NCBI GenBank assembly: GCA_023255955.1
Contig: JAGDWD010000008.1
Coordinates: 1-64,000 of the forward strand
Length of the DNA stretch: 64,000 bases
Direction: 5' to 3'
Origin: Desulfurococcales archaeon
Lineage (GTDB): Archaea; Thermoproteota; Thermoprotei_A; Sulfolobales; NBVN01
Below are positions 1 through 64,000 of the stretch, piece after piece; position 1 is the stretch's first letter; each line of letters starts with the position of its first letter. The notes below the pieces were generated by a model. The model saw only the letters and a list, made by a program, of their open reading frames with translations. It was not told the origin of the DNA and searched no databases. The position numbers were made by a program, and so were the translations under genes.

Positions 1-68
1 AGCACGAAAATGCGTGGACGCTGGTGAGGTCCGAGCCGATGAATCAATGCAATCATTATTATAATGGA

Positions 69-79
69 CTTATAAATAT
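69..79 (+). promoter_or_regulatory. TATA box of the secE-spt5-ribosomal protein operon
   Basis: The string cttataaatat matches an archaeal TATA box and lies about 70-80 bp before the first plausible secE start, which would leave an untranslated leader of some 45 nt. The rest of positions 1-146 holds no gene that I recognise. A frame open from the window edge to the stop at 111 resembles nothing familiar and runs through the TATA box. Confidence 0.55.
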
Positions 80-146
80 GGATACAAATATATTAGACGA
101 TCTAAAATTTTAAAGCAAGTAAACTGCGATACATGGTCAGGAGTAG

Positions 147-335
147 GTGTTGGGAATGGACATTAAGGAGTTAATAGAATCCTGGAGGAGGATATTAACG
201 ATTAGTGAGAAGCCGGATCCTAAGGAATACATGTTGCTGCTACGAGTAGTTTTGGCTGGATTAATTGCGGTTGGAGTTATAGGTTTAATCATTCACTTGG
301 TCCTCTACTTAATTCAAGGTGGTTATAGTGTCTAG
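147..335 (+). CDS. secE: Protein translocase subunit SecE (Sec61 gamma)
   Basis: Small single-pass membrane subunit of the SecYEG translocon, which clamps SecY in the cytoplasmic membrane. The protein is about 60 residues, with an amphipathic cytosolic helix (residues 5-25) followed by one hydrophobic segment (about 30-55); both length and layout are usual for archaeal SecE. Possible starts are GTG 147, TTG 150 and ATG 156; GGAG at 140-143 has the best spacing to TTG 150. The 3' end overlaps spt5, the classic archaeal secE-spt5-rpl11-rpl1-rpl10 order, so co-transcription is very likely. The call rests on context as much as on sequence. Confidence 0.9.
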   Translation: MLGMDIKELIESWRRILTISEKPDPKEYMLLLRVVLAGLIAVGVIGLIIHLVLYLIQGGYSV

Positions 336-786
336 TAAGGCCACCTCAAGATTTTTTATAGTTAGGACTACGGTACGTCAGGAATTAAATGCAGCGTTAA
401 TTATTGAGGCTAGGGCTAAGGGAATGACCAATAGCGGATTATATTCATTGATAGTTCCGCCTGACGTTAAAGGCTATGTGATAGTTGAGATCGAAGGACT
501 CCATCTGCTTTACGACTTAATAAAGGACTTAAAGCACGTTAAAGGACGTGCAACTGGATCTATTAGTAGAGACGAGCTTGAGAGGCTGATTATCACAAAG
601 CCGGTGATAACTGAGATAAAGCCCGGCGACATGGTTGAGATAATTTCAGGGCCGTTTAAAGGCTTAAAAGCTTTAGTTATCTCTGTTAATACTCAGAGGA
701 ATGAGGTAACGTTGAACATCCTTGAGGCATCATATAAGTTGGAGGCTACGGTACCCGGTGATTACGTAAAACCAATTAAGAAGTGA
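328..786 (+). CDS. spt5: Transcription elongation factor Spt5 (NusG family)
   Basis: Processivity factor that binds the RNA polymerase clamp together with Spt4. The N-terminal NGN domain occupies about residues 8-90, including the typical opening phrase FFIVRTTVRQE. A KOW domain follows (about 100-150) with KPGDMVEIISGPFKG. An upstream GTG at 319 is also in frame, but GGTGG at 317-321 is better spaced for GTG 328. The gene overlaps the end of secE by a few bases and its stop overlaps the ribosome-binding region of rpl11, so translation of the three is probably coupled. Confidence 0.95.
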   Translation: MSSKATSRFFIVRTTVRQELNAALIIEARAKGMTNSGLYSLIVPPDVKGYVIVEIEGLHLLYDLIKDLKHVKGRATGSISRDELERLIITKPVITEIKPGDMVEIISGPFKGLKALVISVNTQRNEVTLNILEASYKLEATVPGDYVKPIKK

Positions 787-791
787 TCGAC

Positions 792-1289
792 ATGAGCGAA
801 AAGTTAGTTAGAGTTAAGGTTCAGGGAGGTAAGGCATCGCAGGCCCCTCCGTTAGGTCCTACCTTAGCTCAATTAGGGCTAAACGTATCTGAGGTAGTTA
901 GTAAGATAAATGAGCTAACTAAGGCGTTTGAGGGCCTCGAAGTAGGCGTTGATATATATGTAAATACTTCAACTAAGGATTATAGGATTGAGGTTAAGTT
1001 GCCGACAACGACGTCGCTCCTCCTTAAGTATGCAGGTGCTAGTGGACCTTCAGGCGACCCGAAGAATAAGAAGGTAGGTAATATAAGTCTCGAGGACGTA
1101 GTTAAGGTAGCGTTGATGAAGAAGCCCGACTTAAATGCCAAGACCCTTAAAGCAGCAGTTAAGTCAGTAGTGTCCACAGCTAGCACCATAGGATTAACGG
1201 TAGATGGCAAGGAGCCTAAGCAGGTCTTAAAGGAAATTAATGAAGGCTTATATGATGAGGTTCTTAAGAAGTACGAAGGTATGTGGTAG
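792..1289 (+). CDS. rpl11: Large ribosomal subunit protein uL11
   Basis: Component of the GTPase-associated centre that binds the L11 region of 23S rRNA at the base of the stalk. The N-terminal domain has the hallmark QAPPLGPTLAQLGLN proline-rich stretch used in factor-dependent movements; the C-terminal rRNA-binding domain follows from about residue 70. ATG 792 is preceded by GTGATC, a good Shine-Dalgarno match that also contains the spt5 stop. The length of about 165 residues is normal for archaeal L11. Third gene of the secE operon. Confidence 0.97.
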   Translation: MSEKLVRVKVQGGKASQAPPLGPTLAQLGLNVSEVVSKINELTKAFEGLEVGVDIYVNTSTKDYRIEVKLPTTTSLLLKYAGASGPSGDPKNKKVGNISLEDVVKVALMKKPDLNAKTLKAAVKSVVSTASTIGLTVDGKEPKQVLKEINEGLYDEVLKKYEGMW

Positions 1290-1302
1290 GTAGTGTGGGA
1301 TT

Positions 1303-1947
1303 ATGGCCCTAACTAGGGAGGAATTAACCAAGGCTGTTGAAAGTGCCTTAACTTTAGGTAGTGGTAGAGGATTTAAGCAGTCGGTGGAGTTAGTTATCAC
1401 TTTTAAGGGCATTGACCCGAAATCACCAGACATCAAGTTCAGGGACGTAATATACCTGCCGAAGGGGTTATTAATGCCCTCTAAGGTGCTAGTAATAGCT
1501 GATGGCGAGTTATTAGTGAAGGCTAAGGAGTTAGGCGTTGACGTAGTAAGTAGGGAGGATCTTCAAAGGCTTGGTAAGAGGGATATTAAGAAATTAGCGC
1601 GTAAGTACGATTGGTTTTTAGTTAAGTCAGACCTCATGTCATTAGCTGGTAGGGTATTAGGCCCCGCATTAGGCCCTAGGGGCAAGTTCCCCATACCAAT
1701 GCCTGCGAATGTGGATTTAAATGCCATTATCAAGCAGTATAGCATGAGTGTTAGGTTGAGGAATAAGGAGCAGGCGTGGGTTGGATGTAAGATCGGTCAT
1801 GAGGGGATGAATCCGGCGGATATAGCTGATAACGCTTTAGCGGTTCTCGAATTCATCAAGTCTAAGGTCAAAAGACCTTTGGAGGGATTGTGTAGGGTTT
1901 ATCTGAAGACCACCATGGGTCCGCCCGTTGAGGTGCCATTAGTATGA
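1303..1947 (+). CDS. rpl1: Large ribosomal subunit protein uL1
   Basis: Forms the L1 stalk near the E site, and in archaea is known to repress its own operon by binding the mRNA. The 214-residue protein shows the conserved block GPRGKFPIPMP (about 125-136) and the C-terminal KTTMGPPVEV signature. It starts 13 bp after rpl11 and its stop overlaps the rpl10 ATG (GTATGA), so the genes are co-transcribed and translationally coupled. Confidence 0.97.
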   Translation: MALTREELTKAVESALTLGSGRGFKQSVELVITFKGIDPKSPDIKFRDVIYLPKGLLMPSKVLVIADGELLVKAKELGVDVVSREDLQRLGKRDIKKLARKYDWFLVKSDLMSLAGRVLGPALGPRGKFPIPMPANVDLNAIIKQYSMSVRLRNKEQAWVGCKIGHEGMNPADIADNALAVLEFIKSKVKRPLEGLCRVYLKTTMGPPVEVPLV

Positions 1948-3020
1948 AGGCAAGGACGTACATTAAGTACGTTAAATTAATGAGGGAGCTATCTAGGAGG
2001 AGCAAAGTTGAGGTAGTACGCAAAGCTATAGCCGATAAGGAAGTTGTAGTAAAGGAGTTAACCGATCTAATTAGGAAGTACAGGACTATAGCTGTCTTCG
2101 ATTTAAATAGGATGCCTACGGCGCAGTTTAAAGAATTAAAGAGGCTATTAAGTAGTTATGGAGTAGTTAAGGTAGTTAAGAACACATTATTAAGTAAGGC
2201 GTTGGATGAAGTTAAGCCGAAGAGCTACGAGGAGTTTAAGAAGGTATTAGTGGGCTCGAATGCATTCTTATTCACCAACTTAAATTCGTTTGAAGTGTTC
2301 AGGCTATGTAGCAAGTTTAAGGTTAAGAGGTATGCTAAGCCAGGAGATCAAGCAACATCGGAGATAGTAATTCCGTCAGGACCTACTGGCATACCCCCAG
2401 GCCCCTCGCTATCCTTATTCGGTAAATTAAAGATACCAACCCAAGTTAGGGAGGGATTTATATGGATAGCTAGGGATACCACAGTAGCTAGGCCTGGAGA
2501 TAGCATAAGTCCTGAGCTATCGTCACTGCTTAGAAAATTAGACATCAAGGTAATAGATGTCTCACTAAGTCTTAAGGTAGCCTACGAGGACGGCATAATA
2601 TTCAGGCCCGAAGATCTTAAGCTAGACGTTAAAGCCATAGCTAGCGAATTCATGAATGCGGTTAGTAATGCCATCAACTTAGCGGTTAATGCGGCCATAC
2701 CCATACCTGAGGCGATGCCATTAATAGTGAGTAAGGCCTACCTCAATGCATTAAGTCTATCAGTCGAGGCCGGCATACTAATGCCTGAGAACGTAGGCCT
2801 AGTGCTTAGTAGGGCAGTAGGTAGGGCGTTAGCGCTGGCCTCGGTACTAGGCAGTAAGGTTCCCGGACTAGGTATTGAGGTGAAGCAACCGCAGCAGGCG
2901 GCAAGTGCTGAGGTCAAGGAATTAAGGGAGGCTAAGACCGAGGAATCCAAGGAGGGGGAGGGAAGGAAGGAGGTTAGTGAAGAGGAAATAGCTGCCGGCC
3001 TATCGTCGCTATTTGGTTAG
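1944..3020 (+). CDS. rpl10: Large ribosomal subunit protein uL10 (acidic stalk protein P0)
   Basis: Stalk base that anchors L12 dimers and L11 on 23S rRNA. The 358-residue protein has the N-terminal rRNA-binding domain (to about residue 110), then the archaeal insertion and L12-binding helices (about 250-310). It ends in the charged hinge and GLSSLFG tail shared with L12, the tail that recruits elongation factors. The next gene is alaS after only 3 bp; the usual following gene rpl12 is absent here. Confidence 0.96.
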   Translation: MKARTYIKYVKLMRELSRRSKVEVVRKAIADKEVVVKELTDLIRKYRTIAVFDLNRMPTAQFKELKRLLSSYGVVKVVKNTLLSKALDEVKPKSYEEFKKVLVGSNAFLFTNLNSFEVFRLCSKFKVKRYAKPGDQATSEIVIPSGPTGIPPGPSLSLFGKLKIPTQVREGFIWIARDTTVARPGDSISPELSSLLRKLDIKVIDVSLSLKVAYEDGIIFRPEDLKLDVKAIASEFMNAVSNAINLAVNAAIPIPEAMPLIVSKAYLNALSLSVEAGILMPENVGLVLSRAVGRALALASVLGSKVPGLGIEVKQPQQAASAEVKELREAKTEESKEGEGRKEVSEEEIAAGLSSLFG

Positions 3021-3023
3021 ATC

Positions 3024-5771
3024 ATGTCTGAGAACTATTGGAGATTAATTGACATTAGCTCGCTCCATAAACGCGATTACAGGAGGTATAAATGTAAGGT
3101 ATGTGGGTCATATTTTTGGTCGTTAATACCTAGGGATAACTGCAATGATGTGCCTTGCTCTGACTACACGTTTTTCGACATCCCAATTAGATCTAAGGAC
3201 TTAACGCCGCTTCAAGTGCGTGATAGATTCCTAGGCTTCTTCAGCCGTATGGGACATAAGGTTATAGATCCTAAGCCGGTAGTTGCTAGGTGGAGGGAGG
3301 ATCTATACTTAACGATAGCTAGTATAGTGGTCTTCCAACCACACGTGACTTCGGGTATAGTACCTCCCCCAGCTAATCCATTAGTTATTGCCCAGCCGTG
3401 TATTAGGTTGGAGGACGTAGATAGCGTCGGGTACACGTTAGGCAGGCACCTAACCAACTTCATAATGGGCGGGCACCACGCATTTAACTACCCAGATAAA
3501 TACGTATATTTTAGTAGTGAGACCGTAGAATATGCGATAGACTTCTTCGTAAATGATATAGGGGTTCCTGAGGAGGAATTGGTTTTTAAGGAATCATGGT
3601 GGGAGGGAGGCGGTAACGCAGGACCGTGCCTTGAAGTAACTGTTGGAGGACTTGAGGTAGCTACGTTGGTGTTTATGATGTTTAAGAGCTTGGATAGGGG
3701 GTACATGGAATTACCTCTTAAGATAGTTGATACTGGCTACGGTATTGAGAGGATTTCATGGTTAACTACTAAATCGCCTACGGCGTTCCATGCAGTATAT
3801 AGGGACCTAGTAGGTAAGTACTTTAAGTTATTAGAGCTTGATGAAGCGCCTCAGGAGGTACTATGGAGTAGTATTAAGTTAATTAACAAATATGATGTTA
3901 GGACTTCAGACGGCTACGCTAAATTTAAGGAAGGCATAGCAAGCGAGCTAGGATTAAATTACCTAGAGGTCTCTAATCACCTTGATAACCTAGTTAAGGT
4001 AGCCACATTACTAGACCACGTTAAGACGGCAATTCTCCTCCTATCAGACGATGTAGTTCCTTCAAACGCTGGTGAGGGGTACTTAGCTAGGTTAGTGCTT
4101 AGAAGGATTTTCAGAATACTTAAGTCTTTAAATAGGGTTGAAGTAATTAATGAACTATTTAAGGAGCAATTAAGCTATTGGATAGATCTGTATACGAATA
4201 TAGCTAGGAAGAGTAGTTACATCCTAGATGTAGTTAACGTTGAGTTAAGTAGGTATGATGGAGTACTAAAAAGGGCAGGTCCGATAATACGTAAGTACTT
4301 AAGTGGGGGGTTAAACTTAGAGAGGCTCGTAGAACTCTATGATAGCCATGGGATACCGCCTGAGGTAGTTGTGGAGGAGGGCAATAAGCTAGGAATTAGC
4401 GTTAATGTGCCTGAGAACTTCTACTCGTTAATTGCATCACGTCATAGCAGACCGCCTATTAAGGGAGTTAGAGAAAGTAAGATACCGCAGGAGGTAGTTA
4501 AGCGCTTCACTAACCTTAAGTCGACTAGATTATTCCATGTAGATCCATACCTCAAGTCCTTTAAGGCCAAGGTAGTTGGAGTTGTTGGTAGATACTTAGT
4601 GCTTGATGAAACTGCGTTCTACCCTGAAGGAGGCGGTCAGGAAAGTGATAGAGGCATCATTAGGGTTGATGACTTGGTATTAAATGTTATCGATGTTCAA
4701 AAAGTTGATGACGTTATCATACATGTAGTTGATAGAGAGCTAAGTAGCGAGTTGGTTGGCAAGGAAGTAGTCGGTGAGGTGGATTGGAATAGAAGGTACT
4801 CCTTAATGAGGCATCATACTGCAACCCATGTAGTGCTTGCGGCTGCGAGGAAGGTGCTTGGGGATCATGTATGGCAGGCTGGTGCTGAGAAAAGTGAGGA
4901 TATAAGCAGGCTTGATATAACCCATTATAGGGGCTTAAGCGATGAAGAGGTAAAGCTCATCGAGGAAGTAGCTAATGACATAGTTAATAAGTGCTTGGAT
5001 GTGAGGGTTAACTACCTACCTAAGTATGATGCTGAGGAGCTCTACGGATTTAGACTATATCAGGGAGGAGCTCCCCTAGAGCCCATAATTAGGGTTGTTG
5101 AGATACCAGGGGTAGATGCCCAGGCATGCTTCGGCACACATCTAAGGAATACATGTGAAGTTGGAGGAATAAAATTAGTTAACGTGCGTAGGATCCAGGA
5201 TGGAGTAGTAAGGCTAGAGTTCGTTGCTGGTACCCAGCTAGTTAAGTATGCTAGAGACCTTGAGAAGCTAGTCACTGAGGCTAAGTCGTTACTAGGTGGT
5301 GGGGACTTGATAAAGAGGATTAAATCGATCAACGACGAAACTAGGTTTATGAAGGGGTTGATAAATGCTTATAGGAGGTCGTGGGGTGATTTAATCCTCA
5401 ATGAGATAGTTAAGACCTCTGAGTACGTGGGTAACGTGGGGATTAATGTGAAGTTATTTGAGGTGCCCGATGAGGAGATGATCAGGGAAGTCCTTAAGAA
5501 AGCAACCTCGCAGTACCCCTTAGTGCTAATCGCTTTAATACCCGGTGATGGAGGTAGGCTATCTATTGAGGTCTCCGTCAGCAATAGAATTCAGGGGACT
5601 GTGAGAGCGACTGATGTATTGAGCTATGTGATCGCTAAATACGGTGGTAAAGGCGGCGGTAGGAGTGACCATGCAAGCGGGTACATACTTACTGGGGACT
5701 TACTAGAGGAGGTCTTAAGCAACATTAAGTTGCTAGTTAAGGAATTCATTGAGAGTAGGTTGAAGGGGTAG
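3024..5771 (+). CDS. alaS: Alanine--tRNA ligase (archaeal type)
   Basis: Charges tRNA-Ala and edits mischarged Ser/Gly-tRNA-Ala. The 915-residue protein begins with the archaeal zinc-ribbon-like extension (CKVCG near residue 25), then the class II catalytic core. The editing domain has HHTATH at about 596-601 and the paired CFGTH at about 702-706, which are the four zinc ligands. The C-terminal oligomerisation domain is GGKGGGR-rich. It lies 3 bp after rpl10, so it belongs to the ribosomal operon. Confidence 0.97.
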   Translation: MSENYWRLIDISSLHKRDYRRYKCKVCGSYFWSLIPRDNCNDVPCSDYTFFDIPIRSKDLTPLQVRDRFLGFFSRMGHKVIDPKPVVARWREDLYLTIASIVVFQPHVTSGIVPPPANPLVIAQPCIRLEDVDSVGYTLGRHLTNFIMGGHHAFNYPDKYVYFSSETVEYAIDFFVNDIGVPEEELVFKESWWEGGGNAGPCLEVTVGGLEVATLVFMMFKSLDRGYMELPLKIVDTGYGIERISWLTTKSPTAFHAVYRDLVGKYFKLLELDEAPQEVLWSSIKLINKYDVRTSDGYAKFKEGIASELGLNYLEVSNHLDNLVKVATLLDHVKTAILLLSDDVVPSNAGEGYLARLVLRRIFRILKSLNRVEVINELFKEQLSYWIDLYTNIARKSSYILDVVNVELSRYDGVLKRAGPIIRKYLSGGLNLERLVELYDSHGIPPEVVVEEGNKLGISVNVPENFYSLIASRHSRPPIKGVRESKIPQEVVKRFTNLKSTRLFHVDPYLKSFKAKVVGVVGRYLVLDETAFYPEGGGQESDRGIIRVDDLVLNVIDVQKVDDVIIHVVDRELSSELVGKEVVGEVDWNRRYSLMRHHTATHVVLAAARKVLGDHVWQAGAEKSEDISRLDITHYRGLSDEEVKLIEEVANDIVNKCLDVRVNYLPKYDAEELYGFRLYQGGAPLEPIIRVVEIPGVDAQACFGTHLRNTCEVGGIKLVNVRRIQDGVVRLEFVAGTQLVKYARDLEKLVTEAKSLLGGGDLIKRIKSINDETRFMKGLINAYRRSWGDLILNEIVKTSEYVGNVGINVKLFEVPDEEMIREVLKKATSQYPLVLIALIPGDGGRLSIEVSVSNRIQGTVRATDVLSYVIAKYGGKGGGRSDHASGYILTGDLLEEVLSNIKLLVKEFIESRLKG

Positions 5772-6467
5772 ATGAATACATTAATTAGGAATGAGGTAAT
5801 CAATGCTCTAGTTGATTATAAGTATCTACTTAATAGGGGATACTCTCAGAAGCTATCATTGGATTTCGTAACATCACGTTACGGACTAAGTAGTGTAGAG
5901 AGGGCATTACTCCTCAGATGCGTACATAGCGATTTAGATGTTGCCGAGGTCATTAAGAAGAAGGTATATGAATCTGAGGTAGGCAATTACGGGTTGGTTA
6001 TCGATGGATTCAATGTATTAATTACATTAGTGTCAGTCATTGAGGGGGACTACGTATATATGTGTGATGACGGCATCGTTAGGGACTTGCGAAGTAGTAA
6101 GTTTAAGAACGTAGATGTAGAAATACTTAAGGAGGCGCTTAACAAGCTAGCTAAGTACTTAGAGCGCCTAAGGCCCCATCAAACAATAGTAGTACTCGAT
6201 AAAAACGTGAGTAAGAGCGGTGAGTTAAGGAATTCAATAAAGAACGTATTTAATAATGCTAAAGTAGTACTTGCATCTAAGGCAGATATAGCTGTAATAT
6301 CAACGAATGCCTTAACATCATCAAGCGATTTCGTAATCCTTAAGAAAGTAAGTAAGGTCTTCGACATAGCTGGCTACATAATTACGAATGAATTTAGAGA
6401 GAGGGTAGTAGACGTTAATGAACTAATTAGAGAGGGACTAAAGAATTTAAACCTAACGATGAACTAA
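5772..6467 (+). CDS. DUF434 family protein (PIN-like fold suspected)
   Basis: A 231-residue soluble protein starting at the base directly after the alaS stop. Residues about 75-82 read LVIDGFNVLI, an aspartate-containing strand typical of PIN/NYN-like nuclease folds, and acidic positions recur downstream. I recognise it as the archaeal DUF434 type, whose biochemical role is not established. Position behind alaS suggests an RNA-related job, but that is inference. Codon use is AT-rich like the preceding genes and unlike the genes after the tRNA. Confidence 0.75.
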   Translation: MNTLIRNEVINALVDYKYLLNRGYSQKLSLDFVTSRYGLSSVERALLLRCVHSDLDVAEVIKKKVYESEVGNYGLVIDGFNVLITLVSVIEGDYVYMCDDGIVRDLRSSKFKNVDVEILKEALNKLAKYLERLRPHQTIVVLDKNVSKSGELRNSIKNVFNNAKVVLASKADIAVISTNALTSSSDFVILKKVSKVFDIAGYIITNEFRERVVDVNELIREGLKNLNLTMN

Positions 6468-6475
6468 ATTAGTAA

Positions 6476-6553
6476 GGGCCCGTAGCTCAGCCAGGACAGA
6501 GTGCCGGCCTTCTAAGCCGGTGGTCCCGGGTTCAAATCCCGGCGGGCCCGCCA
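6476..6553 (+). tRNA. tRNA-Arg (anticodon TCT), CCA encoded
   Basis: Cloverleaf built by eye: acceptor stem GGGCCCG paired with CGGGCCC, anticodon stem CCGGC/GCCGG enclosing loop CTTCTAA (anticodon TCT, reading AGA), and T arm CCGGG-TTCAAAT-CCCGG. The discriminator is G and CCA is genomically encoded at 6551-6553. There is no intron. It begins 8 bp after the DUF434 gene and reads in the same direction. Confidence 0.95.
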
Positions 6554-6616
6554 CACCGGGAGCCGACGGGTCCTTAAACAATTAATTCGTGCGTTACGGA
6601 GAATACCCGCATAACT

Positions 6617-6922
6617 CTACTTCATCTCAGGGGCTTCACCCTTGAGGGTAGAAGATGAGGTTAATATCCCTAGCACATAACTGGGAAAGCTTAAGATGGT
6701 CCAACACGTCCTTAGAAGGACCTTATTGTAGTGTTTTAAGAGATCCTTCTTCAGACCCCAAGGTAGGTCAGATAGCATGATCCCGAATGAGAACCTAGCC
6801 AGGTTCGATAGTGTCTTTAGGATAGTTACTGCGTTGATTACTATGAGGATCTTCAGTACATTCATAACTAACGATGCGAGGATTAGTAACGCGTGGAGTA
6901 TTACTCTCACGGTGCTACCCAA
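6617..6922 (-). CDS. Small hydrophobic protein, uncharacterised
   Basis: A 101-residue frame starting at TTG, 8 bp after the stop of the winged-helix gene and in the same direction, with GGTGG just upstream. Residues about 5-35 are strongly hydrophobic (one or two membrane segments), followed by a basic stretch and a second hydrophobic patch near 75-90. I do not recognise the family. Tight spacing behind the regulator supports a two-gene operon, but chance coding cannot be excluded. Confidence 0.45.
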   Translation of the reverse strand: MGSTVRVILHALLILASLVMNVLKILIVINAVTILKTLSNLARFSFGIMLSDLPWGLKKDLLKHYNKVLLRTCWTILSFPSYVLGILTSSSTLKGEAPEMK

Positions 6923-6930
6923 CTAACCAC

Positions 6931-7368
6931 CTACCCTTCCTTCCCTCTCTCTAAGCAGACCTTGAGGGTATACTTAGGTCTCTGCTCCGTCCCGGAGTTC
7001 ACGACCACCCCTACAACCTCCAACTCCTTCAACCTCCTCCTAATGACCCCGCGAGAGGCGCTCCCCCTCACTGCTCTAACAGCTCTCGTAAGCTCCGAGA
7101 TGTTCATTTCGTTACATGCTGAGAGTACTTTAACTACCTCCCTCGAAATCGGGTCCAGCCTGTACCTAGCTAGTACAGAAAGAAGCTTCCTCGCCGCCTC
7201 TATAGCGGCACTCGTAGGTAGGGAGAAGATCGTTGCGAGTTCATATGCTACACTAGCTTCCTCAGTTAGGCCGAGCAGGTCTAGCTTCTTTTCAAGTCTT
7301 CTTATACTCTCTATCAGGAGAGCTAGAAGCTCCTCAATCCTCTGCAGTGTCCCCTCCACGTCATCCAT
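6931..7368 (-). CDS. Winged-helix DNA-binding protein, uncharacterised
   Basis: About 145 residues. The N-terminal third is a predicted helix rich in Leu/Glu (a likely coiled coil, about residues 5-35). The middle and C-terminal parts read like a winged helix: a helix with NISELTRAV, a recognition-like helix with SRGVIRRRLKELE, and a wing ending RPKYTLK. ATG 7368 is preceded by GGTG and is preferred to the in-frame GTG 7377. A role as a transcription regulator is inferred from the fold only. Confidence 0.65.
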   Translation of the reverse strand: MDDVEGTLQRIEELLALLIESIRRLEKKLDLLGLTEEASVAYELATIFSLPTSAAIEAARKLLSVLARYRLDPISREVVKVLSACNEMNISELTRAVRAVRGSASRGVIRRRLKELEVVGVVVNSGTEQRPKYTLKVCLERGKEG

Positions 7369-7443
7369 TTCGTACACCAGCTACGTATTAAAATGCTGAA
7401 ACAGGAACGGAAAAGGTGTTGGTGGTGGGGAGTACTTATCCCG

Positions 7444-7818
7444 CTAAACCTCCTCTTTCTCTTCCCTTTCCTCTCCAGCTTTCTCGGTCTTAGCTACCCT
7501 ACTCTTAGTTACGACCTCAGTTAGGGACTTCATTAACTCGTTGAGTGATGGAGTGAGCTCCAACTTCTTTCTATAGAACTCCTTAACCATTTCCTGAGCT
7601 ATCTCCTCAGGTATGCCAGCTGATTTTAAGTTAATGTAGAACTCCGCTATCTCCTGGCTAAGCTTCCTACCGTCGAGGCTGGCCATGATCGCGGTAACTA
7701 TGTCCTTCGCTATAGTACCTATCTTATCGAATACCGTTGAGACTATCTCCTTCGCTATAGCTAACTCCGCTACATCTAGTTCCTTACGTTCTTTCCTCTC
7801 CTCCTTCTCGCTTGCCAT
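7444..7818 (-). CDS. Charged helical protein, uncharacterised
   Basis: A 124-residue protein with Glu/Lys-rich ends (MASEKEERKERKE... and ...EEREEKEEV) around a helical middle. No membrane segment, cysteine cluster or known motif is visible. ATG 7818 is clear, with a TATA-like stretch (tatgtgggtata on the minus strand) just upstream. It lies ahead of the winged-helix gene on the same strand with a 75-bp gap and may be co-transcribed with it. Function unknown. Confidence 0.6.
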   Translation of the reverse strand: MASEKEERKERKELDVAELAIAKEIVSTVFDKIGTIAKDIVTAIMASLDGRKLSQEIAEFYINLKSAGIPEEIAQEMVKEFYRKKLELTPSLNELMKSLTEVVTKSRVAKTEKAGEEREEKEEV

Positions 7819-7907
7819 ACCTATATACCCACATATAGTTCCACTGACTAACCTAATGTGCCTACGTTATCAGGTGTGGTCAGTTACTGGCGTCTGGCAT
7901 TAGGGAA

Positions 7908-9104
7908 TTACCTGCCTTCAGCTGTGAGCTCCTTCTTCAAGCTATCCATAGACTCCACCAGCTCTCTCAGCCCAACCCTGAAGTGCTCGGGCTTCATCCC
8001 CAGACCTATCCTCATATACCCCCTCATCTCAAAACACTCTCCCGGTACTAGGAGAACCCCTCTCTGCTTGTATATTGTGTAGGCAAGACCTAACGTGTCC
8101 TCCACCCAGGGAACCCTAACCCATATGAAGGCACCTGACTTAGCTGGGTAAGGCTCAAACAGTTCCTTCCCGGATATCTCAGCTAGGAATACCCGCATAT
8201 TCTCCTCCACGACCCTGCGGGCTCTATCCCTAAGCTTCGCAACTACATCCCGCTTCAGTATGAGTGAGGCTATCTTATCGCTAAGCACTGAGGGGGCTAT
8301 ACTCGTATAGTCCTTCACGCTCCACGCAAGCTCGGAGATCCTCCTAGAGCTAGCCGCAACCCACCCTATCCTAAGGCCTGGAAGTCCGTACGTCTTAGAT
8401 AGCCCGGATACCGAGATGAGGTCTCCCCGCTCCGAGGCTTGAACAACGCTTACCTTAGGCTCCCCCCGCTCAGTACCCCAATACACTTCGTCGAAGACTA
8501 GGGTAGTCCCCAGCCTACTCGCTTCGAGGACTAGCTCCTCTATCTCGCGGTGAGTCATGTAGCTACCAGTAGGATTGTTCGGGTCGTTAACGAAGAGGGC
8601 CTTAGGCCTCAGCGTGGAAACCAGCTCCAGTGCCTTCTGGAGGGGGAACCTCCAGTCGGGTGGCTGTCTCCATATGTAAACAACCTCCGCCCCGACCCAC
8701 CTCAGGAGACCTACTACCTGCATGTAGTTGGGCATATCGACGAGCACTACGTCGTTCTCCCGGACTAAGCTGAGGACTGTGACTAGGTTCGCCTCTGCCG
8801 AGCCAGCTGTAACGACGATGTTCTCGGGGGGAACCGCGCCCCCGTAGAGTTCGGAGATGGCTTCACGTAGCTCGGGAGAACCCCTAGTCCAGCCATAGCC
8901 AAGTTCCAGACTCCCAAGGCTCTCTAGGTCGACACCGTAATCTCTAAGCTCTGCGAGGGTGAGTGGGTACACACCGCTCTCACTTAGGTTTATTCTGGCT
9001 ACGGTCTCATGTAGTGACTGCCACCTCTCGAGGCAGAATGAGGGTAGACCATCTGCTACCTCTCCAGTCAGCTTACTGAGAAGATCCCTAGGTAAGCTCA
9101 CCAT
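7908..9104 (-). CDS. PLP-dependent class I/II aminotransferase
   Basis: Fold-type I transaminase of 398 residues. Visible family marks are NDPNNPTG (substrate and PLP binding, about residue 173), FDEVYWG (the Asp that holds the pyridine nitrogen, about 204), SLSKTYGLPGLRIGW (Schiff-base Lys, about 232) and a late Arg region MRIGLG. The substrate cannot be read from sequence. A minus-strand TATA-like gtttttatgtg at about 9131-9141 puts the transcript start close to ATG 9104, so the mRNA is probably almost leaderless. Confidence 0.9.
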   Translation of the reverse strand: MVSLPRDLLSKLTGEVADGLPSFCLERWQSLHETVARINLSESGVYPLTLAELRDYGVDLESLGSLELGYGWTRGSPELREAISELYGGAVPPENIVVTAGSAEANLVTVLSLVRENDVVLVDMPNYMQVVGLLRWVGAEVVYIWRQPPDWRFPLQKALELVSTLRPKALFVNDPNNPTGSYMTHREIEELVLEASRLGTTLVFDEVYWGTERGEPKVSVVQASERGDLISVSGLSKTYGLPGLRIGWVAASSRRISELAWSVKDYTSIAPSVLSDKIASLILKRDVVAKLRDRARRVVEENMRVFLAEISGKELFEPYPAKSGAFIWVRVPWVEDTLGLAYTIYKQRGVLLVPGECFEMRGYMRIGLGMKPEHFRVGLRELVESMDSLKKELTAEGR

Positions 9105-9359
9105 TCTCTTAACCTATTTATCCAGCTACTCACACATAAAAACACTATAGCTACACTAACACGGGATAATGTTTTAGGGGTATGTAACGCAGCAGTGAGG
9201 TTACTCTTTGCTTCCGAGCCTTTTATCTGTATCTACCTGCTTGTTAACTTACACTAATGTATGTTTCCTACGGGGATGATTATCGGTTTTAATGTGTTGT
9301 AGTACTAAGTAAGCTCTTAAGCAGAGCCGGTCAGAAAAACCACGAGGAAAGCAAGTAAG

Positions 9360-9704
9360 ATGGGAGAGGATAGGATAGTAGGTAAACACGTGTTCGGGGA
9401 GATATACGGGTTCAGAGAGTATTCTCCGGAATACTTAAGGGACCTACTCCTAGAAGCTGCGAAAGTAGCTAACATGCATGTAGTGGAGGCCGTCACGTAC
9501 GAGAAGTCCACTGTCTACGGGGCTGTAGTACTCGTGGAGGAGTCCCACCTGTCGATACATGTGTATAGGGGGCTCTCATACGGGTTCCTCGATATCTATA
9601 CATGTGGAGAGAAGAGCAATCCCGAGCTAGCTTACGACTATGTAGTTGAGAAGCTGAAGCCCTCACACTTTACTAAGAACTACGCAGATAGGTCATCCAG
9701 CTAG
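9360..9704 (+). CDS. speD: Pyruvoyl-dependent decarboxylase, SpeD family (AdoMet or arginine decarboxylase)
   Basis: Proenzyme of 114 residues that cleaves itself before Ser62 in EESHLSIH to form the pyruvoyl cofactor. The catalytic Cys of TCGE is residue 82, and the C-terminal NYADRSS is typical of crenarchaeal members. Known crenarchaeal relatives make either decarboxylated AdoMet or, by a neofunctionalised paralogue, agmatine; sequence alone does not decide here. Odd: the usual HTWPE after the cleavage site reads HVYRG, so the conserved Pro-Glu is missing. It ends 12 bp from the convergent mevalonate kinase gene. Confidence 0.85.
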   Translation: MGEDRIVGKHVFGEIYGFREYSPEYLRDLLLEAAKVANMHVVEAVTYEKSTVYGAVVLVEESHLSIHVYRGLSYGFLDIYTCGEKSNPELAYDYVVEKLKPSHFTKNYADRSSS

Positions 9705-9715
9705 GTCCTCCCTCC

Positions 9716-10720
9716 TCAACTTTTTTCTATGTGTATTTTAATTCCTTCACCCCCGAGCGATGTCCTCATAGTGAAGTCACTCAAGAACCTCAAGACTGTC
9801 TCCACAGTATCTAACTTCTCAGGTGGGCTAAGCGCTATAGCGCACCCACCTCCCCCAGCACCCGTAAGCTTAGCTCCGAGAGCCCCGGAGCTCCTAGCTG
9901 CGTAGACTACTTCGTTAAGTCTCCTAGTGGAGACGCCGAGAGCGTCCAGAAGACCGTGGTTTAAGTTCATAAGCTCACCAAGCCTGCTCAGATCGAACTC
10001 TATTAACGCCTTCTCAGCTTCGTGAACTACGTTCCCTATTAGCTCAACGATTCTACCGTAGAGGTGCGGATACTTCGAGACCCTCTCCCTAACCATTAAC
10101 ACCATATCCCTAGTTCTAAACTCCCTTTCAACATATGAAAGTAGTATTGGGAGGTTGTTATCGATCTTAAGATAGCTCCTCTCCACATTATCACCACTAA
10201 ACCTTATCTTCAGGAACCCACCGTATGTAGCTATAGAGGTATCCATAGGTGAGGCAACTCCCTGAACAGCCTTCTCAACCTCCCAGCCGAGCTTAGCTAT
10301 CTCCTCCCTCGTTAGCTCGTATCCCCCACTATACGCGTAGGCTGTTACTGTTGCTACAGCAACTGCCGCAGAGGTCCCTAACCCAGCCCCGACAGGCATC
10401 TCGGACTTGACGACTAGCTTCACACCGTGCTTACTGCCTAGATACTTGGACACTATCTCCACAGCCTTGTTTAGGTAGGCAATTGCTGGGAGGACGAGCC
10501 CGTAGTCTGTCTCGACGGTTACCTCACCCTCTCTGTATGTCACGATGACGCCGGGAGCTCTCAGGTCCCGGGCCTCGATAGTTATGACACCGTCCGACCT
10601 CGCCTCAGCATATACGTGGACCCTCTTATCTATGGAAGCTACTATAGCGGGCTGACCGTAAACAACTGCGTGCTCACCGAAGAGTGTGACCTTGCCAGGA
10701 GCTGAGACATACACCTTCAA
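9716..10720 (-). CDS. mvk: Mevalonate kinase
   Basis: GHMP-superfamily kinase that phosphorylates mevalonate for isoprenoid lipid synthesis. The 334 residues show the N-terminal SAPGKVTLFGEHAVVYG, the phosphate loop PVGAGLGTSAAV (about 109-120), the catalytic-Asp region SPMDTSIATYGG (about 157) and C-terminal KLTGAGGGGCA (about 280). The start is TTG 10720, with a TATA-like taatttaag about 35 bp upstream on the minus strand. Confidence 0.95.
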   Translation of the reverse strand: MKVYVSAPGKVTLFGEHAVVYGQPAIVASIDKRVHVYAEARSDGVITIEARDLRAPGVIVTYREGEVTVETDYGLVLPAIAYLNKAVEIVSKYLGSKHGVKLVVKSEMPVGAGLGTSAAVAVATVTAYAYSGGYELTREEIAKLGWEVEKAVQGVASPMDTSIATYGGFLKIRFSGDNVERSYLKIDNNLPILLSYVEREFRTRDMVLMVRERVSKYPHLYGRIVELIGNVVHEAEKALIEFDLSRLGELMNLNHGLLDALGVSTRRLNEVVYAARSSGALGAKLTGAGGGGCAIALSPPEKLDTVETVLRFLSDFTMRTSLGGEGIKIHIEKS

Positions 10721-10796
10721 CGCAGAGACCCATGTGGGAATACACTAAGCACTTAAATTAGGTTGACCATTATGAGGTCCCTACAGTAAGGACCCT

Positions 10797-10827
10797 GCCC
10801 TATAACTGAAAGACCCGCTTTCAGGGC
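10797..10827. repeat. Perfect hairpin beside structured repeat A
   Basis: CTGAAAG (10806-10812) pairs exactly with CTTTCAG (10818-10824), with GCCC/GGGC closing the base. The loop side accccgctttcaggg-like core resembles the IS200/IS605-type end seen at 37169-37192. It touches the 5' edge of repeat A but is absent from repeat B, so it is not part of the repeat unit. Confidence 0.4.
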
Positions 10828-10828
10828 C

Positions 10829-11134
10829 GGGGGCTGTTCTGTTTTTGATTGGTGGGTGTTTGGTTTATGATTTTTGTTTTTAGGGTTGCTGTGTTCTGGG
10901 GTTGTGTGTTAAGCTTATAAACTTCATTCTTATAAGTAGCTTGGATACCCCGCTGAGTAATGGGAGCGGTGCTCCGAGCTCTGCGGGGTTAGGTGTAGAT
11001 GTGTCCCGCATGCCGTTCGGGACGAACGCCACCCATGACCCCACAGAGGTACCAAAAACCCTGTGGACGAGGTGGAAGTCCCTAGATGTGGTGAACAAAC
11101 ATAAACCCACATCAACGAGCATCTAGGGACAAAC
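10829..11134 (+). repeat. Dispersed structured-RNA repeat, copy A (full length)
   Basis: About 306 bp. It opens ggctgttctgttttt, continues as a C-poor G/T-rich stretch to about 10910, then a TATA box, then a hairpin-rich section. Visible stems are ACCCCGC/GCGGGGT (near 10945 and 10984) enclosing GGGAGC/GCTCC, GTCCCG 11003-11008 with CGGGAC 11018-11023, CCACAG 11041-11046 with CTGTGG 11061-11066, and TCCCTAGATG 11079-11088 with CATCTAGGGA 11120-11129. It ends acaaacgg. Copies B and C match along almost the whole length, with base changes that keep the stems. No convincing protein is encoded. Together with the flanks it fills the gap 10721-11184. Confidence 0.85.
10914..10922 (+). promoter_or_regulatory. 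TATA box inside structured repeat A
   Basis: cttataaac in the context gttaagcttataaacttcat. Copy B keeps the context as gttaagcttattaacttcat at 13810-13829. Usual spacing places the transcript start near 10945, just where the hairpin-rich part begins, which argues that the repeat carries its own promoter. Confidence 0.5.
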
Positions 11135-11184
11135 GGGAGGTCAGGTTAAAGGCTTTAGATAGTTCTAGTAATGGTGGTGTGAGT

Positions 11185-11943
11185 ATGTACGTTGGTTGTT
11201 GCGGTTACTGTGTCAGTAGGTCGAGGTACTACAAGGTCTTCAAGACTGTTGAGCTCCAGGAGACCTTCTACGATCTTCCTCCACTGGAGCGTTTAGAGAG
11301 TCTTCGGAGGGAGGCACCTGAGGGCTTCGTGTTCAACATGAAGGCGTATCAGGGGGTAACACACGACCTAGACTCACCTACGTGGAGGAGGTCGAGGAGG
11401 AGACCTAGCGAGGAACTGAGGGGTAGGATAGGATATCTCAGGCCCACCAAGGAGAACCTAGAGTTGTGGGATGAGATAGTTGAGAGAGCTAGAGCTATCA
11501 GCGCGAGGGTCGTAGTAGTTCAGACACCTCCCTCATTCGGGTACTCGGAGGAGAACTTCAGGGCTGTCCGAGAGTTCTTCTCCTCCACCGTAACCAGTAA
11601 CTTCATCGTAGGGTGGGAGCCTAGGGGTACCTGGCTCGATAACCCGGATAAGGTGAGGGAGATAGTGGGGGCCTTCGAGAGCCTTATACACGTGGTCGAT
11701 CCTTTCAGAGCTAGGCCCGTGCTGGTGAAGGACGTCAGCTACTTCAGGCTTCACGGTATAGGTGGTAAGGAGGTTAACTACAGCTATAAATATACTGACG
11801 AGAATCTTAGAGCTCTCTGCGGCTTTGTGTCTGAGGTAGCTAGGACGTCTAGGGAGATCTTCATAATGTTTAATAACGTAGCGATGGCTCAGGACTCACA
11901 GAGGTTCATAGCTCTCTGCTCCTCGGGGGTCAGCAATGAGTAG
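11185..11943 (+). CDS. DUF72 (YecE-like) TIM-barrel family protein
   Basis: About 252 residues with the usual DUF72 landmarks: an N-terminal YVGCCGY strand, VELQETFYDLP, FVFNMKAYQG, a central VVVVQTPPSF, GWEPRG, and YFRLHG near residue 190. The family adopts a TIM-barrel fold and its reaction is not established. ATG 11185 follows GGTGG at 11173-11177; an in-frame GTG at 11179 is the alternative. A TATA-like ctttagat at 11153-11160 separates it from repeat A. The 3' end overlaps the archease gene by 8 bp, so the two form an operon. Confidence 0.88.
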   Translation: MYVGCCGYCVSRSRYYKVFKTVELQETFYDLPPLERLESLRREAPEGFVFNMKAYQGVTHDLDSPTWRRSRRRPSEELRGRIGYLRPTKENLELWDEIVERARAISARVVVVQTPPSFGYSEENFRAVREFFSSTVTSNFIVGWEPRGTWLDNPDKVREIVGAFESLIHVVDPFRARPVLVKDVSYFRLHGIGGKEVNYSYKYTDENLRALCGFVSEVARTSREIFIMFNNVAMAQDSQRFIALCSSGVSNE

Positions 11944-12373
11944 CTGCAACTACTTCAAGTTCCTGGAGCACACAGCTGATGTTTATGTTGAGGTGTGTGG
12001 TGAGACTCTGGAGAAGGCGTTCGAGCTAGCTGGGAAGGCTCTCTTCGAGGTTATGACGGATACAAGTAAGGTAGAGCCGAGACAGACGTACGTAGTTGAG
12101 GATAGAGGATTCGACCTAGAGAATGCTCTGTACAGGTGGCTGGAGGATCTACTAATAGAATACGGGAGGTCCGGCACGGTCTTCAGCACCTTCAACGTCG
12201 AATACGTTAGAAAGGAGGGTGAAGAATACGTATTTAGAGCTACATGCTCCGGGGAGCAGTTCGATTCAGAGAAACATGAAGCTAGAACAGAAGTAAAGGC
12301 AGTGACCTACTCACTGATGGAGGTAAGACCGACAGCTAGTGGGTGGATCCTGAGATTCGTACTAGACATCTAA
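11936..12373 (+). CDS. Archease (RtcB tRNA-ligase cofactor)
   Basis: Small metal-binding protein that activates the RNA ligase RtcB by helping guanylylation; it is needed for multiple turnover in tRNA splicing. The 145 residues include FLEHTADV with the metal-binding His/Asp at the N terminus, the acidic ALYRWLEDLLI helix, and HEARTEVKAVTY near residue 108. Length and motifs are standard. rtcB itself is not in the window. Confidence 0.93.
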   Translation: MSSCNYFKFLEHTADVYVEVCGETLEKAFELAGKALFEVMTDTSKVEPRQTYVVEDRGFDLENALYRWLEDLLIEYGRSGTVFSTFNVEYVRKEGEEYVFRATCSGEQFDSEKHEARTEVKAVTYSLMEVRPTASGWILRFVLDI

Positions 12374-12545
12374 CCCTCTCCACCGTTTTCTCTGAATACT
12401 TGCTGATTTACTCACTCGTTTACCTGGGAACCTCCACTACCTACAGAGGTTTAAAGTACCTATATTAGGTCATGGACGTTAGTTAAGCCAGGTAATATGG
12501 GACGGGGATCGTGAACCTAGCTTCCGGTAACTGTCTACGAAATTA

Positions 12546-13700
12546 CTAGATTGATATCTCTAAGGTGCTTCTTGAGGTGAGGGGAGCTACTAGGGCTCTA
12601 CTAGTTAAAGACTCTATGAACATCCTGATGTGGTTGTCGTAGCTGAGGTGCTTACCGACATGGACGTAGAGTCTCTTACCGGCTAAACCAACGGATCTTG
12701 CCAGTTTCAGTAGGGTGGGAACGCTTTTAGATAGGTAGTACTGCTGTCTCAGGTCCCTAGCTAAACGTGTGAAGTGGGACTGTACCCGGTACTTACCTCT
12801 CAGGATGAGTTCAGGGATAAGCCTGCTAGCTATCGATATTCCGTAGAGACCTCCCCCACTTAAGCTCTTCACCATAGCTACCGCATCCCCTAAGCCGACC
12901 ACTCCCTCACCTATAGCCTCTATCGGGTACCCACGCAGTACAGCACCACCGTAAACACCTGAGAACGGCTTGATGCTGCCGTAAAGCTTGGAGGCTAAGG
13001 AGGTCATCATTCTGAGACATTCTAGCGAGCTTATAGAGCGGTTATCTGAGGCACAGCCGATCGTCAGTCCCCTCCCTCCTAGCGGGACTAGCCAGGCAAA
13101 TCCTCCACCGAGGTAACTAGAGATTACTGCTGTGATCGAGTCCTCTATAAGTTCTGATCTGTTCCCAACCTCGACATCGACCTGGACACCGGAAAGAACC
13201 CGCACACACCGTTTCAGCCCTAGAAGACCGGGTAATCTAGCATTATACCCAGACGCTAGGACCAGGTAGTCGTAGTGTGAGCTACCGCTCCTAGACCTCA
13301 CGTCCCAGCCTCCCCCCAATCTTCGAACCTCGTAGACAGGGTCATTATAGGACACCTCAACACCTCTCAGCATGATATCGTTGAGTAGCATCCTCTCGAA
13401 CTTAACCCTATCTAACCTAGTGATAGCGTACCGGTCGTAGCTAAACGAGGCTGAGAGTTTAAGCTCGGGAACTAAGAGTGTGACTAACCTAAAGCGTGCT
13501 AGCTCAGCCTCCCTACTTAGAGGAAGCCTCTCAGCAGTCTCAACTGAGACAAGACCTGTACAGTGCGGCCTAGCCGGGCTTCCCCTAGCCTCGAAAACAC
13601 TTACCTCCAACGACCCGGCACTTCTAATTAGGTAGTAAGCAGAGAGCAGACCTGAAACACCAGCACCTATCACAGCGATCCTCGTGTTCGAGCTATCCAC
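12546..13700 (-). CDS. FAD-dependent geranylgeranyl reductase family protein
   Basis: A 384-residue flavoprotein with N-terminal GAGVSGLLSAYYL (dinucleotide binding, residues about 12-24), the family PHCTGLVS region (about 48) with a Cys-containing motif, and the second FAD motif GLGDAVAMVKSLSGGG (about 267). Relatives saturate the isoprenoid chains of archaeal lipids, but the family also holds other oxidoreductases, so the exact substrate is open. The start is GTG 13700. It diverges from repeat B, which begins about 15 bp upstream. Confidence 0.82.
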   Translation of the reverse strand: MDSSNTRIAVIGAGVSGLLSAYYLIRSAGSLEVSVFEARGSPARPHCTGLVSVETAERLPLSREAELARFRLVTLLVPELKLSASFSYDRYAITRLDRVKFERMLLNDIMLRGVEVSYNDPVYEVRRLGGGWDVRSRSGSSHYDYLVLASGYNARLPGLLGLKRCVRVLSGVQVDVEVGNRSELIEDSITAVISSYLGGGFAWLVPLGGRGLTIGCASDNRSISSLECLRMMTSLASKLYGSIKPFSGVYGGAVLRGYPIEAIGEGVVGLGDAVAMVKSLSGGGLYGISIASRLIPELILRGKYRVQSHFTRLARDLRQQYYLSKSVPTLLKLARSVGLAGKRLYVHVGKHLSYDNHIRMFIESLTSRALVAPLTSRSTLEISI

Positions 13701-13715
13701 AGTAGACCAGGTAAT

Positions 13716-14038
13716 AGTGGGCTGTTCTGTTTTTTATTAGTGGTTGTTGGGTTTATGGTTTTGTTTTGTGATTGGTTGTTTTAGAGTTGCTGTGTCTTGG
13801 GTTTATGCGTTAAGCTTATTAACTTCATCCCTAACCGACATGGACGTAGTGCCAGCTTCAGTAGGGAGCAACGCTCCGAGCTCTGCGGGGTTAGACGTAG
13901 ATGGGAGCTCCGTGCCGTTGGGCTCGACAGCCACCCATGACCCGCAGGGATACCCAAGACCCTGTGAGCGAGGTGGAAGTCCCTAGATGTGATGAGCGAA
14001 CATGAACCCACATCAACGAGCATCTAGGGACAAACGGT
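13716..14038 (+). repeat. Dispersed structured-RNA repeat, copy B (full length)
   Basis: Clear homologue of copy A from ggctgttctgtttttt to acaaacgg, about 323 bp. The TATA-like gcttattaac lies at 13814-13822. The stem that is GTCC/GGAC in A becomes GAGC 13905-13908 with GCTC 13922-13925 here, a set of paired changes. CAGGG/CCCTG and the terminal TCCCTAGATG/CATCTAGGGA pair are kept. The 3' flank 14039-14257 holds no recognised gene; a TATA-like attatag near 14215 may serve the next gene. Confidence 0.85.
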
Positions 14039-14257
14039 AGTGAAGCATAAAACCTGGTATCGGGTATTGCTCAGAACTTCAGCACAAACTACTTACCGAC
14101 CTACCCTACGGGTTCCACGCATATTGTTCAGTAGCTACTGAAAGTAGGAATACTACCTCCCGGCTAGAACAGGTTTGAAGTCCTTGGTGAGGCCTCTTTC
14201 CACTACCACTAGGAAGTTATTATAGCTCTTTCTCACAATTACTTTGGTGTACCGTGC

Positions 14258-14503
14258 TTGGGTGTTAAGGCTTACGTGTTAATCACTACTATAATGGGGA
14301 GTGAGTACGAGGTTTTAGAGGATCTGATTAAGATGGCGGGACCGGATGTTAGTATTCAGGTTGATGTAGTGTACGGAGTGTATGACTTGGTAGTAGTGGT
14401 AGAGGTTAGTGATCTGAGCTCTTTAGATCGGGTAGTAACCAATATAAGACGTCACCCTAAGGTAACAAAAACAGTTACCTTGATCTCCTCCACAGCAAGG
14501 TAG
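14258..14503 (+). CDS. Stand-alone Lrp/AsnC ligand-binding (RAM) domain protein
   Basis: An 81-residue protein equal to the C-terminal sensor half of Lrp/AsnC regulators, without any helix-turn-helix. It opens KAYVLITTIMGSEYEV and has the central GVYDLVVVVEV motif, which forms the dimer and amino-acid pocket in this fold. Such single-domain proteins assemble into rings and may modulate full-length Lrp partners, an inference. The start is TTG 14258 after GGTG at 14245-14248. The following gene is proS with its own TATA box. Confidence 0.85.
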   Translation: MGVKAYVLITTIMGSEYEVLEDLIKMAGPDVSIQVDVVYGVYDLVVVVEVSDLSSLDRVVTNIRRHPKVTKTVTLISSTAR

Positions 14504-14523
14504 GAACAGTGTTGTACAGTTAA

Positions 14524-14533
14524 ACTTATATTT
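14524..14533 (+). promoter_or_regulatory. TATA box of proS
   Basis: acttatattt lies about 32 bp before the proS ATG (14561), the distance expected for a nearly leaderless transcript. Confidence 0.6.
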
Positions 14534-14560
14534 CTTAACGATAAGGGGCGTAGGGGTTGT

Positions 14561-16009
14561 ATGGGGATCTATAGGGACCTGAGGAAAGACTTCGATGAGT
14601 GGTTTGATTGGGTGATACGTGAGGCTGAGATATATGATTACGGGAGGTACCCGATAAAGGGTATGGGTGTCTGGCTACCTTACGGGTTTAAGATAAGGAA
14701 GTACGTGATAGACCTGATGAGGGACCTACTTGACTCTACAGGGCATGAGGAGATATTACTACCTATACTCATACCTGAAAACATCCTCGCGAAGGAGTCT
14801 GAACATGTTCGCGGGTTTGAGGACCAGGTTTACTGGGTCACGCATGGAGGGCTCACACCCCTGGATGTTAAACTAGCTCTGAGACCAACGAGTGAGACAC
14901 CTCTATCGTACTTAGAGTCCTTCTGGATCAAGAGCTACAAACAGCTACCTAAGAAGTACTACCAAGTCGTCAGCATATTCAGATATGAGACAGCTGCTAC
15001 TAGAGCTATGATCAGGGTTAGGGAGGTGACTACGTTCAAGGAGGCCCACACACTGCACGCAACCTTCGAGGACTCTGAGAGGCAGGTGCTGGAAGCTGTC
15101 GACGTGTACAGCAAGTTCTTCACCGAGCTCGGAATCCCCTTCCTAGTGTCTAAGAGGCCTGAGTGGGATAAGTTCCCCGGGGCTGTCTACACCATAGCTT
15201 TCGATACGTTAATGCCTGACGGTAGGACACTGCAGATAGGTACGGTTCACAACCTCGGGAGGTCGTTCACGATAGCTTTCAATGTGTGGGTTCACATGCC
15301 TGACGGATCCATGGAGTACGGTTGGCAGACGAGCTACGGGATATCTGAGAGGGTTGTAGCGACAGTCATATCTGTACATGGGGACTCCGTAGGGCTGAGA
15401 CTGCCCTTCAACTACGCACCTATACAGGTAGTTATAGTACCTATCCCCGCCGCACCCAGCGAGCTGAAGAAGGATGTTGAGGAGCTCTGCGGTAAGATAG
15501 CTGAGAAGCTTAGATCTGCGGGTATTAGGGTAACTATCGACGATAGGGAGGACATGACGCCGGGAGATAAGTTCTATTACTGGGAGAGAAGAGGTGTTCC
15601 ACTGAGGATCGAGGTAGGACCTAGAGAAGTCCAAGCTAAGGTGGTGACCTTAGTGAGGAGGGATAACCGGGAGAGGATAACCGTTAGCTTAGATGAGCTC
15701 TGCGAGACTGTGAGGAAGGTTGGTGAGGAGTATGATAAGGCAATAAAGAGTGAGGCTGCGGAGGCCTTCAGTAAGCATGTGGTGAGGACCTCCGACCTCG
15801 AGGAGGCAGCGAACCTCGTCTCAGCAGGCTACATAGTGGAGGTACCTTGGTGTGGTAGGGTGTCCTGCGCTAATGAAATTGAGCTTAGAGTTGGGGGTAA
15901 GGCTCTCGGAACGCCACTTAAGGTGGATGAAAGCTCTGTTCAGGGGCTTAAGTGTGCTCATTGCGGGAGGGAAGCTAAGGTATTTATGAGGTACTCGAAG
16001 AGGTACTAA
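14561..16009 (+). CDS. proS: Proline--tRNA ligase (archaeal/eukaryal type)
   Basis: Class II synthetase of 482 residues that charges tRNA-Pro. Landmarks are the motif 1 region near 45-70, the LRPTSETPL substrate loop (about 109-117), motif 2 [24 protein letters not shown] (first and last parts visible around 145-168), the anticodon-binding domain after about 290, and the C-terminal zinc-binding domain with paired cysteines (CGRVSC and CAHC) ending in Tyr-rich KRY. This layout is the archaeal type without an editing insertion. It is followed 7 bp later by the TGS GTPase. Confidence 0.96.
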
Positions 16010-16016
16010 CTAATCT

Positions 16017-17201
16017 ATGGTTACTAACCTACCGGCTGAGGCCAGAGCTAAGTGGTTGAAGTACTTAGATGCTAGAACTACTGAGGAAAAGATAAAAGCA
16101 CTTGAGGAATTTCTCTCCGCTGTACCTAAGCATAAGGGCACGGAAAACCTGGTTGCTTGGGCCAGGAAGAAGCTCTCCGAGCTTAGGGAGGAGCTTGAGG
16201 AGAGTAAGAAGAGAAGAGGGGGAGGCCCATCATTCTTCGTTGAGAAGCATGGTGCGGCTCAAGTAGTTCTACTAGGCTATACCCTCTCAGGTAAGAGCTC
16301 CATTTTCAATGCCTTAACTAACGCTAAGTCTAAGGTAACAGGCATCCCCTACACCACCATGTTCCCAGTACCGGGAATGATGGTGTATGAGGATGTGCAG
16401 ATACAGCTCGTAGATACACCACCATTCGCTCCGGAAGGTGTTAAGGTCTCTTGGAGGGGTAGGTTACTGGGTTTAGCTAGGAACGCGGATGCTCTGCTAC
16501 TTGTTCTAGATGTGACGAGAGATTCGGAGGAGCAGTTGAGGAGTATGGTGAAGGATCTTGAAGGTCTAGGAATACTGCTGAGGAAGCCTAGGGGGAGGGT
16601 TCAGATAGAGAGGAGTAAGGCGTACTCCGGGATTAGGTTGGTGAAGATGGGGAAGATAGTTGATGGGACTGAGGATGATGTGAGAAAACTACTTGAGTCG
16701 TACCGTATATACAACGCTCTAGTAAAGATATATGGTGAGGTTTCCTTAGACGACGTAGAGAAATCCCTCTTCGAGGCAGTAGTATACAAGCCATCAGTAG
16801 CGCTACTCAACAAGATCGACCTCATAAGTCAGGAAGAGCTAGATAAGCTTACTAATAGAATAAGGGAGCAGTTCCCCGACATACCGCTAATACCTGTATC
16901 AGCCACTACGAGACAGGGGCTGGAGCTAGTTCCAAAAGCTGTCTTCAACTCACTAGACCTAATTAGGGTATACACTAAAGAGCCTAACTCTAGAGAGCCC
17001 TCGAAAGAGCCTCTAGTCATACCTAAAGGATCTACAGTTGAGGACGCTCTTAAAGTAATACGTGAGGAGTTCATTAAGTACTTTAAGTATGCTAGGATAT
17101 GGGGTCCCTCAGCTAAGTATCCAGGTGAGAAAGTAGGGTTAGACCACGTACTAGCAGATGGGGATATAATCGAGATTAGAACACAGATAAGAGGTATTTA
17201 G
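16017..17201 (+). CDS. OBG/DRG-family GTPase with C-terminal TGS domain
   Basis: A 394-residue GTPase related to archaeal DRG proteins. It has an N-terminal helical region (about 1-75, charged), the P loop GYTLSGKSS (about 87-95), switch region GIPYTTMFPVPG, DTPP (about 133) and NKID (about 265), and ends in a TGS domain (about 325-394) containing the typical late phrase HVLADGDIIEIRT. The P loop differs from the common DRG form GFPSVGKSS. Relatives act on ribosomes; a precise role is not known. It is probably co-transcribed with proS. Confidence 0.9.
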   Translation: MVTNLPAEARAKWLKYLDARTTEEKIKALEEFLSAVPKHKGTENLVAWARKKLSELREELEESKKRRGGGPSFFVEKHGAAQVVLLGYTLSGKSSIFNALTNAKSKVTGIPYTTMFPVPGMMVYEDVQIQLVDTPPFAPEGVKVSWRGRLLGLARNADALLLVLDVTRDSEEQLRSMVKDLEGLGILLRKPRGRVQIERSKAYSGIRLVKMGKIVDGTEDDVRKLLESYRIYNALVKIYGEVSLDDVEKSLFEAVVYKPSVALLNKIDLISQEELDKLTNRIREQFPDIPLIPVSATTRQGLELVPKAVFNSLDLIRVYTKEPNSREPSKEPLVIPKGSTVEDALKVIREEFIKYFKYARIWGPSAKYPGEKVGLDHVLADGDIIEIRTQIRGI

Positions 17202-17470
17202 GATCCATTCTGAACTCACCAAATAGTAGGGTACCGGAAATATTACCTTAAGAGATGCTATTACCTACCGAGATTTTCACACAGCACACAACCTTCGTTT
17301 CACTATTTCGTGCTTTATAGAGCTTGAAACCTCATGCGATGAGATCTTAAGGACTTCACGTACTAGATGATGCCGTCATCGAGGTCGACTAACTATAGGT
17401 CGGTTCTATGATGTGGTGCTAGAGCTTTTAGGTTTAATATGTTTTCTGCTTAGTAAGCTGTGGATGAGAC

Positions 17471-18868
17471 ATGGTAACCCCTGACTTAGCTCACCAAGTT
17501 CTAGAGGAGGTGTTAAGGAGGGGTGCGGAGAGTGCTGTAGTTAGGCTACAGGAGAGGATATATGAGTCCATAGTTTACGATACCGGTGTTTTAAGGAGCT
17601 ATAGTGTTAGTAGGGTCATCGGCCTGGGGGTCCGGGCTTCAGTAGGTGGTGGGGTCGGCTACGCGTACAGTACGTCCTTAGATAGGGAGAGTATTGTTAG
17701 AGCTGTTGAGCAGGCTATTAGCATAGCGAGAGTGGCTGGTAAGTACGGGAAGAAGGTGTTCGCACCCGTCAAGCCTGTGAAGGACTCCTACAGGGTGGAG
17801 GTTAAGGTAGATCCGTTCAGTGTAGAACCGAAGGCTAAGGTAGATCTAGTAAAGGATGTGAATACGAACAGCCTCAGGAGGGAGGGGATAGTCTCAGCTG
17901 TTACTAGGATGGGGCTGGAGAGGGATAGGAGGATAATAGTTACTAGTGAGGGTTCTGAGATCGAGGTAGATGTGGCAGGTGTTGGAGTAGCTCACATGGC
18001 TGTAGCTAGGTATGGAGCGACCATAGAGAGGGTTGGTGATAGGGAGTCCTACATAGGTGGCTATGAGTACATAGAGAGGAAGGACTGGAACACGTTTGCG
18101 GAGGAGATAGATAGGTTAGCACTAAAGGCTGTTCAGGCTAAGACCCCGCCTCCAGGTACGTACGTTGCTGTCGTAGATAACGAGGTGGTGGGCCTCCTCC
18201 TCCACGAAGCTTTCGGCCACGCTAGTGAGGGGGACGGGGTAGTTGCTGGAGCATCTATACTTAAAGGTAGAGTAGGGGAGAAGGTAGCTAGTGAGCTCAT
18301 CACGATAGTGGATGCTGGGCTAGTCGAAGGAGGCTATCCAGTACCTTATGACGATGAAGGTGTACCGAAAAAGAAGACGGTCATAGTCGAGAAGGGTGTT
18401 CTCAGAGGCTACCTAACAAGCCGTGACTCAGCTCACGAACTCGGTATGGAGCCCACAGGAAATGCTAGGGCGCAGGACATAACTTTCGATATCCTCGTTA
18501 GGCAGACCAACTACTATGCGGAGCCTGGCGACTGGAAGGTGGAGGAGCTCTTCGACGGGATATCGTTCGGGATATATCTTAGGGGTAGGGGCGCTATGGG
18601 TGGGCAGGTAAACCCATCTGTCGGGACATACACCTTCAGTATAGGCCCGTCCTACATAATAAGGAACGGTGAGCCATCGGAACTAGTCCGCGGGGTGGTT
18701 GTTAGCGGTAACATACTGGAGACTTTGAGGGAGGTTGATGCCGTAGCGAGAGACCTGAAGATCACGACAAGCGTATTCGGTGGTTGCGGTAAGGGAGGTC
18801 AGACTGTTAGGGTAGGTGATGGAGGTCCGCACCTGCGGACGAGGAAGATTGTTGTTGGGGGTGGTTAG
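17471..18868 (+). CDS. tldD: TldD metallopeptidase subunit
   Basis: Catalytic subunit of the TldD/TldE heterodimeric protease, which degrades small unfolded peptides. The 465 residues include the zinc motif HEAFGHASEGD (about 246-256), whose two His and downstream Cys-containing GGCGKGGQ region fit the family. A TATA-like gtttaatat at 17432-17440 lies about 30 bp before ATG 17471. tldE starts right after its stop, so they form one operon. The 269-bp gap before it holds only this promoter as far as I can see. Confidence 0.94.
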   Translation: MVTPDLAHQVLEEVLRRGAESAVVRLQERIYESIVYDTGVLRSYSVSRVIGLGVRASVGGGVGYAYSTSLDRESIVRAVEQAISIARVAGKYGKKVFAPVKPVKDSYRVEVKVDPFSVEPKAKVDLVKDVNTNSLRREGIVSAVTRMGLERDRRIIVTSEGSEIEVDVAGVGVAHMAVARYGATIERVGDRESYIGGYEYIERKDWNTFAEEIDRLALKAVQAKTPPPGTYVAVVDNEVVGLLLHEAFGHASEGDGVVAGASILKGRVGEKVASELITIVDAGLVEGGYPVPYDDEGVPKKKTVIVEKGVLRGYLTSRDSAHELGMEPTGNARAQDITFDILVRQTNYYAEPGDWKVEELFDGISFGIYLRGRGAMGGQVNPSVGTYTFSIGPSYIIRNGEPSELVRGVVVSGNILETLREVDAVARDLKITTSVFGGCGKGGQTVRVGDGGPHLRTRKIVVGGG

Positions 18869-18869
18869 G

Positions 18870-20213
18870 ATGATAGGGGAGTTAGTGGAGAGGGGTATTA
18901 AAGCAGGGTCTAAGTACGGGGTTAGTGAAATAGAGGTCTACGCGGTTCGAAGGGTAGATACTGATATCGTCGGGACGGTGAGGGGTATAGAGAGGATATC
19001 ATCCGGGCAACGTGTTAGTGTAGGTGTTCGCGTAGTTGTAGGTAAGAAGGTGACGGTTCAGGGTGGGTTCATCTCGAAGGTGGATGATGTGGACAGTATT
19101 GTGGAGACTGCTGTTAAGGTTGCTAGGACCCTACCGGAGGATCCTCAGTGGGTGTCGCTACCTAGAAAGCTGGGGAAGACACATGTTGAGGGAGTTCTCG
19201 ACCCGAGGGTTAGGAACCCGGAGATAGAGTACTTCCTGGAGGTAGCTAAGCAACTCCTAGGTAGAGCTAGGGAACTAGATAGGAGAGCTTTCACAAGCAC
19301 CGTAAGTATGGGTATGTCCACCATTGAGAGAGCTATAGGTAACAACTACGGTGAGGCCCACCTAGACGAGAGTACGGAGTTCGATGTGTTCATTAACGTC
19401 AAGGCGGTGGAGGGTGGTGAGGAGTCTGGGTACTACTACTCCTATGTAGCACCTACCTTACATAGGTTTGACCCAGAACAGCTAGTAGCTAGAGCTACTG
19501 AGGTAGCTGTTAAGACTCTCGGAGCTAGGAGGATAGAGACAGGGAACTACGAGCTGATCCTCATACCGAGGGTTTTCGCCGGGGTTATCCAGTCGTTGAT
19601 AGTCCCGGCAATCAGTGCTGACTCTGTACAGAAAGGTAGGTCCCCACTAAAAGGGAGGGTAGGATCGCAGGTCCTCTCAGAGAGGGTTACAGTAGTTGAC
19701 GACGGTACGTATCCGGGTCTCACCGGTACTAAGAGCTTCGATGATGAGGGTGTGCCCACTAGGAGGAAGGTGGTGTTCGGTAAGGGAGTCCTGGAAGGGT
19801 TCCTCTACGACTCCTACACAGCAAGCATTGACGGGAAGGAGTCGACAGGTAACGCGTTTAGGCAGGCACCGTTCGCACCGCCCTCACCGTGGGTAACTAA
19901 CATAATTGTAGAGCCAGGTAGTGGGGAGCTTTCCGACATAGTTAGGGACGTGAAGAGGGGTGTGGTAATCTACTCCACTATCGGGGAGTGGCTCTCGAAC
20001 CCTGTTAGTGGGTTGCTTAACGCGACCGTGACGAACGCTATCTATGTTGAGAACGGTGAGGAGAAGTTCCCGGTGAGGGGGGTCGTCATATCAGGCAACA
20101 TCTACGAGCTACTTAGACAGCCCGGCCTAACCTTCTCCGGAACAGTCGAAAGCTTCGGTAGGTTCATGTTACCAGCAGTATACATACCGAGAGTTACTTT
20201 AGCAGGTAAGTAA
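18870..20213 (+). CDS. tldE: TldE/PmbA metallopeptidase subunit
   Basis: Non-catalytic partner of TldD. The protein is about 447 residues from ATG 18870, which lies 1 bp after the tldD stop with GGTTAGG in front; longer starts inside tldD are unlikely. It shows the family core LIPRVFAGVIQSLIVPAISAD and SFDDEGVPTRR but lacks the HExxxH motif, as expected for TldE. It converges with the MFS gene at 20262; a T run (tattttt) follows its stop. Confidence 0.93.
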   Translation: MIGELVERGIKAGSKYGVSEIEVYAVRRVDTDIVGTVRGIERISSGQRVSVGVRVVVGKKVTVQGGFISKVDDVDSIVETAVKVARTLPEDPQWVSLPRKLGKTHVEGVLDPRVRNPEIEYFLEVAKQLLGRARELDRRAFTSTVSMGMSTIERAIGNNYGEAHLDESTEFDVFINVKAVEGGEESGYYYSYVAPTLHRFDPEQLVARATEVAVKTLGARRIETGNYELILIPRVFAGVIQSLIVPAISADSVQKGRSPLKGRVGSQVLSERVTVVDDGTYPGLTGTKSFDDEGVPTRRKVVFGKGVLEGFLYDSYTASIDGKESTGNAFRQAPFAPPSPWVTNIIVEPGSGELSDIVRDVKRGVVIYSTIGEWLSNPVSGLLNATVTNAIYVENGEEKFPVRGVVISGNIYELLRQPGLTFSGTVESFGRFMLPAVYIPRVTLAGK

Positions 20214-20261
20214 GGTAGCTATTTTTAGATATTCATCTTAACGGTGTTCGATTTTCAGATC

Positions 20262-21413
20262 TCATCCTCTGTGGATAGGGGACCTACGTTGTATTAGAGT
20301 GTATGCTAGTAAGCTAACGATTCCTATAGGTGATAGAGAAAGAACCACCTTGAGTGATTCAAGGTACGTGCTACCGAAGCTGACGGCTATTGGTGGACCC
20401 ACTAAATTACCTAGATCGAACATAGCTGTGTAAATCCCGGAGGCAAGTCCTCTACTCCTATCTCTCGTACCTAGTACGGCTAGTATCTGCAGAGACGGTA
20501 TTAGGAAGCCAGCACCTACACCAGCTATTACTGAGTAGGGTAGCAGATATGGTGAGGAGGGATCCAACACTATTAGGGCTATACCTGAGATAGCCAGCAC
20601 GAACCCAGCTAGAGCGGTTATATGGTACCTAACCCTCCTTGATATAGCTGTGAACGAGAACCTCGTTATGAAGTTAGCTACAGCTATGGCTGTGAAGATG
20701 GTGCTCGTAACAGTAACATCTACTTCGATGCTCTTATGGTATGCTGGCAGGAAGAGCTGGAAGCTATTGTATACCATGCTATATGCGAGTATAGCTGTTG
20801 AGGCCGCTATGAAGCTGTAGTTAATTATGTCAGCTAGGTTACCCCCACTCCCCCTCCTCTCGATCCTCAGTCCTCTAAATGCCGTCAAGTTGGATACGAA
20901 GGAAATTACTAGGAAGGTGAGTGCTGTAGCGAAGAGTGCTTTATAGTTAAAGCTCTGCACTACTATCCCCCCGATGGCCGGCCCTAAAGACATGGAGAGA
21001 CCTATCATAGTGGATCTCCACGCTAGAGCACTAGCAGAGCCCTCACCAACTAATGTAGCAGTATATATGGAGGCAGGTATAAAGAGGGCCGTACCAACCC
21101 CCTGCAAACACCTCCCGAAGTAAACCAGCATTATGTCTGCTGAGACCCAGTAGAGTAGCTGAGCTACGGCTGCCGAGCCTACCCCCGCTAGCATGAGGAA
21201 CCTCACCAGCCCTCGATCAGCTAAGTAGCCGCTAGCAGGTCTCAGCAGGATAGCAGTAAGGGAGAGTGCTGGGCCGAGGAGCGCGACACCATGCTCATCA
21301 CTACCTAGAGCAACCGCGTACTGTGATATATACGGTGCTATAGAGTGAAGTGAGAGAAAGAAGCAGAGAGTCCCGACATTCAGGAGCACCTCCGCGGTGT
21401 ACTTCATCATACA
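20262..21413 (-). CDS. Major facilitator superfamily transporter
   Basis: A secondary transporter of about 383 residues with 12 predicted membrane segments in two halves. The conserved cytoplasmic loop after TM2 reads GYLADRGLVR, a form of the MFS A motif (G-x-L-a-D-r). A gene of this layout fits small-solute efflux or drug-like transport, but the substrate cannot be inferred. ATG 21413 is chosen over TTG 21428. A TATA-like stretch (ggataaagtataat on the minus strand, about 21449-21462) lies between it and the end of repeat C. Confidence 0.88.
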   Translation of the reverse strand, partial: CMMKYTAEVLLNVGTLCFFLSLHSIAPYISQYAVALGSDEHGVALLGPALSLTAILLRPASGYLADRGLVRFLMLAGVGSAAVAQLLYWVSADIMLVYFGRCLQGVGTALFIPASIYTATLVGEGSASALAWRSTMIGLSMSLGPAIGGIVVQSFNYKALFATALTFLVISFVSNLTAFRGLRIERRGSGGNLADIINYSFIAASTAILAYSMVYNSFQLFLPAYHKSIEVDVTVTSTIFTAIAVANFITRFSFTAISRRVRYHITALAGFVLAISGIALIVLDPSSPYLLPYSVIAGVGAGFLIPSLQILAVLGTRDRSRGLASGIYTAMFDLGNLVGPPIAVSFGSTYLESLKVVLSLSPIGIVSLLAYTLIQRRSPIHRG

Positions 21414-21473
21414 CTCACTCTTCAACACCTTAGACTAGGTAGTCAGTAAATTATACTTTATCCCCACCCTAGA

Positions 21474-21722
21474 CCCGTTTGTCCCTAGATGCTCGTTGAT
21501 GTGGGTTTATGTTCGTTCATCACATCTAGGGACTTCCACCTCGCCCACAGGGTCTTGGGTATCCCTGCGGGTCGTGGGTGGCTGTCGAGCCCAACGGCAC
21601 GGAGCTCCCATCTACGCACAGCCCTAGGGAGCTTGGAGCATTGCTCCCATCACCCCCTAGAGCTTACACCCCTCCAATAATAAAATTCCCTACACAACCC
21701 TAATAAACTTTTCAGCCCAACA
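21474..21722 (-). repeat. Dispersed structured-RNA repeat, copy C
   Basis: Reverse-strand copy of the A/B repeat, most like B. Read on the minus strand it contains the GGGAGC-GCTCC hairpin within a CTAGGG/CCCTAG stem, the same GAGC/GCTC hairpin as B, CAGGG/CCCTG, and the terminal TCCCTAGATG/CATCTAGGGA pair, and it ends acaaacggg. The T/G-rich 5' part is shorter and more diverged than in A and B but keeps tgggctg and ttgtgtagg. It sits upstream of the MFS gene in the same direction. Confidence 0.82.
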
Positions 21723-21740
21723 GGATCACGCTATAGATTT

Positions 21741-21806
21741 GCTCCCCACACTCATCGGTCTACGTTCACTCGCAACACCTAGGGACCTCCAACTCACTAA
21801 CTCACT
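21741..21806 (-). repeat. Partial, degraded copy of the structured repeat (F)
   Basis: The string around 21768-21800 (tacgttcactcgcaacacctagggacctccaactcac) aligns with the 3' hairpin entrance of copy C at 21508-21545 with several substitutions. Only this end of the unit is recognisable. It directly follows copy C in the same orientation. The rest of 21807-21899 shows no feature. Confidence 0.45.
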
Positions 21807-21899
21807 CATCAGTAGCTCAGCTATTTCCAATTTCAAAGATGTTGCTGACCGGGGTATGGGTAGGTCACGTGAGAACCTGCTCTTCAGGGCTTGAGGAGG

Positions 21900-23120
21900 T
21901 TACTTAATATCGTCTATCCTCAGGAACGGGGCTGTTAGAGTTAGTCTAAGTGCTGCTACTGCTAGGAAGTACTGTCTGAGTGGTTCATAGCTCCCACTAC
22001 TTATCGCTACGTCCATGAGCACCCCTCCAAGCATGGACCCTACTGCTGCTGCTATGCCCTGACTGAAGTTTAGGAGTGCTGTGTATGATGCGTACATACT
22101 TTTCTTAGCTATGTTGAGTACGTACAGTGGCACGACCACGTTCCCTATGGCGCTGAACGGCCCCGTCAGGATACTTGATAAGTAGATCTGCCAAGGCTCT
22201 CTAGCTACTCCGTAGAATAGTGGGGGTATGACGAAGCCGACCCTACTAGCAACTATGAGCCACTTCATGCTGAGCCTACCTAGGTACCTCATCAGGAGGT
22301 ACTGAGAAACCATGGTTGAGACGGTGCTGACAGCGTTCATAACTGCTAGATCCGACACGCTCATTTTGTAAATATATTTCTGAGCTACCGGGAACCAAGG
22401 CCAGGCTATCGACATGACCACGATGTAGGCTGCGTAGGCCGTGTAAAGCTTCCTGAAAGACCTGTCGCTAGCTACCTCCCCGATAGACCTCAGCGGGTTG
22501 GGCGGTTCCCCACCTCTAGGTTTACCATCTACCACGTACTTATCTAAGTAGAGTAGTCTCACCCATATAGCTGAAGCCGCTAAGCTGACGAGGCCGGAGA
22601 ATATGAAGAGGACCCTCAGAACATCTATGCCAGGGTTTATTATGGTGGCAGTAACCACGAAAACAACTAAAGCCACGAGCTGAGACACCACATTCACAGC
22701 ACTTAGGAGCCTGCCCCTAGCAGAAGCTGTGAAGAGCACCCCGACAAACGCTGTGAAGGCGAGACCCGTCAACCCGACCACGACAGCTCTAAGTGTTACC
22801 AGCCCTACGAGCACCTCAGGTACGGTAGTCAGGGAAATCACTAGCCAGAGGAGTGAAGCACATACAGAAGTAGCTAAGAGGACAGTCACGTACCTACCCC
22901 ACCAATCTATGAAGGGACCGAGCAGGACCTGGACAGCAGTAGGAAGAGAATTAGTAGAAAACTGGAGAACACCCTGAAGAACACCTGAAGTAGATAGAGA
23001 AGCCAGGTAGTAGCCTATGTAAGGAGCAGAGAAATTATCTGCGAGAGAGGCTAGTGCCTGCCTAGCTACAACCCCCCTAAACACCTTACCCCTATCTACG
23101 CTACTCAAACCCCCAGACAC
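21900..23120 (-). CDS. Major facilitator superfamily transporter
   Basis: A 406-residue protein with about 12 hydrophobic segments and a charged central loop (about 195-215, KYVVDGKPRGGEPPNP). The loop after TM2 reads GPFIDWWGRYV, a diverged MFS A motif. It is not obviously a close paralogue of the other two MFS proteins in this window. Substrate unknown. It diverges from the pilin gene at 23247. Confidence 0.85.
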   Translation of the reverse strand: MSGGLSSVDRGKVFRGVVARQALASLADNFSAPYIGYYLASLSTSGVLQGVLQFSTNSLPTAVQVLLGPFIDWWGRYVTVLLATSVCASLLWLVISLTTVPEVLVGLVTLRAVVVGLTGLAFTAFVGVLFTASARGRLLSAVNVVSQLVALVVFVVTATIINPGIDVLRVLFIFSGLVSLAASAIWVRLLYLDKYVVDGKPRGGEPPNPLRSIGEVASDRSFRKLYTAYAAYIVVMSIAWPWFPVAQKYIYKMSVSDLAVMNAVSTVSTMVSQYLLMRYLGRLSMKWLIVASRVGFVIPPLFYGVAREPWQIYLSSILTGPFSAIGNVVVPLYVLNIAKKSMYASYTALLNFSQGIAAAVGSMLGGVLMDVAISSGSYEPLRQYFLAVAALRLTLTAPFLRIDDIK

Positions 23121-23205
23121 GGCCTGGACAGCATAGTAGTAATTAACAGGTAAGTAAAAAGCAGTTCAAGATGAACAACAGCTTTCATTAGGAACCGATT
23201 ACCGT

Positions 23206-23214
23206 TTTTATATA
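23206..23214 (+). promoter_or_regulatory. TATA box of the pilin gene
   Basis: ttttatata, about 40 bp before the pilin ATG, with GAGGGGAAAGT as ribosome-binding region directly ahead of the start. Confidence 0.6.
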
Positions 23215-23246
23215 CCCTATAAAGAATGATGTTATGAGGGGAAAGT

Positions 23247-23690
23247 ATGTCTCTTCGTAGGGGTATTGAGCCGATAATAGCTACAGTAATACTGGTAGCT
23301 GTAGCGTTAATAATAGCAGTAGCTGTAGTAGGCTACCTAATGGGCCTCTTCGGAGGGCTAGCAGGAGGAAGTCCACAGATATCCATAACAAACATAATAC
23401 TGAGGGAGGATGGCAAATTAGAGTTCTACATAAACAACGCTGGAGCCGGTAGCGATAGATTACTAAAAATAGAGGTAATATCAGGTTCACAAATTATTGA
23501 TTCTAGTGCAGGCGCTGGTGCTGCGGCAGTAATGACTATATCAGGCAACTTTAAGGGCTGGATAACTACAATCTCTCTAAGCAACATTAATAATAAAGTG
23601 AATGTGGGTGATACCGTTATCGTGAAGTTCTACTTCGAGAAGTCCGGGACACACACAATCAACGTCGTCATATCCCCGAAAGCATCTTAG
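23247..23690 (+). CDS. Archaeal type IV pilin-like protein
   Basis: A 147-residue secreted structural protein with a class III signal peptide: a short basic leader SLRRG followed by IEPIIATVILVAVALIIAV, the glutamate at +2 after the likely cleavage site and the hydrophobic assembly helix (about residues 7-35). The rest is beta-rich and Ser/Ile/Asn-rich, typical of adhesion pili. It should be cut by a PibD-type prepilin peptidase, not seen in this window. No assembly ATPase is adjacent, so it is an orphan pilin here. Confidence 0.88.
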   Translation: MSLRRGIEPIIATVILVAVALIIAVAVVGYLMGLFGGLAGGSPQISITNIILREDGKLEFYINNAGAGSDRLLKIEVISGSQIIDSSAGAGAAAVMTISGNFKGWITTISLSNINNKVNVGDTVIVKFYFEKSGTHTINVVISPKAS

Positions 23691-23708
23691 TGCGTGGGTG
23701 GTAAGTAA

Positions 23709-24826
23709 TTGAGAAGTAAACGTTTTTTCTGTTTTCGGTACTCTCCCTAGTTGTTTTCACCTTCACTTTACTGGTTACTCGCAGTCTAGGCTTTGATTAC
23801 GGTGATGAGGAGTACTACATTGCTTCGGGCTCTCAGTACGTTAAGTGCTTACCTCCCTTCTACTCGAATCCGGAGCATCCACCGCTTGCTAAGTATATTA
23901 TAGGACTGTCCTCCCTGGTTGGCCCGCGCATAGCTCCGGCTATTGCCGGGCTTCTATCGGTGTTTATGTTTTCTCTCACTGTTTCCAGGGTTAGGGGTAA
24001 TGTTCTGGTTGCTTTTCTGGCTTCCCTAGTTCTCGCCTCGGAGGTTGCGTTCACTAAGACCTTCGGCTACGCTCTCCTGGATGCTGTAGCTGTTGCTTTC
24101 GTTTCTGTGGCTACGTACCTATCGCTTTTCAGTCGGAACCGATTTGTGTCTGGGGCTGTGTGGGGTGCTGCTTTAGCTTCTAAGCTCTCCACTGCCTACC
24201 CGTTCGCTGGCTTGGTCTTCGCTAGGCTTTCGGAGCGTAGATTCCGTGAGGTGCTTGTTGAGGTCTTGTCAGCGACTACTATCTACGTAGCTTCATTTCT
24301 CGGTAATCTGTTCTGCCCTGGTGGTGGGCCGGCCGTGTTCTTCCAGCACCTACTCTTCGTCCCGGATTACATGGTCTCTAGGCACAGCCTATCTATCTAC
24401 AAATCCGTCCACGGCCTCCTAGCAACCCTCCTCAAGATAGATATCTGGAGATCTGCTCACCCAGTTAACGTAACCATAACACCCGGCACAGAGGTCAGTG
24501 TTCAGTTACCGGCCGGTCCAGTAGGCATGGAGGTCGAGGTTTACCCGTGGCTCTCAGGGTTCCTACTACCAGCTTCAGTAGCCCTCATAACCTACGCGCT
24601 ACTGAGGTTTAGGAACCTTAGCAGGGATGTCCGAGTAGTTACCGTGCTCACAGTACTCTCCTACGTTAATGTCCTCCACGGACCGATCTTCTGGTACTTC
24701 ACCCTACCTACGTACTACCTAGCTCTCCTAGCAGGTGCGATGCTAAGTAGGAAGGCCCTGACCGTGCTGGCGGTAGCAAATGTTGTTAGCTTACTCGTAG
24801 TCTATTTCTTAGGTATTAGGTATTAG
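23709..24826 (+). pseudogene. PMT-like (GT39/ArnT-type) membrane glycosyltransferase with a frame break near the start
   Basis: A polytopic transferase of the dolichyl-phosphate-sugar type. The long frame reads back to 23720 with the family-defining loop DYGDEEYY...NPEHPPLAK but has no ATG/GTG/TTG before GTG 23954, which lies beyond that loop. In another frame TTG 23709, with GGTGG upstream, begins a short basic leader that joins perfectly if the reading slips back one base at the T6 run 23723-23728. So the gene is either decoded by -1 slippage (TTTTTTC is a canonical slippery heptamer in this phase), broken by loss of one T, or misread in assembly. About 10 membrane helices follow. Confidence 0.75.
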
Positions 24827-24919
24827 ATGGATTGTGGTCCTGACAGTACCTCTCGGTTCCTGATGTGTGCTGGGCTTTACATGCCTCGCACTTTTTAGTT
24901 TTCTCTAGGTGGTTTGTTG

Positions 24920-25888
24920 GTGCGTATCTTGAGGTTCGCTACCTACAGGTTCGGGGGTGTTAGGAGGGTTGGTGTCGGTGTTAACGGTAAACTCGTGGAT
25001 TTAGGTACTGCTTACAGGATCCTCTTCGGTGTGGAGCCCCCTGGGTTCCTCCTGGATCTCAGGGCCTTGGTTGAGGCTGGTTGGAGGGGTTTGAAGCTTG
25101 TTGAGCTGGTTGTGGGTGAGGTTCTGAGGGAGGTTGGGAGCGGGTCTAAGCTCTCTGAGGTATTATTGAGGGAGTCTATCCACGACCCTGAGGAGGTGGT
25201 CTTTGAGCCACCAATTACTAACCCCAGTAAGGTTCTCTGTATGGCTGTCAACTACTGGTCGCACGCTAGGGAGACTAATACGGAGCCTCCGGAGCAGCCG
25301 TACCTCTTCATCAAGCTCCCCACTACGCTTGTAGGTCATAGAGCTGCCGTTACGATACCTAGAGGTGCTCAGAGAGCTGACTACGAGGTGGAGCTAGCCG
25401 TTGTTATAGGTAGGAGGGGCAAGTACATCAGTAGGAGCGAGGCGATGGACTACGTATTCGGCTACACAGTATTCAATGACGTCTCGATCAGGGAGAGGCA
25501 GGCACCCCTACCCAAATCACCAAGACTCGGCCTCAGGTGGCTCCCCGGCAAGAACTTCGATACCTCAGCACCGGTAGGGCCGTACCTGGTAACTAAGGAT
25601 GAGGTTCCCGACCCACACAACCTGAGGATAGGTATGAGGGTTAGCGGTGAGGTCAGGCAGGACGGGACGACAGCTGATATGGTGTTTAAAATACCTGAGA
25701 TAATCGAGGCCGCCTCAGACGGCCTCACGTTAGAGCCGGGCGATATAATCGCTACGGGAACACCCTCCGGAGTCGGGCTCGGCACCGGTAAATACCTAAG
25801 ACACGGTGACGTAATGGAGGCGTGGATAGAGAGTATCGGGACACTAGTCAACCCAGTAGTCTTCGAGGATAGAGCTGTCAGAGGCTGA
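24920..25888 (+). CDS. Fumarylacetoacetate hydrolase (FAH) family protein
   Basis: A 322-residue member of the FAH superfamily, which holds C-C hydrolases, isomerases and decarboxylases of 2-oxo acids. It has the core motifs AVNYWSHA (about 111), the metal-site strand DYEVELAVVIG (Glu/Glu about 157-160), GYTVFNDVSIRE and LEPGDIIATGTPSGVG (about 275). The metal-binding Glu-x-Glu and Asp positions appear intact. GTG 24920 is preceded by AGGTGG at suitable spacing; TTG 24914 and 24917 are alternatives. Exact substrate unknown. Confidence 0.88.
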   Translation: MRILRFATYRFGGVRRVGVGVNGKLVDLGTAYRILFGVEPPGFLLDLRALVEAGWRGLKLVELVVGEVLREVGSGSKLSEVLLRESIHDPEEVVFEPPITNPSKVLCMAVNYWSHARETNTEPPEQPYLFIKLPTTLVGHRAAVTIPRGAQRADYEVELAVVIGRRGKYISRSEAMDYVFGYTVFNDVSIRERQAPLPKSPRLGLRWLPGKNFDTSAPVGPYLVTKDEVPDPHNLRIGMRVSGEVRQDGTTADMVFKIPEIIEAASDGLTLEPGDIIATGTPSGVGLGTGKYLRHGDVMEAWIESIGTLVNPVVFEDRAVRG

Positions 25889-26054
25889 ACCATTTGTATA
25901 CCTATATAAGCACCCATTACAGCACCTACCCGCTATCCTCCCATCTAGCGGTCTCCAAGTACTCCATGTACCGATCTAACAAGGATATGAGCTAGGAGAC
26001 AGAAATGAAATTACCATGCTTATTTTGTTATCGTCTCAGTAAGCAGGGAACACA

Positions 26055-26396
26055 TTGAGTGTCGAGAGTCTAAAGAGAGTTATCAGCAAGAAACTTATTT
26101 TCGATGTACCCTCCCTCTATTTCTTACTGAACACTGCCTGCAGGATGGAGTTCGGTAAGGACTTTCTAGACACTCTCTTCAGTTCCCCTCAAAGCATTTA
26201 CAGCATCTTGAAGAGGCTTTACGGTGATACCGCAGCAAAGCTGTTGTTTCGCACCTACATCCTAGAGCCAGCGATCCAGGAACTCAATGAGGCGGAGAGA
26301 GAGAAAATTATTTATTTACTGAACCAGGGTATGTATCTGGAGGCTTTCGAGGTTTTAACCGGGTTACTTGAGCGTGAGGGGTGTGGAGGAAGATAA
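26055..26396 (+). CDS. Small helical protein paired with a KaiC-like ATPase
   Basis: A 113-residue all-helical protein with no membrane segment. The middle (SSPQSIYSILKRLYGDTAAKLLFRTYI) has a look similar to the NitrOD5/DUF3227 helical domain found in archaeal regulators, though this is only a resemblance. It starts at TTG and overlaps the KaiC-like gene by 29 bp, so the two are coupled and probably work together. Function unknown. Confidence 0.65.
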   Translation: MSVESLKRVISKKLIFDVPSLYFLLNTACRMEFGKDFLDTLFSSPQSIYSILKRLYGDTAAKLLFRTYILEPAIQELNEAEREKIIYLLNQGMYLEAFEVLTGLLEREGCGGR

Positions 26397-27801
26397 CAAC
26401 GGGGGTAAGATCCTGACCGGGGTGGAGGGGCTAGATAGGCTCTTAGCTTATCCCGAGCTACCGTACCTCCTCGTCGTAGCTGGCCACCCGGGTGCTGGTA
26501 AGACTACCCTCGCATCTACGATATGCTACAGGAAGGTTGTGGATGGGGGTAGCTGTCTCTACATATCCTTCCACGAAGATAGGGAGAAGCTGTTTAGGTA
26601 TATGTCTAAGCTCGGGCTGGACCTAGCTGGAGCTGAGTCTACGGGGCGGTTTAAGTATGTGAAGCTACCGCTATCGCCAAACGTTGAGAGAATTATAGGT
26701 GACGTTATCTCGTCTCTAATAGCTGAGGGGAGGTACGACGTAATCGTGATTGACTCTATTAACGCTCTACTAAGCGGTGTCAGAAGCGATGCGGAGAGGC
26801 GTGCTTGGCTGACTAACTACTTCTACAGTATTCCAGTAACTATGAAGAACCTCCTGATCCTGCTAGCTGAGGTACCGTTCGGTTCTGAGAGGTTGGAGCT
26901 CGGAGGCCTGGACTTCGTTGCTGACGGGATAGTCTTCCTTAAACATAGAATTGTCGATGGATTCCTACTCAGGATCCTGGAAGTCAGGAAGGCTAGGGGT
27001 GCCTCGATAACCATAGCTGAAGTGCCGTTCACAATTACTGAGGGTAGGGGGATCGAGGTCTGGACACCTACAATCTTGGAGTACGTGAGTGAGGATAGAG
27101 GTGAAGTTAGAATAGCCTGTAAAGAGCTTAAGGATACTTGGAGCCATTTACACAGAGGACATATAATCAACATAGTTTACCCAGCAGACTCAGACTACAT
27201 AGAGATAATCCTATACATTCTTGGTTCAGCTATAGTAAACGACATGAAGATCCTGATGGTCAGCTACAAGTACTCACCGCAGTTCTTGATGGAGTTATTG
27301 ATATATAGACTTCATAGACGTCTAGGTGTAAGCATCGAGAAGGCCAAGAGATTAGTTTCCGAGAGATTAAAGGCCGTAGGCATCAACCCGTTCGCTTACA
27401 GTGTATCGCAACTAGTAGTACGGGAAATACAGTTAGTGGAGTCCGAGAAACCTGACGTTATAGTATTTCACGGAGTGGAGATCCCCCGAGCAATCGTACC
27501 TATAGGGAAACACGTTGAGGAGCTCTATAACCAGATGAACTACCTCAAGCAGAGGGGGTATCTAATAATACGTCTAGGGGCTTACACAGACCCACTAATA
27601 TATCGCTTGGAGTCGGGGCTGGCTGACGCAATAGTGAGATTCAAGCGCGTGGGGGTCGGAGAGAACGGGGCCATGGAATATGAGGCATATATCTGGAGAC
27701 GGGGAACCGCGCCTAGAATTCTGAGTAGTGACGCGTTGAATCGGTGTGCCGCAGAGATAGAGGAGATAATAAAGAAGTACGCAGAGTCTTGCTGTGTCTA
27801 A
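26368..27801 (+). CDS. KaiC-like RecA-superfamily ATPase (two-domain, second P loop missing)
   Basis: A 477-residue protein. The N-terminal RecA/KaiC domain has Walker A GHPGAGKTT (about 38-46) and Walker B YDVIVIDS (about 125-132), with the opening LTGVEGLDRLL typical of KaiC. A second RecA-like domain from about residue 265 keeps the strand order, but where Walker A should be it reads IVYPADSDYIE, so it cannot bind ATP in the usual way. Archaeal KaiC-like proteins often sense or gate signalling and archaella or pili; the pilin gene is 3 kb away but no link is proven. TTG 26368 is the longest start; GTG 26374 and 26383 are options. Confidence 0.82.
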   Translation: MSVRGVEEDNNGGKILTGVEGLDRLLAYPELPYLLVVAGHPGAGKTTLASTICYRKVVDGGSCLYISFHEDREKLFRYMSKLGLDLAGAESTGRFKYVKLPLSPNVERIIGDVISSLIAEGRYDVIVIDSINALLSGVRSDAERRAWLTNYFYSIPVTMKNLLILLAEVPFGSERLELGGLDFVADGIVFLKHRIVDGFLLRILEVRKARGASITIAEVPFTITEGRGIEVWTPTILEYVSEDRGEVRIACKELKDTWSHLHRGHIINIVYPADSDYIEIILYILGSAIVNDMKILMVSYKYSPQFLMELLIYRLHRRLGVSIEKAKRLVSERLKAVGINPFAYSVSQLVVREIQLVESEKPDVIVFHGVEIPRAIVPIGKHVEELYNQMNYLKQRGYLIIRLGAYTDPLIYRLESGLADAIVRFKRVGVGENGAMEYEAYIWRRGTAPRILSSDALNRCAAEIEEIIKKYAESCCV

Positions 27802-27960
27802 CCCTCAACTACCGGAGCTTCCTCCAGTTTGTGTCTAGCTTGGCTTAGGTGTAGTGGATCTGTAATTTCCTATCTAAAGTCTCCCATGTTTTGCTGATGA
27901 CTGGTTCCAGGTTTACTAGGTGTTTTTAAGCTCGGGTTCCTGCTTAGGTTGGTGTTTATC

Positions 27961-28806
27961 GTGGGTAGGATATACGTATCTATCGATGCGGAGGGCCTTC
28001 CAGGAGTGTTCCACCCGACTCAGCTTGTACCTGACGGTAAGCTGTTCCCTGAGCTCAGGGACGTGATGGCTAGGGTCGTGAGGGCTCTCGCTGAGGAGCT
28101 GGGGAGGCAGGGCTATCCTGAGGTGTGGGTTGCGGATAGCCACGGCTTCATGGGTAACATACCGTACCTTGAGGTTCCTGACGGTGTTTATCTGGTTAGG
28201 GGGTCTCTGAGGTCTACGAGCATGGTATACGGAATAGATAGGGGGTTTGATGCAGCTATGTTCATAGGTTACCACAGCGCGGCAGCAACTCCGAGGAGCT
28301 TAGCGGACCACACGTATAGCGGGATGGCTTTCTATGAGATCAGGTTAAACGGTGTGAGAGCGAGTGAGTTCTACATTAACGGCCTCGTAGCTGGTTACTA
28401 CGGGGTTCCCGTGATCTTGGTTGCTGGAGATGAGAAGCTCCGGGAGGATGTCCTGGAGAAGGCACCGTGGGCTGTCTACGTGACGTTCAAGGAGTCTGTG
28501 TCCAGGTTCTCCGCGGTTATGAAGCCTATCGGGACCGCTCTAGCTGAGCTTAGGGAGGGGATAGCTGAGGCTGTGAGGAGGCTTAGGGAGGGGCAGGTAA
28601 GGCCCCTCAACATAGGGACACCTATAACAGCTGAGTTCCACATGAGGAGGTCGGAGTACGCTGACGCTGCTGAGGACCTACCCGGGGTAGTTAGGGAAGG
28701 TGCTTACATAGTGAAGTACGTAGCTCAGAACCCGGTAGAGGTCTATAAGATCATGAGGATACTGGCCATGCTCGCCGCAGCTGTTGACGCATCATATCGT
28801 GCTTAG
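27961..28806 (+). CDS. M55 family D-aminopeptidase (DppA-like)
   Basis: Zinc peptidase of about 281 residues related to the DppA D-aminopeptidase, which forms decameric rings. Visible metal-site motifs are SIDAEGLPGV (Asp and Glu near residue 8-10), VADSHG (about 60), GYHSAA (about 103) with DHTYSG, and a late EFHMRRSEYAD. GTG 27961 gives the standard MGRIYVSIDAEG opening; the in-frame GTG 27949 lies in the ribosome-binding region GGTTGGTG. It may form an operon with the MBL gene 18 bp downstream. Confidence 0.9.
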   Translation: MGRIYVSIDAEGLPGVFHPTQLVPDGKLFPELRDVMARVVRALAEELGRQGYPEVWVADSHGFMGNIPYLEVPDGVYLVRGSLRSTSMVYGIDRGFDAAMFIGYHSAAATPRSLADHTYSGMAFYEIRLNGVRASEFYINGLVAGYYGVPVILVAGDEKLREDVLEKAPWAVYVTFKESVSRFSAVMKPIGTALAELREGIAEAVRRLREGQVRPLNIGTPITAEFHMRRSEYADAAEDLPGVVREGAYIVKYVAQNPVEVYKIMRILAMLAAAVDASYRA

Positions 28807-28823
28807 CTAGCGGTGCTCTATCA

Positions 28824-29492
28824 GTGCCAGCCGGTAGTAGGGTCTTCATCCTCAGGTTCGTAGTCGGCATCTTAGACACCAACATGTACCTAGTATACGA
28901 CGAGGATAGCCGGGACAGTATCTTAGTTGACCCCGGTGGAGATCCTTCAGAGGGTTTGGAGTGGGTTAGGAGGCTCGACCTGAAGCTTAGGGCAGTCCTA
29001 GCTACCCACGGACACTTCGACCATGTCGCAGGCTTACACAGCCTGAGAGATCTGGGAGTACCGTTCTACATTCACAGAGATGACCTGAAGATCGTTGAAA
29101 TCAGTGCGAGGTGGTATAGTACGTACGTAGGGGAGGAGGTGGAGGTACCGAGCTTCGATTCATCACTAGATGGAGACGCGGACCTGAGATTCGGTAACCT
29201 CGAGGTTAGGGTGCTCCATACTCCGGGGCATAGCCCTGGTTCTGTAGTGATTTACATCCCGGAGGTGGGAGCCTTACTTTCAGGTGATACTCTCTTTGCT
29301 GGTACTGTAGGTAGGACTGACCTACCGGGAGGTTCTGAGGGGGATCTCGCACGTAGCATCAGGAAGATATATGAGAAGATATCCCTAGACACGGTAGTAT
29401 ATCCTGGGCACGGTCCGCAAACAACTCTACGTAGAGAGCTCAGAGCCAACCCGTTCGTTGAGGACGCGCTTAGGGCCGGTGATCAGACGTAG
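28824..29492 (+). CDS. Metallo-beta-lactamase fold hydrolase (glyoxalase II-like)
   Basis: A 222-residue hydrolase with the full dinuclear metal set: THGHFDH (62-68), HTPGHSPGS (about 138), SGDTLFAG (about 158) and YPGHGP (about 194). Relatives split thioesters such as S-lactoylglutathione, but many archaeal members have unknown substrates. GTG 28824 follows GGTG at 28812-28815. The end overlaps the convergent small gene at 29470 by 23 bp. Confidence 0.9.
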   Translation: MPAGSRVFILRFVVGILDTNMYLVYDEDSRDSILVDPGGDPSEGLEWVRRLDLKLRAVLATHGHFDHVAGLHSLRDLGVPFYIHRDDLKIVEISARWYSTYVGEEVEVPSFDSSLDGDADLRFGNLEVRVLHTPGHSPGSVVIYIPEVGALLSGDTLFAGTVGRTDLPGGSEGDLARSIRKIYEKISLDTVVYPGHGPQTTLRRELRANPFVEDALRAGDQT

Positions 29493-29763
29493 AAACGACC
29501 TCCAGGAGCTTGAGAACATCCTCGTGTGAGCGCCTCCTCCTAGCCTTAACCACGTAGTTCTTCACCCATCTCTCTTCCTGGACTAGGATTCTAGCTGCTC
29601 TCTCAAGAACCTTCATACCCTCTGAGTTCAGGTAGCCTTGGGAGTCGAAGAACTCCTCATATCTCTCGAGCAGTAATCTAAGTAATCTGATAGCTTCCTC
29701 ACTCAACTTAGACCACCCGTAATGTAGTAGGTTGGTAATGTTACTACATTCTGATGCTGGCAA
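29470..29763 (-). CDS. Small helical protein, uncharacterised
   Basis: A 97-residue, mostly helical, charged protein with a basic stretch VKARRRRS near residue 72. It overlaps the 3' end of the MBL gene on the opposite strand. No family recognised. Amphipathic Leu/Glu/Arg pattern and sensible start support it as a gene, but its existence is moderately certain only. Confidence 0.5.
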   Translation of the reverse strand: MPASECSNITNLLHYGWSKLSEEAIRLLRLLLERYEEFFDSQGYLNSEGMKVLERAARILVQEERWVKNYVVKARRRRSHEDVLKLLEVVSTSDHRP

Positions 29764-29859
29764 TATATGTTGGGTTCCATCACACTAATGAAAATATCGA
29801 TATCGGAGCTTATATTCTAGTATCATGATGCGGAGACCTAGTCTAAGCTACTTTTGGGT

Positions 29860-30099
29860 TCAGCCACCGCGTACTAGCCTCATCACCCTAACCTCACTGA
29901 GATCGCATGTGGTTGATTCATGAGCGACTTGCTTACCGTCTGCTGTGGTGATGAGTAGCTCATCTACGGAGATGGGCTCGTTCTTGGATCTGAGTAGTTC
30001 CTCTACGAGGAGGTATATGTTGACGCACTTCTCAGTGTCAAGGCAGATGGTTCTACCAATGGAGTGGGCTAGATTCCCGTAGAAATGTAGGCAGAACAC
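29860..30099 (-). CDS. MoaD/ThiS-like ubiquitin-fold sulfur carrier
   Basis: A 79-residue beta-grasp protein ending exactly in Arg-Gly-Gly, the C-terminal double glycine that is adenylated and thiocarboxylated for sulfur transfer to molybdopterin or tRNA. It begins at the last base of the AOR gene, so it is translationally coupled to it. A MoaD role in building the pterin cofactor of the adjacent tungsten enzyme is a fair inference. Confidence 0.8.
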   Translation of the reverse strand: MFCLHFYGNLAHSIGRTICLDTEKCVNIYLLVEELLRSKNEPISVDELLITTADGKQVAHESTTCDLSEVRVMRLVRGG

Positions 30100-31949
30100 T
30101 AAGAGACACCGAGCTCCTTACGAATATCCTTGACCACGTCCGCAAGATCGTAGAGGCCCAGCTTCCTGACGGTCTCCTCAGTTGGTATGCCGTACTCGTC
30201 CCAGCCGAGCTGCTTGTAGTACTCCTCGAGGTTCTTTCTAACCTCTTCTCTAGGTACGAACCCGCCGGTGTATGGGCCTGATGGTAGTGGCTCGTAGAAT
30301 CTAGGTGGGTTCTCGTCATGCAACCTCGGATCCCACCTGACGTCGGGGCCTCCTAGGAGTAGCATGACTCTTTGGAGGGTGAGTATCCTAGGCCCTACTA
30401 CGCTATATAGTTCCTCCTTGGTGAGAGTCCACCCAGTCACAGCATTCACATACTTAATCATGGTGTCCTCATCAACTGAGGTGAACGAGCACACAACCGC
30501 GCTGTCTAGGAATGCTGACCAGGACTCCGACTCCTCGCTATTTGCAGGTAGCCCAGCAACTGACGTGTGGTCTCCTCCCTGGACAGAGGCTGCGTAAGCT
30601 ATTGGCTGCGGGTAGTCCTTCCTGCTTCTAATTCCGTGAGCCCCTATCCCGATCCCCTTGACCTGGACAGCGTACTTAAGCACCTCACTCGGGTCGACCC
30701 CCTTCATCCTCGCAATAGCTACAGCGGCTCTGTAGGTACCCTCGGCTAGCACCCTACCTATACCCCTCCTATAGGTTATGTCCTCCATCAGCCTCTTAAG
30801 ACCCTCAAAGTCACCCCACCTCAGCTCGTAGCCTACGTCCTCCCTGGTGAGCACACCCCGCTCATAGAGCTCCACTGCGAACCCCATTACGTTACCTGTC
30901 TGAATACCACACAGCCCTAGGTCGTCAGCCATAGCCGATAGAGCTATCATCTTATCTACTTCGAATACACCTAGGTTAGATCCTAGGTAAGCACCCATCT
31001 CGTAGTCAGGGCCGTCGGATAGGTACGTAACACCTCCGATCCTGACCTTACTGACCTTCATGCAGGCAAGTGGGCATCCCCAGTCTGCCCACGGATTCTT
31101 AACCCAGTACCTCCACTCTATCAACACATGGTTAAACTCCTCCCTATTGTGCCACTCCTCCTGCCAGTTCCTAATAGGCTCGGAGCTCGTATCGTGACCG
31201 ACTCCCCATATGGCTGACGTAGTCCCCCACTTCCTGAACGTTGCTCTACCAACTACATTATCGATGACGCTGCACCTGAGCTTTGTGAACTCATCCATAC
31301 TGGCTACAGGTGGGAGAGGGCCACTCCCATCTACAACTATGGCCTTAAGCTTCTTAGATCCCATCACCGCACCGTAACCCCCGTACCCAGCTGCGTGGAA
31401 CCACCTAGCCATGACGGCCGCTGTCCTAACTAAGTTCTCACCTGCCGGGCCTATGTAGAGGGACGGGGTGTCCTTACCGAGCTCACTCCGTAATGCCTTA
31501 ATGAGATCCATGCCTCCCAAACCCCACAGCTTGCTAGCGTCCCTCACCTCGACATCACCGTCCTTCACGTAGATGTAGACTGGGTCCCTGGAGGCACCCC
31601 TGATGACCAGCCCATCATAGCCACACGCTTTTATTGCGTAAGCTATGTGGCTACTAACTGTGGAGCCTACCACGCCCCCGCTCTGGGGGCTCTTACCGGA
31701 GACAGATATCTTTATCCCGGGGTAGTACCCTGTGAGAGGGCCTGTAAGCACGGTCAATATGTTCTCAGGTCCTAGCGGGTCAACATCCCTCCACTTCCTG
31801 CCAAGCTCCCTCCACAATATGTAGGCTGCTAGCCCCCTACCACCTATGAACATACGGTAGGTCATCGGGTTGATCCTCATCTCAGCTACCTTACCGCTAC
31901 TGAGGTCTATGTCTAGGAGCCTACCCCAGAGACCGAAGACGTGGACCAT
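30099..31949 (-). CDS. aor: Tungsten-containing aldehyde ferredoxin oxidoreductase (AOR family)
   Basis: Oxidises aldehydes to carboxylic acids with reduction of ferredoxin, using a tungsten bis-pterin and a [4Fe-4S] cluster. The 616-residue protein begins at ATG 31949, one base after the ferredoxin stop. It has the N-terminal GRLLDIDLSSG, GRGLAAYILW, SGKSPQSGG and the C-terminal cluster Cys at about 487 (VVCSF). Odd: the cluster motif usually CxxCxxxC reads DWGCPLAC, with Asp at about 289 in place of the first Cys (others about 292 and 296). Middle gene of a ferredoxin-AOR-MoaD operon. Confidence 0.93.
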   Translation of the reverse strand: MVHVFGLWGRLLDIDLSSGKVAEMRINPMTYRMFIGGRGLAAYILWRELGRKWRDVDPLGPENILTVLTGPLTGYYPGIKISVSGKSPQSGGVVGSTVSSHIAYAIKACGYDGLVIRGASRDPVYIYVKDGDVEVRDASKLWGLGGMDLIKALRSELGKDTPSLYIGPAGENLVRTAAVMARWFHAAGYGGYGAVMGSKKLKAIVVDGSGPLPPVASMDEFTKLRCSVIDNVVGRATFRKWGTTSAIWGVGHDTSSEPIRNWQEEWHNREEFNHVLIEWRYWVKNPWADWGCPLACMKVSKVRIGGVTYLSDGPDYEMGAYLGSNLGVFEVDKMIALSAMADDLGLCGIQTGNVMGFAVELYERGVLTREDVGYELRWGDFEGLKRLMEDITYRRGIGRVLAEGTYRAAVAIARMKGVDPSEVLKYAVQVKGIGIGAHGIRSRKDYPQPIAYAASVQGGDHTSVAGLPANSEESESWSAFLDSAVVCSFTSVDEDTMIKYVNAVTGWTLTKEELYSVVGPRILTLQRVMLLLGGPDVRWDPRLHDENPPRFYEPLPSGPYTGGFVPREEVRKNLEEYYKQLGWDEYGIPTEETVRKLGLYDLADVVKDIRKELGVS

Positions 31950-31950
31950 C

Positions 31951-32463
31951 CTAATCACCCAGAACCCTCCCACACACCTCCCTAACAACCATCTCCGGAG
32001 GCCTAGCATAGTGCTTTATGGAGGTACCCCTCGGCTTCCTCACCACCCTCAACGCGTTGTAGCCGGCTCTAGCACACTCCTTCACGCACGCCGGGTCGCC
32101 AGAGCAGAGATCGCATATAAGAACGTACTGCTTACCCTTAACTACCTTCGGTATCTTACCGGGACAGGCCTGGACGCAACTCAAGCAGAGAGTACATAGG
32201 GATGGATCTACGAGGACGGCCCCAGTATTCTGATCAACTTTCAGGGCCTTTGTCGGGCATGCTGATACACATGGATAGTCATGACATTGAACACAGTATT
32301 GGGGTACCGGGCACCCAGGGTAGTCTTCATGTACAGTTATCCTCGAGGCAGCAGGCCAGATAAGCCCCTCATGCTTAAGACTGCAGGCAATCTCACACAG
32401 CCTGCAACCACTACAGAGGCTGTAGTCTACAAGTATCCAGATCTGGCCTTGAGAGGTGGCCAA
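31951..32463 (-). CDS. Polyferredoxin-type electron transfer protein for AOR
   Basis: A 170-residue iron-sulfur protein with four Cys groups: CSGCRLCEIAC (about 17-27), CVQCHDYPCVSACP (about 57-70), CTLCLSCVQACP (about 89-100) and CDLCSGDPACVKEC (about 118-131). This pattern is the DMSO-reductase B / HycB type carrying up to four [4Fe-4S] clusters. It starts at TTG 32463 and is directly followed by the AOR start, so it most likely shuttles electrons from AOR to free ferredoxin or another acceptor. Confidence 0.9.
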   Translation of the reverse strand: MATSQGQIWILVDYSLCSGCRLCEIACSLKHEGLIWPAASRITVHEDYPGCPVPQYCVQCHDYPCVSACPTKALKVDQNTGAVLVDPSLCTLCLSCVQACPGKIPKVVKGKQYVLICDLCSGDPACVKECARAGYNALRVVRKPRGTSIKHYARPPEMVVREVCGRVLGD

Positions 32464-32490
32464 AATCTCTACCCATAGAGTTTTAGGGCT

Positions 32491-32502
32491 GGGTTTTTAT
32501 TT
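32491..32502 (-). promoter_or_regulatory. TATA box of the ferredoxin-AOR-MoaD operon
   Basis: On the minus strand the sequence reads gtaaataaaaac, an A/T-rich element about 30 bp before the TTG start at 32463. Confidence 0.5.
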
Positions 32503-32633
32503 ACCTAATGCGGACCTGACCGGAGCTCTCACTTAACCAGGTAATACCGGCAGAAGCTTCAGGTAACCTAGAGCTCTTGGTGGCTCGTTTATATAGCCTA
32601 CAGTTCTACTGCTACTATTGACGGCACCACACT

Positions 32634-33287
32634 ATGAGCTCGGTTATCGACGCATTATCGAGGTATGGTGGGAGGGCTTACTACGTTTTGAAGGCGGCCA
32701 TAGAGGTGACAGAGGAGAACAGGAAGCTGGGGCTGTCGAGGTTAGGTGACTTTGACTATAGGTCGCTCGTAGCTAAGTTGAGGTCCTGGGGCATAAACTA
32801 CAACCCGTCCAACCTCCTCAAAGTACTTGAGAAGGAATACGGAATCATTAGAACCGTCTACAGGTCCTCCAACCAGAGGTGGTGGATCTTCAACGACATG
32901 AGCTCCGTACGGCTAGCTCTAGCTGAGGGGAGGGAGGATGTTGGCGACCCTGAGGAGGAGTTACTGGCTATTCAGATAGTTGCTGTAGATGTTGACAGGA
33001 TAGTCTCAGACCTCACTAGTGTTTTAGGTAAGGAGAGGCTCGGACCGGCTGACGAGAGGAGGATTAGGGAGATAGTTTTCACTGAGTTACCTCAGGTAGT
33101 GGAGGTCTATAACCGAGCTTCTAGGTATGGGGAGAAGTACGCTGAGTTCCTGAGTAAGGTCAGGAAAGCCCTCGACCTAGCGAGGAAGGCTGTACTACTC
33201 ATGAGGGGGAAGCTACCACCTACTCAACTAAGTAGTACGGTAGTAGCTGGAGACACCCCGCTAATCCCTGAGCTACACCGGAAGTGA
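32634..33287 (+). CDS. Helical protein with winged-helix-like N terminus, uncharacterised
   Basis: A 217-residue soluble protein. Residues about 30-90 look like a winged helix (SLVAKLRSWGINYNPSNLLKVLEKEYGIIRTVYRSSNQRWWIF is the relevant stretch, begins near 45), followed by a long helical region with coiled-coil character (about 105-195). I do not recognise a named family. A TATA box gtttatatag at 32587-32596 stands upstream. A DNA-associated role is inferred only from the predicted fold. Confidence 0.68.
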   Translation: MSSVIDALSRYGGRAYYVLKAAIEVTEENRKLGLSRLGDFDYRSLVAKLRSWGINYNPSNLLKVLEKEYGIIRTVYRSSNQRWWIFNDMSSVRLALAEGREDVGDPEEELLAIQIVAVDVDRIVSDLTSVLGKERLGPADERRIREIVFTELPQVVEVYNRASRYGEKYAEFLSKVRKALDLARKAVLLMRGKLPPTQLSSTVVAGDTPLIPELHRK

Positions 33288-33359
33288 GTCTGGAGGTGAG
33301 GGCATCTCGCTAAGTCTTGATGAAGTAACTTTTTAGCATTACTACAAACCGCGTTATTG

Positions 33360-34290
33360 GTGGGCTGACTTAACTCGTAGGGTACTTGTTATCGGTCTAG
33401 GCTCTGTCGGGTCCCTCCTAGTGTACGGGCTGAACCAAGCCGGGATCGTGCCGGTCGTGGTGGTGAGGTCTGCCCCGAAGAGCCTGATGTTGAGGACCCC
33501 TGAAGCCACCTCCTTAAGGCTTTCCTGTGAGGTAGCTGGCTGGGCTGATGTCTCGGGGAGCTGGGACTTCGTTCTGGTAGCTACTAAGGCTTACGATGCT
33601 TTGGATGTTGTTGAGAGATTAGCGAAGATAGGGTTCAGGCTAGCGATGTTCGCGCAGAACGGTCTGAAGGTCTTAGAGCATGCTGAGGCTGTCCTAGGTC
33701 GTGACAGGGTAGCGCAGCTAGTTCTTAATCACGGAGTCTACTACAGCGATGAGTTGGGGGAGTTCGTCTGGGTTGGTGGGGGTAGGAGCTACCTAGGTAT
33801 GAGGAGACCTCCAACACGGGAGCTCTACGAGTTAGCGAACTCTCTGAGGATACCTGGTATTACTTTGGTAGATAATGTAGAGCCCTATAGATGGCTGAAG
33901 CTGGCTGTCAACGCATCCATAAACTCCATAACCGCTGTGCTGGGGGTTCCCAACGGCTACCTAGTCAGAATCCCCGAACTTACCTCCCTAGTCAGGAAAG
34001 TCGCGGGTGAGGTTGCTGAGGTAGCTAAGAGGGCTGGGATCTCCCTACCAGCAGATCCTGGAGAAGAAGCCCTCGAGGTAGCTAGGAGAACTGCTGGGAA
34101 CATATCGTCCACATTAGCAGACCTGAGGAGGTGTAGGAGGACCGAGGTGGACTTCATAAACGGAGCTGTAGTGGAGTTCGGTAGGAAGTTCGGGGTCGAT
34201 ACTCCCTACAATGAAACTCTATACACACTCGTCAAGAGTTTGGAGTTGATGTGTAGCCAGGGAATGCCCGCATTAATCGGTAGGTACTAG
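33360..34290 (+). CDS. panE: 2-dehydropantoate 2-reductase (ketopantoate reductase), start region irregular
   Basis: NAD(P)H-dependent reductase making pantoate for coenzyme A. The long frame contains VLVIGLGSVGSLL (Rossmann loop, nt 33382-33420), VATKAYD, AQNGL, the catalytic-Lys region EPYRWLKLAVNASINSITA and a C-terminal helical domain. However, no ATG/GTG/TTG lies in frame before the Rossmann loop; the first is GTG 33421, which would delete it. GTG 33360 would give a perfect N terminus (MADLTRRVLVIG) if one G of GGG 33362-33364 were dropped. A TTA codon at 33370, 6 nt after GGTGG, is the other possible start. The next gene, panB, is the preceding pathway step. Confidence 0.82.
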
Positions 34291-34295
34291 GTTCG

Positions 34296-34468
34296 TAGAA
34301 CCTACTTTACCTCCGTAGAGCCTGCCTAGGTTATAGGGCCCCGTACAGTCGGGCTCAACCACCACCTACGAACTCGCAGGGCCCTTGAGAGCCTGCTGAC
34401 TGGGTGGAAATCCCGGGCACTGCGAACAAATATAATAAATAGCAAAAGAGGATAAATATCCAGGGACA
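34296..34468 (+). repeat. Degraded copy of the structured repeat (D) in front of panB
   Basis: Aligns with the 3' two-thirds of copies A-C: gggctcaaccaccacc matches gggctcgacagccaccc, cgcaggg and ctg stems follow in order, then gggtggaaatcccggg and gcgaacaaa match ggtggaagtccctag and gcgaacata. It ends in atatccagggaca, a decayed partner of catctagggaca. Stem pairing is partly lost. The TATA box of panB lies inside its 3' end. Confidence 0.65.
34451..34459 (+). promoter_or_regulatory. TATA box of panB
   Basis: gataaatat, about 18-22 bp before GTG 34473, implying a leaderless or nearly leaderless transcript. It falls within repeat D. Confidence 0.5.
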
Positions 34469-34472
34469 GACT

Positions 34473-35336
34473 GTGTCTAGAGATAAGGTAACCCCATACC
34501 ACTTCATAAAGTCTAAGAGGGAGGGCCGTAGGCTTGTTATGGTCACAGCCTATGAATACACTCATGCTAAGCTAGCGGACGATGCGGGGGTTGATGGTGT
34601 GTTAGTTGGTGATTCACTCGGGATGGTTATAATGGGGTACAGATCGACACTACCTGTAACCTTCGGGGACGTTGCTCACCACCTCAAGGCCGTCTTAGCA
34701 GCTAACCCGAGAGCTCTCGTAGTGGCTGACATGCCGTTCCTCACTTATGAGGTAAGTCGTGAGGAGGCTGTTAGGAACGCAGGTAGGTACATAAAGATGG
34801 GTGCGGACGCTGTTAAGATTGAGGGAGGTGTTGAGGTCATAGATAAGGTGGAGGCGATGGTTAAGGCCGGCATCCCAGTTATGGGGCACATAGGGTTGAA
34901 CCCCCAGAGGTTCCTCGTGCTCGGGATGAGAGTTAGAGGTAAGACAGCTGAGGACGGTTCGAAGATCTACGAGGATGCTAAAGCTCTTGAGGAGGCTGGG
35001 GTCTTCTCAATAGTTATAGAATTCACTACGTCCGAAGTCGCTGCTGAGATAACGAAGGCTTTGAGAATACCGACGATATGCATCGGGGCCGGCCCTATGT
35101 GTGACGGCCAGATCCTCGTCTTCCACGACCTAGTCGGACTTAACACTAGCCCACCACCATTCGTTAAGAAGTACGCTGAGGGGTATCAACTCTTCCTCGA
35201 CGCGTTGAAGAGGTATACCGAGGACGTCAAGTCCGGGACCTTCCCGGAGGAGAGACACTACTTCAAGATGGCTCCGGAGGAGTACAGTAGGTTCCTAGAG
35301 ATACTTAACAAGAAAAAAGCTAGGAGTGGCTCTTAA
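34473..35336 (+). CDS. panB: 3-methyl-2-oxobutanoate hydroxymethyltransferase
   Basis: Transfers a hydroxymethyl group from 5,10-methylene-tetrahydropterin to alpha-ketoisovalerate, giving ketopantoate for CoA. The 287 residues show MVTAYEYTHAKLAD, VLVGDSLGMVIMGY (Mg-binding Asp about 48), VVADMPFLTYEV, VKIEGG (about 117), PVMGHIGLNPQ and TICIGAGPMCDGQILV (about 198). All key residues appear present. The 3' end overlaps the convergent tetraether synthase gene by 17 bp. Confidence 0.95.
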   Translation: MSRDKVTPYHFIKSKREGRRLVMVTAYEYTHAKLADDAGVDGVLVGDSLGMVIMGYRSTLPVTFGDVAHHLKAVLAANPRALVVADMPFLTYEVSREEAVRNAGRYIKMGADAVKIEGGVEVIDKVEAMVKAGIPVMGHIGLNPQRFLVLGMRVRGKTAEDGSKIYEDAKALEEAGVFSIVIEFTTSEVAAEITKALRIPTICIGAGPMCDGQILVFHDLVGLNTSPPPFVKKYAEGYQLFLDALKRYTEDVKSGTFPEERHYFKMAPEEYSRFLEILNKKKARSGS

Positions 35337-37104
35337 GCCACGGATAGAGATCTACCCACCTACTTATCCAGGGCTTGTAAGTCCTTATGTAGGGCTCACC
35401 ACTCGTAAGCTTCTTTATCAGCTCAGCGTCCCTCCTGTACTTGATAGCATCTAGGGAGCTCTCACCCATCTTAGCTCTCCACTCATCTAGAGATAGCATG
35501 TACTTCTTCTGGACGTAGTCCCTGTACACATCACTCATAACATTGAACGTACAGAAAGGTATTATCCTGCCGTCAGGCATTAGGTAGTGTACGTTACACC
35601 TTATGACTCTCTCCACATCGTAGTTGTAGAGATCCATGAAGTGCATCATACCTAGGAATAACATCCTGTAGTGCCACTCTCCGAGGGCTTCGTAGGACCT
35701 CTTAATGAATATGTTTGCTAGGATCTTAGGTAGGCTCCCCCGGAGTTCCTTCGGAACCTCCCCCCACCTGATGTACTTAGATATCAGGTTAGTTACTAGC
35801 TTCAGCCCGACGACTGGCTTGAGCTTACCTTCCTTAAGCTCCCCCGACTTCTCCGTTAGGTAGTCGAGGAAGCCGTAGATATCTATGAACCTCGTTATAG
35901 GTATGAACTCCACCTCAGCTCTCTCCCTATCCACTACCCTCGTGTAGACGTAGGTAGCTACACCGCAGTGGGGGTGGTTAGCCATCTCGAACTTGAACTC
36001 CCCGGCTAGGGCCTCAGCGAACTCTGATATAGGTACTGAAGCTGGGACGGGGAACCAGTCATCCTTCCTTACCTGACCGGCAGTCTGCTCCTCAATTAAT
36101 TTCACGGCATCGGATATTGTCACCCTGAGCTTCTCCCTCTCAGCCCTCCTTATCATACCTGTAAGGGATACTGGCTGGAAATTCACACCGCGCACTATGT
36201 CCTGGTTGAGGGCTGCGAACCTCAGTATGTCTCCAAGCTCGTCGGTGTTGGATCCCTTAATGATTGTTGGGACGAGCACCACGCTACTCATCCCACCAGC
36301 TCTAAACGCCTCGAAGATGTAGGGGACCTCCCAGTGGTTCTTGGGGTTGGCTTTCGGGGAGACACCGTCGAAGCTCATGTAGATAGTGTTAACCCCCCTG
36401 GTCCTCAGGTCTCTAGCATATGCTGCGGCTGCTTCAGGCCCCTTCTCGATATAGAGTCTAGCAAAATATATCGCGTGGGTGTTCAGCTGTATGTGCCTCA
36501 CACCCATACTCTTAAGTAAGCTCACAATCTCCGGGAGGTCTTCCCGTACGGTAGGCTCACCACCAGTTATCTGGATTACCGGGGTCACCCTCTGCTTGAG
36601 TAGCTGTTCCACCATGAACTTTATCTGCTCCAAGCTAGGCTCATAGACAAAACCACTTTTCTCAGCGTAGAAGAAACAGTACCAGCAACTCAAATCACAT
36701 CTATTCGTAGCTACTAGGTTAGCTATAGCTGTGTGACTCATGTGGAGCGGGCATAGACCGCAACTATAGGGACAGGGAGCTGTTAGATCCGCGTAAACAT
36801 ATCTCGGCCCCCTACCCTCAACAAAGAACCTCTCCAACCGCTTAGCAAACTCAGCATCACCTTGGTACACATCCTCTATCTCACCATGCTCAGGACATAC
36901 TTTCCTAATGAACCACCTCCCATCCCTCTCAACTATAATAGCTGGGAGTAGCGCACTGCAGTAGGGGCAGATAGAGTTCGTGTACCTTACAAGCTTCTCA
37001 CCCTCCTTAATCCTCGGTATGGGGCCGCCGACCCTGATGGTCTTGTCAGCGATCCTGATGACGCCCTCAGTAGCTGAGAACTCAGACGGCTTCGAAAGCC
37101 CCAT
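35320..37104 (-). CDS. tes: Tetraether lipid synthase (Tes), radical SAM
   Basis: Radical SAM enzyme that joins the methyl ends of two archaeol chains to make membrane-spanning tetraether lipids. The 594-residue protein has an N-terminal Cys group (CPYC 46-49, C70), CPYSCGLC (111-118), and the radical SAM CDLSCWYC (C136, C140, C143) followed by FFYAEKSGFVYEPS, a stretch typical of Tes. ITGGEPTVRED binds SAM, and a C-terminal cluster region has CNVHYLMPDGRIIPFC. Family marks make this call fairly secure; closely related radical SAM enzymes of unknown role remain possible. Confidence 0.85.
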   Translation of the reverse strand: MGLSKPSEFSATEGVIRIADKTIRVGGPIPRIKEGEKLVRYTNSICPYCSALLPAIIVERDGRWFIRKVCPEHGEIEDVYQGDAEFAKRLERFFVEGRGPRYVYADLTAPCPYSCGLCPLHMSHTAIANLVATNRCDLSCWYCFFYAEKSGFVYEPSLEQIKFMVEQLLKQRVTPVIQITGGEPTVREDLPEIVSLLKSMGVRHIQLNTHAIYFARLYIEKGPEAAAAYARDLRTRGVNTIYMSFDGVSPKANPKNHWEVPYIFEAFRAGGMSSVVLVPTIIKGSNTDELGDILRFAALNQDIVRGVNFQPVSLTGMIRRAEREKLRVTISDAVKLIEEQTAGQVRKDDWFPVPASVPISEFAEALAGEFKFEMANHPHCGVATYVYTRVVDRERAEVEFIPITRFIDIYGFLDYLTEKSGELKEGKLKPVVGLKLVTNLISKYIRWGEVPKELRGSLPKILANIFIKRSYEALGEWHYRMLFLGMMHFMDLYNYDVERVIRCNVHYLMPDGRIIPFCTFNVMSDVYRDYVQKKYMLSLDEWRAKMGESSLDAIKYRRDAELIKKLTSGEPYIRTYKPWISRWVDLYPWLKSHS

Positions 37105-37168
37105 CTGGCCTCACTAACACTAACTAATCAGCATTTAATATAAGTCTTAGCGAAGCTACTACAGTTGA

Positions 37169-37192
37169 ATCCCCGCCTTTTAGGGTGGGGAT
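37169..37192. mobile_element. Remnant of an IS200/IS605-type element end
   Basis: ATCCCCGCC-tttta-GGGTGGGGAT is a hairpin of the kind that closes IS200/IS605 family elements in archaea (gaatcccc...ggggatgagg). No transposase or tnpB sequence is adjacent, so only an end remains, or the similarity is structural chance. The surrounding gap 37105-37348 otherwise holds the PadR promoter. Confidence 0.45.
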
Positions 37193-37317
37193 GAGGTTAG
37201 ACACAGTACGCAACTAAAGATTTCTGGGCATCTAACGGAGCAGAACCTCGTAAAGAATAGTAAGTAAAGTACGGGGAGCTAATATGTTGATTAGCTCATG
37301 GATTTTCCTTCAGCAAA

Positions 37318-37326
37318 ACTTATATA
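37318..37326 (+). promoter_or_regulatory. TATA box and possible operator of the PadR gene
   Basis: acttatata lies about 27 bp before GTG 37349, so the transcript is probably leaderless. Between them stands tacagtaactaactatac (37327-37344), with a repeated actaac/gtaac pattern that could be a self-regulation site; this part is inference. Confidence 0.45.
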
Positions 37327-37348
37327 CTACAGTAACTAACTATACTCG

Positions 37349-37759
37349 GTGAGTAAGTTGACATCATACCCACCTAAAGGACACCACTGGGAGGGTAGAC
37401 CCCCAGAGGATTACGAAGGATGTGACTGTAGACACCGCCATAGACACATGCTGCACCTACCACTAAGAGGAGCTCTACACCTACTCATACTTAAGCTATT
37501 GGAGGAGAAACCTCTCTACGGAGCTGAGATAAAAGAGCTACTTAAAAGTAAGCTCGACCTAGACGCACCGAGTTCTGCTGTCTATGCTGTTCTAGGGATG
37601 TTAGAGGAGAAGGGCTTGGTGATTTCGTCCTGGGAGACTTCCGAGAAAGGTGCTGCGAGGAAGGTCTACAGAGTAACTGAGGAAGGAATCAGCTACCTGA
37701 AGGAGCAAGTAGAGAGACTGAAGATGGCTAAGAAGGTATTCGAGTTCCTACTATCTTAG
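37349..37759 (+). CDS. PadR family transcriptional regulator with a His/Cys-rich N-terminal tail
   Basis: A 136-residue winged-helix regulator: the PadR core starts at LRGALHLLILKLLEEKPLYGAEI (about 39), has recognition-like SSAVYAVLGMLEEKGLV and a wing with ARKVYRVTEEG, and ends in a dimerisation helix. The N-terminal extension (about 10-36) contains HHW, CDC and HRHRHMLH, a cluster that could bind metal. The neighbours do not show a clear target; self-regulation is common in the family. Confidence 0.85.
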   Translation: MSKLTSYPPKGHHWEGRPPEDYEGCDCRHRHRHMLHLPLRGALHLLILKLLEEKPLYGAEIKELLKSKLDLDAPSSAVYAVLGMLEEKGLVISSWETSEKGAARKVYRVTEEGISYLKEQVERLKMAKKVFEFLLS

Positions 37760-37783
37760 GGTTATTCTGGAGGTTTAAGCATA

Positions 37784-38824
37784 TCAGCACTTTTTCATTA
37801 TTTTCAGTCCGTAGATATACTTCCTAGGTGCGTACTCAAGTACTCTCCTAACCTCAACTAGGCTCATACCGCCCTCTAAATCCTTAACGGGTGGCTCCTC
37901 ACCTCCAAGCGCGTATATGTGGGCATACCCACCACATGAGAGTACGGTCATTACCTTCTCTAGATACTCTAGAGACCTATGTGGGAGATCCACTATGACC
38001 CTACTAAAACGGTCTGAGGATACCTCCCTAAGGAAGTCGTCCACCCCTGAAACGACGATCACTATCCTCCCCAATAGCTTATTCAAGGTTATCGATCTAG
38101 CTAGGTATAGAGCTGCCCAAGGGTTAGAATCTACAGCGAAACATGTTGCCCGCCTCTTAGAGGCTATGTGGAGGGAGTAGGGACCGATACCCGAGAAGAG
38201 GTCCAGTATCCTCTCACCATCAACAACCTCCTCCGATACCCTCCAGTGCTCGTAGGATAGTGTGGAGTTGAAGTAAACCTTCTCTACGTCGACCACCATT
38301 TTAATACCGTACTCAACGTGGACTGTTTCCCCGGTACCCTCACCCCACAACCTAACTAATCTCCTAACTCTAAACTCCCCCTCAGTTATGCTAGAGGAGT
38401 ATACCACTCTAACCCCCTTAGCGACCCTCGCTATAGCCTCACCTATCACACTACCATAAACTAGTAAATCATCTGGGAGGTGGACTATAGCGACATCCCC
38501 AACCAGCTGGTAAGACCTCGGCAACCTCCTCAAGACATGCTCAGGTAGGGTCCCCCTCAATAGGTCTACATACTGGAGCCCCCTCAAACCTACCTCGAAC
38601 TCACCTACACATTCCGTAGCGGGAATCCCATGCTCCCCCAAAACACTTACAGCTCTCGCAGATAGACCCTCTAGAATAGGTAGCCTGACAACCCCCCTAG
38701 ACTTATCACTCCTAGCTTTCGAGTTAGGTAGTAGATACCCGAGTGAGCGTAGAACTAACAGTGCTTTCTCAGCGTATTGAGCCTCCACCTCAACACACGG
38801 CGCTACGATAGACCTACTACACAT
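37784..38824 (-). CDS. Trm5-like tRNA (guanine-N1)-methyltransferase
   Basis: SAM-dependent class I methyltransferase of about 346 residues acting on G37 of tRNA, or a related archaeal Trm5b/c enzyme of wyosine synthesis. The SAM motif ILDLFSGIGPYSLHIA lies near residue 213, FAVDSNPWA follows, and the catalytic NLP-type motif reads VDLPHRS (Asp instead of Asn). The N-terminal THUMP-like half contains YGSVIGEA and the central EYGIKMVVDVEKVYFN typical of Trm5. ATG 38824 is preferred over 38869. Confidence 0.85.
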   Translation of the reverse strand: MCSRSIVAPCVEVEAQYAEKALLVLRSLGYLLPNSKARSDKSRGVVRLPILEGLSARAVSVLGEHGIPATECVGEFEVGLRGLQYVDLLRGTLPEHVLRRLPRSYQLVGDVAIVHLPDDLLVYGSVIGEAIARVAKGVRVVYSSSITEGEFRVRRLVRLWGEGTGETVHVEYGIKMVVDVEKVYFNSTLSYEHWRVSEEVVDGERILDLFSGIGPYSLHIASKRRATCFAVDSNPWAALYLARSITLNKLLGRIVIVVSGVDDFLREVSSDRFSRVIVDLPHRSLEYLEKVMTVLSCGGYAHIYALGGEEPPVKDLEGGMSLVEVRRVLEYAPRKYIYGLKIMKKC

Positions 38825-38869
38825 ACCACTACCACGACTACGCACCAACCAACACTTAAAGCAACACAA

Positions 38870-39291
38870 TCCACCAACCCCTCCCCACCCTAAAGGAAGG
38901 TTCCTCGAGCGGTGAGGCTTGGACTGATTCCTCGTTGAATGTTAGGTTTGTAGGCCCTCCTCCACCTTCGTAGAGTCTGCCCAGGTTTGGGAGTTGCGTT
39001 CCGAGCCTGGTGAGCTAGTCCTAGATGGGGGCCCTACCAGATGTGTTGCTGTAGCTACGACTCCACATCTAGCTACGTTAGTTAGAGAGTTACCCTCTCA
39101 GCTGTTGCGGGTACACTTAACTTTAGGAGTTTGGTTAGGAGGTCCTTTCCTTATCAAAAGAGAGCTGAGACTAGGCTAACTCTACGTAGGAATGAAGCTG
39201 AGGAGGTCTTCAAGGTGTTAGAGGAGGTCGGGCTGTATCCTAGCACTAACTTCTAGAGGTCATTCAGGTAAGTTCTCAGCAGTGTTATGTG
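38870..39291 (+). repeat. Gene-poor stretch with a degraded structured-repeat copy (E) and a short gene-like fragment
   Basis: At 38960-38990 accttcgtagagtctgcccaggttt closely matches acctccgtagagcctgcctaggtta of copy D (34309-34334). At 39014-39075 tcctagatg... and ...ccacatctag recall the terminal hairpin of A-C. The middle of the unit is missing. A frame open from 39086 to the stop at 39254-39256 reads convincingly protein-like at its end (RRNEAEEVFKVLEEVGLYPS) but has no good start except TTG 39131; it may be a gene remnant. No complete gene is visible. Confidence 0.4.
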
Positions 39292-40188
39292 CTAGCGTAG
39301 AGTTGTTATAATAGCATAGACTATTAAAGCAACTACGGAGAGAAATCCTAGGAGTGTTAGTGAATAAGTTAGCGAGTTCTCCACGTAGTTCTGTACGGTC
39401 TCTACTACTAGAGAGGCTTTTCGAATAGACTCGGATAAAGTCTTCTCAAGTCTCCCAATAGCTCTAGTAGCGGAGTCTAGGAAATTCTTTAAGCTCGATA
39501 AGCTCTCTATATCAATATCGATAGTTATCTTTAAGTTCGGTAAACGCTCTATATCAGTAGTTAAGCTCCAGGAGCTCGCACATTTTCGTAGTATGGTTGC
39601 AGATGTCTCTTGGAATCTTACCCGATTTTCCAAGTGGTTTAAAGCCTGCTCAACATACCCTTGTAGAGCTCTATGCCCCGCTAATCCTATAGCTACTAAG
39701 GCTAGGGATAGTGAAATTTGCCAGAGTACTCTGTACGTAGGCTCCAACCCTAGATCCAATACCTTAACTGAGGTAATAGCGTAACAAGCTGAGAATAGGT
39801 TTAGGAGTAACAGTCGGAACCTTCCGGGAGGGGAGCTACTGTAAGCTAAGCTGGTGCATAAGATTAGGGACATTATTGGGAGTAGTACTAAGTCGGTAAG
39901 CACTACCTTAGGTAAGGCTGTAGAGTAGTAAAGGAGAGTAAGTATAGGTAGAGCTAGGGTAGCTAAGATATACCTTCTACGGTTAGAGCCTAGTAGAGCT
40001 CCACCAGCAGCAGCTACAGCTACAAGGGTTAGAGCTAGCTTAGCTGCGACCTCAGCTAGGAGGTGGCTCCCGCTTAACGTAGCTAAGGTTGAGGTAACTA
40101 AACCTACTACTGATAGCTGTAGTCGAACTCCGCGGAAAACTACCTCCAGAGCTGTGAAGACCTCTCTAGCTCTCACCAACCTTCTCAA
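39292..40188 (-). CDS. Membrane protein of the first Mrp operon, uncharacterised
   Basis: A 298-residue protein with about five or six hydrophobic segments (to about residue 175), a cytoplasmic helical region with repeated SLSSLKNFL and RLEKTLSESI patterns (180-265), and a final membrane helix (about 270-295). The last part resembles the small 118-residue protein at 55446-55802, which holds the equivalent place in the second operon. The start overlaps the preceding antiporter gene by 23 bp. No named family recognised; an accessory or stalk-like role in the complex is inference. Confidence 0.7.
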   Translation of the reverse strand: MRRLVRAREVFTALEVVFRGVRLQLSVVGLVTSTLATLSGSHLLAEVAAKLALTLVAVAAAGGALLGSNRRRYILATLALPILTLLYYSTALPKVVLTDLVLLPIMSLILCTSLAYSSSPPGRFRLLLLNLFSACYAITSVKVLDLGLEPTYRVLWQISLSLALVAIGLAGHRALQGYVEQALNHLENRVRFQETSATILRKCASSWSLTTDIERLPNLKITIDIDIESLSSLKNFLDSATRAIGRLEKTLSESIRKASLVVETVQNYVENSLTYSLTLLGFLSVVALIVYAIITTLR

Positions 40189-41692
40189 CCCGTCTTAGTA
40201 ACTCGAATAGGTAGGTAACTAGGAAGGTAAGCATGAGGAGAGCTACAGCAAGTACCGGTAACATCTCCAGGAGTAATCCAGGCTCACTATAGGACCCCTC
40301 ATAGACCGTCACGATAGCGAAGGTAAATCCTACGGAAGCAGCTACCAACCCTACTACGTAGGGTGCTAGCTCCATAGCTTTACTGTCTAGGCTAGAGTTC
40401 TGGGGTTTATCTATACTCCCTATGTGAGCTTTGAGGTACTTTATGCTGTAGACTACAGATAGAGCTACCTCAGTGGAGATAACTATGAGTACGAGGACGT
40501 AGAGCCAGGAGTCCTTAAGGTGGTGTGAGATAGATGTAAATGTGACTACCTTAGCTAGGAAGCCTACAGCAGGAGGCATACCAAACATCGATATTACGGA
40601 GATTATAGCTGCTAGAGAAGCGACTGGAGCGGTTAGATATACATAGCCGAGCTTACTTAAATCCCTATTGTGGGTTAGTGTCTCAATGAACCCTGAGTCC
40701 ATGAAGAGGGATGACTTAAAGAATACGTGTGCTACGGAGTAGATAGTTGCTGCGTCAATGAATGCCGCATCCCCTGAGAGTATGTGAAGGGCGAGTAGTA
40801 TGATTATTGTTGCGGTGTGTGATGTAGTGCTGTAAGCTAGTAACCTCTTTATATCGTACTGTACAGCTGCTTGGAGCCCTCCGTAGATTGCTGTGAGACA
40901 GCCTGATAGGAGCATGAGAGCTACAGCTATATCTCGACATATAGGATAGGAATTAACCATGTAGATCCCGTAGATACCCATCTTAACCATGAGCCCTGAG
41001 AGTAGGGCTGATGCTGGTGCTGGAGCTATAGAGTGGGCGTCCGGGAGCCAGAAGTGGAGTGGTGCTACAGCTGCCTTAGCGAAGAACCCTAATAGTACCA
41101 GTACCGTGACTAGAGGTGATGTTAGATCCGGGGTTAACTCAGTTAGCTGTAGATGTATTGCCTCGCTAAAACCTGCGAGAGCTAGGATTACGAAGAGAGC
41201 TACGTCGGTCGGTATCATAGAGAATAGGAGGTACTTAGCAGCAGCTAGTAAAGCCTCCCTCTCAGCTCTAGCTAGGTAATCGTATGCTATGAGGAAGAAA
41301 CCGAGTAGCTCAGCTATCAACCAGAAGGTAATCATCTCAATTAGTCTGGAGGAAGTGAAGACGGTGAGTATGGATAGTGCGAATAGGTCTACTAGGGGGA
41401 CTAGACTTAGGGACCTGTACTTAGCTATCGAGTACTTAGGTGTGTAGAATGCGAGGAAAGCTGATACGGTAACTCCTGAGAGCAGTAGGAGCCTACTAAA
41501 CGGACTTAGGCTACCAGATACCGGTACTAGTAGTAGGAACCCGATAACCCTAGCTACGTAGCTAGCAACCCTTACACGGATCGGTGGGATATTACCTAGT
41601 AGTATTAGAGCTGAGGACGTAGCTAGGACAGCTTCCCTACTATCTAGGAAAACCTGAGCATAGTCCCAGACCCTACTTACCTCTAGAGCCAT
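40166..41692 (-). CDS. Second MrpD/NuoM-like ion-translocating subunit (operon 1)
   Basis: A 508-residue antiporter-like membrane subunit with about 14 segments. It has the conserved KAAVAPLHFWLPDAHSIAPAPASALLSG (about 212-239) and a later DIKRLLAYSTTSH (about 289), holding the Lys/His residues of the proton channel. It is clearly paralogous to the product of 53938-55449. It lies 4 bp after mrpD. Family: Complex I NuoL/M/N and Mrp A/D. Confidence 0.9.
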   Translation of the reverse strand: MALEVSRVWDYAQVFLDSREAVLATSSALILLGNIPPIRVRVASYVARVIGFLLLVPVSGSLSPFSRLLLLSGVTVSAFLAFYTPKYSIAKYRSLSLVPLVDLFALSILTVFTSSRLIEMITFWLIAELLGFFLIAYDYLARAEREALLAAAKYLLFSMIPTDVALFVILALAGFSEAIHLQLTELTPDLTSPLVTVLVLLGFFAKAAVAPLHFWLPDAHSIAPAPASALLSGLMVKMGIYGIYMVNSYPICRDIAVALMLLSGCLTAIYGGLQAAVQYDIKRLLAYSTTSHTATIIILLALHILSGDAAFIDAATIYSVAHVFFKSSLFMDSGFIETLTHNRDLSKLGYVYLTAPVASLAAIISVISMFGMPPAVGFLAKVVTFTSISHHLKDSWLYVLVLIVISTEVALSVVYSIKYLKAHIGSIDKPQNSSLDSKAMELAPYVVGLVAASVGFTFAIVTVYEGSYSEPGLLLEMLPVLAVALLMLTFLVTYLFELLRRVEKVGES

Positions 41693-41696
41693 CCCG

Positions 41697-43262
41697 CTAA
41701 ACCCCTAGAACAAGTCTTATATACCGCTCGTAGTTCGCTATAGAGCTCCCAATACCTTCAACTACGAAGCTCCTCGCACTACCTGATACCAGTAGTAGCA
41801 CCCCGAGAGCCATGGTCGTAGCTAGTAGTACTAGTAGAACCACTGTCGGTACTAAGGTATTCCCTCGATAACCCTCCCTACGCACTACTTCGGAGGTGGA
41901 CTTAAGGGAGCTAGCTACAGCCCTAAAGTACCCTACCGCGCAGAGTCCAGATACTGCGAGAACTAGAGCTGCTCCTGCTGGCATCCCAGCTCTAATTACA
42001 GCTAGTGTTAGTATGGCCTTACTCCAGAACCCAGGTAGTAGTGGGATAATCCCGAAGAGGTTGAGGAAGCCGGTGATTAAGGCTATGTAAGCTACCCTAT
42101 ATCTCCTAAGGTAGCTTAAGCAAGTTAAGCTCCTACCACACGTTACTGCTGCTAAGCCGGCTGAGTAAAGTACTAGTGCGTCTCCTAGACCGTTAGCTAC
42201 TAGGTGTAGTACTGCCCCAGCTACCCCTTCGGGATTACCTATAGATATCCCAACTAAGGCTAGGCTGAACTGAGCTATGGTACTGTAGGCAACAACCTTC
42301 CTAACACTCCTCTGAAGAGTTACGAGGACTGCCGATACCGTAGCTGAGGTAGCAGCAGTAACTAGAAGTACGTTCATCAATATCTCTCGGAACTCGCTGA
42401 AAACCGTATTAACACCGAATACCGTAACTAGCAGTCTAGCTAGTCCGTAAACCCCTATAATGTCAGCTGATGTCGTGAAGAGAGCTACTGCAGGTGTAGG
42501 GGCTTCTGAGTATACCCCCGGGAGCCAGAAGTGGTTCGGCATTATAGCTGACTTAAACATCATTACCCAAGCTATGATAGCTAGAGAAACCTTCGATGCC
42601 AGGACTATGTCCCCGAAGACAGATCCGGTGTACGGTACCCAGGAGCTCGGATCGCGGGACTTTAATGCTAGGTCAGCCATGTTGAGGGTTCCGTAGGATC
42701 CGTATAGTATGAACGTCGAGAGGAGTAGAAGGGAGAGTACTAGAGATGCTGTGAGGGAGTAGAATGATGCAGCTCTAATAGACGCTCCCCTACTTCTGTA
42801 GAACGAGGCCAGCACGTAGGAGGAGATCGAGGTTAGCTCAGCTGATACGTATAGGTTGAATATATCAGCCGTATAGAAGAGACTGGTACTCCCAGCAACT
42901 AGTAGGAACGCTGCAGAGTAGAAGAGGTACCTACTATCGGGCTCAAGAATCCACGACCCGTAGGTAACTGATAGAGTTAAGCTAAACGTAGTTAGAAGCC
43001 CTAAGACAGCACTAATCTCATCAACAACGTAGGTTATACCTAGGGGAGGTGGGAATCCTCCGAATTTATAGACCAGCATGCCCGACCCTACTACGTACAC
43101 TAAGGCATAAATCGATATAGCTAGTGAGAGTAGAGAGAGTACTACAGCTACTAAGTCGACTACGAAAACCTTCTTCACGAAGGTATGGAGGAGTGAGATA
43201 GTAGCTGAGAATAGGATTAGCAGTATGGGTTGAGCAGCTATAATCCACTCCAAGTATGTCAC
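41697..43262 (-). CDS. mrpD: Na+/H+ antiporter subunit MrpD / MbhH-like (operon 1)
   Basis: A 521-residue, 14-helix antiporter subunit. Key stretches are KSAIMPNHFWLPGVYSEAPTPAVALF (about 237-262) and VRKVVAYSTIAQFSLALVG (about 313), plus the Glu in TM5 region SAELTSISSYVLASFY (about 139). Its closest match in the window is the 50748-52310 gene. It overlaps mrpE by 4 bp at the start. Confidence 0.93.
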   Translation of the reverse strand: MTYLEWIIAAQPILLILFSATISLLHTFVKKVFVVDLVAVVLSLLSLAISIYALVYVVGSGMLVYKFGGFPPPLGITYVVDEISAVLGLLTTFSLTLSVTYGSWILEPDSRYLFYSAAFLLVAGSTSLFYTADIFNLYVSAELTSISSYVLASFYRSRGASIRAASFYSLTASLVLSLLLLSTFILYGSYGTLNMADLALKSRDPSSWVPYTGSVFGDIVLASKVSLAIIAWVMMFKSAIMPNHFWLPGVYSEAPTPAVALFTTSADIIGVYGLARLLVTVFGVNTVFSEFREILMNVLLVTAATSATVSAVLVTLQRSVRKVVAYSTIAQFSLALVGISIGNPEGVAGAVLHLVANGLGDALVLYSAGLAAVTCGRSLTCLSYLRRYRVAYIALITGFLNLFGIIPLLPGFWSKAILTLAVIRAGMPAGAALVLAVSGLCAVGYFRAVASSLKSTSEVVRREGYRGNTLVPTVVLLVLLATTMALGVLLLVSGSARSFVVEGIGSSIANYERYIRLVLGV

Positions 43263-43759
43263 CCAAAGACCTTAGCAGCTAGCTCGTTCAACTTCCCAGC
43301 AATTAGCCTCTCAACTTCTCTAGGGTCTCTCGAGGTTGCCGTTATCCAGTGTACGTAGGCTACACCTCTCACCCTATCTACGTGTAGAGTTAGAGTACCT
43401 GGGGTGTTTGTTATGGACGATGCTAGGAGGGCTATGCCGTATTCCGAGCGTGGCTTAATATACAGCTTAACTATCTGAGGGTTTATACTAGGTCTCTTAC
43501 TCAGGATTAGCTTAACCATGTTAAAGTGGGACGTAAGCTCGTATAAGATGAAGAAGTATATGTAGCTCAGTAGGTAGGGGACCTTAGAAAGATCCTTTAC
43601 TGTCAGCTCCCTCCTAATAATTAATCTCTCCATAGCTAGAGTTACAGCTAGTGATACTACAGCTCCGCTTACTAGGGTCAGCTCGTTTATAGCTCCACTA
43701 AAAACTAGGTAGAAGGTTAGTAGGAAGCTGAATACTAGTACCTTATTCAGGAGCCTCAT
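43259..43759 (-). CDS. mrpE: Antiporter subunit MrpE (operon 1)
   Basis: A 166-residue membrane subunit with two or three N-terminal helices and a soluble C-terminal part. It contains the family phrase LLASSITNTPGTLTLHVD (about 112-129) and VAYVHWI. It overlaps mrpC by 17 bp and mrpD by 4 bp. Role: structural subunit of Mrp-type complexes. Confidence 0.9.
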   Translation of the reverse strand: MRLLNKVLVFSFLLTFYLVFSGAINELTLVSGAVVSLAVTLAMERLIIRRELTVKDLSKVPYLLSYIYFFILYELTSHFNMVKLILSKRPSINPQIVKLYIKPRSEYGIALLASSITNTPGTLTLHVDRVRGVAYVHWITATSRDPREVERLIAGKLNELAAKVFG

Positions 43760-44156
43760 CCATCTCCACCCCTAGAGGTACCCTAGTATCCGTCGTCCCG
43801 AAGTGCTTGTAGTAGAGGACAGCTAGTCCAAGTAGAAACACACTTACAGCTAGCCCTATTACTATAGCTGTAACCAGTAAAACCTGCGGTACCGGGTCAA
43901 CACTTCTACCTAGAAAGACTCTAATATCCTCCGGTGAGGTAGGTTGCTCAGGTAGTATAGGTGGTGATGGAAACCTATTCGAGATTCTGAACCCCACTAT
44001 GACTGCTAGGATGTATATAGAGTCTGTAAATAGGACTAAAGCTATTATTTTCTTAACTAGTGACGGTCTCGAGAAGATCCCGTAGGTAGCTATAGCTACG
44101 TTAACTACTACGACTGTCATAACTACTGTTACTATAATTGTTAAGGGGTCACTCAT
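43743..44156 (-). CDS. mrpC: Antiporter subunit MrpC (NuoK-like, operon 1)
   Basis: A 137-residue, three-helix NuoK homologue. The pattern includes VDPVPQVLLVTAIVIGLAVSVFLLGLAV (about 87-113), the conserved NuoK-type helix pair. A loop between helices 2 and 3 (about 60-85) is proline-rich, as in other Mrp C subunits. Overlaps the mrpB-like gene by 8 bp. Confidence 0.92.
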   Translation of the reverse strand: MSDPLTIIVTVVMTVVVVNVAIATYGIFSRPSLVKKIIALVLFTDSIYILAVIVGFRISNRFPSPPILPEQPTSPEDIRVFLGRSVDPVPQVLLVTAIVIGLAVSVFLLGLAVLYYKHFGTTDTRVPLGVEMDEAPE

Positions 44157-44634
44157 AGACCTTATCCTCGGCTAGCGATCTTTCCACATCCCCCATCTTT
44201 ACGGATATTAGTAGTAAGCAGTAGGTAAGCCCAGCTGAAACAGCTACAAGTTCAAACAAGTTAAACAGGAGTACAGAGCCTGCTGTAGGGGTATTGAAGA
44301 ACCATGCAGGCATTGTGAGTGGGGCATCTACCTTACCCATGTTCTGCAGTATGTAGCCTCTAACCCCCAATATCGTAGCAGCTATAGGTATAGCTAAGGA
44401 GGTTAGTACTATTAACAGTAAGGCTGTGTACCTAGCTCTAAGTAGCGACTTAACCTTAACCCCAGCTACGTATATGGCCCCAATGGAAAACACAGTAATT
44501 GTGAGAGCTGGTACTATAGCTACGAGAGCACCTCCCTGAAAGCCTCCTCCAGGGCTTAAATGTCCGTGAATAGCTAGGCTAGCACCAGCTACAATTATTA
44601 GTGGAACTACTACCCTAGTGGAAGCTCTAACCAC
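44149..44634 (-). CDS. mrpB: MrpB/MnhB-domain subunit (MbhF-like, operon 1)
   Basis: A 161-residue membrane subunit with the MnhB signature HGHLSPGGGFQGGALVA (about 23-39) and four helices. In operon 2 the same protein is fused to the MbhE-like part. Here it starts at GTG 44634 inside the preceding gene (26-bp overlap), but its upstream sequence in this frame still reads like the fused version (GLSEVVRAS), so the two were probably one gene. See the findings. Confidence 0.9.
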   Translation of the reverse strand: MVRASTRVVVPLIIVAGASLAIHGHLSPGGGFQGGALVAIVPALTITVFSIGAIYVAGVKVKSLLRARYTALLLIVLTSLAIPIAATILGVRGYILQNMGKVDAPLTMPAWFFNTPTAGSVLLFNLFELVAVSAGLTYCLLLISVKMGDVERSLAEDKVYE

Positions 44635-44960
44635 TTCTGAAAGTCCCCGGAACTTAGAGCTAGGGGTTCTCTAACCCTCCTAAAGAGGGTGGCAGTACCA
44701 GATACAGCAGCAAAGAGTACAGCTGTTTCTAGTACAGTGTCGAGAGCTCTATAATCCCACATCGCAGCAGCTACAGCGTTGAGGGAGTACACCGTTAGGT
44801 TAGGGTTCCAGGGGTTAAACGTATTCCCTAGAATGGACTTAGATAGGTCCCTCAGGTCTCTAGCTGGGATGAATCCCAGCCCCCCTAAGCTAAATACTAC
44901 CCCGAGAGCTATGGATAGGGACGCTAAGGACAGTGCTACTACTAGGTCCCTCCTCCTCAT
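44610..44960 (-). CDS. MbhE-like subunit (MrpA C-terminal part, operon 1)
   Basis: A 116-residue membrane protein with two helices and the phrase TFNPWNPNLTVYSLNAVAAAMWDYRALDT (from about 47), which matches the TYNPWNI...AVTAIVWDYRGIDT of the fused protein at 49043-49855. The last residues LSSGDFQKW depart from the homologue after LSS, consistent with a one-base loss in the G run 44645-44648. Overlaps the MbhD-like gene by 4 bp. Confidence 0.85.
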   Translation of the reverse strand: MRRRDLVVALSLASLSIALGVVFSLGGLGFIPARDLRDLSKSILGNTFNPWNPNLTVYSLNAVAAAMWDYRALDTVLETAVLFAAVSGTATLFRRVREPLALSSGDFQKWLELPLG

Positions 44961-45214
44961 TTTTCGTACCTCTCGGTTTTCCTTAGAACAGCTAGTAGAA
45001 GTATGGGTAGTAATCCGCTAGATACCGGTATATATGTTACAACAATGTCCGGAGCCATTAACGTGTAGTGGATTAGTGCATAGCATACTCCTTGAAGAGC
45101 CATGAACACGGCTGAGTTTACTAGATCCCTCTCCACTACAGCTAGGTATGTAGCTACTACCGAGAAGAAGGAGAAGATTAGGACTACTATGAGGGGGATC
45201 ACCTCTAGTCCCAC
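44957..45214 (-). CDS. MbhD-like (DUF4040) subunit, operon 1
   Basis: An 85-residue, three-helix protein with the family core SAVFMALQGVCYALIHYTLMAPDIVVTYIPVSSGLLPILLL. It corresponds to the middle part of MrpA or the MbhD subunit. The acidic residue in APDIV is conserved in both operons and likely lies in the ion path. Overlaps mrpG by 10 bp. Confidence 0.88.
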   Translation of the reverse strand: MGLEVIPLIVVLIFSFFSVVATYLAVVERDLVNSAVFMALQGVCYALIHYTLMAPDIVVTYIPVSSGLLPILLLAVLRKTERYEK

Positions 45215-45567
45215 CCTACACGGTCCTCTGCTATAGCATCGTAAGTAAAGTCCTTAGCTACCTCGTTAGATCTGTAAGCTGCTCTAGCTAGGGCGTGTGC
45301 CCCAGCAGGTGCGAGTACTAGTATTAGTAGTGCCGCAGCTAAGCACATCCCAGCTAGGTAGAACCTCCTTACTCCAAGGTTCTCGAAAACTAGAGAAAGC
45401 ATTGAGATCCCGAGGAGAGGTAGTACCGAACCTCCAATAGCTGAGACGGTCACTGCGTGTACTCTATTGAAGAACCCGTGGAGTCTTAGAACACCGACTG
45501 CTCCAACTAGCTCTAAGAATGCTCCGACTACGAGTAGGGCTAACCCCAGGATGGTTAGGACCGGCAC
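45205..45567 (-). CDS. mrpG: Antiporter subunit MrpG (operon 1)
   Basis: A 120-residue, three-helix subunit with the MnhG signature VGVLRLHGFFNRVHAVTVSAIGG (about 25-47) and a following LLGISML helix. It lies 5 bp after mrpF. The C terminus is a soluble tail. Confidence 0.92.
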   Translation of the reverse strand: MPVLTILGLALLVVGAFLELVGAVGVLRLHGFFNRVHAVTVSAIGGSVLPLLGISMLSLVFENLGVRRFYLAGMCLAAALLILVLAPAGAHALARAAYRSNEVAKDFTYDAIAEDRVGWD

Positions 45568-45572
45568 GAACT

Positions 45573-45851
45573 CTAGTCACCTATACTTTCGGATTCTACG
45601 TACTTCGAGATGTAGATATCTAGGGAATATATCCATAGAGTAAGTATTACAGCACCGACAGCTATCATAGGCTCCCCTAAGTATAGAGCTAGAATAGTCA
45701 TGAATACCGCTAGGTCGTAACTTAAAGCATCCACAGCCAGAACCCTATCAAAAGCTGTTGGACCTCTAACAGCTCTTACTATGAATAACGTAGCTGAAGC
45801 TAGGTAAATCAGTACTACGAACTCTATAGTCCTTATAATAACCTCCTCCAT
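45573..45851 (-). CDS. mrpF: Antiporter subunit MrpF (operon 1)
   Basis: A 92-residue, three-helix subunit with the MnhF core VRAVRGPTAFDRVLAVDALSYDLAV (about 26-50), containing the conserved Asp residues. First gene of operon 1 (order F-G-D-E-B-C-E-D and the second antiporter). The start ATG 45851 is clear. Confidence 0.92.
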   Translation of the reverse strand: MEEVIIRTIEFVVLIYLASATLFIVRAVRGPTAFDRVLAVDALSYDLAVFMTILALYLGEPMIAVGAVILTLWIYSLDIYISKYVESESIGD

Positions 45852-46153
45852 AGGGTTCCCAGTAGTACTTCAGAGTAGCTAAATATACCCTGCTACCAAG
45901 AGTTAGCCGGAATAAGCCATTCCGCGGGAACAAAGCTATAGTTTTACAGCACTGCAGGAGGTATAGAGAGCCTCTAGAGGACCCATAGACGTGTTACATA
46001 CCTCAATTTATATCATTTGAGCGCCCTGCTCATAGAGCCCTATAGCTTCTAGAAGGTTCAGTCATGATCCTGTCTCGGGCCCGCTACTCCCACCTCTGCT
46101 GAGCCATGGTTATAAGATAAAATAGCATAGCTAGAACAACTAGCGGTGAACTA
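45852..46153. other. Divergent control region between Mrp operon 1 and nadK
   Basis: A 302-bp gap. On the minus strand gggtatattt (45881-45890) is a TATA candidate for mrpF. On the plus strand gttataaga (46109-46117) serves nadK. Apart from short palindromic bits (ccgcgg near 45924) I see no further structure or gene. Confidence 0.5.
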
Positions 46154-47002
46154 GTGAAGAGCTTAGGTGTGGTACCGAAACTTGATAGTAGAGATGCTCT
46201 AGCACTCAGCTATAAGATCCTGAAGTACGCTGAAGCAAGGGGTTTGAGGCCCTACCTAGACAAGCGGGCTAGCGAGTACATAGACTGGTACCCCACATTC
46301 AACCTCGGATCGGACTTAGTCGACGTGATAGTTACAATCGGTGGTGATGGGACCATACTTAGGACGTTGCACACTCTGGGGGATATAGTGATCCCAGTGA
46401 TTACTATCAGGTATGGTAAGAGAGGTTTCCTAGCTGACGTACCACCACATGACTACGCGATAGCCATAGATAGACTCATCGAGGGAAGGTACTCACTACA
46501 TGAGTATATGAGGCTCTCAGCAATTATTGAGACACCTACAAAGCCTCCCTACGCTCTCAACGAAGTTGCGGTAGTTACATCACCGAGGTTTAGAGGTAAG
46601 GTAAGTAGATTGAGGGTCTTAAGGGAAGCTAGAGCTGGCGTCATAGAGAAGGTAGTCAGTGTCGTAGGTGACGGTGTCATAGTTTCCACCCCGGTCGGGT
46701 CAACTGCTTACAGCTTAGCTGCTGGGGGACCTATCGCCGACCCGCTCATGAACATAATCATAGTGACACCCTTAGCACCTATATCCCTCTGTTCAAGGCC
46801 GGTAGTCCTCCCGGAGGACTCTAAGGTAGTTATAGAAGTGGAGAGAGGTTCTCACGAAGTCGAGCTCTTCGTAGACGGGGTAGCCATCACGAGGCTGGAG
46901 CCCGGTGAGTCGTTAAGTGTGGTGAAAGCACCTAAACCAGCTAAAATCATAAGGTTCTTCACGGAGGAGTACTTCTCCAGGGTGTTTGAGAGATGCCTAT
47001 AG
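46154..47002 (+). CDS. nadK: NAD kinase
   Basis: Phosphorylates NAD(H) to NADP(H). The 282 residues show GGDGT (63-67), the GKRGFLADV turn, NEVAVVTSPRFRGK (about 129), and the glycine-rich GDGVIVSTPVGSTAYSLAAGGPI (about 176-198), all standard for NAD kinase. GTG 46154 follows GGTGA at 46145-46149. The end overlaps nob1 by 10 bp. Confidence 0.95.
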   Translation: MKSLGVVPKLDSRDALALSYKILKYAEARGLRPYLDKRASEYIDWYPTFNLGSDLVDVIVTIGGDGTILRTLHTLGDIVIPVITIRYGKRGFLADVPPHDYAIAIDRLIEGRYSLHEYMRLSAIIETPTKPPYALNEVAVVTSPRFRGKVSRLRVLREARAGVIEKVVSVVGDGVIVSTPVGSTAYSLAAGGPIADPLMNIIIVTPLAPISLCSRPVVLPEDSKVVIEVERGSHEVELFVDGVAITRLEPGESLSVVKAPKPAKIIRFFTEEYFSRVFERCL

Positions 47003-47496
47003 ACTGCTCGAGGAGCAACATAGTGCTTGACGCTGCCGGGCTCTTCGCTGGGGTTGAGCTAAGTCACGGGATCTTCTATGTGACCGAGAAGGTCCTGAGG
47101 GAAGTGCTGGACCGGGAGAGTAGGATGAGGCTCGAGCTTGCGCAGACATCCGGTAAGATAGTGGTTATTGCCCCACCAAGAGAATACGTATTGAGAGTCA
47201 TCTCTAGGTCGAGGGAGTTAGGGATCCTGGAGGAACTCTCGGAGGCGGATATCGAGGTCCTAGCTCTAGCTGAATATGTAAGGTCCCTATGTGGGAGCTC
47301 AATAATATACACAGACGACAAGCTTGTCCAGGACGTAGCTACCTCACTAGGTATTAAGATCCAGGGCGTGAAGTACTTGGAGAGGTCGAGACCTAGGAAA
47401 TACATTTACAGATGTAGAATCTGTGGATTTACCTCACGTAGCCCCGGAGACTGCCCAAGGTGTGGTATCCCACTAGAGCTTGAGGATATTAGATGA
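46993..47496 (+). CDS. nob1: Ribosome maturation endonuclease Nob1
   Basis: PIN-domain RNase that cuts the 3' end of 16S rRNA precursor. The 167 residues include the PIN acidic residues VLDAAG (Asp13), LSEADIEV (Glu84/Asp86) and YTDDKLVQD (about 107), followed by the zinc ribbon C141-C144 / C154-C157 ending in the short acidic tail. This length and order are usual for archaeal Nob1. It overlaps the convergent amzA gene by 8 bp. Confidence 0.94.
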   Translation: MPIDCSRSNIVLDAAGLFAGVELSHGIFYVTEKVLREVLDRESRMRLELAQTSGKIVVIAPPREYVLRVISRSRELGILEELSEADIEVLALAEYVRSLCGSSIIYTDDKLVQDVATSLGIKIQGVKYLERSRPRKYIYRCRICGFTSRSPGDCPRCGIPLELEDIR

Positions 47497-48025
47497 TGTA
47501 TTCAGCTGGGACCGCAATGCCGGTCCTAGCTAGCTTTTGGGCACACCTACTGCAGAACTTCGAGAGCTTTCTGTCTACGTCGAGGACGCTGTTACTGAAG
47601 CTCATCACGCAGAGACTGTTCCTACAGTGCCCCAACCCCAGGATGTGTCCTAACTCGTGGAGTACCTCCTTAACCACCCTCCTGACGTAGTTTGCTCGGT
47701 CTGTCCACAACCTAAGCCTCCGGAGGAAGACGGATGCCGCTCTAAGCTCCGGTATGGCTAGGCCGAAGACGAAGTTAAGACCTGGGATGTAGCCGTCCGC
47801 GTCAGCTAGGAGTAACCCGATGGAGTCTACGCTCTTCCTGTAAGCAACTAGCCGGACTACGGAGTCGGCTAGGTACTGCCCACGCGATTCATCTAGAACT
47901 TCGCTCGGTAGGCTGAGTAACCCTACGTACCGTACGTCAGCACCTAGAGCTCTAGGAACCTGTGATAGCACGGCCTCCAAAACATCTTCCTCGACATAGC
48001 TAGATGTGTAGACCTCTATGAGTAT
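47489..48025 (-). CDS. amzA: Archaemetzincin metallopeptidase (possible ATA start)
   Basis: Zinc peptidase with HELGHILGLGHC (zinc His 108, 112, 118 counted from TTG 47980), the metzincin Met in CVMSFS and a second zinc site of four cysteines (C119, C124, C143, C146). The first canonical start, TTG 47980, would cut into the first strand. The same frame continues upstream as ILIEVYTSSYVEEDVLEAV, which fits the family N terminus, and a strong GGGGAGG (48038-48032) lies 6 nt ahead of ATA at 48025. No ATG, GTG or TTG exists in this stretch, so ATA may be used as start or is a mutated ATG. Confidence 0.85.
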   Translation of the reverse strand: MLIEVYTSSYVEEDVLEAVLSQVPRALGADVRYVGLLSLPSEVLDESRGQYLADSVVRLVAYRKSVDSIGLLLADADGYIPGLNFVFGLAIPELRAASVFLRRLRLWTDRANYVRRVVKEVLHELGHILGLGHCRNSLCVMSFSNSVLDVDRKLSKFCSRCAQKLARTGIAVPAEYII

Positions 48026-48100
48026 GGTGGTCCTCCCCGATAAGATCTGTTAGATCGAGTAATATCTTCAGGTGTAACATATCTGCGGAACTAGAAGAAG

Positions 48101-48110
48101 CTTAAAATAG
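48101..48110 (+). promoter_or_regulatory. TATA box of Mrp operon 2
   Basis: cttaaaatag, about 35-40 bp ahead of ATG 48140. Confidence 0.45.
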
Positions 48111-48139
48111 CTGGCCTCATATCTTTTTTGGCGGTAAGC

Positions 48140-48424
48140 ATGGACTTGGAGTCTATAGTGACTTCAGTGCTTACAGTGCTTATTCCCCTCTACGTTACTT
48201 CCTTCCTTATCTACGTGGTTAGGGTGGTGAAGGGCCCTACCTTACCGGATAGGGTGTTGGCTGTCGACTCCTTAGGTTACGATATAGCTGCGTTCATGGT
48301 CGTCCTCTCAATACTTCTTAAGTCCCCGCTAATGGTCGTGTGCGGTCTTTCCCTAGCACTATGGATCTACGCACTTGACATATACGTAGCTAAGTTTCTT
48401 GAAGCTAGGGAGATGGGTGGTTAG
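48140..48424 (+). CDS. mrpF: Antiporter subunit MrpF (operon 2)
   Basis: About 94 residues from ATG 48140 (TTG 48128 is a longer option); the ATG aligns with the start of the operon 1 homologue. It keeps VVRVVKGPTLPDRVLAVDSLGYDIAAFMV, matching the MnhF core. First gene of the large plus-strand operon that continues to 59501. Confidence 0.92.
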   Translation: MDLESIVTSVLTVLIPLYVTSFLIYVVRVVKGPTLPDRVLAVDSLGYDIAAFMVVLSILLKSPLMVVCGLSLALWIYALDIYVAKFLEAREMGG

Positions 48425-48426
48425 CC

Positions 48427-48795
48427 GTGATAGATCTTATACTCGTAGCTATAGGGCTTACCCTAATAGCTGTAGGGGTTTTCTACGATTTCATCGGTGC
48501 TATAGGACTTCTAAGACTCCCAAACTTCTTCACGAGACTGCACGCAGCTACTGCTGGTGCTATTGGGGGTGCCGTGGTACCTATGATTGGTGCGGCGCTG
48601 GTGGCTCTTGGCGCGGACTACCTGGGACCGCCGAGATTCTTCCTAGCTGGGGCAGCATTTGCTAGTAGCATACTACTCATGATACTATCCCAAGCAGGAT
48701 CACATGCTATTGCTAGAGCAGCATACCTCTCCGGTGAAGCGAGGGTTGAGCCGGCCCTACACGACGCTCTGAAGGAGAGGGAGGGTGGTGGGTAG
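48427..48795 (+). CDS. mrpG: Antiporter subunit MrpG (operon 2)
   Basis: A 122-residue, three-helix protein with GAIGLLRLPNFFTRLHAATAGAIGG (about 23-47), the MnhG signature. It begins 2 bp after mrpF and ends at the base where the next gene begins. Confidence 0.92.
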   Translation: MIDLILVAIGLTLIAVGVFYDFIGAIGLLRLPNFFTRLHAATAGAIGGAVVPMIGAALVALGADYLGPPRFFLAGAAFASSILLMILSQAGSHAIARAAYLSGEARVEPALHDALKEREGGG

Positions 48796-49046
48796 TGGAG
48801 ACACTATTTCTGTTCATAGCTACTGTAGCCGCTCTCCTCTCAGTAGTAGCTACATACCTCGCTATCCGGGCTAGAGATATGTTGAGTGCCGTCATATTCT
48901 CTGCGGTGCAGAGTACTGCCTACGCTATCATGTTCTACATCTTCATGGCTCCAGACATAGTATTAGTTTACATACCTGTCTCCGTCGGGGTATTGCCGGC
49001 AGTCACCATATTACTAATAAAGAGAACTGAGAGGTATGAGAGATGA
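48795..49046 (+). CDS. MbhD-like (DUF4040) subunit, operon 2
   Basis: An 83-residue, three-helix protein with SAVQSTAYAIMFYIFMAPDIVLVYIPVSVGVLPAV, very like the operon 1 homologue. Overlaps the stop of mrpG by one base and the next gene by 4 bp, indicating translational coupling. Confidence 0.9.
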   Translation: METLFLFIATVAALLSVVATYLAIRARDMLSAVIFSAVQSTAYAIMFYIFMAPDIVLVYIPVSVGVLPAVTILLIKRTERYER

Positions 49047-49855
49047 GGACGCGGGAAGTAGTTATAGCTGTTTCAGTAGCAGCCATGGTTGTTTTACTAG
49101 CATACGCTATCGAGGTAGGAGGGCTTGGCCCGATAGCCCCGCAGAGAATTCGAGACCTAGCAGCTACGTACCTGATAAACACATACAATCCGTGGAACAT
49201 AACACTAAGCTCCCTGTCCCTGGAGGCAGTCACAGCCATAGTCTGGGACTATAGAGGTATAGACACCTTCTTCGAGACCTCAGTCCTCTTCGTAGCAATA
49301 GTTGGTGTAACGTCCTTACTGAGAGGATTTAGAGAGAAGACTGGGTTAAGTAGTGCTGGTCTCTCGGAGATAGTTAAGACTTCGACCAAGGTCTTAGCAC
49401 CCCTGATCCTAGTAGCAGGGGTAGCGATAGCATTACACGGGCACTTAACTCCCGGAGGAGGATTCCAAGGAGGTTCCTTCATAGCCGTACTATTCATACT
49501 ACTCTCAGTAACCTTCTCACTAGACTACGCGATCAGTTACGGTATATCGAGCAGGAAGCTCCTAGCCCTGAGGTCAGGAGGCCTCATAGGTATCCTAGTT
49601 ACATCCCTAGCTCTCCTAATAGCTAGCCTAATACTGGGAGTCAACTCCTACATATTCCAGAACATGGCTAGGGAGGGGGCACCCCTCTCAATGCCCTCCT
49701 GGTTTTTAGATAGACCGACCGGGGGCACCCTCATCTGGTTCAACACGTTTGAGGCGCTAGCTGTTGCCGCAGGTATCTCTCTCGCGTTCCTCGTCCTCTC
49801 CCTGAGGGAGGAAGAGGTAGAGGAGGCCCTGGGCCAGGTGGAGTGGTATGAGTGA
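49043..49855 (+). CDS. Fused MbhE-MrpB (MbhF) subunit, operon 2
   Basis: A 270-residue protein joining the MbhE-like part (about 1-105, with TYNPWNITLSSLSLEAVTAIVWDYRGIDT) to the MnhB domain (about 110-250, with LHGHLTPGGGFQGGSFIA). In operon 1 these are two overlapping frames. About six helices in all. It belongs to the antiporter module that is also part of MrpA/B and of Mbh hydrogenases. Confidence 0.9.
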   Translation: MRTREVVIAVSVAAMVVLLAYAIEVGGLGPIAPQRIRDLAATYLINTYNPWNITLSSLSLEAVTAIVWDYRGIDTFFETSVLFVAIVGVTSLLRGFREKTGLSSAGLSEIVKTSTKVLAPLILVAGVAIALHGHLTPGGGFQGGSFIAVLFILLSVTFSLDYAISYGISSRKLLALRSGGLIGILVTSLALLIASLILGVNSYIFQNMAREGAPLSMPSWFLDRPTGGTLIWFNTFEALAVAAGISLAFLVLSLREEEVEEALGQVEWYE

Positions 49856-50252
49856 TCCTACCTCACTAATGTTCACGACGATATTCATCTGCCTAACAGT
49901 AAACATAGGTATGTCCCTCTACGGGATCTTCGTTAGGCCGTCCCTAGTGAAGAAGTTCATAGCCCTAACGATCTTCTCCGACACGCTGAACTGCTTCGCT
50001 ATCGCGTTAGGGTTTAGGAGAGTTGTAGGTAGCTACCCATCTATAGCTGTTCTAGCAGCATTGCCTGAGTCCCCGGAACAGCTCTCTCAACTAGCATCAA
50101 CAGCTGTGGACCCCCTACCCCAAGCCCTAGTGCTTACTGCGGTGGTCATAGGCCTCGCTGTCTATATGTTCCTAGCTGGCCTCATATTAATGTACTACCG
50201 GTACTACAAGACCACACACGTTGAGGTTGCCCGGGGTGGTAGGGTTGGGTAA
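49848..50252 (+). CDS. mrpC: Antiporter subunit MrpC (NuoK-like, operon 2)
   Basis: A 134-residue, three-helix NuoK homologue with STAVDPLPQALVLTAVVIGLAVYMFLAGL (about 82-110). Overlaps the previous gene by 8 bp. Same order as in operon 1. Confidence 0.92.
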   Translation: MSDPTSLMFTTIFICLTVNIGMSLYGIFVRPSLVKKFIALTIFSDTLNCFAIALGFRRVVGSYPSIAVLAALPESPEQLSQLASTAVDPLPQALVLTAVVIGLAVYMFLAGLILMYYRYYKTTHVEVARGGRVG

Positions 50253-50751
50253 GATACTCAGCTACCTAGCTGTCTACGCCTTAGTCTACGGATTCTACGT
50301 AGTGTTCTCAGGAGCGACATCGGCCTTCAGCCTAATCCTAGGGGCTGTAGGATCCTTACTGGTGTCGCTGATAGTAAAGCCTCTAATAGTCTCGCGGGAG
50401 CTGAAGCTAGCGGACATTAAGAGGTTGGGGTATCTGATCTACTACTACATCTACTACATGACGGTCGCAGAAGTTAGAGCTCACCTAGGGATAGCTAAGA
50501 TAGTCCTCAGCAGGAAACTCAAGATATCCCCAGCTATAGTAAAGGTACCGTACTACGTTAGCAGTAGCTACGGAATGACCCTCATAGCAGGCTCCATAAC
50601 GAACACCCCGGGAACTGTGGTGGTGCAGGTCGATACGCAGAGGAAGTTCCTTTACGTCCACTGGCTCGTTGCTACCACCTTCGAGCCGGAGAAAGCTAGG
50701 GAGAGTATATCATCGGAGTTCGAGAAGTTCGCACAGAAGATCTTTGGGTGA
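50245..50751 (+). CDS. mrpE: Antiporter subunit MrpE (operon 2)
   Basis: About 168 residues with two to three N-terminal helices and TLIAGSITNTPGTVVVQVDTQRKFLYVHWLV near residue 117, the MrpE signature. TTG 50245 is chosen because GGTGG lies just before it; TTG 50221, 50227 and GTG 50236 are in-frame alternatives. Overlaps mrpC and, by 4 bp, mrpD. Confidence 0.88.
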   Translation: MGKILSYLAVYALVYGFYVVFSGATSAFSLILGAVGSLLVSLIVKPLIVSRELKLADIKRLGYLIYYYIYYMTVAEVRAHLGIAKIVLSRKLKISPAIVKVPYYVSSSYGMTLIAGSITNTPGTVVVQVDTQRKFLYVHWLVATTFEPEKARESISSEFEKFAQKIFG

Positions 50752-52310
50752 GGGTGATGTTACCACCTATCTCACTACCTCTATTCCTAATGGGGGCTGC
50801 CTTCGTGTTACCTGCTATATCCCTAGTAATTAAGGATCCCAGATTCTACAGAGCCTACGCAGTCGCTATCTCACTTATAGCTCTGTTAATGGCTGCTGAG
50901 GTCGCGCTCGAGACGTATAAAGGTAATATACTGACTTACTGGTTCGGAGGTTTCAGACCCCCGCTAGGGATAGTCTACAGTGTGGATTCCCTTGGGGGTA
51001 CCCTAGGACTACTCTCAATGTTCATACTGGCAATGTCCGCTATCTACAGTACCTGGATGGTTAGATCTCGAGGGGAGTACCTCTACTATACTTTCATGCT
51101 GGCTTTAGGAGCAGGCTCCGTCGGCTGTCTCTACACTGGAGATGTCTTCAACTTCTTCGTGATGTTAGAGGTCCTCTCACTATCAGCCTACGTCCTAGTT
51201 TCCTTCTATAGGGATAACCCTAAGGCTATTGAGGCAGCAATCCGGTACGCTATGGTCGGGATGGTCGCTACTTCGCTCTATCTACTGGCATCCTTCATGA
51301 TATACGGATCGTACGGATCTCTCAACATGGCTGACGTAGCACTTAAATCTAGAACAACTACCGCGATAGTACCGTTCAGCGGGGGGATATTCGGTAACAT
51401 AGTGGTCTCAACTGCTGTAGCTATAGCGCTCTCAGCATGGACATTCACATTCAAGGCTGCTATATTCCCCAACCACTTCTGGCTCCCAGATGCTAATCCT
51501 GAGGCCCCCACACCAGTCTCAGCACTCTTCGTTGCCGTTATAGACCTGATAGGAGCGTACGGTGTCATGAGGTTCCTCTACACCCTCTTCGGGGAAGGAA
51601 GCGTCATAGAGATGTTGAGAGGTGATATCTTCCTAGTCCTCCACGTTCTCGGAGCTCTCTCAGCCCTGATCGGTGCTTTACTGATGATAGTGCAGACAGA
51701 TATAAAGAAGTTCATAGCCTACAGCACAATCAGTCAGATGGGCCTTACCTTCATGGCTGCTACTACAGGTACTAGAAGCGGTGTTACGGCCGCGGTTCTC
51801 CAGCTAATATCGAACTCACTTAGTGAGGCCCTTCTGTTCTATGTTGTCGGTATAGCGATAGTCGCTTCCGGTAGGAAAATCGAGTGCGTCGGCTACTTGA
51901 AGAGGAACTGGTTAGCATCTATCGCGTTCATACTTGGACTACTAAATCTCTTCGGTATAGTACCCGTAGTAGTTGGGTTCTGGAGTAAGGTCTACATATT
52001 CATGGCATTGATAGGTTCCGGTCTCTTAGCTAGTGCCGTGGTTCTCGTAGTCTCCACCGGAATCTCGGGAATAGGATATGTGAGAATGATAAACTACCTC
52101 TTCAAGGCCCGCCCGCAGGTTCGTGAGGATAGTAGGCTAGCCAATATAGGGATACCCCTCCTAGTTATAGCTATCACCACCTCCGTTCTGCTACTCCTAG
52201 GTGTCTCAATAGTGGCTATACCTGAAACCGGGAGGCTACTTGACCATATCGGGGGCTCCATAACCGACTATATTAGCTACATCAGAGCTGTTCTAGGTTG
52301 GTCAGGATAG
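50748..52310 (+). CDS. mrpD: Na+/H+ antiporter subunit MrpD / MbhH-like (operon 2)
   Basis: A 520-residue, 14-helix subunit with FKAAIFPNHFWLPDANPEAPTPVSALF (about 236-262) and DIKKFIAYSTISQMGLTF (about 318), plus VMLEVLSLSAYVLVSFY near 139 with the conserved Glu. Last gene of the first half of operon 2; a 71-bp gap with a new TATA box follows. Confidence 0.94.
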   Translation: MRVMLPPISLPLFLMGAAFVLPAISLVIKDPRFYRAYAVAISLIALLMAAEVALETYKGNILTYWFGGFRPPLGIVYSVDSLGGTLGLLSMFILAMSAIYSTWMVRSRGEYLYYTFMLALGAGSVGCLYTGDVFNFFVMLEVLSLSAYVLVSFYRDNPKAIEAAIRYAMVGMVATSLYLLASFMIYGSYGSLNMADVALKSRTTTAIVPFSGGIFGNIVVSTAVAIALSAWTFTFKAAIFPNHFWLPDANPEAPTPVSALFVAVIDLIGAYGVMRFLYTLFGEGSVIEMLRGDIFLVLHVLGALSALIGALLMIVQTDIKKFIAYSTISQMGLTFMAATTGTRSGVTAAVLQLISNSLSEALLFYVVGIAIVASGRKIECVGYLKRNWLASIAFILGLLNLFGIVPVVVGFWSKVYIFMALIGSGLLASAVVLVVSTGISGIGYVRMINYLFKARPQVREDSRLANIGIPLLVIAITTSVLLLLGVSIVAIPETGRLLDHIGGSITDYISYIRAVLGWSG

Positions 52311-52343
52311 GTTGTTTTTACTGTAAAAGCAACTTAGTTACAG

Positions 52344-52352
52344 GTTTAAATA
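52344..52352 (+). promoter_or_regulatory. Internal TATA box between antiporter and hydrogenase halves of operon 2
   Basis: gtttaaata, about 35 bp before ATG 52382, which is preceded by GGAGG. It would allow the redox half (52382-59501) to be transcribed separately from the Mrp half. Confidence 0.55.
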
Positions 52353-52381
52353 GACTAATACAGTTTCTATAGCGGAGGAAA

Positions 52382-53449
52382 ATGAAATTCGCTTTCCTCT
52401 GCAGGGAGAGGCCCGGAGCGGCTAAGCAGAGGGTGGCAGTAATAGGTTCCGGGCCGGCAGGACTTTCAGCAACTGGGTACCTTGTCTGTAGGGGATATGA
52501 GGTAGATGTTTATGATAAGCTTCCCATACCTGGAGGCATGATGACCTTCGCGATACCTAAGTACAGGATCCCCCTCGACAGTATAATGGAGGGAGTGGAT
52601 GAACTAAAAAGTAAGTTCAGCGTACAGTTTAATCTAGCGACGAAGGTAATCTGCGGTGAGAGACATGATGAGGGGGACGAGCTCGCAACTAACACGGTAG
52701 ACCTTCTTAAGCTAGTGGAAGGATATGACGCTGTACTTATCTCGACCGGTACCTGGCGTTCTAGGAGGTTAGGTGTCCCCGGAGACGACGCGAAGAACGT
52801 TATGTCGGCTTTAGAATTCCTACTTAACCTACACATGGTGGACCTAGGCCTCAGGAAGAGTCATATCGGTAGCTTCAAGAAGGTGGTAGTTGTTGGTGGG
52901 GGGCTGAGCGCCATCGACGCTGCTGAGGAGAGCGTACTCAGAGGTGCGCAGGAGGTGTACCTAGTCTACAGGAGGACCATAAAGGAGGCTCCGGCAGGGG
53001 AGTACGAGGTCAGGAGGTTGATGAGGATGGGCGTTAACTGGATAGAGCTGGCAGCACCGAAGAGCATAGTCGTCGAGAACGGCTCTGCGAGGGGGATAGT
53101 ATTCCAGAGAATGAAGCTGGGAGAACCAGATGAGACTGGGAGACCTAGACCGGTCCCAATACCTGGAAGTGAGTTCACGATTGAGGCAGACACTGTTATA
53201 GCTGCTATAGGGGAGATACCTACCCCACCGATAGCCTCGGAATGTGGTGACCTCGCGAAGTACGTCGGTAAGGATGGTAGGATCTCCGTGGATAAGAACT
53301 ACAGGATATCAGGGAGAAACATTTTCGCTGCTGGTGACGTCGTTACGGGACCGTCAAAGATAGGGAACGCTGTAGGTCAGGGACTGCGAGCTGCTAAGGA
53401 GATCGATAAGTTTTTGTCTGCCAGAATACTAGCAGCAGTTCCGAGGTGA
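52382..53449 (+). CDS. GltD-like FAD/NAD(P)H oxidoreductase of the hydrogenase operon
   Basis: A 355-residue flavoprotein of the glutamate synthase small-chain / NfnB / sulfide dehydrogenase type. FAD-binding IGSGPAGLSATGYL (about 21-34), KLPIPGGMMTFAIPKYRIP (about 51), a second dinucleotide motif VVVGGGLSAIDAAEES (about 165, for NAD(P)H), VYRRTIKEAPA and the final FAD motif NIFAAGDVVTGP (about 317). It has no N-terminal iron-sulfur domain of its own; the next gene supplies one. Location implies an NAD(P)H link to the hydrogenase, an inference. Confidence 0.88.
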   Translation: MKFAFLCRERPGAAKQRVAVIGSGPAGLSATGYLVCRGYEVDVYDKLPIPGGMMTFAIPKYRIPLDSIMEGVDELKSKFSVQFNLATKVICGERHDEGDELATNTVDLLKLVEGYDAVLISTGTWRSRRLGVPGDDAKNVMSALEFLLNLHMVDLGLRKSHIGSFKKVVVVGGGLSAIDAAEESVLRGAQEVYLVYRRTIKEAPAGEYEVRRLMRMGVNWIELAAPKSIVVENGSARGIVFQRMKLGEPDETGRPRPVPIPGSEFTIEADTVIAAIGEIPTPPIASECGDLAKYVGKDGRISVDKNYRISGRNIFAAGDVVTGPSKIGNAVGQGLRAAKEIDKFLSARILAAVPR

Positions 53450-53455
53450 TGTGTC

Positions 53456-53941
53456 GTGGAGGCCGGCTCATCCCTACTTAGGGCGATAGACTACTCGAAA
53501 TGTATTGGTTGCGAAACCTGTGAGGTTGTCTGCGGCTTTATACATGAGCTAGGACCCTTCATAAAGCTCTACGAGCTCGGGGGAGGAGTTAAGAAACCCA
53601 TCTCATGCTTCCACTGCAGTAAAGCACCATGTATTGAGGCATGCCCTACTGGAGCTATGAGGAAGGATCAGTACGGAGCTGTCTACGTCGAGCCATCTAA
53701 GTGTATCGGATGCATGGCATGCCTCTACGCATGCCCGTTCGGCATACCAGAACTTAGTGAGGTAACGAAGACTTCGACTAAGTGTGATCTCTGCAGGGAC
53801 CTGAGGAGAGAGGGTCTCACACCAGCCTGCGTAGCTATGTGCCCGACTAGAGCGATAATATTAGGACCTCCCAGAGCTATTGGAGACGAGGTTAAGAGGA
53901 GGGCTTTAACGAAGATAGTCTACCTAGGTGAGCTCAAGTGA
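53456..53941 (+). CDS. Iron-sulfur electron transfer protein (HycB/CooF-like)
   Basis: A 161-residue protein with four Cys groups: CIGCETCEVVC (about 16-26), CFHCSKAPCIEACP (about 57-70), CIGCMACLYACP (about 88-99) and CDLCRDLRREGLTPACVAMCP (from about 115), fitting four [4Fe-4S] clusters. It starts with GTG 6 bp after the flavoprotein and overlaps the next gene by 4 bp. It probably links the flavoprotein to the hydrogenase. Confidence 0.88.
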   Translation: MEAGSSLLRAIDYSKCIGCETCEVVCGFIHELGPFIKLYELGGGVKKPISCFHCSKAPCIEACPTGAMRKDQYGAVYVEPSKCIGCMACLYACPFGIPELSEVTKTSTKCDLCRDLRREGLTPACVAMCPTRAIILGPPRAIGDEVKRRALTKIVYLGELK

Positions 53942-55449
53942 TCAACGACTTAGTGAGGTACTTAATATACTCAGTATCGACAGCTCTAGTGCTAGCAGGG
54001 AACATAGGAAGAGTCAGGGCTAGCAATATCGGGGCTGTACTCAGGGTATTGGGCTACCTAGCCGTCGCGGCACTACTTTACGATTGGTATCTCGAGACCT
54101 TACCGATGGTTCTCCTAGCAGTCTCAATAGCTGTTGCCTTGATGACTACGCTCTACACCTCCAAATACTCGCTAGGTAAGTACGGGGACACTACCCTCCT
54201 CCCACTAGTGGACTTCTTCACCTTGTCAACAGCCCTAGTTTTCACTTCCAGGTACCTCATAGAGCTCATAGCTCTGTGGCTAGTAGCGGAAATCCTCGGT
54301 TTCTTCGTCATAGTGTACGACGCTATGTTAGGTACAAACCAGAGGGCTTGGTCTGCTGGACTTAGGTTCCTCGTTGTGTCAATGGTCCCAGCAGACCTCT
54401 CCCTACTTATACTACTAGCTCTTACCGGTCTAAACAACTCCTTCAGCATCCCACTAAACCACCTGAAAATTGATCTCGGATCCGAGATACTTACAGCTCT
54501 GACTATGATAGGCTTCATGGCTAAGGCAGCCGTGGCACCACTCCACTTCTGGCTCCCGGACGCCCACTCCATAGCTCCAGCACCGGGCTCAGCAGTACTT
54601 TCCGGGCTCATGGTTAAAATGGGTATCTACGGTCTAGCGAGGCTCGTTACTATGGGGACTCTAAACACAGGTGCTGCTATAGCTATATGCCTGATCTTCG
54701 GATCTCTCACTGCGATCTATGGGGGTCTCCAAGCACTAGTCCAATCAGACATTAAGAGGATCCTAGCATACAGCACGATATCGCATACAAGTACTATAAC
54801 GATTCTCCTAGGTCTTTACATGATGTCCGGGTCCGACACGTTCTTCGGGGCTGCTACGATATACGCCGCAGCACACGCTATCTACAAGGCATCGCTATTC
54901 ATGGACTCAGGGGTTGTTGAGCTCCTCACCCATACGAGGACTTTGGAGAGGTTAGGTTACGTATCTAGGTTCCTCCCAGGAGAGACACTGTCGGCACTCA
55001 TAGCAATACTGTCACTGGTGGGGGTACCACCAACACTCGGGTTCCTAAGCAAGCTAACGCTGTTCATGTCTCTAGGTACCCACATCCCGAGCTCGTGGGT
55101 GTACCTAGTTATAACGATTATAATAGCATTCGAGGTCGTTCTGTCGATAGGTTATAGTACGAGGTATTTACTTGCCCATATGGGGAACCCCTCAGCTAGG
55201 CATGAAGAGCTCAACCTATCGAGTACTAGACTCACCCCTTACGTACTCACACTATCAGCATCTTCAGTAATCCTAATGTTCCCAGTTATCATATGGGTAG
55301 CTCCGACAGTATTAGCAGACTTCATGACACAGTTCCTAGTAATGTTAACATTCTTCGGAGCTATCTTCGGGATAGCTGGGTGGGTCACCTACACGATTTT
55401 AAGACGTGGTAGGAAGGATGAGGTGTGGCTCGGAGGTGCTAGACCGTGA
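53938..55449 (+). CDS. Second MrpD/NuoM-like ion-translocating subunit (operon 2)
   Basis: A 503-residue, about 14-helix protein with KAAVAPLHFWLPDAHSIAPAPGSAVLSGLMVKMGIYG (about 196) and DIKRILAYSTISHTS (about 273). Clear paralogue of the 40166-41692 product. It sits between the iron-sulfur protein and the 118-residue accessory protein and overlaps both by 4 bp. Confidence 0.9.
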   Translation: MINDLVRYLIYSVSTALVLAGNIGRVRASNIGAVLRVLGYLAVAALLYDWYLETLPMVLLAVSIAVALMTTLYTSKYSLGKYGDTTLLPLVDFFTLSTALVFTSRYLIELIALWLVAEILGFFVIVYDAMLGTNQRAWSAGLRFLVVSMVPADLSLLILLALTGLNNSFSIPLNHLKIDLGSEILTALTMIGFMAKAAVAPLHFWLPDAHSIAPAPGSAVLSGLMVKMGIYGLARLVTMGTLNTGAAIAICLIFGSLTAIYGGLQALVQSDIKRILAYSTISHTSTITILLGLYMMSGSDTFFGAATIYAAAHAIYKASLFMDSGVVELLTHTRTLERLGYVSRFLPGETLSALIAILSLVGVPPTLGFLSKLTLFMSLGTHIPSSWVYLVITIIIAFEVVLSIGYSTRYLLAHMGNPSARHEELNLSSTRLTPYVLTLSASSVILMFPVIIWVAPTVLADFMTQFLVMLTFFGAIFGIAGWVTYTILRRGRKDEVWLGGARP

Positions 55450-55802
55450 GCCACGTTAAGTCCAGCATAATTAGGAAGATAGAGGAGTATGTTAGGAAGG
55501 TGGTTTTCATCGATAGTTCCCCACTATTCGACCATGTGCTTGACCTCAGCGGACCCACCACCCCGGTGAGGAGGTCCAGGGTAGAGCGCTTTCTGTCTAA
55601 GGTTGTGGGCTTCATAATTAACTTGTCTCAGTACTTCTCGATAGCGGAGTTCGATGTGAAGAAATACAGTGTTAGGTTGGCTGAGTACTTGGAAGCTCTC
55701 AGAGGCTCCCTGGAAACCTCCATAACTATTTCTTCTCTACTAGCTGGAATATTTACCACTATAGTAATGCTTGTAATTGTGGTGATAAGTGGTGTTTCAT
55801 AG
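55446..55802 (+). CDS. Small accessory membrane protein of the hydrogenase operon
   Basis: A 118-residue protein: a soluble helical part (about 1-90) and one C-terminal membrane helix (about 92-117). Its end resembles the end of the 298-residue protein of operon 1, with SLETSITISSLLAG against SLTYSLTLLGFLSV. It overlaps both neighbours. No named family recognised. Confidence 0.7.
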   Translation: MSHVKSSIIRKIEEYVRKVVFIDSSPLFDHVLDLSGPTTPVRRSRVERFLSKVVGFIINLSQYFSIAEFDVKKYSVRLAEYLEALRGSLETSITISSLLAGIFTTIVMLVIVVISGVS

Positions 55803-56646
55803 TGTAGTTGCTGCTTTGGTGTCTCTGGTACTCGCACCTATCTACGATGGAATTGAGAGGAAGATGAGGGCAGCGGTACATTCACGGATAGGTCCACCCA
55901 TACTGCAGACTTGGTACGATATCATCAAGTTATTTACTAAGGAGATCGTCGTCCCATTAGGGGGGACCTGGTGTGCTCTAGCAACGGTTCTCGAGCTAAT
56001 AGTTCTAGCATCCTCAGCTGTTTTACTGATGTTCGTCGCTGGTATAGGTCTATCTCCTGAGGGTATATTCTGGGTCATAGTCTTCACTGTACTTGTTAGC
56101 GCTGCTTCAAGCCTCACTATCCTCAGATCGGTATCCCAGAATAACGTCTACTCTGTTGTAGGTGGTTTCAGGGAGTTCTCTCTAGTTCTCTCAGCTGAGC
56201 CGTTCCTCATCATGTCTCTTTTTCTCCTAGCGTCAGGGGCCGGATCTCAGATATCGAGGGCTGTTGCGGTAGCTACAGCTATCGTAGCGTCCTATGTTGT
56301 TAGTGGTAGGGTTCCGTATGATATAGCTGAGGCTGAACCTGAGCTATCTGCCGGCGTCAACATAGAGCTCTCAGGACCTCTACTAGGCTTAGCAACAGTG
56401 TCCACCGTATTTAAGAAGTTCGTGTCTGCCTCCCTCACATCTCTAGTCCTGGTATCACTTGCCGGGCTGAGCGGGTGGTCATCTCTAGCCGCTACCTTCT
56501 TGCTGACCCCAGCTACCTGGATAGCTCAGCTCATTCTAAGCGTGATGCTCGGGAGGAGTAGGGTCGACCTAGCTGTTAAGTTCCTATATACTTTACTCTT
56601 TACTCTAAGCATTCTCACACTTCTGTCTTATGGGTTGGGACTATGA
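55789..56646 (+). CDS. Hydrogenase membrane anchor subunit (NuoH/MbhM-like)
   Basis: A 285-residue, about eight-helix protein with the NuoH signature ERKMRAAVHSRIGPPILQTWYDIIKLFTKE (about 23-52) and VPYDIAEAEPELSAGVNIE (about 174-192), holding the Glu residues at the quinone-like cavity and ion path. It connects the hydrophilic hydrogenase arm to the membrane. GTG 55789 overlaps the previous gene by 14 bp. Confidence 0.92.
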   Translation: MVFHSVVAALVSLVLAPIYDGIERKMRAAVHSRIGPPILQTWYDIIKLFTKEIVVPLGGTWCALATVLELIVLASSAVLLMFVAGIGLSPEGIFWVIVFTVLVSAASSLTILRSVSQNNVYSVVGGFREFSLVLSAEPFLIMSLFLLASGAGSQISRAVAVATAIVASYVVSGRVPYDIAEAEPELSAGVNIELSGPLLGLATVSTVFKKFVSASLTSLVLVSLAGLSGWSSLAATFLLTPATWIAQLILSVMLGRSRVDLAVKFLYTLLFTLSILTLLSYGLGL

Positions 56647-58262
56647 GTAAGACCTTCGATGATATAGTGAAGCAACTCGTGGATATGGGCGGTGTAGTAG
56701 AGGAGTTGAAAGCCTCTGAAGTATATGTTAGAGTGCCGAGAGACCGGTTAAGAAATTTCGCTAGGTTCCTCTACGAGAGTGGGGCATACTTCAAGACCTG
56801 TGTCGGGGTTGATGAGAGGCAACTCAACAACATGTTCGCAGTCTACTACATTTTCGGCCTAGACGAGCTGGGGAAGGACGTAGTACTCAGGGCTCTAGCA
56901 CCAGAGGATGATGCGTGGGTGGATTCGATAACCTCGGAAGTTCCTGCTGCCGACTGGTGTGAGCTTGAGTTCAGGGATTTAGTGGGTATTGAGCCGAGGA
57001 ATAGGTTGGTGAGGAGGTTAGTCCTTCCTGAGGACTGGCCAGATGGGGTATACCCTCTCAGGAAGGAATTCAAGTACGATATGAGACCGCCAGTAGGAGC
57101 CTTTAGGGAGGAGTTAGCCGAAGAAACCGGGATTCCTGTAGGACCTTACCACCCAGCACTACATGAGCCCGAATACTTCGAACTCTATGTCGAGGGGGAG
57201 AAGATCGTTGACGTAGCTTACCGGGGCTTCCATGTCCATAGAGGTATCGAGAAGCTAGCTGAGTCACCGAGATTCACCTATAAGCAGGTTCCGTTCCTAG
57301 CTGAGAGAATATGCGGTATATGTGGCTTCGTACACTCTACATGCTACCTAATGGCCCTTGAGAAGGCTGCTGGGATAGAAGTCCCGGAGAGAGCTGAGTT
57401 CATAAGGTCCATAGTTCTCGAGGTAGAAAGGTTACACAGTCACCTCCTCTGGCTCGGGGTAGCAGCACACCTTCTAGGTTATGACGCGGGCTTCATGCAT
57501 GCCTGGAGAATAAGGGAGAGAGTGATGGTGTTAGCAGAGTACTTAACCGGGTCTAGAAAGACCTACGGGATAAACATTATCGGTGGGGTGCGGAAGGACA
57601 TAGACCTAGATAAGATCGATAAGACTATGAGGACTATGGCCAGCCTCAAGGAGGAGTTCAGTAAGCTCACGGAAGTTATGCTCTCAGTACCTCAAGTAAA
57701 GTCCAGAGCGTCCGGGACAGGTATCCTGAGTAAGAGCGAGGCGAGGGCTCTAAGTGTTGTCGGTCCAGTAGCTAGAGCTTCAGGGCTCTACAGGGATATC
57801 AGGAAGGACTACCCGTACTTAGCCTACAAGAGAGTCAGCTTTAAGGTACCTCTCTACACGGAGGGTGATAACCTAGCTAGACTGCTTGTTAGGGTTGATG
57901 AGGTATATGAGAGTATCGAAATAATTAAGCAGCTTATAGATGCGCTACCTGGAGGCAGTATCTCTGTTGAGGAGTATGAGATTCCAGTAGGTAGGAAGGC
58001 AGTTGCTGCTATTGAGGCTCCTAGGGGTGAGGACGTGCACTTCATAATTACGGGTGTTGGGAGGCCCTATAGGTGGAGGGTTAGAGCTCCTACGTACCAG
58101 AACATACCGGCTTTGAGAGCCATGCTTAGAGGTACCCCACTAGCAGATGCACCACTAACTATAGCAAGCATAGACCCATGCTTCTCATGCACAGATAGAG
58201 TAGTAGTGTATGATATGAGATCTGGTAGAAGATCCAGCATAAGGATTACTCGAGGTGGTTAA
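56643..58262 (+). CDS. Group 4 [NiFe]-hydrogenase large subunit fused to NuoC-like domain
   Basis: A 539-residue fusion: NuoC-like domain (about 1-150) then the NuoD/large-subunit domain. Nickel-ligand motifs RICGICGFVHS (about 222) and DPCFSCTDR (about 511) both keep two Cys, so an active [NiFe] site is expected, unlike the sulfane-reductase Mbx type. PVGPYHPALHEP and HVHRGIEKLAE are other family marks. Group 4 hydrogenases make H2 from reduced ferredoxin while pumping ions. The NuoC-NuoD fusion recalls HycE/HyfG. It ends about 20 residues after the last Cys. Confidence 0.92.
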   Translation: MSKTFDDIVKQLVDMGGVVEELKASEVYVRVPRDRLRNFARFLYESGAYFKTCVGVDERQLNNMFAVYYIFGLDELGKDVVLRALAPEDDAWVDSITSEVPAADWCELEFRDLVGIEPRNRLVRRLVLPEDWPDGVYPLRKEFKYDMRPPVGAFREELAEETGIPVGPYHPALHEPEYFELYVEGEKIVDVAYRGFHVHRGIEKLAESPRFTYKQVPFLAERICGICGFVHSTCYLMALEKAAGIEVPERAEFIRSIVLEVERLHSHLLWLGVAAHLLGYDAGFMHAWRIRERVMVLAEYLTGSRKTYGINIIGGVRKDIDLDKIDKTMRTMASLKEEFSKLTEVMLSVPQVKSRASGTGILSKSEARALSVVGPVARASGLYRDIRKDYPYLAYKRVSFKVPLYTEGDNLARLLVRVDEVYESIEIIKQLIDALPGGSISVEEYEIPVGRKAVAAIEAPRGEDVHFIITGVGRPYRWRVRAPTYQNIPALRAMLRGTPLADAPLTIASIDPCFSCTDRVVVYDMRSGRRSSIRITRGG

Positions 58263-58770
58263 GCTGTCGATAGCTAAGATACTTCAAATAGCTCTGAAAG
58301 CTGGGAGGGTTACCCGGAAATACCCCTCCGAACAACCACTACTGACACCGGAGTTTAGGGGAGCTATAAGGATAGACCCTACCAAGTGCTGGGGCTGTGG
58401 TGCCTGTGTTAGGGTATGCCCACCTAACGCCCTAACTCTAACCCCTAAAGACAAGGTAGCCACCCTCGAGTACTTTGTCGGTAGATGTATATTCTGCGGT
58501 ATGTGTGCTGAGGTATGTCCGGCTAACGCTATCACCGTGACTAAGGAGTTCGAGCTTTCATCGACCTCTATAGAGGACCTCAAATCAGGTGTTGTACACA
58601 GGCTCGTGAGGTGCTCATCGTGTGGTGAGCTGATATGGACCGAAGCCGAGTTGAGGGCTACCGTAAAGTCCTCACCTATATCTGAGGAGTACATAACCTT
58701 GTGCCCTAAGTGCAGGAAGCTGAAGTTCGGGAAGGCTGCGATGCTCGGAAGGGGTGGCTCAAGTGAGTAA
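58255..58770 (+). CDS. Hydrogenase iron-sulfur subunit (NuoI/MbhN-like) with C-terminal zinc-ribbon-like part
   Basis: A 171-residue protein with two [4Fe-4S] motifs, CWGCGACVRVCPPNA (about 43) and CIFCGMCAEVCPANA (about 81), typical for the ferredoxin-like subunit of Complex I and group 4 hydrogenases. The C-terminal part has CSSCGELIW (about 121) and CPKCRK (about 148), a pattern shared with formate hydrogenlyase HycF. Overlaps the large subunit by 8 bp and the small subunit by 17 bp. Confidence 0.9.
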   Translation: MVKLSIAKILQIALKAGRVTRKYPSEQPLLTPEFRGAIRIDPTKCWGCGACVRVCPPNALTLTPKDKVATLEYFVGRCIFCGMCAEVCPANAITVTKEFELSSTSIEDLKSGVVHRLVRCSSCGELIWTEAELRATVKSSPISEEYITLCPKCRKLKFGKAAMLGRGGSSE

Positions 58771-59257
58771 CCTAGCTAAAGCATTGAAAGCTATTAGAAA
58801 GAGTATCTGGGTCTACCACCTAAATAGTGGTTCGTGCAACGCTTGCGATATAGAGGTACTGGATGCTTTGACTCCATATTTCGACGTAGAGAGGTTTGGT
58901 GTGAAGCTGGTAGGTTCTCCCCGACACGCGGACGTGATCCTGCTGACAGGCCCAATAACTAGAGAATCTCTTCCTAAAGTCGTTAGAGCTATTAGAGCTA
59001 TGCCAAGGCCTAGACTCATACTTGCGTTGGGATCATGCGGCGTCGGTGGGGGGATATGGTGGGACAGCTACTCAACTACCGGGGGGTTTAAGAAGCTTGA
59101 GGATATACTTAGAGAAAACGGTGTTGAGATAGATAGGGTTGTCTACGTACCGGGCTGTCCTGTACGACCTGAAGCTATAATATATGGGATTCTCCTACTT
59201 CTTGGAGCTGTAGAACAGAAATCTAAGAGGGTTGAGGTGTATGCCTCCGAAAGTTGA
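58754..59257 (+). CDS. Hydrogenase small subunit (NuoB/MbhJ-like)
   Basis: A 167-residue protein carrying the proximal [4Fe-4S] cluster: GSCNACDIEVLDAL (two Cys near 24-27), ALGSCGVGGGIWWD (about 95) and VYVPGCPVRPEAI (about 134) give the four ligands. It docks on the large subunit and receives or passes electrons from the NuoI-like protein. End of the conserved hydrogenase set; the order M-KL-N-J differs from Pyrococcus Mbh. Confidence 0.92.
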   Translation: MAQVSNLAKALKAIRKSIWVYHLNSGSCNACDIEVLDALTPYFDVERFGVKLVGSPRHADVILLTGPITRESLPKVVRAIRAMPRPRLILALGSCGVGGGIWWDSYSTTGGFKKLEDILRENGVEIDRVVYVPGCPVRPEAIIYGILLLLGAVEQKSKRVEVYASES

Positions 59258-59501
59258 GGTATTTCTCTGCCAGGCGGAGGTACCGGACCTATCGACCTAC
59301 AGACACATATATGCGGCTGTCTCTAGGTGTGTATCCAAAGGAATCTACGACCTTGACGTACTCCCGAAGGACTTAGTAGACAAACTCCTAAGACATGGTG
59401 AGGCGATACTGACGGAGCCTAGAAGTGATCTAATTGCTATACTGGGGATTGAGGAACTCGAAGATTACCAGTACATTAGGTTATCCTTACTTCCTATGTA
59501 G
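59241..59501 (+). CDS. Small protein at the end of the hydrogenase operon, uncharacterised
   Basis: An 86-residue protein from ATG 59241 (TTG 59232 possible), with a Cys-containing start PKVEVFLCQAEVPD and a mixed alpha/beta look. It overlaps the small subunit gene, so it belongs to the operon. No family recognised; a maturation or assembly role is possible by location only. Confidence 0.6.
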   Translation: MPPKVEVFLCQAEVPDLSTYRHIYAAVSRCVSKGIYDLDVLPKDLVDKLLRHGEAILTEPRSDLIAILGIEELEDYQYIRLSLLPM

Positions 59502-59544
59502 GAAGTAAGGACAGCTAAACTTAGCTATAGCAACTAAGGTATAG

Positions 59545-60723
59545 CTAAGCCAGAACGGAAGCTATTAGGTGACTCACTATGGAGATAGCGATAACGTAAG
59601 TGAAGCCGTAGTAGGAAGTTATGTAGCCACCGATAAGAGAGCCTACGATACTACCCAACTCAGCGAGAACCCAGTATAGGTATGTACTCTGCCCAGACGA
59701 CGAGTTGAGATAGCTACTGTAGTTCGAGCTATTGAATACATTTAAAAGTACCGACATGAGCACCATGTAGACTACCCCCGTAACTACGTCACCTACGAAG
59801 AGCACTAAAGGAAGTGTTAGGGCTCTCCCAGTACCGGCTACTAAAGCAATGACCCTCCCACTCTTAACCCTAGACAGAGCTAGCACAGCTACTGCTGACG
59901 CTATTGACGATATTCCGTACACTAAGAAGGTCCCCAATCTCCCGATACTACCAGAAAGAACCACCGGTAGAACCACTAACAGAGCGTCTGAGCTCGCCAT
60001 CATCACGAACACCGCGAGTAGCGGCCTATAACTCGGGATGTCCCTACCTACCTCCCACCTAAGCTCCAGCACTTGAGAAGGTGTTAAATTCCCCTCAAAT
60101 ACCTCTGGAAGGACATCAACGAACTTGAGGTATCCGTGGAGCTTATCTAACTGCTTAGATACCCTGAAAAGAGTTCTCTCCAGTGGTAGCACTACCGGTG
60201 GTAATGCTAGTGCGTAGAGAGCTGATACCAGAATTGAGAGAGCAAGTACGTGATTACCGGTGACGTACCCAGCGTAGACCGAGATAAGTAGGATACCTCT
60301 TACGACGAAGGTCGCTGTGTTTAGGATGTAGTTGTATTTCGTCCACGAATCGCTACTTACGTACTCCAAGAGAGTGACAGAGGAGGCAGTCCTCCCTAGA
60401 GAAACTGAGAAGGGGTGTAAAATCGAGTACGCTAGTAAGGCCCCCTCAACGTTGTCAGACCTTAAGAGAAGGGTTATGGCCAGACAAAAAATGATTGCTG
60501 AGGCGGTAGCGCCCGCCTTATTATGTCCTCTCTCGACGAGCCTTCCGAAAACCATGTTTGAAATAACAAAGACAGCACTCCAGATAGCGCTAGCTATACC
60601 TAAGGTAGTTGGATCAGCACCTAGATTCAGAGCTATATATAGGAACATCCAGGTATCAGCGAACGAGATCAGTGCTAGATATGCTGAGGAGATTGCGAAC
60701 CACACCTTAGTTCCAGGCAACAT
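59545..60723 (-). CDS. MFS-like transporter
   Basis: A 392-residue membrane protein of about 12 segments with a soluble central loop (about 185-230, containing LDKLHGYLKFVDVLPEVF). The loop after TM2 reads FGRLVERGHNKAGA, a diverged MFS A motif. Substrate unknown. It converges with the hydrogenase operon with only 43 bp between. Confidence 0.82.
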   Translation of the reverse strand: MLPGTKVWFAISSAYLALISFADTWMFLYIALNLGADPTTLGIASAIWSAVFVISNMVFGRLVERGHNKAGATASAIIFCLAITLLLRSDNVEGALLAYSILHPFSVSLGRTASSVTLLEYVSSDSWTKYNYILNTATFVVRGILLISVYAGYVTGNHVLALSILVSALYALALPPVVLPLERTLFRVSKQLDKLHGYLKFVDVLPEVFEGNLTPSQVLELRWEVGRDIPSYRPLLAVFVMMASSDALLVVLPVVLSGSIGRLGTFLVYGISSIASAVAVLALSRVKSGRVIALVAGTGRALTLPLVLFVGDVVTGVVYMVLMSVLLNVFNSSNYSSYLNSSSGQSTYLYWVLAELGSIVGSLIGGYITSYYGFTYVIAISIVSHLIASVLA

Positions 60724-60811
60724 CTATTGCTGGCAGTGTTTTAAGCTACTGAGCTCTTTCGTGCCCAGCTAAGACTCTTAAATCCATCCACTACCTACAC
60801 TCGGTGCTACG

Positions 60812-61681
60812 TTGACTCCTGAGCTAGACCGTTGGGAGATAACACTATGCTCTGTTGTGTTAATAGCTGTACTCACAATTCTACTAGCACTTGCTTTGCT
60901 AACAGACTCTCTGAGGCTGTGGACACTTTTCTCACTGCTAAGTGAGGAGCTGGTGTACGTAGGGTTAACTATAGTTATTGCCTATCTTGCTAGCCCGAGG
61001 CTGGGGTTCCTAACCCTGGTTCTACTACTACTCTCCGGATCTCTGAATATAGTGCTTAAGAACTTACTGAACATCCCGCGACCACCACCAGAGCTTTGGA
61101 GAGTACCAGTATCTGGACCAGGATTCCCAAGTGGTCACGCACAAATCTCCGCTACTTTCTGGACATCCACAGCTCTATCCCTCAGAAACCACTACATAGT
61201 AACACTCTCGATACTCACCGTAATCTCTACCGCTATGTCCAGGGTAGCTCTCAGAGTCCACAGCATATACGATGTAGTGGCGGGAGTAGTCCTAGGTACC
61301 TCACTAGCTATCCTCTCCTATTACATGGATAAGGTCTTCGGGTTTAGATATGCTGTACTGATTCTGTCTATAACGTCTAGCTGTCTATCTATTTACTGCC
61401 TATTCCTCGGGTATGAAGCGGGGATCTCAGCAGCTATTACTGGATTAAGCCTCGGGATAGCTTCCTCAGTACGGTTCCTTGAGGATACTTCCAAAAAGAT
61501 AGCTAGTCTCGATATTCCCCGGAGAATAGTTTCCCTACTACTGGTGAGTCCCTTCTTAGTAGCCGTGACCGTACCTGGGTTCTCAAGTCCGTACCTTAAG
61601 ATACCCCTCTACATATCCTTAGGTATGCTCATATCGGTAGCTCCTACCCTGACATCATATATTACACGAAAAAGAGGATAG
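60812..61681 (+). CDS. PAP2 superfamily membrane phosphatase
   Basis: A 289-residue protein with about eight helices and the three-part PAP2 acid phosphatase site: KNLLNIPRPP (about 81), PSGHAQ (about 104), and SRVALRVHSIYD (about 144). It likely removes phosphate from lipid-linked or polyprenyl diphosphates at the outer membrane face. The start is TTG 60812 after GGTG. Confidence 0.88.
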   Translation: MTPELDRWEITLCSVVLIAVLTILLALALLTDSLRLWTLFSLLSEELVYVGLTIVIAYLASPRLGFLTLVLLLLSGSLNIVLKNLLNIPRPPPELWRVPVSGPGFPSGHAQISATFWTSTALSLRNHYIVTLSILTVISTAMSRVALRVHSIYDVVAGVVLGTSLAILSYYMDKVFGFRYAVLILSITSSCLSIYCLFLGYEAGISAAITGLSLGIASSVRFLEDTSKKIASLDIPRRIVSLLLVSPFLVAVTVPGFSSPYLKIPLYISLGMLISVAPTLTSYITRKRG

Positions 61682-61770
61682 CTACTCACATCCTATGTAA
61701 GATATAGAAACTGCGAGGTTTCGTAACACTAAAGCTTTTAGGTTGCTTAGAGCTCAGTAACTAGGTTAGG

Positions 61771-62673
61771 TTGCGGCCTGTCTACCTAGGCTTCGCGGTA
61801 AACGTGATACTGGTTCTCCTTAAGTATTTAGCTAGCTTGAACTCCTCGTCAGCATCCGTGAACGCGTCCTTATTCCACTCCATCGCTGACCTCACGTTCT
61901 CCGCGCTCATATTAGCCGGGGTTCTAGCCCTCAGACTGAAGCCGTCGCCTAGGTATCCCTTCGGATATGGGAGGACGATATATCTGACTGGCTTCGCTGC
62001 TGTCTTGGTGTCCGTACTCTACCTCTTCGTAGGTGCTGTAAATGAGGGTCTGAGTAAGCTGGCTAACCCTGAGATAGAGGTTAGCGAGATCTCCACCATC
62101 CTTGTAGCTGCCTCACTAACCTTAAACACCTCTATACTCCTAGATGCTGTAAAACTAGCTAAATCCGAGAGGAAGTCTCATCCAGCGATCCTAGCTACAG
62201 TTGCTGAGAACCTAGCCGACCTCATCGGTGACTCAACAGCTTTACTAGCCCTCCTCCTAGGTAACCCCCTAATAGACGGATACGGAGCGTTCGTCGTGGC
62301 CTCGGTCATAGCTTTCTCATCTGCTAGCCTAGGCTATAAGTATGCTGTAAGCTTAATCGGTATCTCAGCACCGAGGAACGTTGTGGGTAGGGTGATAAAG
62401 ATAGCCCTCTCCGATCCGAGGGTTATAGACGTAAATGAGGTGAAGTCCCTCATAGTAGAGCCAAACAGGTACGTAATATTCCTGCAGTTAGAGGTTGATC
62501 CTAATATAAAGGTAAGTGAGTTAGAAGATATACGTAGCTATATTGAAGGGTCTGTGAGGTCAACTGTTGATGGTGTTGACAGGGTTGTCATAGAGTTTAC
62601 AGAACCTAAGGAGCCTAGACAGAGTTTTCTGAGGTTGTTGAGGGACGTTGTTAAGCTACCTAGGAAGGAATGA
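61771..62673 (+). CDS. Cation diffusion facilitator (CDF) metal transporter
   Basis: A 300-residue protein with six membrane helices and a cytosolic C-terminal domain (about 205-290). Metal site residues appear in TM2 (LFHSIADL, His/Asp about 35-39) and TM5 (ATVAENLADLIGD, about 142). CDF proteins export Zn2+, Mn2+ or other divalent ions by proton antiport. The start is TTG 61771. Confidence 0.88.
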   Translation: MRPVYLGFAVNVILVLLKYLASLNSSSASVNASLFHSIADLTFSALILAGVLALRLKPSPRYPFGYGRTIYLTGFAAVLVSVLYLFVGAVNEGLSKLANPEIEVSEISTILVAASLTLNTSILLDAVKLAKSERKSHPAILATVAENLADLIGDSTALLALLLGNPLIDGYGAFVVASVIAFSSASLGYKYAVSLIGISAPRNVVGRVIKIALSDPRVIDVNEVKSLIVEPNRYVIFLQLEVDPNIKVSELEDIRSYIEGSVRSTVDGVDRVVIEFTEPKEPRQSFLRLLRDVVKLPRKE

Positions 62674-62742
62674 GATTTGGCTGGGTCCCCGACTCTTCTC
62701 AGAAGCTTTAGATAAAGCACATAAACCCCTACTAGAGGTTTT

Positions 62743-63114
62743 ATGTACTGGTGGTTTGGTGTGGCTACAGCTAGGGCTAGATACGTGGTACGGAGGTTGA
62801 AGAAGTATGGGATAGTTGGTATCGTCGCTGGTAGGTATATTGAGGCAGGCTACTCTGTCGAGCTATCTCATAAGACGAGACTAGGTAACATAGACATACT
62901 GGTTCGGAGTAGGGGGGAGGTGTACGCTGTGGAGGTTCTTCATAGGGGTATCTACACAGTAGATCAGGCCAAGCTACTCCAAGAGAAAGCTAAGCTGGTT
63001 GGAGCTAGACCGGTGCTAATACTCTACGGTAGGCAACCACGTCTAACTGCGGAGGCACTATCTTACTGCTCGTCAAACGGTATTAAGGTAAGGCGGGTTC
63101 CCTCACAGAAATAA
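62743..63114 (+). CDS. PD-(D/E)XK nuclease-like protein with an altered catalytic motif
   Basis: A 123-residue protein resembling archaeal Holliday-junction-resolvase/restriction-endonuclease folds: an N-terminal helix with basic residues, VELSHKTRLGNIDILVRS (Asp about 50) and VYAVEVLHRG (Glu about 64). The usual E-x-K ends here in E-V-L, with no Lys at that place, so catalysis may be lost or the Lys moved. ATG 62743 is good. Function as a nuclease is uncertain. Confidence 0.6.
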   Translation: MYWWFGVATARARYVVRRLKKYGIVGIVAGRYIEAGYSVELSHKTRLGNIDILVRSRGEVYAVEVLHRGIYTVDQAKLLQEKAKLVGARPVLILYGRQPRLTAEALSYCSSNGIKVRRVPSQK

Positions 63115-63210
63115 AGAACGCAGTTTTCCTTGTGACCGGAACCCCACTCAACGGATTTAGTAGCCACAAACCGTGTTTACTTACCTTAGATTAAGTTTAG
63201 ATTAGGTCAG

Positions 63211-63220
63211 GCTTATTTAT
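63211..63220 (+). promoter_or_regulatory. TATA box of ppdK with upstream direct repeats
   Basis: gcttatttat at 63211-63220. Just upstream ttagatta occurs twice (63186-63193 and 63197-63204), a possible activator site. Downstream ttttaact also occurs twice (63234-63241 and 63244-63251). Confidence 0.5.
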
Positions 63221-63283
63221 GTGTGATAATGAGTTTTAACTACTTTTAACTTCTTCTGGTATACCCACACTGGTGATAAAATA

Positions 63284-64000
63284 GTGGCGAGAAAGTACGT
63301 TTACACGTTCAATGAGGGTGATTGGAGGGATAAGAAGCTACTTGGAGGTAAGGGATCCTCCCTAGCACAGATGACGCAGCTAGGCCTGCCAGTACCTCCT
63401 GGGTTTACTATAACAACTGAAGCCTGCCGCGATTTCTACGCCCCTAGGAAGGCTGAGATAGATACCTTAGTTAAGGAACTGGAGAAGAATCCTCCACCAG
63501 CAGTTAGAGACGAGATCATAAGGAAGGTCTGGGGCATCATAGACTCGCTCGACCTCCCGGAAGGCCTTATGGACCAGGTCAGAAACTACATGAAGTGGCT
63601 TGAGGAGACCTCTGGAAAGGGATTTGGTGCTACCACAGGTGTACCGCTATTAGTGTCTGTCAGGTCTGGAGCTGCTGTCTCGATGCCCGGGATGATGGAT
63701 ACCGTCCTCAACCTAGGCCTCAACGACGAGGTAGTTAAGACCCTCGCCAATGTCTCAGGAAATGAGTGGTTCGCTTACGATGCCTACAGAAGGTTCCTCC
63801 AGATGTTTGGTAGGATTGTCCTGGGTATCGATGAGAAGTTATTCGACGAAGCGTTCAGCAAGACGGATGAGGAGTTTAAGAAGGTTGCTACTGAGAGATA
63901 TGCTGATGAGTTAAACGCTATAAAGGAGGTGTACCCGAAGTACACGCTGAGACTTGATGCTCAGCCTCCGAGAGATGTAGCTCCGGGATTATGGGAGGAG
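63284..64000 (+). CDS. ppdK: Pyruvate, phosphate dikinase (5' part, runs off the window)
   Basis: Interconverts pyruvate, ATP and phosphate with PEP, AMP and diphosphate. Only the first 239 residues are present: KLLGGKGSSLAQM (about 19) opening the ATP-grasp domain, LPVPPGFTITTEAC (about 36), and SVRSGAAVSMPGMMDTVLNLGLN (from about 124), which is diagnostic of PPDK rather than PEP synthase. GTG 63284 follows GGTGAT (63272-63277) by 6 nt. The gene continues past 64000. Confidence 0.95.
   Translation, partial: MARKYVYTFNEGDWRDKKLLGGKGSSLAQMTQLGLPVPPGFTITTEACRDFYAPRKAEIDTLVKELEKNPPPAVRDEIIRKVWGIIDSLDLPEGLMDQVRNYMKWLEETSGKGFGATTGVPLLVSVRSGAAVSMPGMMDTVLNLGLNDEVVKTLANVSGNEWFAYDAYRRFLQMFGRIVLGIDEKLFDEAFSKTDEEFKKVATERYADELNAIKEVYPKYTLRLDAQPPRDVAPGLWEE

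Follow-up and report, generated by a model that had tools for sequence, protein, structure and literature searches.

Short tnpB-less elements carrying an omegaRNA, very probably derived from IS607 transposons, are dispersed in a Desulfurococcales genome

Copies of the repeat in the window

The window, a stretch of 64,000 nt from a Desulfurococcales archaeon, contains three copies (A, B and C) of a repeat whose limits were fixed by aligning ~30 genomic copies. Three matches to their 3′ signature lie in the window, and 100 shuffles give none. The shared part comprises the 3′ ~175–200 nt with its nested hairpins. Copies A and B are alike over their whole length, including a TATA-containing segment, while C shares the 3′ part only; its first ~60 nt are another IS607 left end, unlike the T/G-rich 5′ part of A and B. 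The first-pass annotation had reported the three copies, the hairpins and the A/B segment, which all stand with slightly shifted limits (A 10831-11136, B 13719-14037, C 21718-21475), and a T/G-rich 5′ part in all three, which copy C does not have. The features are as follows, bit scores being those of covariance model R1.

10831..11136, plus strand: copy A, complete solo element of A-type, 306 bp, with sharp boundaries common to ~23 A-type copies; layout from left end GGGCTGTTCTGTTTTTG... through promoter segment and omegaRNA to right end ...CATCTAGGGACAAACGG
10831..10900, plus strand: copy A, T/G-rich left end of IS607 type; 54 of 61 aligned bases as in the sequence just upstream of the serine recombinase gene of contig C10
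10909..10922, plus strand: copy A, BRE/TATA-like box TTAAGCTTATAAAC, read directly; putative promoter
10937..11136, plus strand: copy A, omegaRNA scaffold with four hairpin domains; 217.3 bits, E 1.6e-61, copy A being one of the sequences from which R1 was built
11137..11156, plus strand: copy A, predicted guide, i.e. host sequence 3′ of the right end, with a flank that differs per copy; length inferred, position by analogy with the ISDra2 reRNA (PMC8612924)
13719..14037, plus strand: copy B, A-type solo element, 319 bp
13810..13823, plus strand: copy B, BRE/TATA-like box TTAAGCTTATTAAC; putative promoter
13841..14037, plus strand: copy B, omegaRNA with the 5′ strand of helix P1 disrupted; 182.2 bits
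14038..14057, plus strand: copy B, predicted guide, on the same basis as in copy A
21475..21718, minus strand: copy C, C-type solo element, 244 bp; 5′ part agrees at 47 of 59 aligned bases with the left end of L078, a complete IS607 element
21699..21712, minus strand: copy C, BRE/TATA-like box (AAAAGTTTATTAGG) within the left end; putative promoter
21475..21673, minus strand: copy C, omegaRNA; 214.9 bits, E 8.1e-61
21455..21474, minus strand: copy C, predicted guide, on the same basis as in copy A
34301..34476, plus strand: decayed fourth copy, P1 mostly gone and several pairs broken; 48.6 bits, E 2e-14

The omegaRNA of copy B is probably defective because the 5′ strand of its helix P1 is disrupted; it has been swapped for a sequence that is also present at 12654-12669 and 12700-12715. 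The decayed fourth copy, missed in the first-pass annotation, sits between a ketopantoate-reductase-like gene and panB (neighbours by Pfam).

A genome-wide family with two types of left end

A BLAST search with copy B detects the repeat at 43 positions of the genome, which is 1.64 Mb in size. The tabulation lists 37 distinct right ends, a family size that had also escaped the first-pass annotation. Subtracting the right ends with tnpB or at contig edges leaves ~32 solo copies. These are 229–320 bp long, carry neither tnpA nor tnpB, and have sharp ends, GGGC... and ...ACAAACGG. The A-type comprises 23 solo copies, mostly 298–320 bp, and two shortened copies of 259 bp without the promoter segment (L018 and L030). 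Seven solo copies of 229–294 bp belong to the C-type, with the left end GGGC[TA]GAAAAGTTTATTAGG.... The right end ...ACAAACGG is present in all solo copies, with the variants ACAAACAG in a few and ACAAATGG in one. The 3′ flank after the right end is unrelated from copy to copy. Terminal inverted repeats were looked for, and GGGCTG... and ...ACAAACGG are not inverted repeats of each other. IS607 elements likewise are not known to have terminal inverted repeats.

IS607 parentage and identity of the RNA

TnpB binds an RNA from the right end of its element, with the 3′ ~16 nt coming from the flank, and cuts DNA that has an adjacent motif (PMC8612924). IS607 TnpBs are likewise RNA-guided and use G-rich motifs (PMC11061315), and activity at 75 °C is documented for an archaeal TnpB (PMC10640517). 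In relatives, translation upstream of the RNA at eight loci reveals the conserved C-terminal part of TnpB, which passes directly over into the RNA. The genome itself has one complete IS607 element, L078 on contig C2, consisting of a left end, a serine-recombinase tnpA, a tnpB that overlaps the RNA, and a matching right end, CTAGGGACAAACGG, common to L078 and the short elements. Its TnpA scores 239.7 bits with the IS607 transposase model NF033518 (cut-off 110), 86.3 with PF00239 and 34.5 with HTH_17, so that L078 has the serine recombinase with MerR-like HTH expected of an autonomous partner. Its TnpB has a PF07282 domain (50.9 bits, cut-off 26.3), stays under the NCBIfam TnpB cut-off (79.8 vs 100), and its active-site motifs look intact. 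In L078 and the relatives the RNA lies at the 3′ end of tnpB, stops at the right end and is followed by non-conserved flank. The conserved hairpins, ~200 nt in all, constitute the omegaRNA (reRNA) of an IS607-type TnpB. The statement in the first-pass annotation that no protein fits is wrong insofar as relatives and one complete element of the same genome carry tnpB over the RNA. Its two readings as RNA gene and as mobile element are both right, the RNA being the guide RNA of the transposon.

The left ends also lead to IS607. The C-type 5′ part matches the left end of L078 as listed above for copy C, and the A-type left end has its match in front of a second serine recombinase gene, which is cut off at the end of contig C10. 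Two loci, L081 and L082, are intermediates that combine a left end and the RNA with a fragment of tnpB. L078 differs from the A-type copies in its left end and in the 3′ hairpin loop, and the A-type parent is seen only as pieces at the ends of contigs C3, C8 and C10. Given L078 and the loci in relatives, the left-end matches and the intermediates, the solo copies are therefore best described as internal-deletion derivatives of IS607 in which the omegaRNA is kept, and we are nearly certain that the repeats are IS607-derived, omegaRNA-bearing mobile elements. Palindrome-associated transposable elements (PATEs) derive from IS200/IS605 elements, of the Y1 (HUH) transposase family, and Y1 TnpA genes are present elsewhere in this genome. 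An IS200/IS605 (Y1) origin of the repeats, as PATEs, was nevertheless rejected, since the left ends match serine-recombinase elements.

Conservation of the fold

The consensus fold was computed on 40 own and related sequences, tnpB-linked copies among them. It has 47 pairs, 31 of which show compensatory changes. Paired cells amount to 94.8% in the observed alignment vs 84.5% after shuffling and 29–47% in slid controls, and all five pairing measures exceed those of all shuffles (0/500 as high). The structured RNA suspected in the first-pass annotation is borne out by this covariation. Within 25 A-type solo copies the pairing is 97.0% vs 94.7% in shuffles, again with 0/500 as high; two-sided change occurs in only six pairs here, and the variation is mostly one-sided. 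Counted by copies, pairing-preserving substitutions are more widely shared than pairing-breaking ones (P=0.007); a coarser test, in which each distinct substitution counts once, gives a borderline result (P=0.05-0.06). The RNA fold has strong support and is kept in the tnpB-less copies. Residual coding for the TnpB tail was rejected as the reason: an early stop codon interrupts the old frame in 22 of the 29 solo copies, and the TnpB peptide is therefore not what is kept.

These figures bear on the reading of the short elements as passive IS607 MITEs, in which the omegaRNA would be inherited baggage, or right-end DNA needed in cis by TnpA, and would not give a working guide. Part of the covariation seen among relatives is due to tnpB-linked copies, and the distinct-substitution test is borderline, as this reading would have it, but pairing within the solo lineage lies above shuffles and pair-breaking changes are rare.

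Insertion sites and mobility

At the locus syntenic to copy A, no element-like match is found in six of six congeneric genomes. In five congeners the flanking genes are neighbours on a single contig, with 143–163 bp between the matches, vs 464 bp here, which corresponds to about 157 bp plus the 306-bp element; in the sixth (G003) the flanks match on different contigs, and absence there refers only to what lies 5′ of the downstream gene. Because the intergenic sequence of the congeners is too diverged at this locus for a base-level empty site, coding insertions were used for that purpose. At several loci, long reading frames reappear once the element is taken out. Three insertions interrupt genes that are intact in congeners, a sodium-dependent-type transporter, an aspartoacylase-like and a CoA-transferase-like gene, named from sequence motifs and not by family search. 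In place of the element, congeners have NGG, NNGG and RGGN at the three coding sites, i.e. 3–4 nt, so that the target duplication may be of 3 or of 4 nt. IS607 prefers insertion sites with GG, and the sites found here are compatible with this preference. The empty sites, the interrupted genes and the defined ends support mobility of the solo elements, as in one of the possibilities raised in the first-pass annotation, a non-autonomous mobile element bringing its own promoter; the promoter, a TATA-like box at fixed distance, is putative. The elements are short, gene-less, multi-copy and derived from an autonomous element, and the term MITE applies to them in the broad sense, and only so because terminal inverted repeats are absent.

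Another of these possibilities was a leader element, considered here as a leader or promoter that acts in cis on the gene downstream. Within the window, the gene that follows each copy is indeed on the strand of that copy (42–46 nt away for A and C), as the first-pass annotation stated, but genome-wide the downstream gene is on the same strand 18 times and on the opposite strand 14 times, copies lie inside coding sequences, and the RNA ends at the transposon end. We regard the leader reading as extremely improbable.

A promoter-like box in front of the RNA

A strict TATA-like box is located at −22 to −24 from the start of the RNA model in 14 of 23 A-type copies, and the match is weakened in the other nine. 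All four C-type copies examined have the box at about −34, inside the IS607 left end, and it is presumably the former tnpA promoter. In relatives the box lies within −60 to −21 in 18 of 27 solo copies, in contrast to 0 of 13 TnpB-linked copies, a class that includes L289, which has a visible tnpB remnant and no TnpB BLAST hit. After mononucleotide shuffling, a box still turns up in 10–11 copies per solo group, and members of one subfamily do not count as independent. The presence of a box is thus a weak argument by itself, and the case rests on its fixed position and on the contrast with linked copies. The solo copies usually lie behind a promoter-like box of their own, from which the omegaRNA would be transcribed. 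For the passive MITE reading, the fixed distance of the box is unexpected, and the promoter-less L018 and L030 speak in its favour.

Occurrence in other genomes and databases

The first-pass annotation had proposed a covariance-model search of the whole genome and of relatives. Model R1 has matches in 69 of the 117 genomes sampled from the order; in 250 genomes drawn from the phylum, 55 had matches. Forty sampled matches from 12 other genomes comprise 12 with tnpB directly upstream, one remnant, and 27 apparently solo, a call that means no upstream TnpB hit and no tnpB remnant recognised in the sequence examined. In G048 all eight matches are solo, and in G002 all five. Gene-less copies are thus common across families and not peculiar to one genome. 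The solo copies of the relatives score 156–195 bits, within the range of linked copies, which also argues against passive carriage.

The Rfam gathering scan of the window gave one tRNA and nothing else. At E<=10, no family was found around copies A and B, with one unrelated chance hit, and the RAGATH-18 model had no match in copies A, B or L078. The family had been called undescribed in the first-pass annotation; this holds for Rfam, but MITEs that resemble the sequence upstream of IS607 transposases have been described in Staphylothermus marinus (PMC2678158). Matches in the named collection are mainly from Desulfurococcales and other Thermoproteota MAGs, and those in actinobacteria and other bacteria are probably due to chance, the pattern being short. 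The exact pattern was also found in one viral contig. A plasmid or phage element was rejected as there is no match in the plasmid or phage collection. Among papers mostly from outside the subscription journals, none on TnpB with MITEs, non-autonomous or palindrome-associated elements was found to describe omegaRNA-only elements.

A possible guide supply in trans

The overall explanation we favour, with good confidence, is that the short elements are non-autonomous IS607 derivatives that are moved in trans and supply guides to TnpB in trans. An internal deletion would remove tnpA and tnpB and leave the left end, the TATA-bearing segment, the complete omegaRNA scaffold and the right end, thereby making promoter and omegaRNA neighbours. 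With its gene at another place in the genome, an IS607 serine recombinase could then move the short elements in trans into G-rich (NGG-type) sites. The inserted copy would transcribe the omegaRNA from its own promoter through the right end, and the first ~16–20 nt of host flank would become the guide. TnpB of a full element may bind the RNAs of solo copies in trans and cut alleles in which the site is still empty or has become empty again, and repair from the filled copy would keep or spread the insertion. At an occupied site AAACGG precedes the guide; the target motif would have to exclude AAACGG, as TnpB would otherwise cut the occupied site itself.

Working guide RNAs from solo copies, used in trans, are a reading towards which we lean with some confidence. 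By a slightly weaker preference, we think of a dispersed guide-RNA system, in which dozens of tnpB-less, promoter-driven guide genes would supply one or a few TnpBs, homing would maintain and spread the non-autonomous transposons, and the design would recur in several families of the order. The broken P1 of copy B and the decayed copy at 34301 are what passive MITEs would leave behind; on the other hand, ~200 nt is more than the end site of a recombinase should need. We consider passive MITEs rather unlikely.

Domestication by the host is a further alternative: the solo omegaRNAs would guide a TnpB-like gene regulator (cf. TldR-type), and the host would maintain the copy number. The high copy number and the separate promoters would suit it, and some archaeal TnpB proteins occur without TnpA (PMC10640517). 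However, the insertion sites differ between congeners, several copies interrupt genes, the flanks are unrelated among copies with no orientation bias to downstream genes, and a complete IS607 element with intact-looking TnpB active-site motifs is present. Host domestication is very unlikely.

In the usual account, a TnpB guide RNA is made by the element that also encodes TnpB. The guide RNA here is a separate, mobile unit with a promoter-like box, in excess of 10:1 over the assembled complete IS607 element. If the RNAs work, RNA-guided homing is available to non-autonomous elements that do not encode it, and a single genome contains ~32 natural guides, a library on which one or a few nucleases can draw, in a group of which relatives have been cultured. 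The RNA family is without an Rfam entry and offers a ready reading for older archaeal MITEs.

Comparison with known systems

Like PATEs, the present elements are gene-less and have the ends of a TnpB-bearing family; unlike in PATEs, these ends are those of a serine-recombinase element. We take ISC1733, the mover of SMN1, to be an IS200/IS605-type element and not IS607. SMN1 of Sulfolobus islandicus (320 bp) is an archaeal MITE of near-equal length that is moved in trans by the ISC1733 transposase (PMC3718332). ISDra2 has a right-end RNA of ~150 nt plus a ~16-nt flank as guide and a model of donor-site retention, in all of which the solo copies would resemble it; ISDra2 is, however, an IS200/IS605 element with a TTGAT motif whose RNA comes from the tnpB-bearing element itself, unlike the present solo copies (PMC8612924).

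The bacterial IS607 elements guided by RAGATH-18 are similar in having a serine recombinase, TnpB and a 3′-end RNA with a guide from the 3′ flank (PMC11061315). Their target-adjacent motif is G-rich (AGGAG/GAGGG; PMC11061315), and the insertion sites here appear to be of NGG type. For the RAGATH-18 reRNA, independence from the tnpB coding sequence is stated (PMC11061315), whereas the RNA here overlaps tnpB, has no Rfam match, and most copies are tnpB-less with a promoter-like box. The closest description is that of Staphylothermus marinus, for which a 2009 study reported 14 MITEs of ~260 nt that resemble the region upstream of IS607 transposases (PMC2678158). They are like the present family in order-level group, size, copy number, likeness to IS607-adjacent sequence and interrupted genes. 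They were reported with flanking inverted repeats, no omegaRNA was recognised in them, and they are compared here by description (PMC2678158); the S. marinus MITEs may be of the same kind as the present family.

Variation and shortened forms of the solo elements

Among the A-type solo copies of the IS607-derived family, two alleles of helix P2 of the omegaRNA fold are observed (GAGCCC/GGGCTC versus GTCCCG/CGGGAC, alignment A3). The adjacent hairpin has alternative alleles as well, and the alleles of the two hairpins are combined in a mixed fashion across the copies, suggesting recombination or gene conversion between them. Helix P1 of copy B has lost its original 5' strand; in its place (window 13834-13866) stands sequence that is also present in the adjoining gene (12654-12715). 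Two stretches are common to both places:

ACCGACATGGACGTAG, at 12654 (neighbouring gene) and 13834 (copy B)
GCCAGYTTCAGTAGGG, at 12700 (neighbouring gene) and 13851 (copy B)

From its sequence, this segment looks as if it had been patched from the neighbouring gene and had lost 30 nt from its interior.

L018 and L030, solo copies that lie at separate places in the genome, have the same shortened form, which lacks the TATA-bearing segment; this form represents either a promoter-less subfamily or a state preceding the gain of the promoter segment. Even smaller derivatives of about 45-65 nt are found at two loci, where only the left end is left:

L051:2679-2740, minus strand, left-end-only remnant, ends at TTTTTAGGG
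L052:2729-2772, plus strand, left-end-only remnant, ends at TTTTTAGGG

Judged by their sequences, these remnants look as if they arose by recombination between a GG within the left end and the GG of the right end.

The assembly breaks inside IS607 tnpA/tnpB/omegaRNA sequence at the start of contig C3 and at the ends of contigs C8 and C10. Thus, the genome probably contains one or more autonomous IS607 elements of the A-type that were left unassembled.

Other repeats in the window

A decayed fourth RNA copy abuts the start of panB (ketopantoate hydroxymethyltransferase), and may add to or disturb its leader:

34301-34476, plus strand, decayed fourth RNA copy

Separately, an inverted 124-nt pair (40968-41091 and 54509-54632, 89%) sits within two clusters of genes of divergent orientation, one at 39-45 kb and the other at 49-59 kb; the clusters are apparently paralogous operons.

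Matches in MAGs with other labels and in a viral contig

The RNA core motif is also found in MAGs that carry the labels Bathyarchaeota, Thermoplasmata, Thermococci and Methanomethylicota (loci L106, L104, L123 and L165), which reflects either horizontal transfer or misbinning. In IMG/VR, one viral contig carries the P2 core motif (L305:3402-3421).

What the first reader, a model, noticed from the sequence alone, without database searches (positions are those of the whole stretch)
11003..13925. Compensatory base changes prove pairing in one hairpin of the repeat
In copy A GTCCCG (11003-11008) pairs with CGGGAC (11018-11023). In copies B and C the same columns read GAGCTC (13905-13910) and GGGCTC (13920-13925): three pairs are swapped (T-A to A-T, C-G to G-C, G-C to C-G) and one becomes a G-T pair, while the loop tgccgt is kept. 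Such paired changes are hard to explain without selection on an RNA (or single-strand DNA) structure.
Basis: seen in the sequence. Interest (0 to 1): 0.7.

Follow-up and report, generated by a model that had tools for sequence, protein, structure and literature searches.

The report
Transposon guide-RNA repeats with covarying hairpin
The hairpin is real and is one stem of a ~190-nucleotide guide-RNA scaffold that belongs to an IS607-type (TnpB) jumping gene of heat-loving archaea; the repeats in this window are stripped-down copies of that jumping gene that kept the guide RNA and lost the proteins.

Summary
The hairpin at 11003-11023 has swapped, still-pairing arms in copy B (13905-13925) and in copy C (minus strand, 21607-21587).

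The repeat is a mobile element of about 240-320 bp with sharp ends (GGGCTG...ACAAACGG) and 37 strong copies in this 1.64-Mb archaeal genome. One intact parent (G000:C2 ~18.2-20.2 kb) encodes an IS607 serine-recombinase TnpA and a 435-aa TnpB. The last ~200 nt of that tnpB is the same sequence, so the repeat is the omegaRNA (reRNA) scaffold.

In 29 tnpB-linked relatives the hairpin takes 15 arm combinations around a nearly invariant loop; all six pairs show double changes, 99.4% of cells pair, and 35 of 38 inferred changes keep pairing.

The two hairpin types in the window were inherited from two older lineages (95% and 98% identical to different tnpB genes, 75% to each other), not compensated in place. 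Nine of 25 full-length protein-less copies have imperfect arms, against 1 of 29 tnpB-linked copies.

Rfam has no model for this RNA. Protein-less elements keeping a promoter-like left end plus the complete omegaRNA recur in other genera, even where TnpA and TnpB are absent. Function in trans is untested.

The parts
10831..11136 (+). Copy A, whole element (type-1 left end GGGCTGTTCTG... to right end ...ACAAACGG)
   Evidence: Boundaries shared by 25 full-length copies with unrelated flanks
10938..11136 (+). Copy A, omegaRNA scaffold
   Evidence: Covariance model R1, 172.8 bits, E 4.8e-53; single-sequence fold z -5.6
11003..11023 (+). Copy A, helix 3: the hairpin of the finding
10914..10922 (+). 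TATA-like box (CTTATAAAC) about 30 nt upstream of helix 1, candidate omegaRNA promoter
   Evidence: Read from sequence and present in varied form in the family alignment; inference, not tested
13719..14037 (+). Copy B, whole element; omegaRNA part 13846-14037
   Evidence: R1 133.7 bits; boundaries
13905..13925 (+). Copy B, helix 3 with swapped pairs
13831..13866 (+). Copy B: foreign patch replacing the 5' strand of helix 1, matching 12651-12669 and 12699-12715 of the neighbouring gene
   Evidence: Repeats D8 and D9, sequences printed; helix 1 mismatched
21475..21717 (-). Copy C, short element with the other (parent-type) left end GGGCTGAAAAGTTTATT; helix 3 at 21607-21587
   Evidence: R1 174.7 bits; ends and hairpin
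34311..34473 (+). Degraded relic of the same RNA
   Evidence: R1 41.1 bits, E 2.3e-11

Best explanation
The repeat is a protein-less (MITE-like) derivative of an IS607-family transposon whose right end encodes the omegaRNA of the transposon's RNA-guided nuclease TnpB. The hairpin is helix 3 of six helices of that scaffold. Shown: homology to the 3' end of an intact tnpB in the same genome, sharp ends, GG at both ends, and covariation of the stem across relatives. Inferred: the RNA is transcribed (from a left-end TATA box in short copies, as part of tnpB mRNA in the parent), TnpB binds it, the host DNA after ...ACAAACGG becomes the guide, and TnpB cuts the empty site next to a GG-containing motif so that the element is copied back. 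The short copies are moved by TnpA supplied in trans. Whether their RNAs still act is open.
For: Parent element with IS607 TnpA (NF033518, E 1.6e-71, above cut-off) and TnpB (PF07282 and TIGR01766 above cut-off) whose reading frame runs through the repeat core. TnpB model matches Cas12f, TnpB 8h1j and IS607 TnpB ISFba1 8iaz; D191, E279 and D365 invariant in 26 relatives. The tail encoded by the RNA region is modelled with low confidence, ten-residue pLDDT means 34-57 beyond residue 380. Six-helix structure with 31 of 48 pairs doubly changed; 35 of 38 helix-3 changes keep pairing on a tree made without those columns. Thirty-seven strong copies. Insertion at GG: one removal restores a 308-codon gene; IS607 crossover at GG, GGG TAM and a ~150-nt reRNA reaching past the right end are published for ISXfa1 (PMC10711439).
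Against: No expression data. TnpB scores below NCBI's cut-off for guided_TnpB (79.8 vs 100 bits), and no TAM or cleavage was tested. Short copies show no clear purifying selection on stems (15 kept vs 11 broken rare changes), 9 of 25 have imperfect helix 3, and copy B has lost helix 1.
Confidence: 0.93

Rival explanations
1. The short copies are passive debris moved by TnpA: the omegaRNA segment stays only because the right end (needed for recombination) lies in it, and their RNA has no role.
For: Imperfect helix 3 commoner in short copies (9/25 vs 1/29, p 0.003); rare-allele test shows no excess of pair-keeping changes; elements persist in genomes without IS607 TnpA or full TnpB, e.g. G007 and G114; copy B has lost helix 1.
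Against: All 37 strong copies and the short elements of seven other genomes keep the scaffold from helix 1 to the right end, with two left-end types joined just before helix 1; short terminal sites would be expected to suffice for a serine recombinase (general knowledge, not tested here).
Confidence: 0.5
2. The structure acts as single-stranded DNA in transposition, as hairpins do in IS200/IS605 elements.
For: Covariation alone cannot tell RNA from single-stranded DNA.
Against: The parent carries a serine recombinase that works on double-stranded DNA (NF033518; IS607 circular double-stranded intermediate, PMC10711439), not a Y1 transposase; the helices lie far from the left end; G-U pairs occur; ends share GG only.
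Confidence: 0.03
3. The pattern reflects coding constraint on the TnpB tail (D[VG]..[VMI]P...), with pairing a by-product.
For: The hairpin is in frame in parent genes, and Asp, Pro and the loop codons are conserved.
Against: Residues at the arms vary widely (VSR..FGT, GSP..LGS, VRL..LAS, GWA..LPM) exactly so as to keep base pairs; the tail is modelled with low confidence; slid partners lose pairing.
Confidence: 0.02

Closest known systems
IS607 TnpB reRNA with RAGATH-18 motif (ISFba1, PMC11061315)
   Same: Structured right-end RNA of ~190 nt next to an IS607 TnpB; same TnpB fold (8iaz).
   Different: No Rfam family, RAGATH-18 included, matches this RNA; here nearly the whole scaffold lies inside the tnpB reading frame; archaeal, divergent TnpB with no PDB relative by sequence.
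ISXfa1 IS607 TnpB/reRNA (PMC10711439)
   Same: GG crossover dinucleotides at both ends, reRNA reaching past the right end, GGG TAM.
   Different: Bacterial; TAM and guide boundary not tested here.
IS607-related MITEs of Staphylothermus marinus (PMC2678158)
   Same: Protein-less ~260-nt repeats (14 copies) linked to IS607 elements in a related archaeon.
   Different: Described there as flanked by inverted repeats and similar to sequence upstream of the transposase genes; no guide RNA mentioned in the passages retrieved. Those copies were not aligned here.
Archaeal IS200/IS605 TnpB omegaRNAs (SisTnpB1, PMC10640517; circular omegaRNAs, PMC12558985)
   Same: TnpB-associated right-end RNA in archaea, hairpins near the right end, guide from the flank.
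   Different: IS200/IS605 family with AT-rich TAM (TTTAA); here a serine recombinase and GG ends.

Membership tests
IS607 family transposon (parent element) | TnpA = serine recombinase with MerR-like/HTH N-terminus | tested here: met
   NF033518 239.7 bits vs cut-off 110; PF00239 and PF12728 above cut-off
IS607 family transposon (parent element) | Insertion by crossover at a GG dinucleotide, without longer target duplication | tested here: met
   25/25 left ends GGG, 24/25 right ends GG; L030 reading frame restored on removal leaving one GG
TnpB RNA-guided nuclease | RuvC D-E-D triad and TNB zinc-finger domain in the TnpB/Cas12f fold | tested here: met
   PF07282 above cut-off; invariant D191, E279, D365; fold matches
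TnpB RNA-guided nuclease | RNA-guided DNA cleavage next to a TAM | not testable with these tools
   Needs biochemistry
omegaRNA / reRNA | Conserved structured RNA at the right end, overlapping or following the tnpB 3' end | tested here: met
   Six helices, 96.2% of cells paired, 31 doubly changed pairs
omegaRNA / reRNA | Transcript that extends past the right end, with variable flank as guide | tested here: inconclusive
   Flank is variable immediately after GG; transcription not testable here
RAGATH-18 RNA | Match to the Rfam covariance model | tested here: not met
   No match of any Rfam family even at lax E-value
MITE (protein-less derivative of an IS) | No transposase gene, shared ends and homology with an autonomous element | tested here: met
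MITE (protein-less derivative of an IS) | Terminal inverted repeats and target-site duplication | tested here: not met
   Ends GGGCTG.. and ..ACAAACGG are not inverted repeats and only GG is shared, as expected for IS607; hence 'MITE-like'

The most novel reading that the evidence does not exclude
The short elements are mobile guide-RNA genes that exploit another element's TnpB: recurrent deletions in several genera stop just before the first omegaRNA stem because a promoter plus complete omegaRNA is the smallest unit that TnpA can move and TnpB can restore, by cutting empty sites in trans.
Probability: 0.3. Interest if true: 0.75.

Novelty: new variant of a known kind. Interest (0 to 1): 0.55.

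Why it matters
It adds an omegaRNA family that is not in Rfam, tied to a divergent archaeal IS607 TnpB and nested in the tnpB reading frame, and found in 120 of 197 genomes of the order. It suggests why a class of archaeal 'MITEs' keeps a large structured right end, and makes a clear question testable: can a protein-less element use TnpB in trans for its own persistence?

Tried and rejected
Rfam families: none match. PDB relatives of TnpB by sequence: none; fold comparison worked. The two other full-length tnpB genes (C9, C12:353 kb) belong to a different, IS200/IS605-type element. In-place compensation as origin of the A/B difference: rejected by segment identities. Selection on stems of the short copies: rare-allele test inconclusive. 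A TAM beyond GG: only a weak T preference right of GG (17/25 own copies, 20/40 elsewhere) and few C left of it. Single-sequence folds of A and B do not reproduce the whole consensus fold, since GTCCC of A can also pair with the last stem; the comparative structure was preferred.

Full report
1. Observation. Copy C is the minus-strand copy at 21475-21717, with the same arms as copy B. The loop is 9 nt (CRTGCCGTT).

2. Extent of the repeat. A search of the window's own genome (1.64 Mb, 13 contigs) with copy A found 43 matches. Full-length copies share sharp ends, GGGCTGTTCTGTTTTTGATT and CATCTAGGGACAAACGG, and have unrelated flanks. A covariance model built from relatives finds 37 strong copies (125-218 bits) and a few relics. 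Twenty-five of 25 full-length copies begin GGGC and 24 of 25 end GG; the first base after the right end is T in 17 of 25. In L030, taking out a short copy and leaving one GG restores a 308-codon reading frame (..ETGGDGYYDEY..), which shows precise insertion at GG.

3. The parent. At G000:C2 ~18.2-20.2 kb an element ends with the same right end. Its first gene is an IS607 TnpA (NF033518 E 1.6e-71; resolvase plus HTH domains), its second a 435-aa TnpB. tnpB reads through the repeat core to a stop about 10 nt before the right end. The AlphaFold model has mean pLDDT 84.5; ten-residue means beyond residue 380, the part encoded by the repeat core, are 34-57. The model matches Cas12f, TnpB (8h1j), Fanzor2 and the IS607 TnpB ISFba1 (8iaz). 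Invariant D191, E279 and D365 fit the RuvC triad. Fragments of further tnpA/tnpB copies lie at contig ends (C10, C11, C3), so more than one parent copy may exist.

4. Covariation. Sixty-one TnpB-encoding loci were found in named archaeal genomes (mostly Desulfurococcales, Acidilobaceae and other Thermoproteota), and matches in 76 of 197 genomes of the order. In these the hairpin is codon-aligned, and the arms take many sequences (GAGCCC, GAGGGT, GCCCGC, GGGCCG, GTGGGT, ATCCCA, GACCCG, GAGGCC, GAGGCT, GTCCCC, GTCCCG, GTCTCC and others), each with its complement, around a nearly invariant loop. In alignment A1 (29 sequences) RNAalifold gives 48 pairs in six helices. Cells paired: 96.2%, versus 80.8% in shuffles and 32-47% with slid partners; helix 3, the hairpin of the finding, has 6/6 pairs with double changes and 99.4% paired. 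On a tree built without the helix-3 columns, 35 of 38 changes in helix 3 are pair-keeping double changes over 15 arm states. Exchange of whole hairpin segments may inflate the number of changes, but not the fact that nearly all states pair.

5. What the A/B difference is. Over 44 nt, copy A is 95% identical to the parent tnpB of its own genome, copy B 98% identical to tnpB genes of other genera (L078, L086), and A and B 75% to each other. Diversity among the short copies is highest in the P2-P3 segment (0.20-0.22), against 0.07-0.08 in helix 1 and the right end. L013 combines arms of the two versions, and L002/L004 pair one arm of one version with a mixed other arm. So two old versions were inherited or exchanged. 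Copy B cannot itself be under selection for the whole fold, since helix 1 is destroyed by a 36-bp patch (13831-13866) matching two pieces of the adjacent gene (12651-12669 and 12699-12715).

6. State of the short copies. Stems are 94.4% paired, but imperfect helix 3 is commoner than in tnpB-linked copies (9/25 vs 1/29, p = 0.003), and rare changes in stems keep pairing 15 times and break it 11 times. In other genera (genomes G020, G007, G030, G024, G079, G015, G085) the short elements again consist of a left end with TATA-like sequence joined just before helix 1 and the complete omegaRNA. Order-wide, the RNA is found in 120 of 197 genomes, TnpB (E <= 1e-30) in 76. G007 (two contigs, 99% complete) has five RNA copies, three of them identical at different sites, no IS607 TnpA, and TnpB matches only to the RNA-encoded tail. 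Such copies therefore outlive, or arrive without, their helpers.

7. Mechanism. Shown: RNA-level selection, linkage to TnpB and TnpA of IS607 type, insertion at GG. Inferred from published IS607 systems (PMC10711439: GG crossover, GGG TAM, ~150-nt reRNA reaching beyond the right end; PMC11061315: 187-nt scaffold, AGGAG TAM): the flank is the guide, and TnpB cuts the restored GG site, favouring return of the element (homing model of PMC8612924). For short copies, function in trans is possible and unproven.

8. Known and new. IS607 TnpB reRNAs are known, and IS607-related MITEs were reported in Staphylothermus marinus (PMC2678158) without mention, in the passages retrieved, of a guide RNA. My literature searches (open-licence papers only) did not find a description of protein-less IS607 elements as omegaRNA carriers. 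From memory, not checked: protein-less IS200/IS605 elements (PATEs) have been discussed together with TnpB and omegaRNA. The RNA is absent from Rfam 15.

Noticed in passing
13831-13866 versus 12651-12669 and 12699-12715: Copy B contains a 36-bp patch made of two pieces of the neighbouring minus-strand gene joined without the 29 bp between them: a templated repair or conversion scar that removed helix 1.
   Followed up: partly
21750-21800 (minus strand), about 60 bp outside the left end of copy C: A degraded piece resembling the right-end arm of the same element (GAGTTGGAGGTCCCTAGGTG at 21776-21795, 3 mismatches).
   Followed up: no
G007:C1 (loci L205, L206, L207): Three identical ~245-bp omegaRNA elements at different sites in a near-complete genome that has no detectable IS607 TnpA.
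   Followed up: partly
L057 (G000:C9:6500-9500) and L058 (G000:C12:352300-355500): Two intact IS200/IS605-type elements with a short Y1-like TnpA and a 422-aa TnpB: a second TnpB system in the same genome.
   Followed up: no
L060 (G000:C1:51500-54000): A broken second IS607-type transposase gene (48-51% identical to the parent TnpA) in two frames.
   Followed up: no
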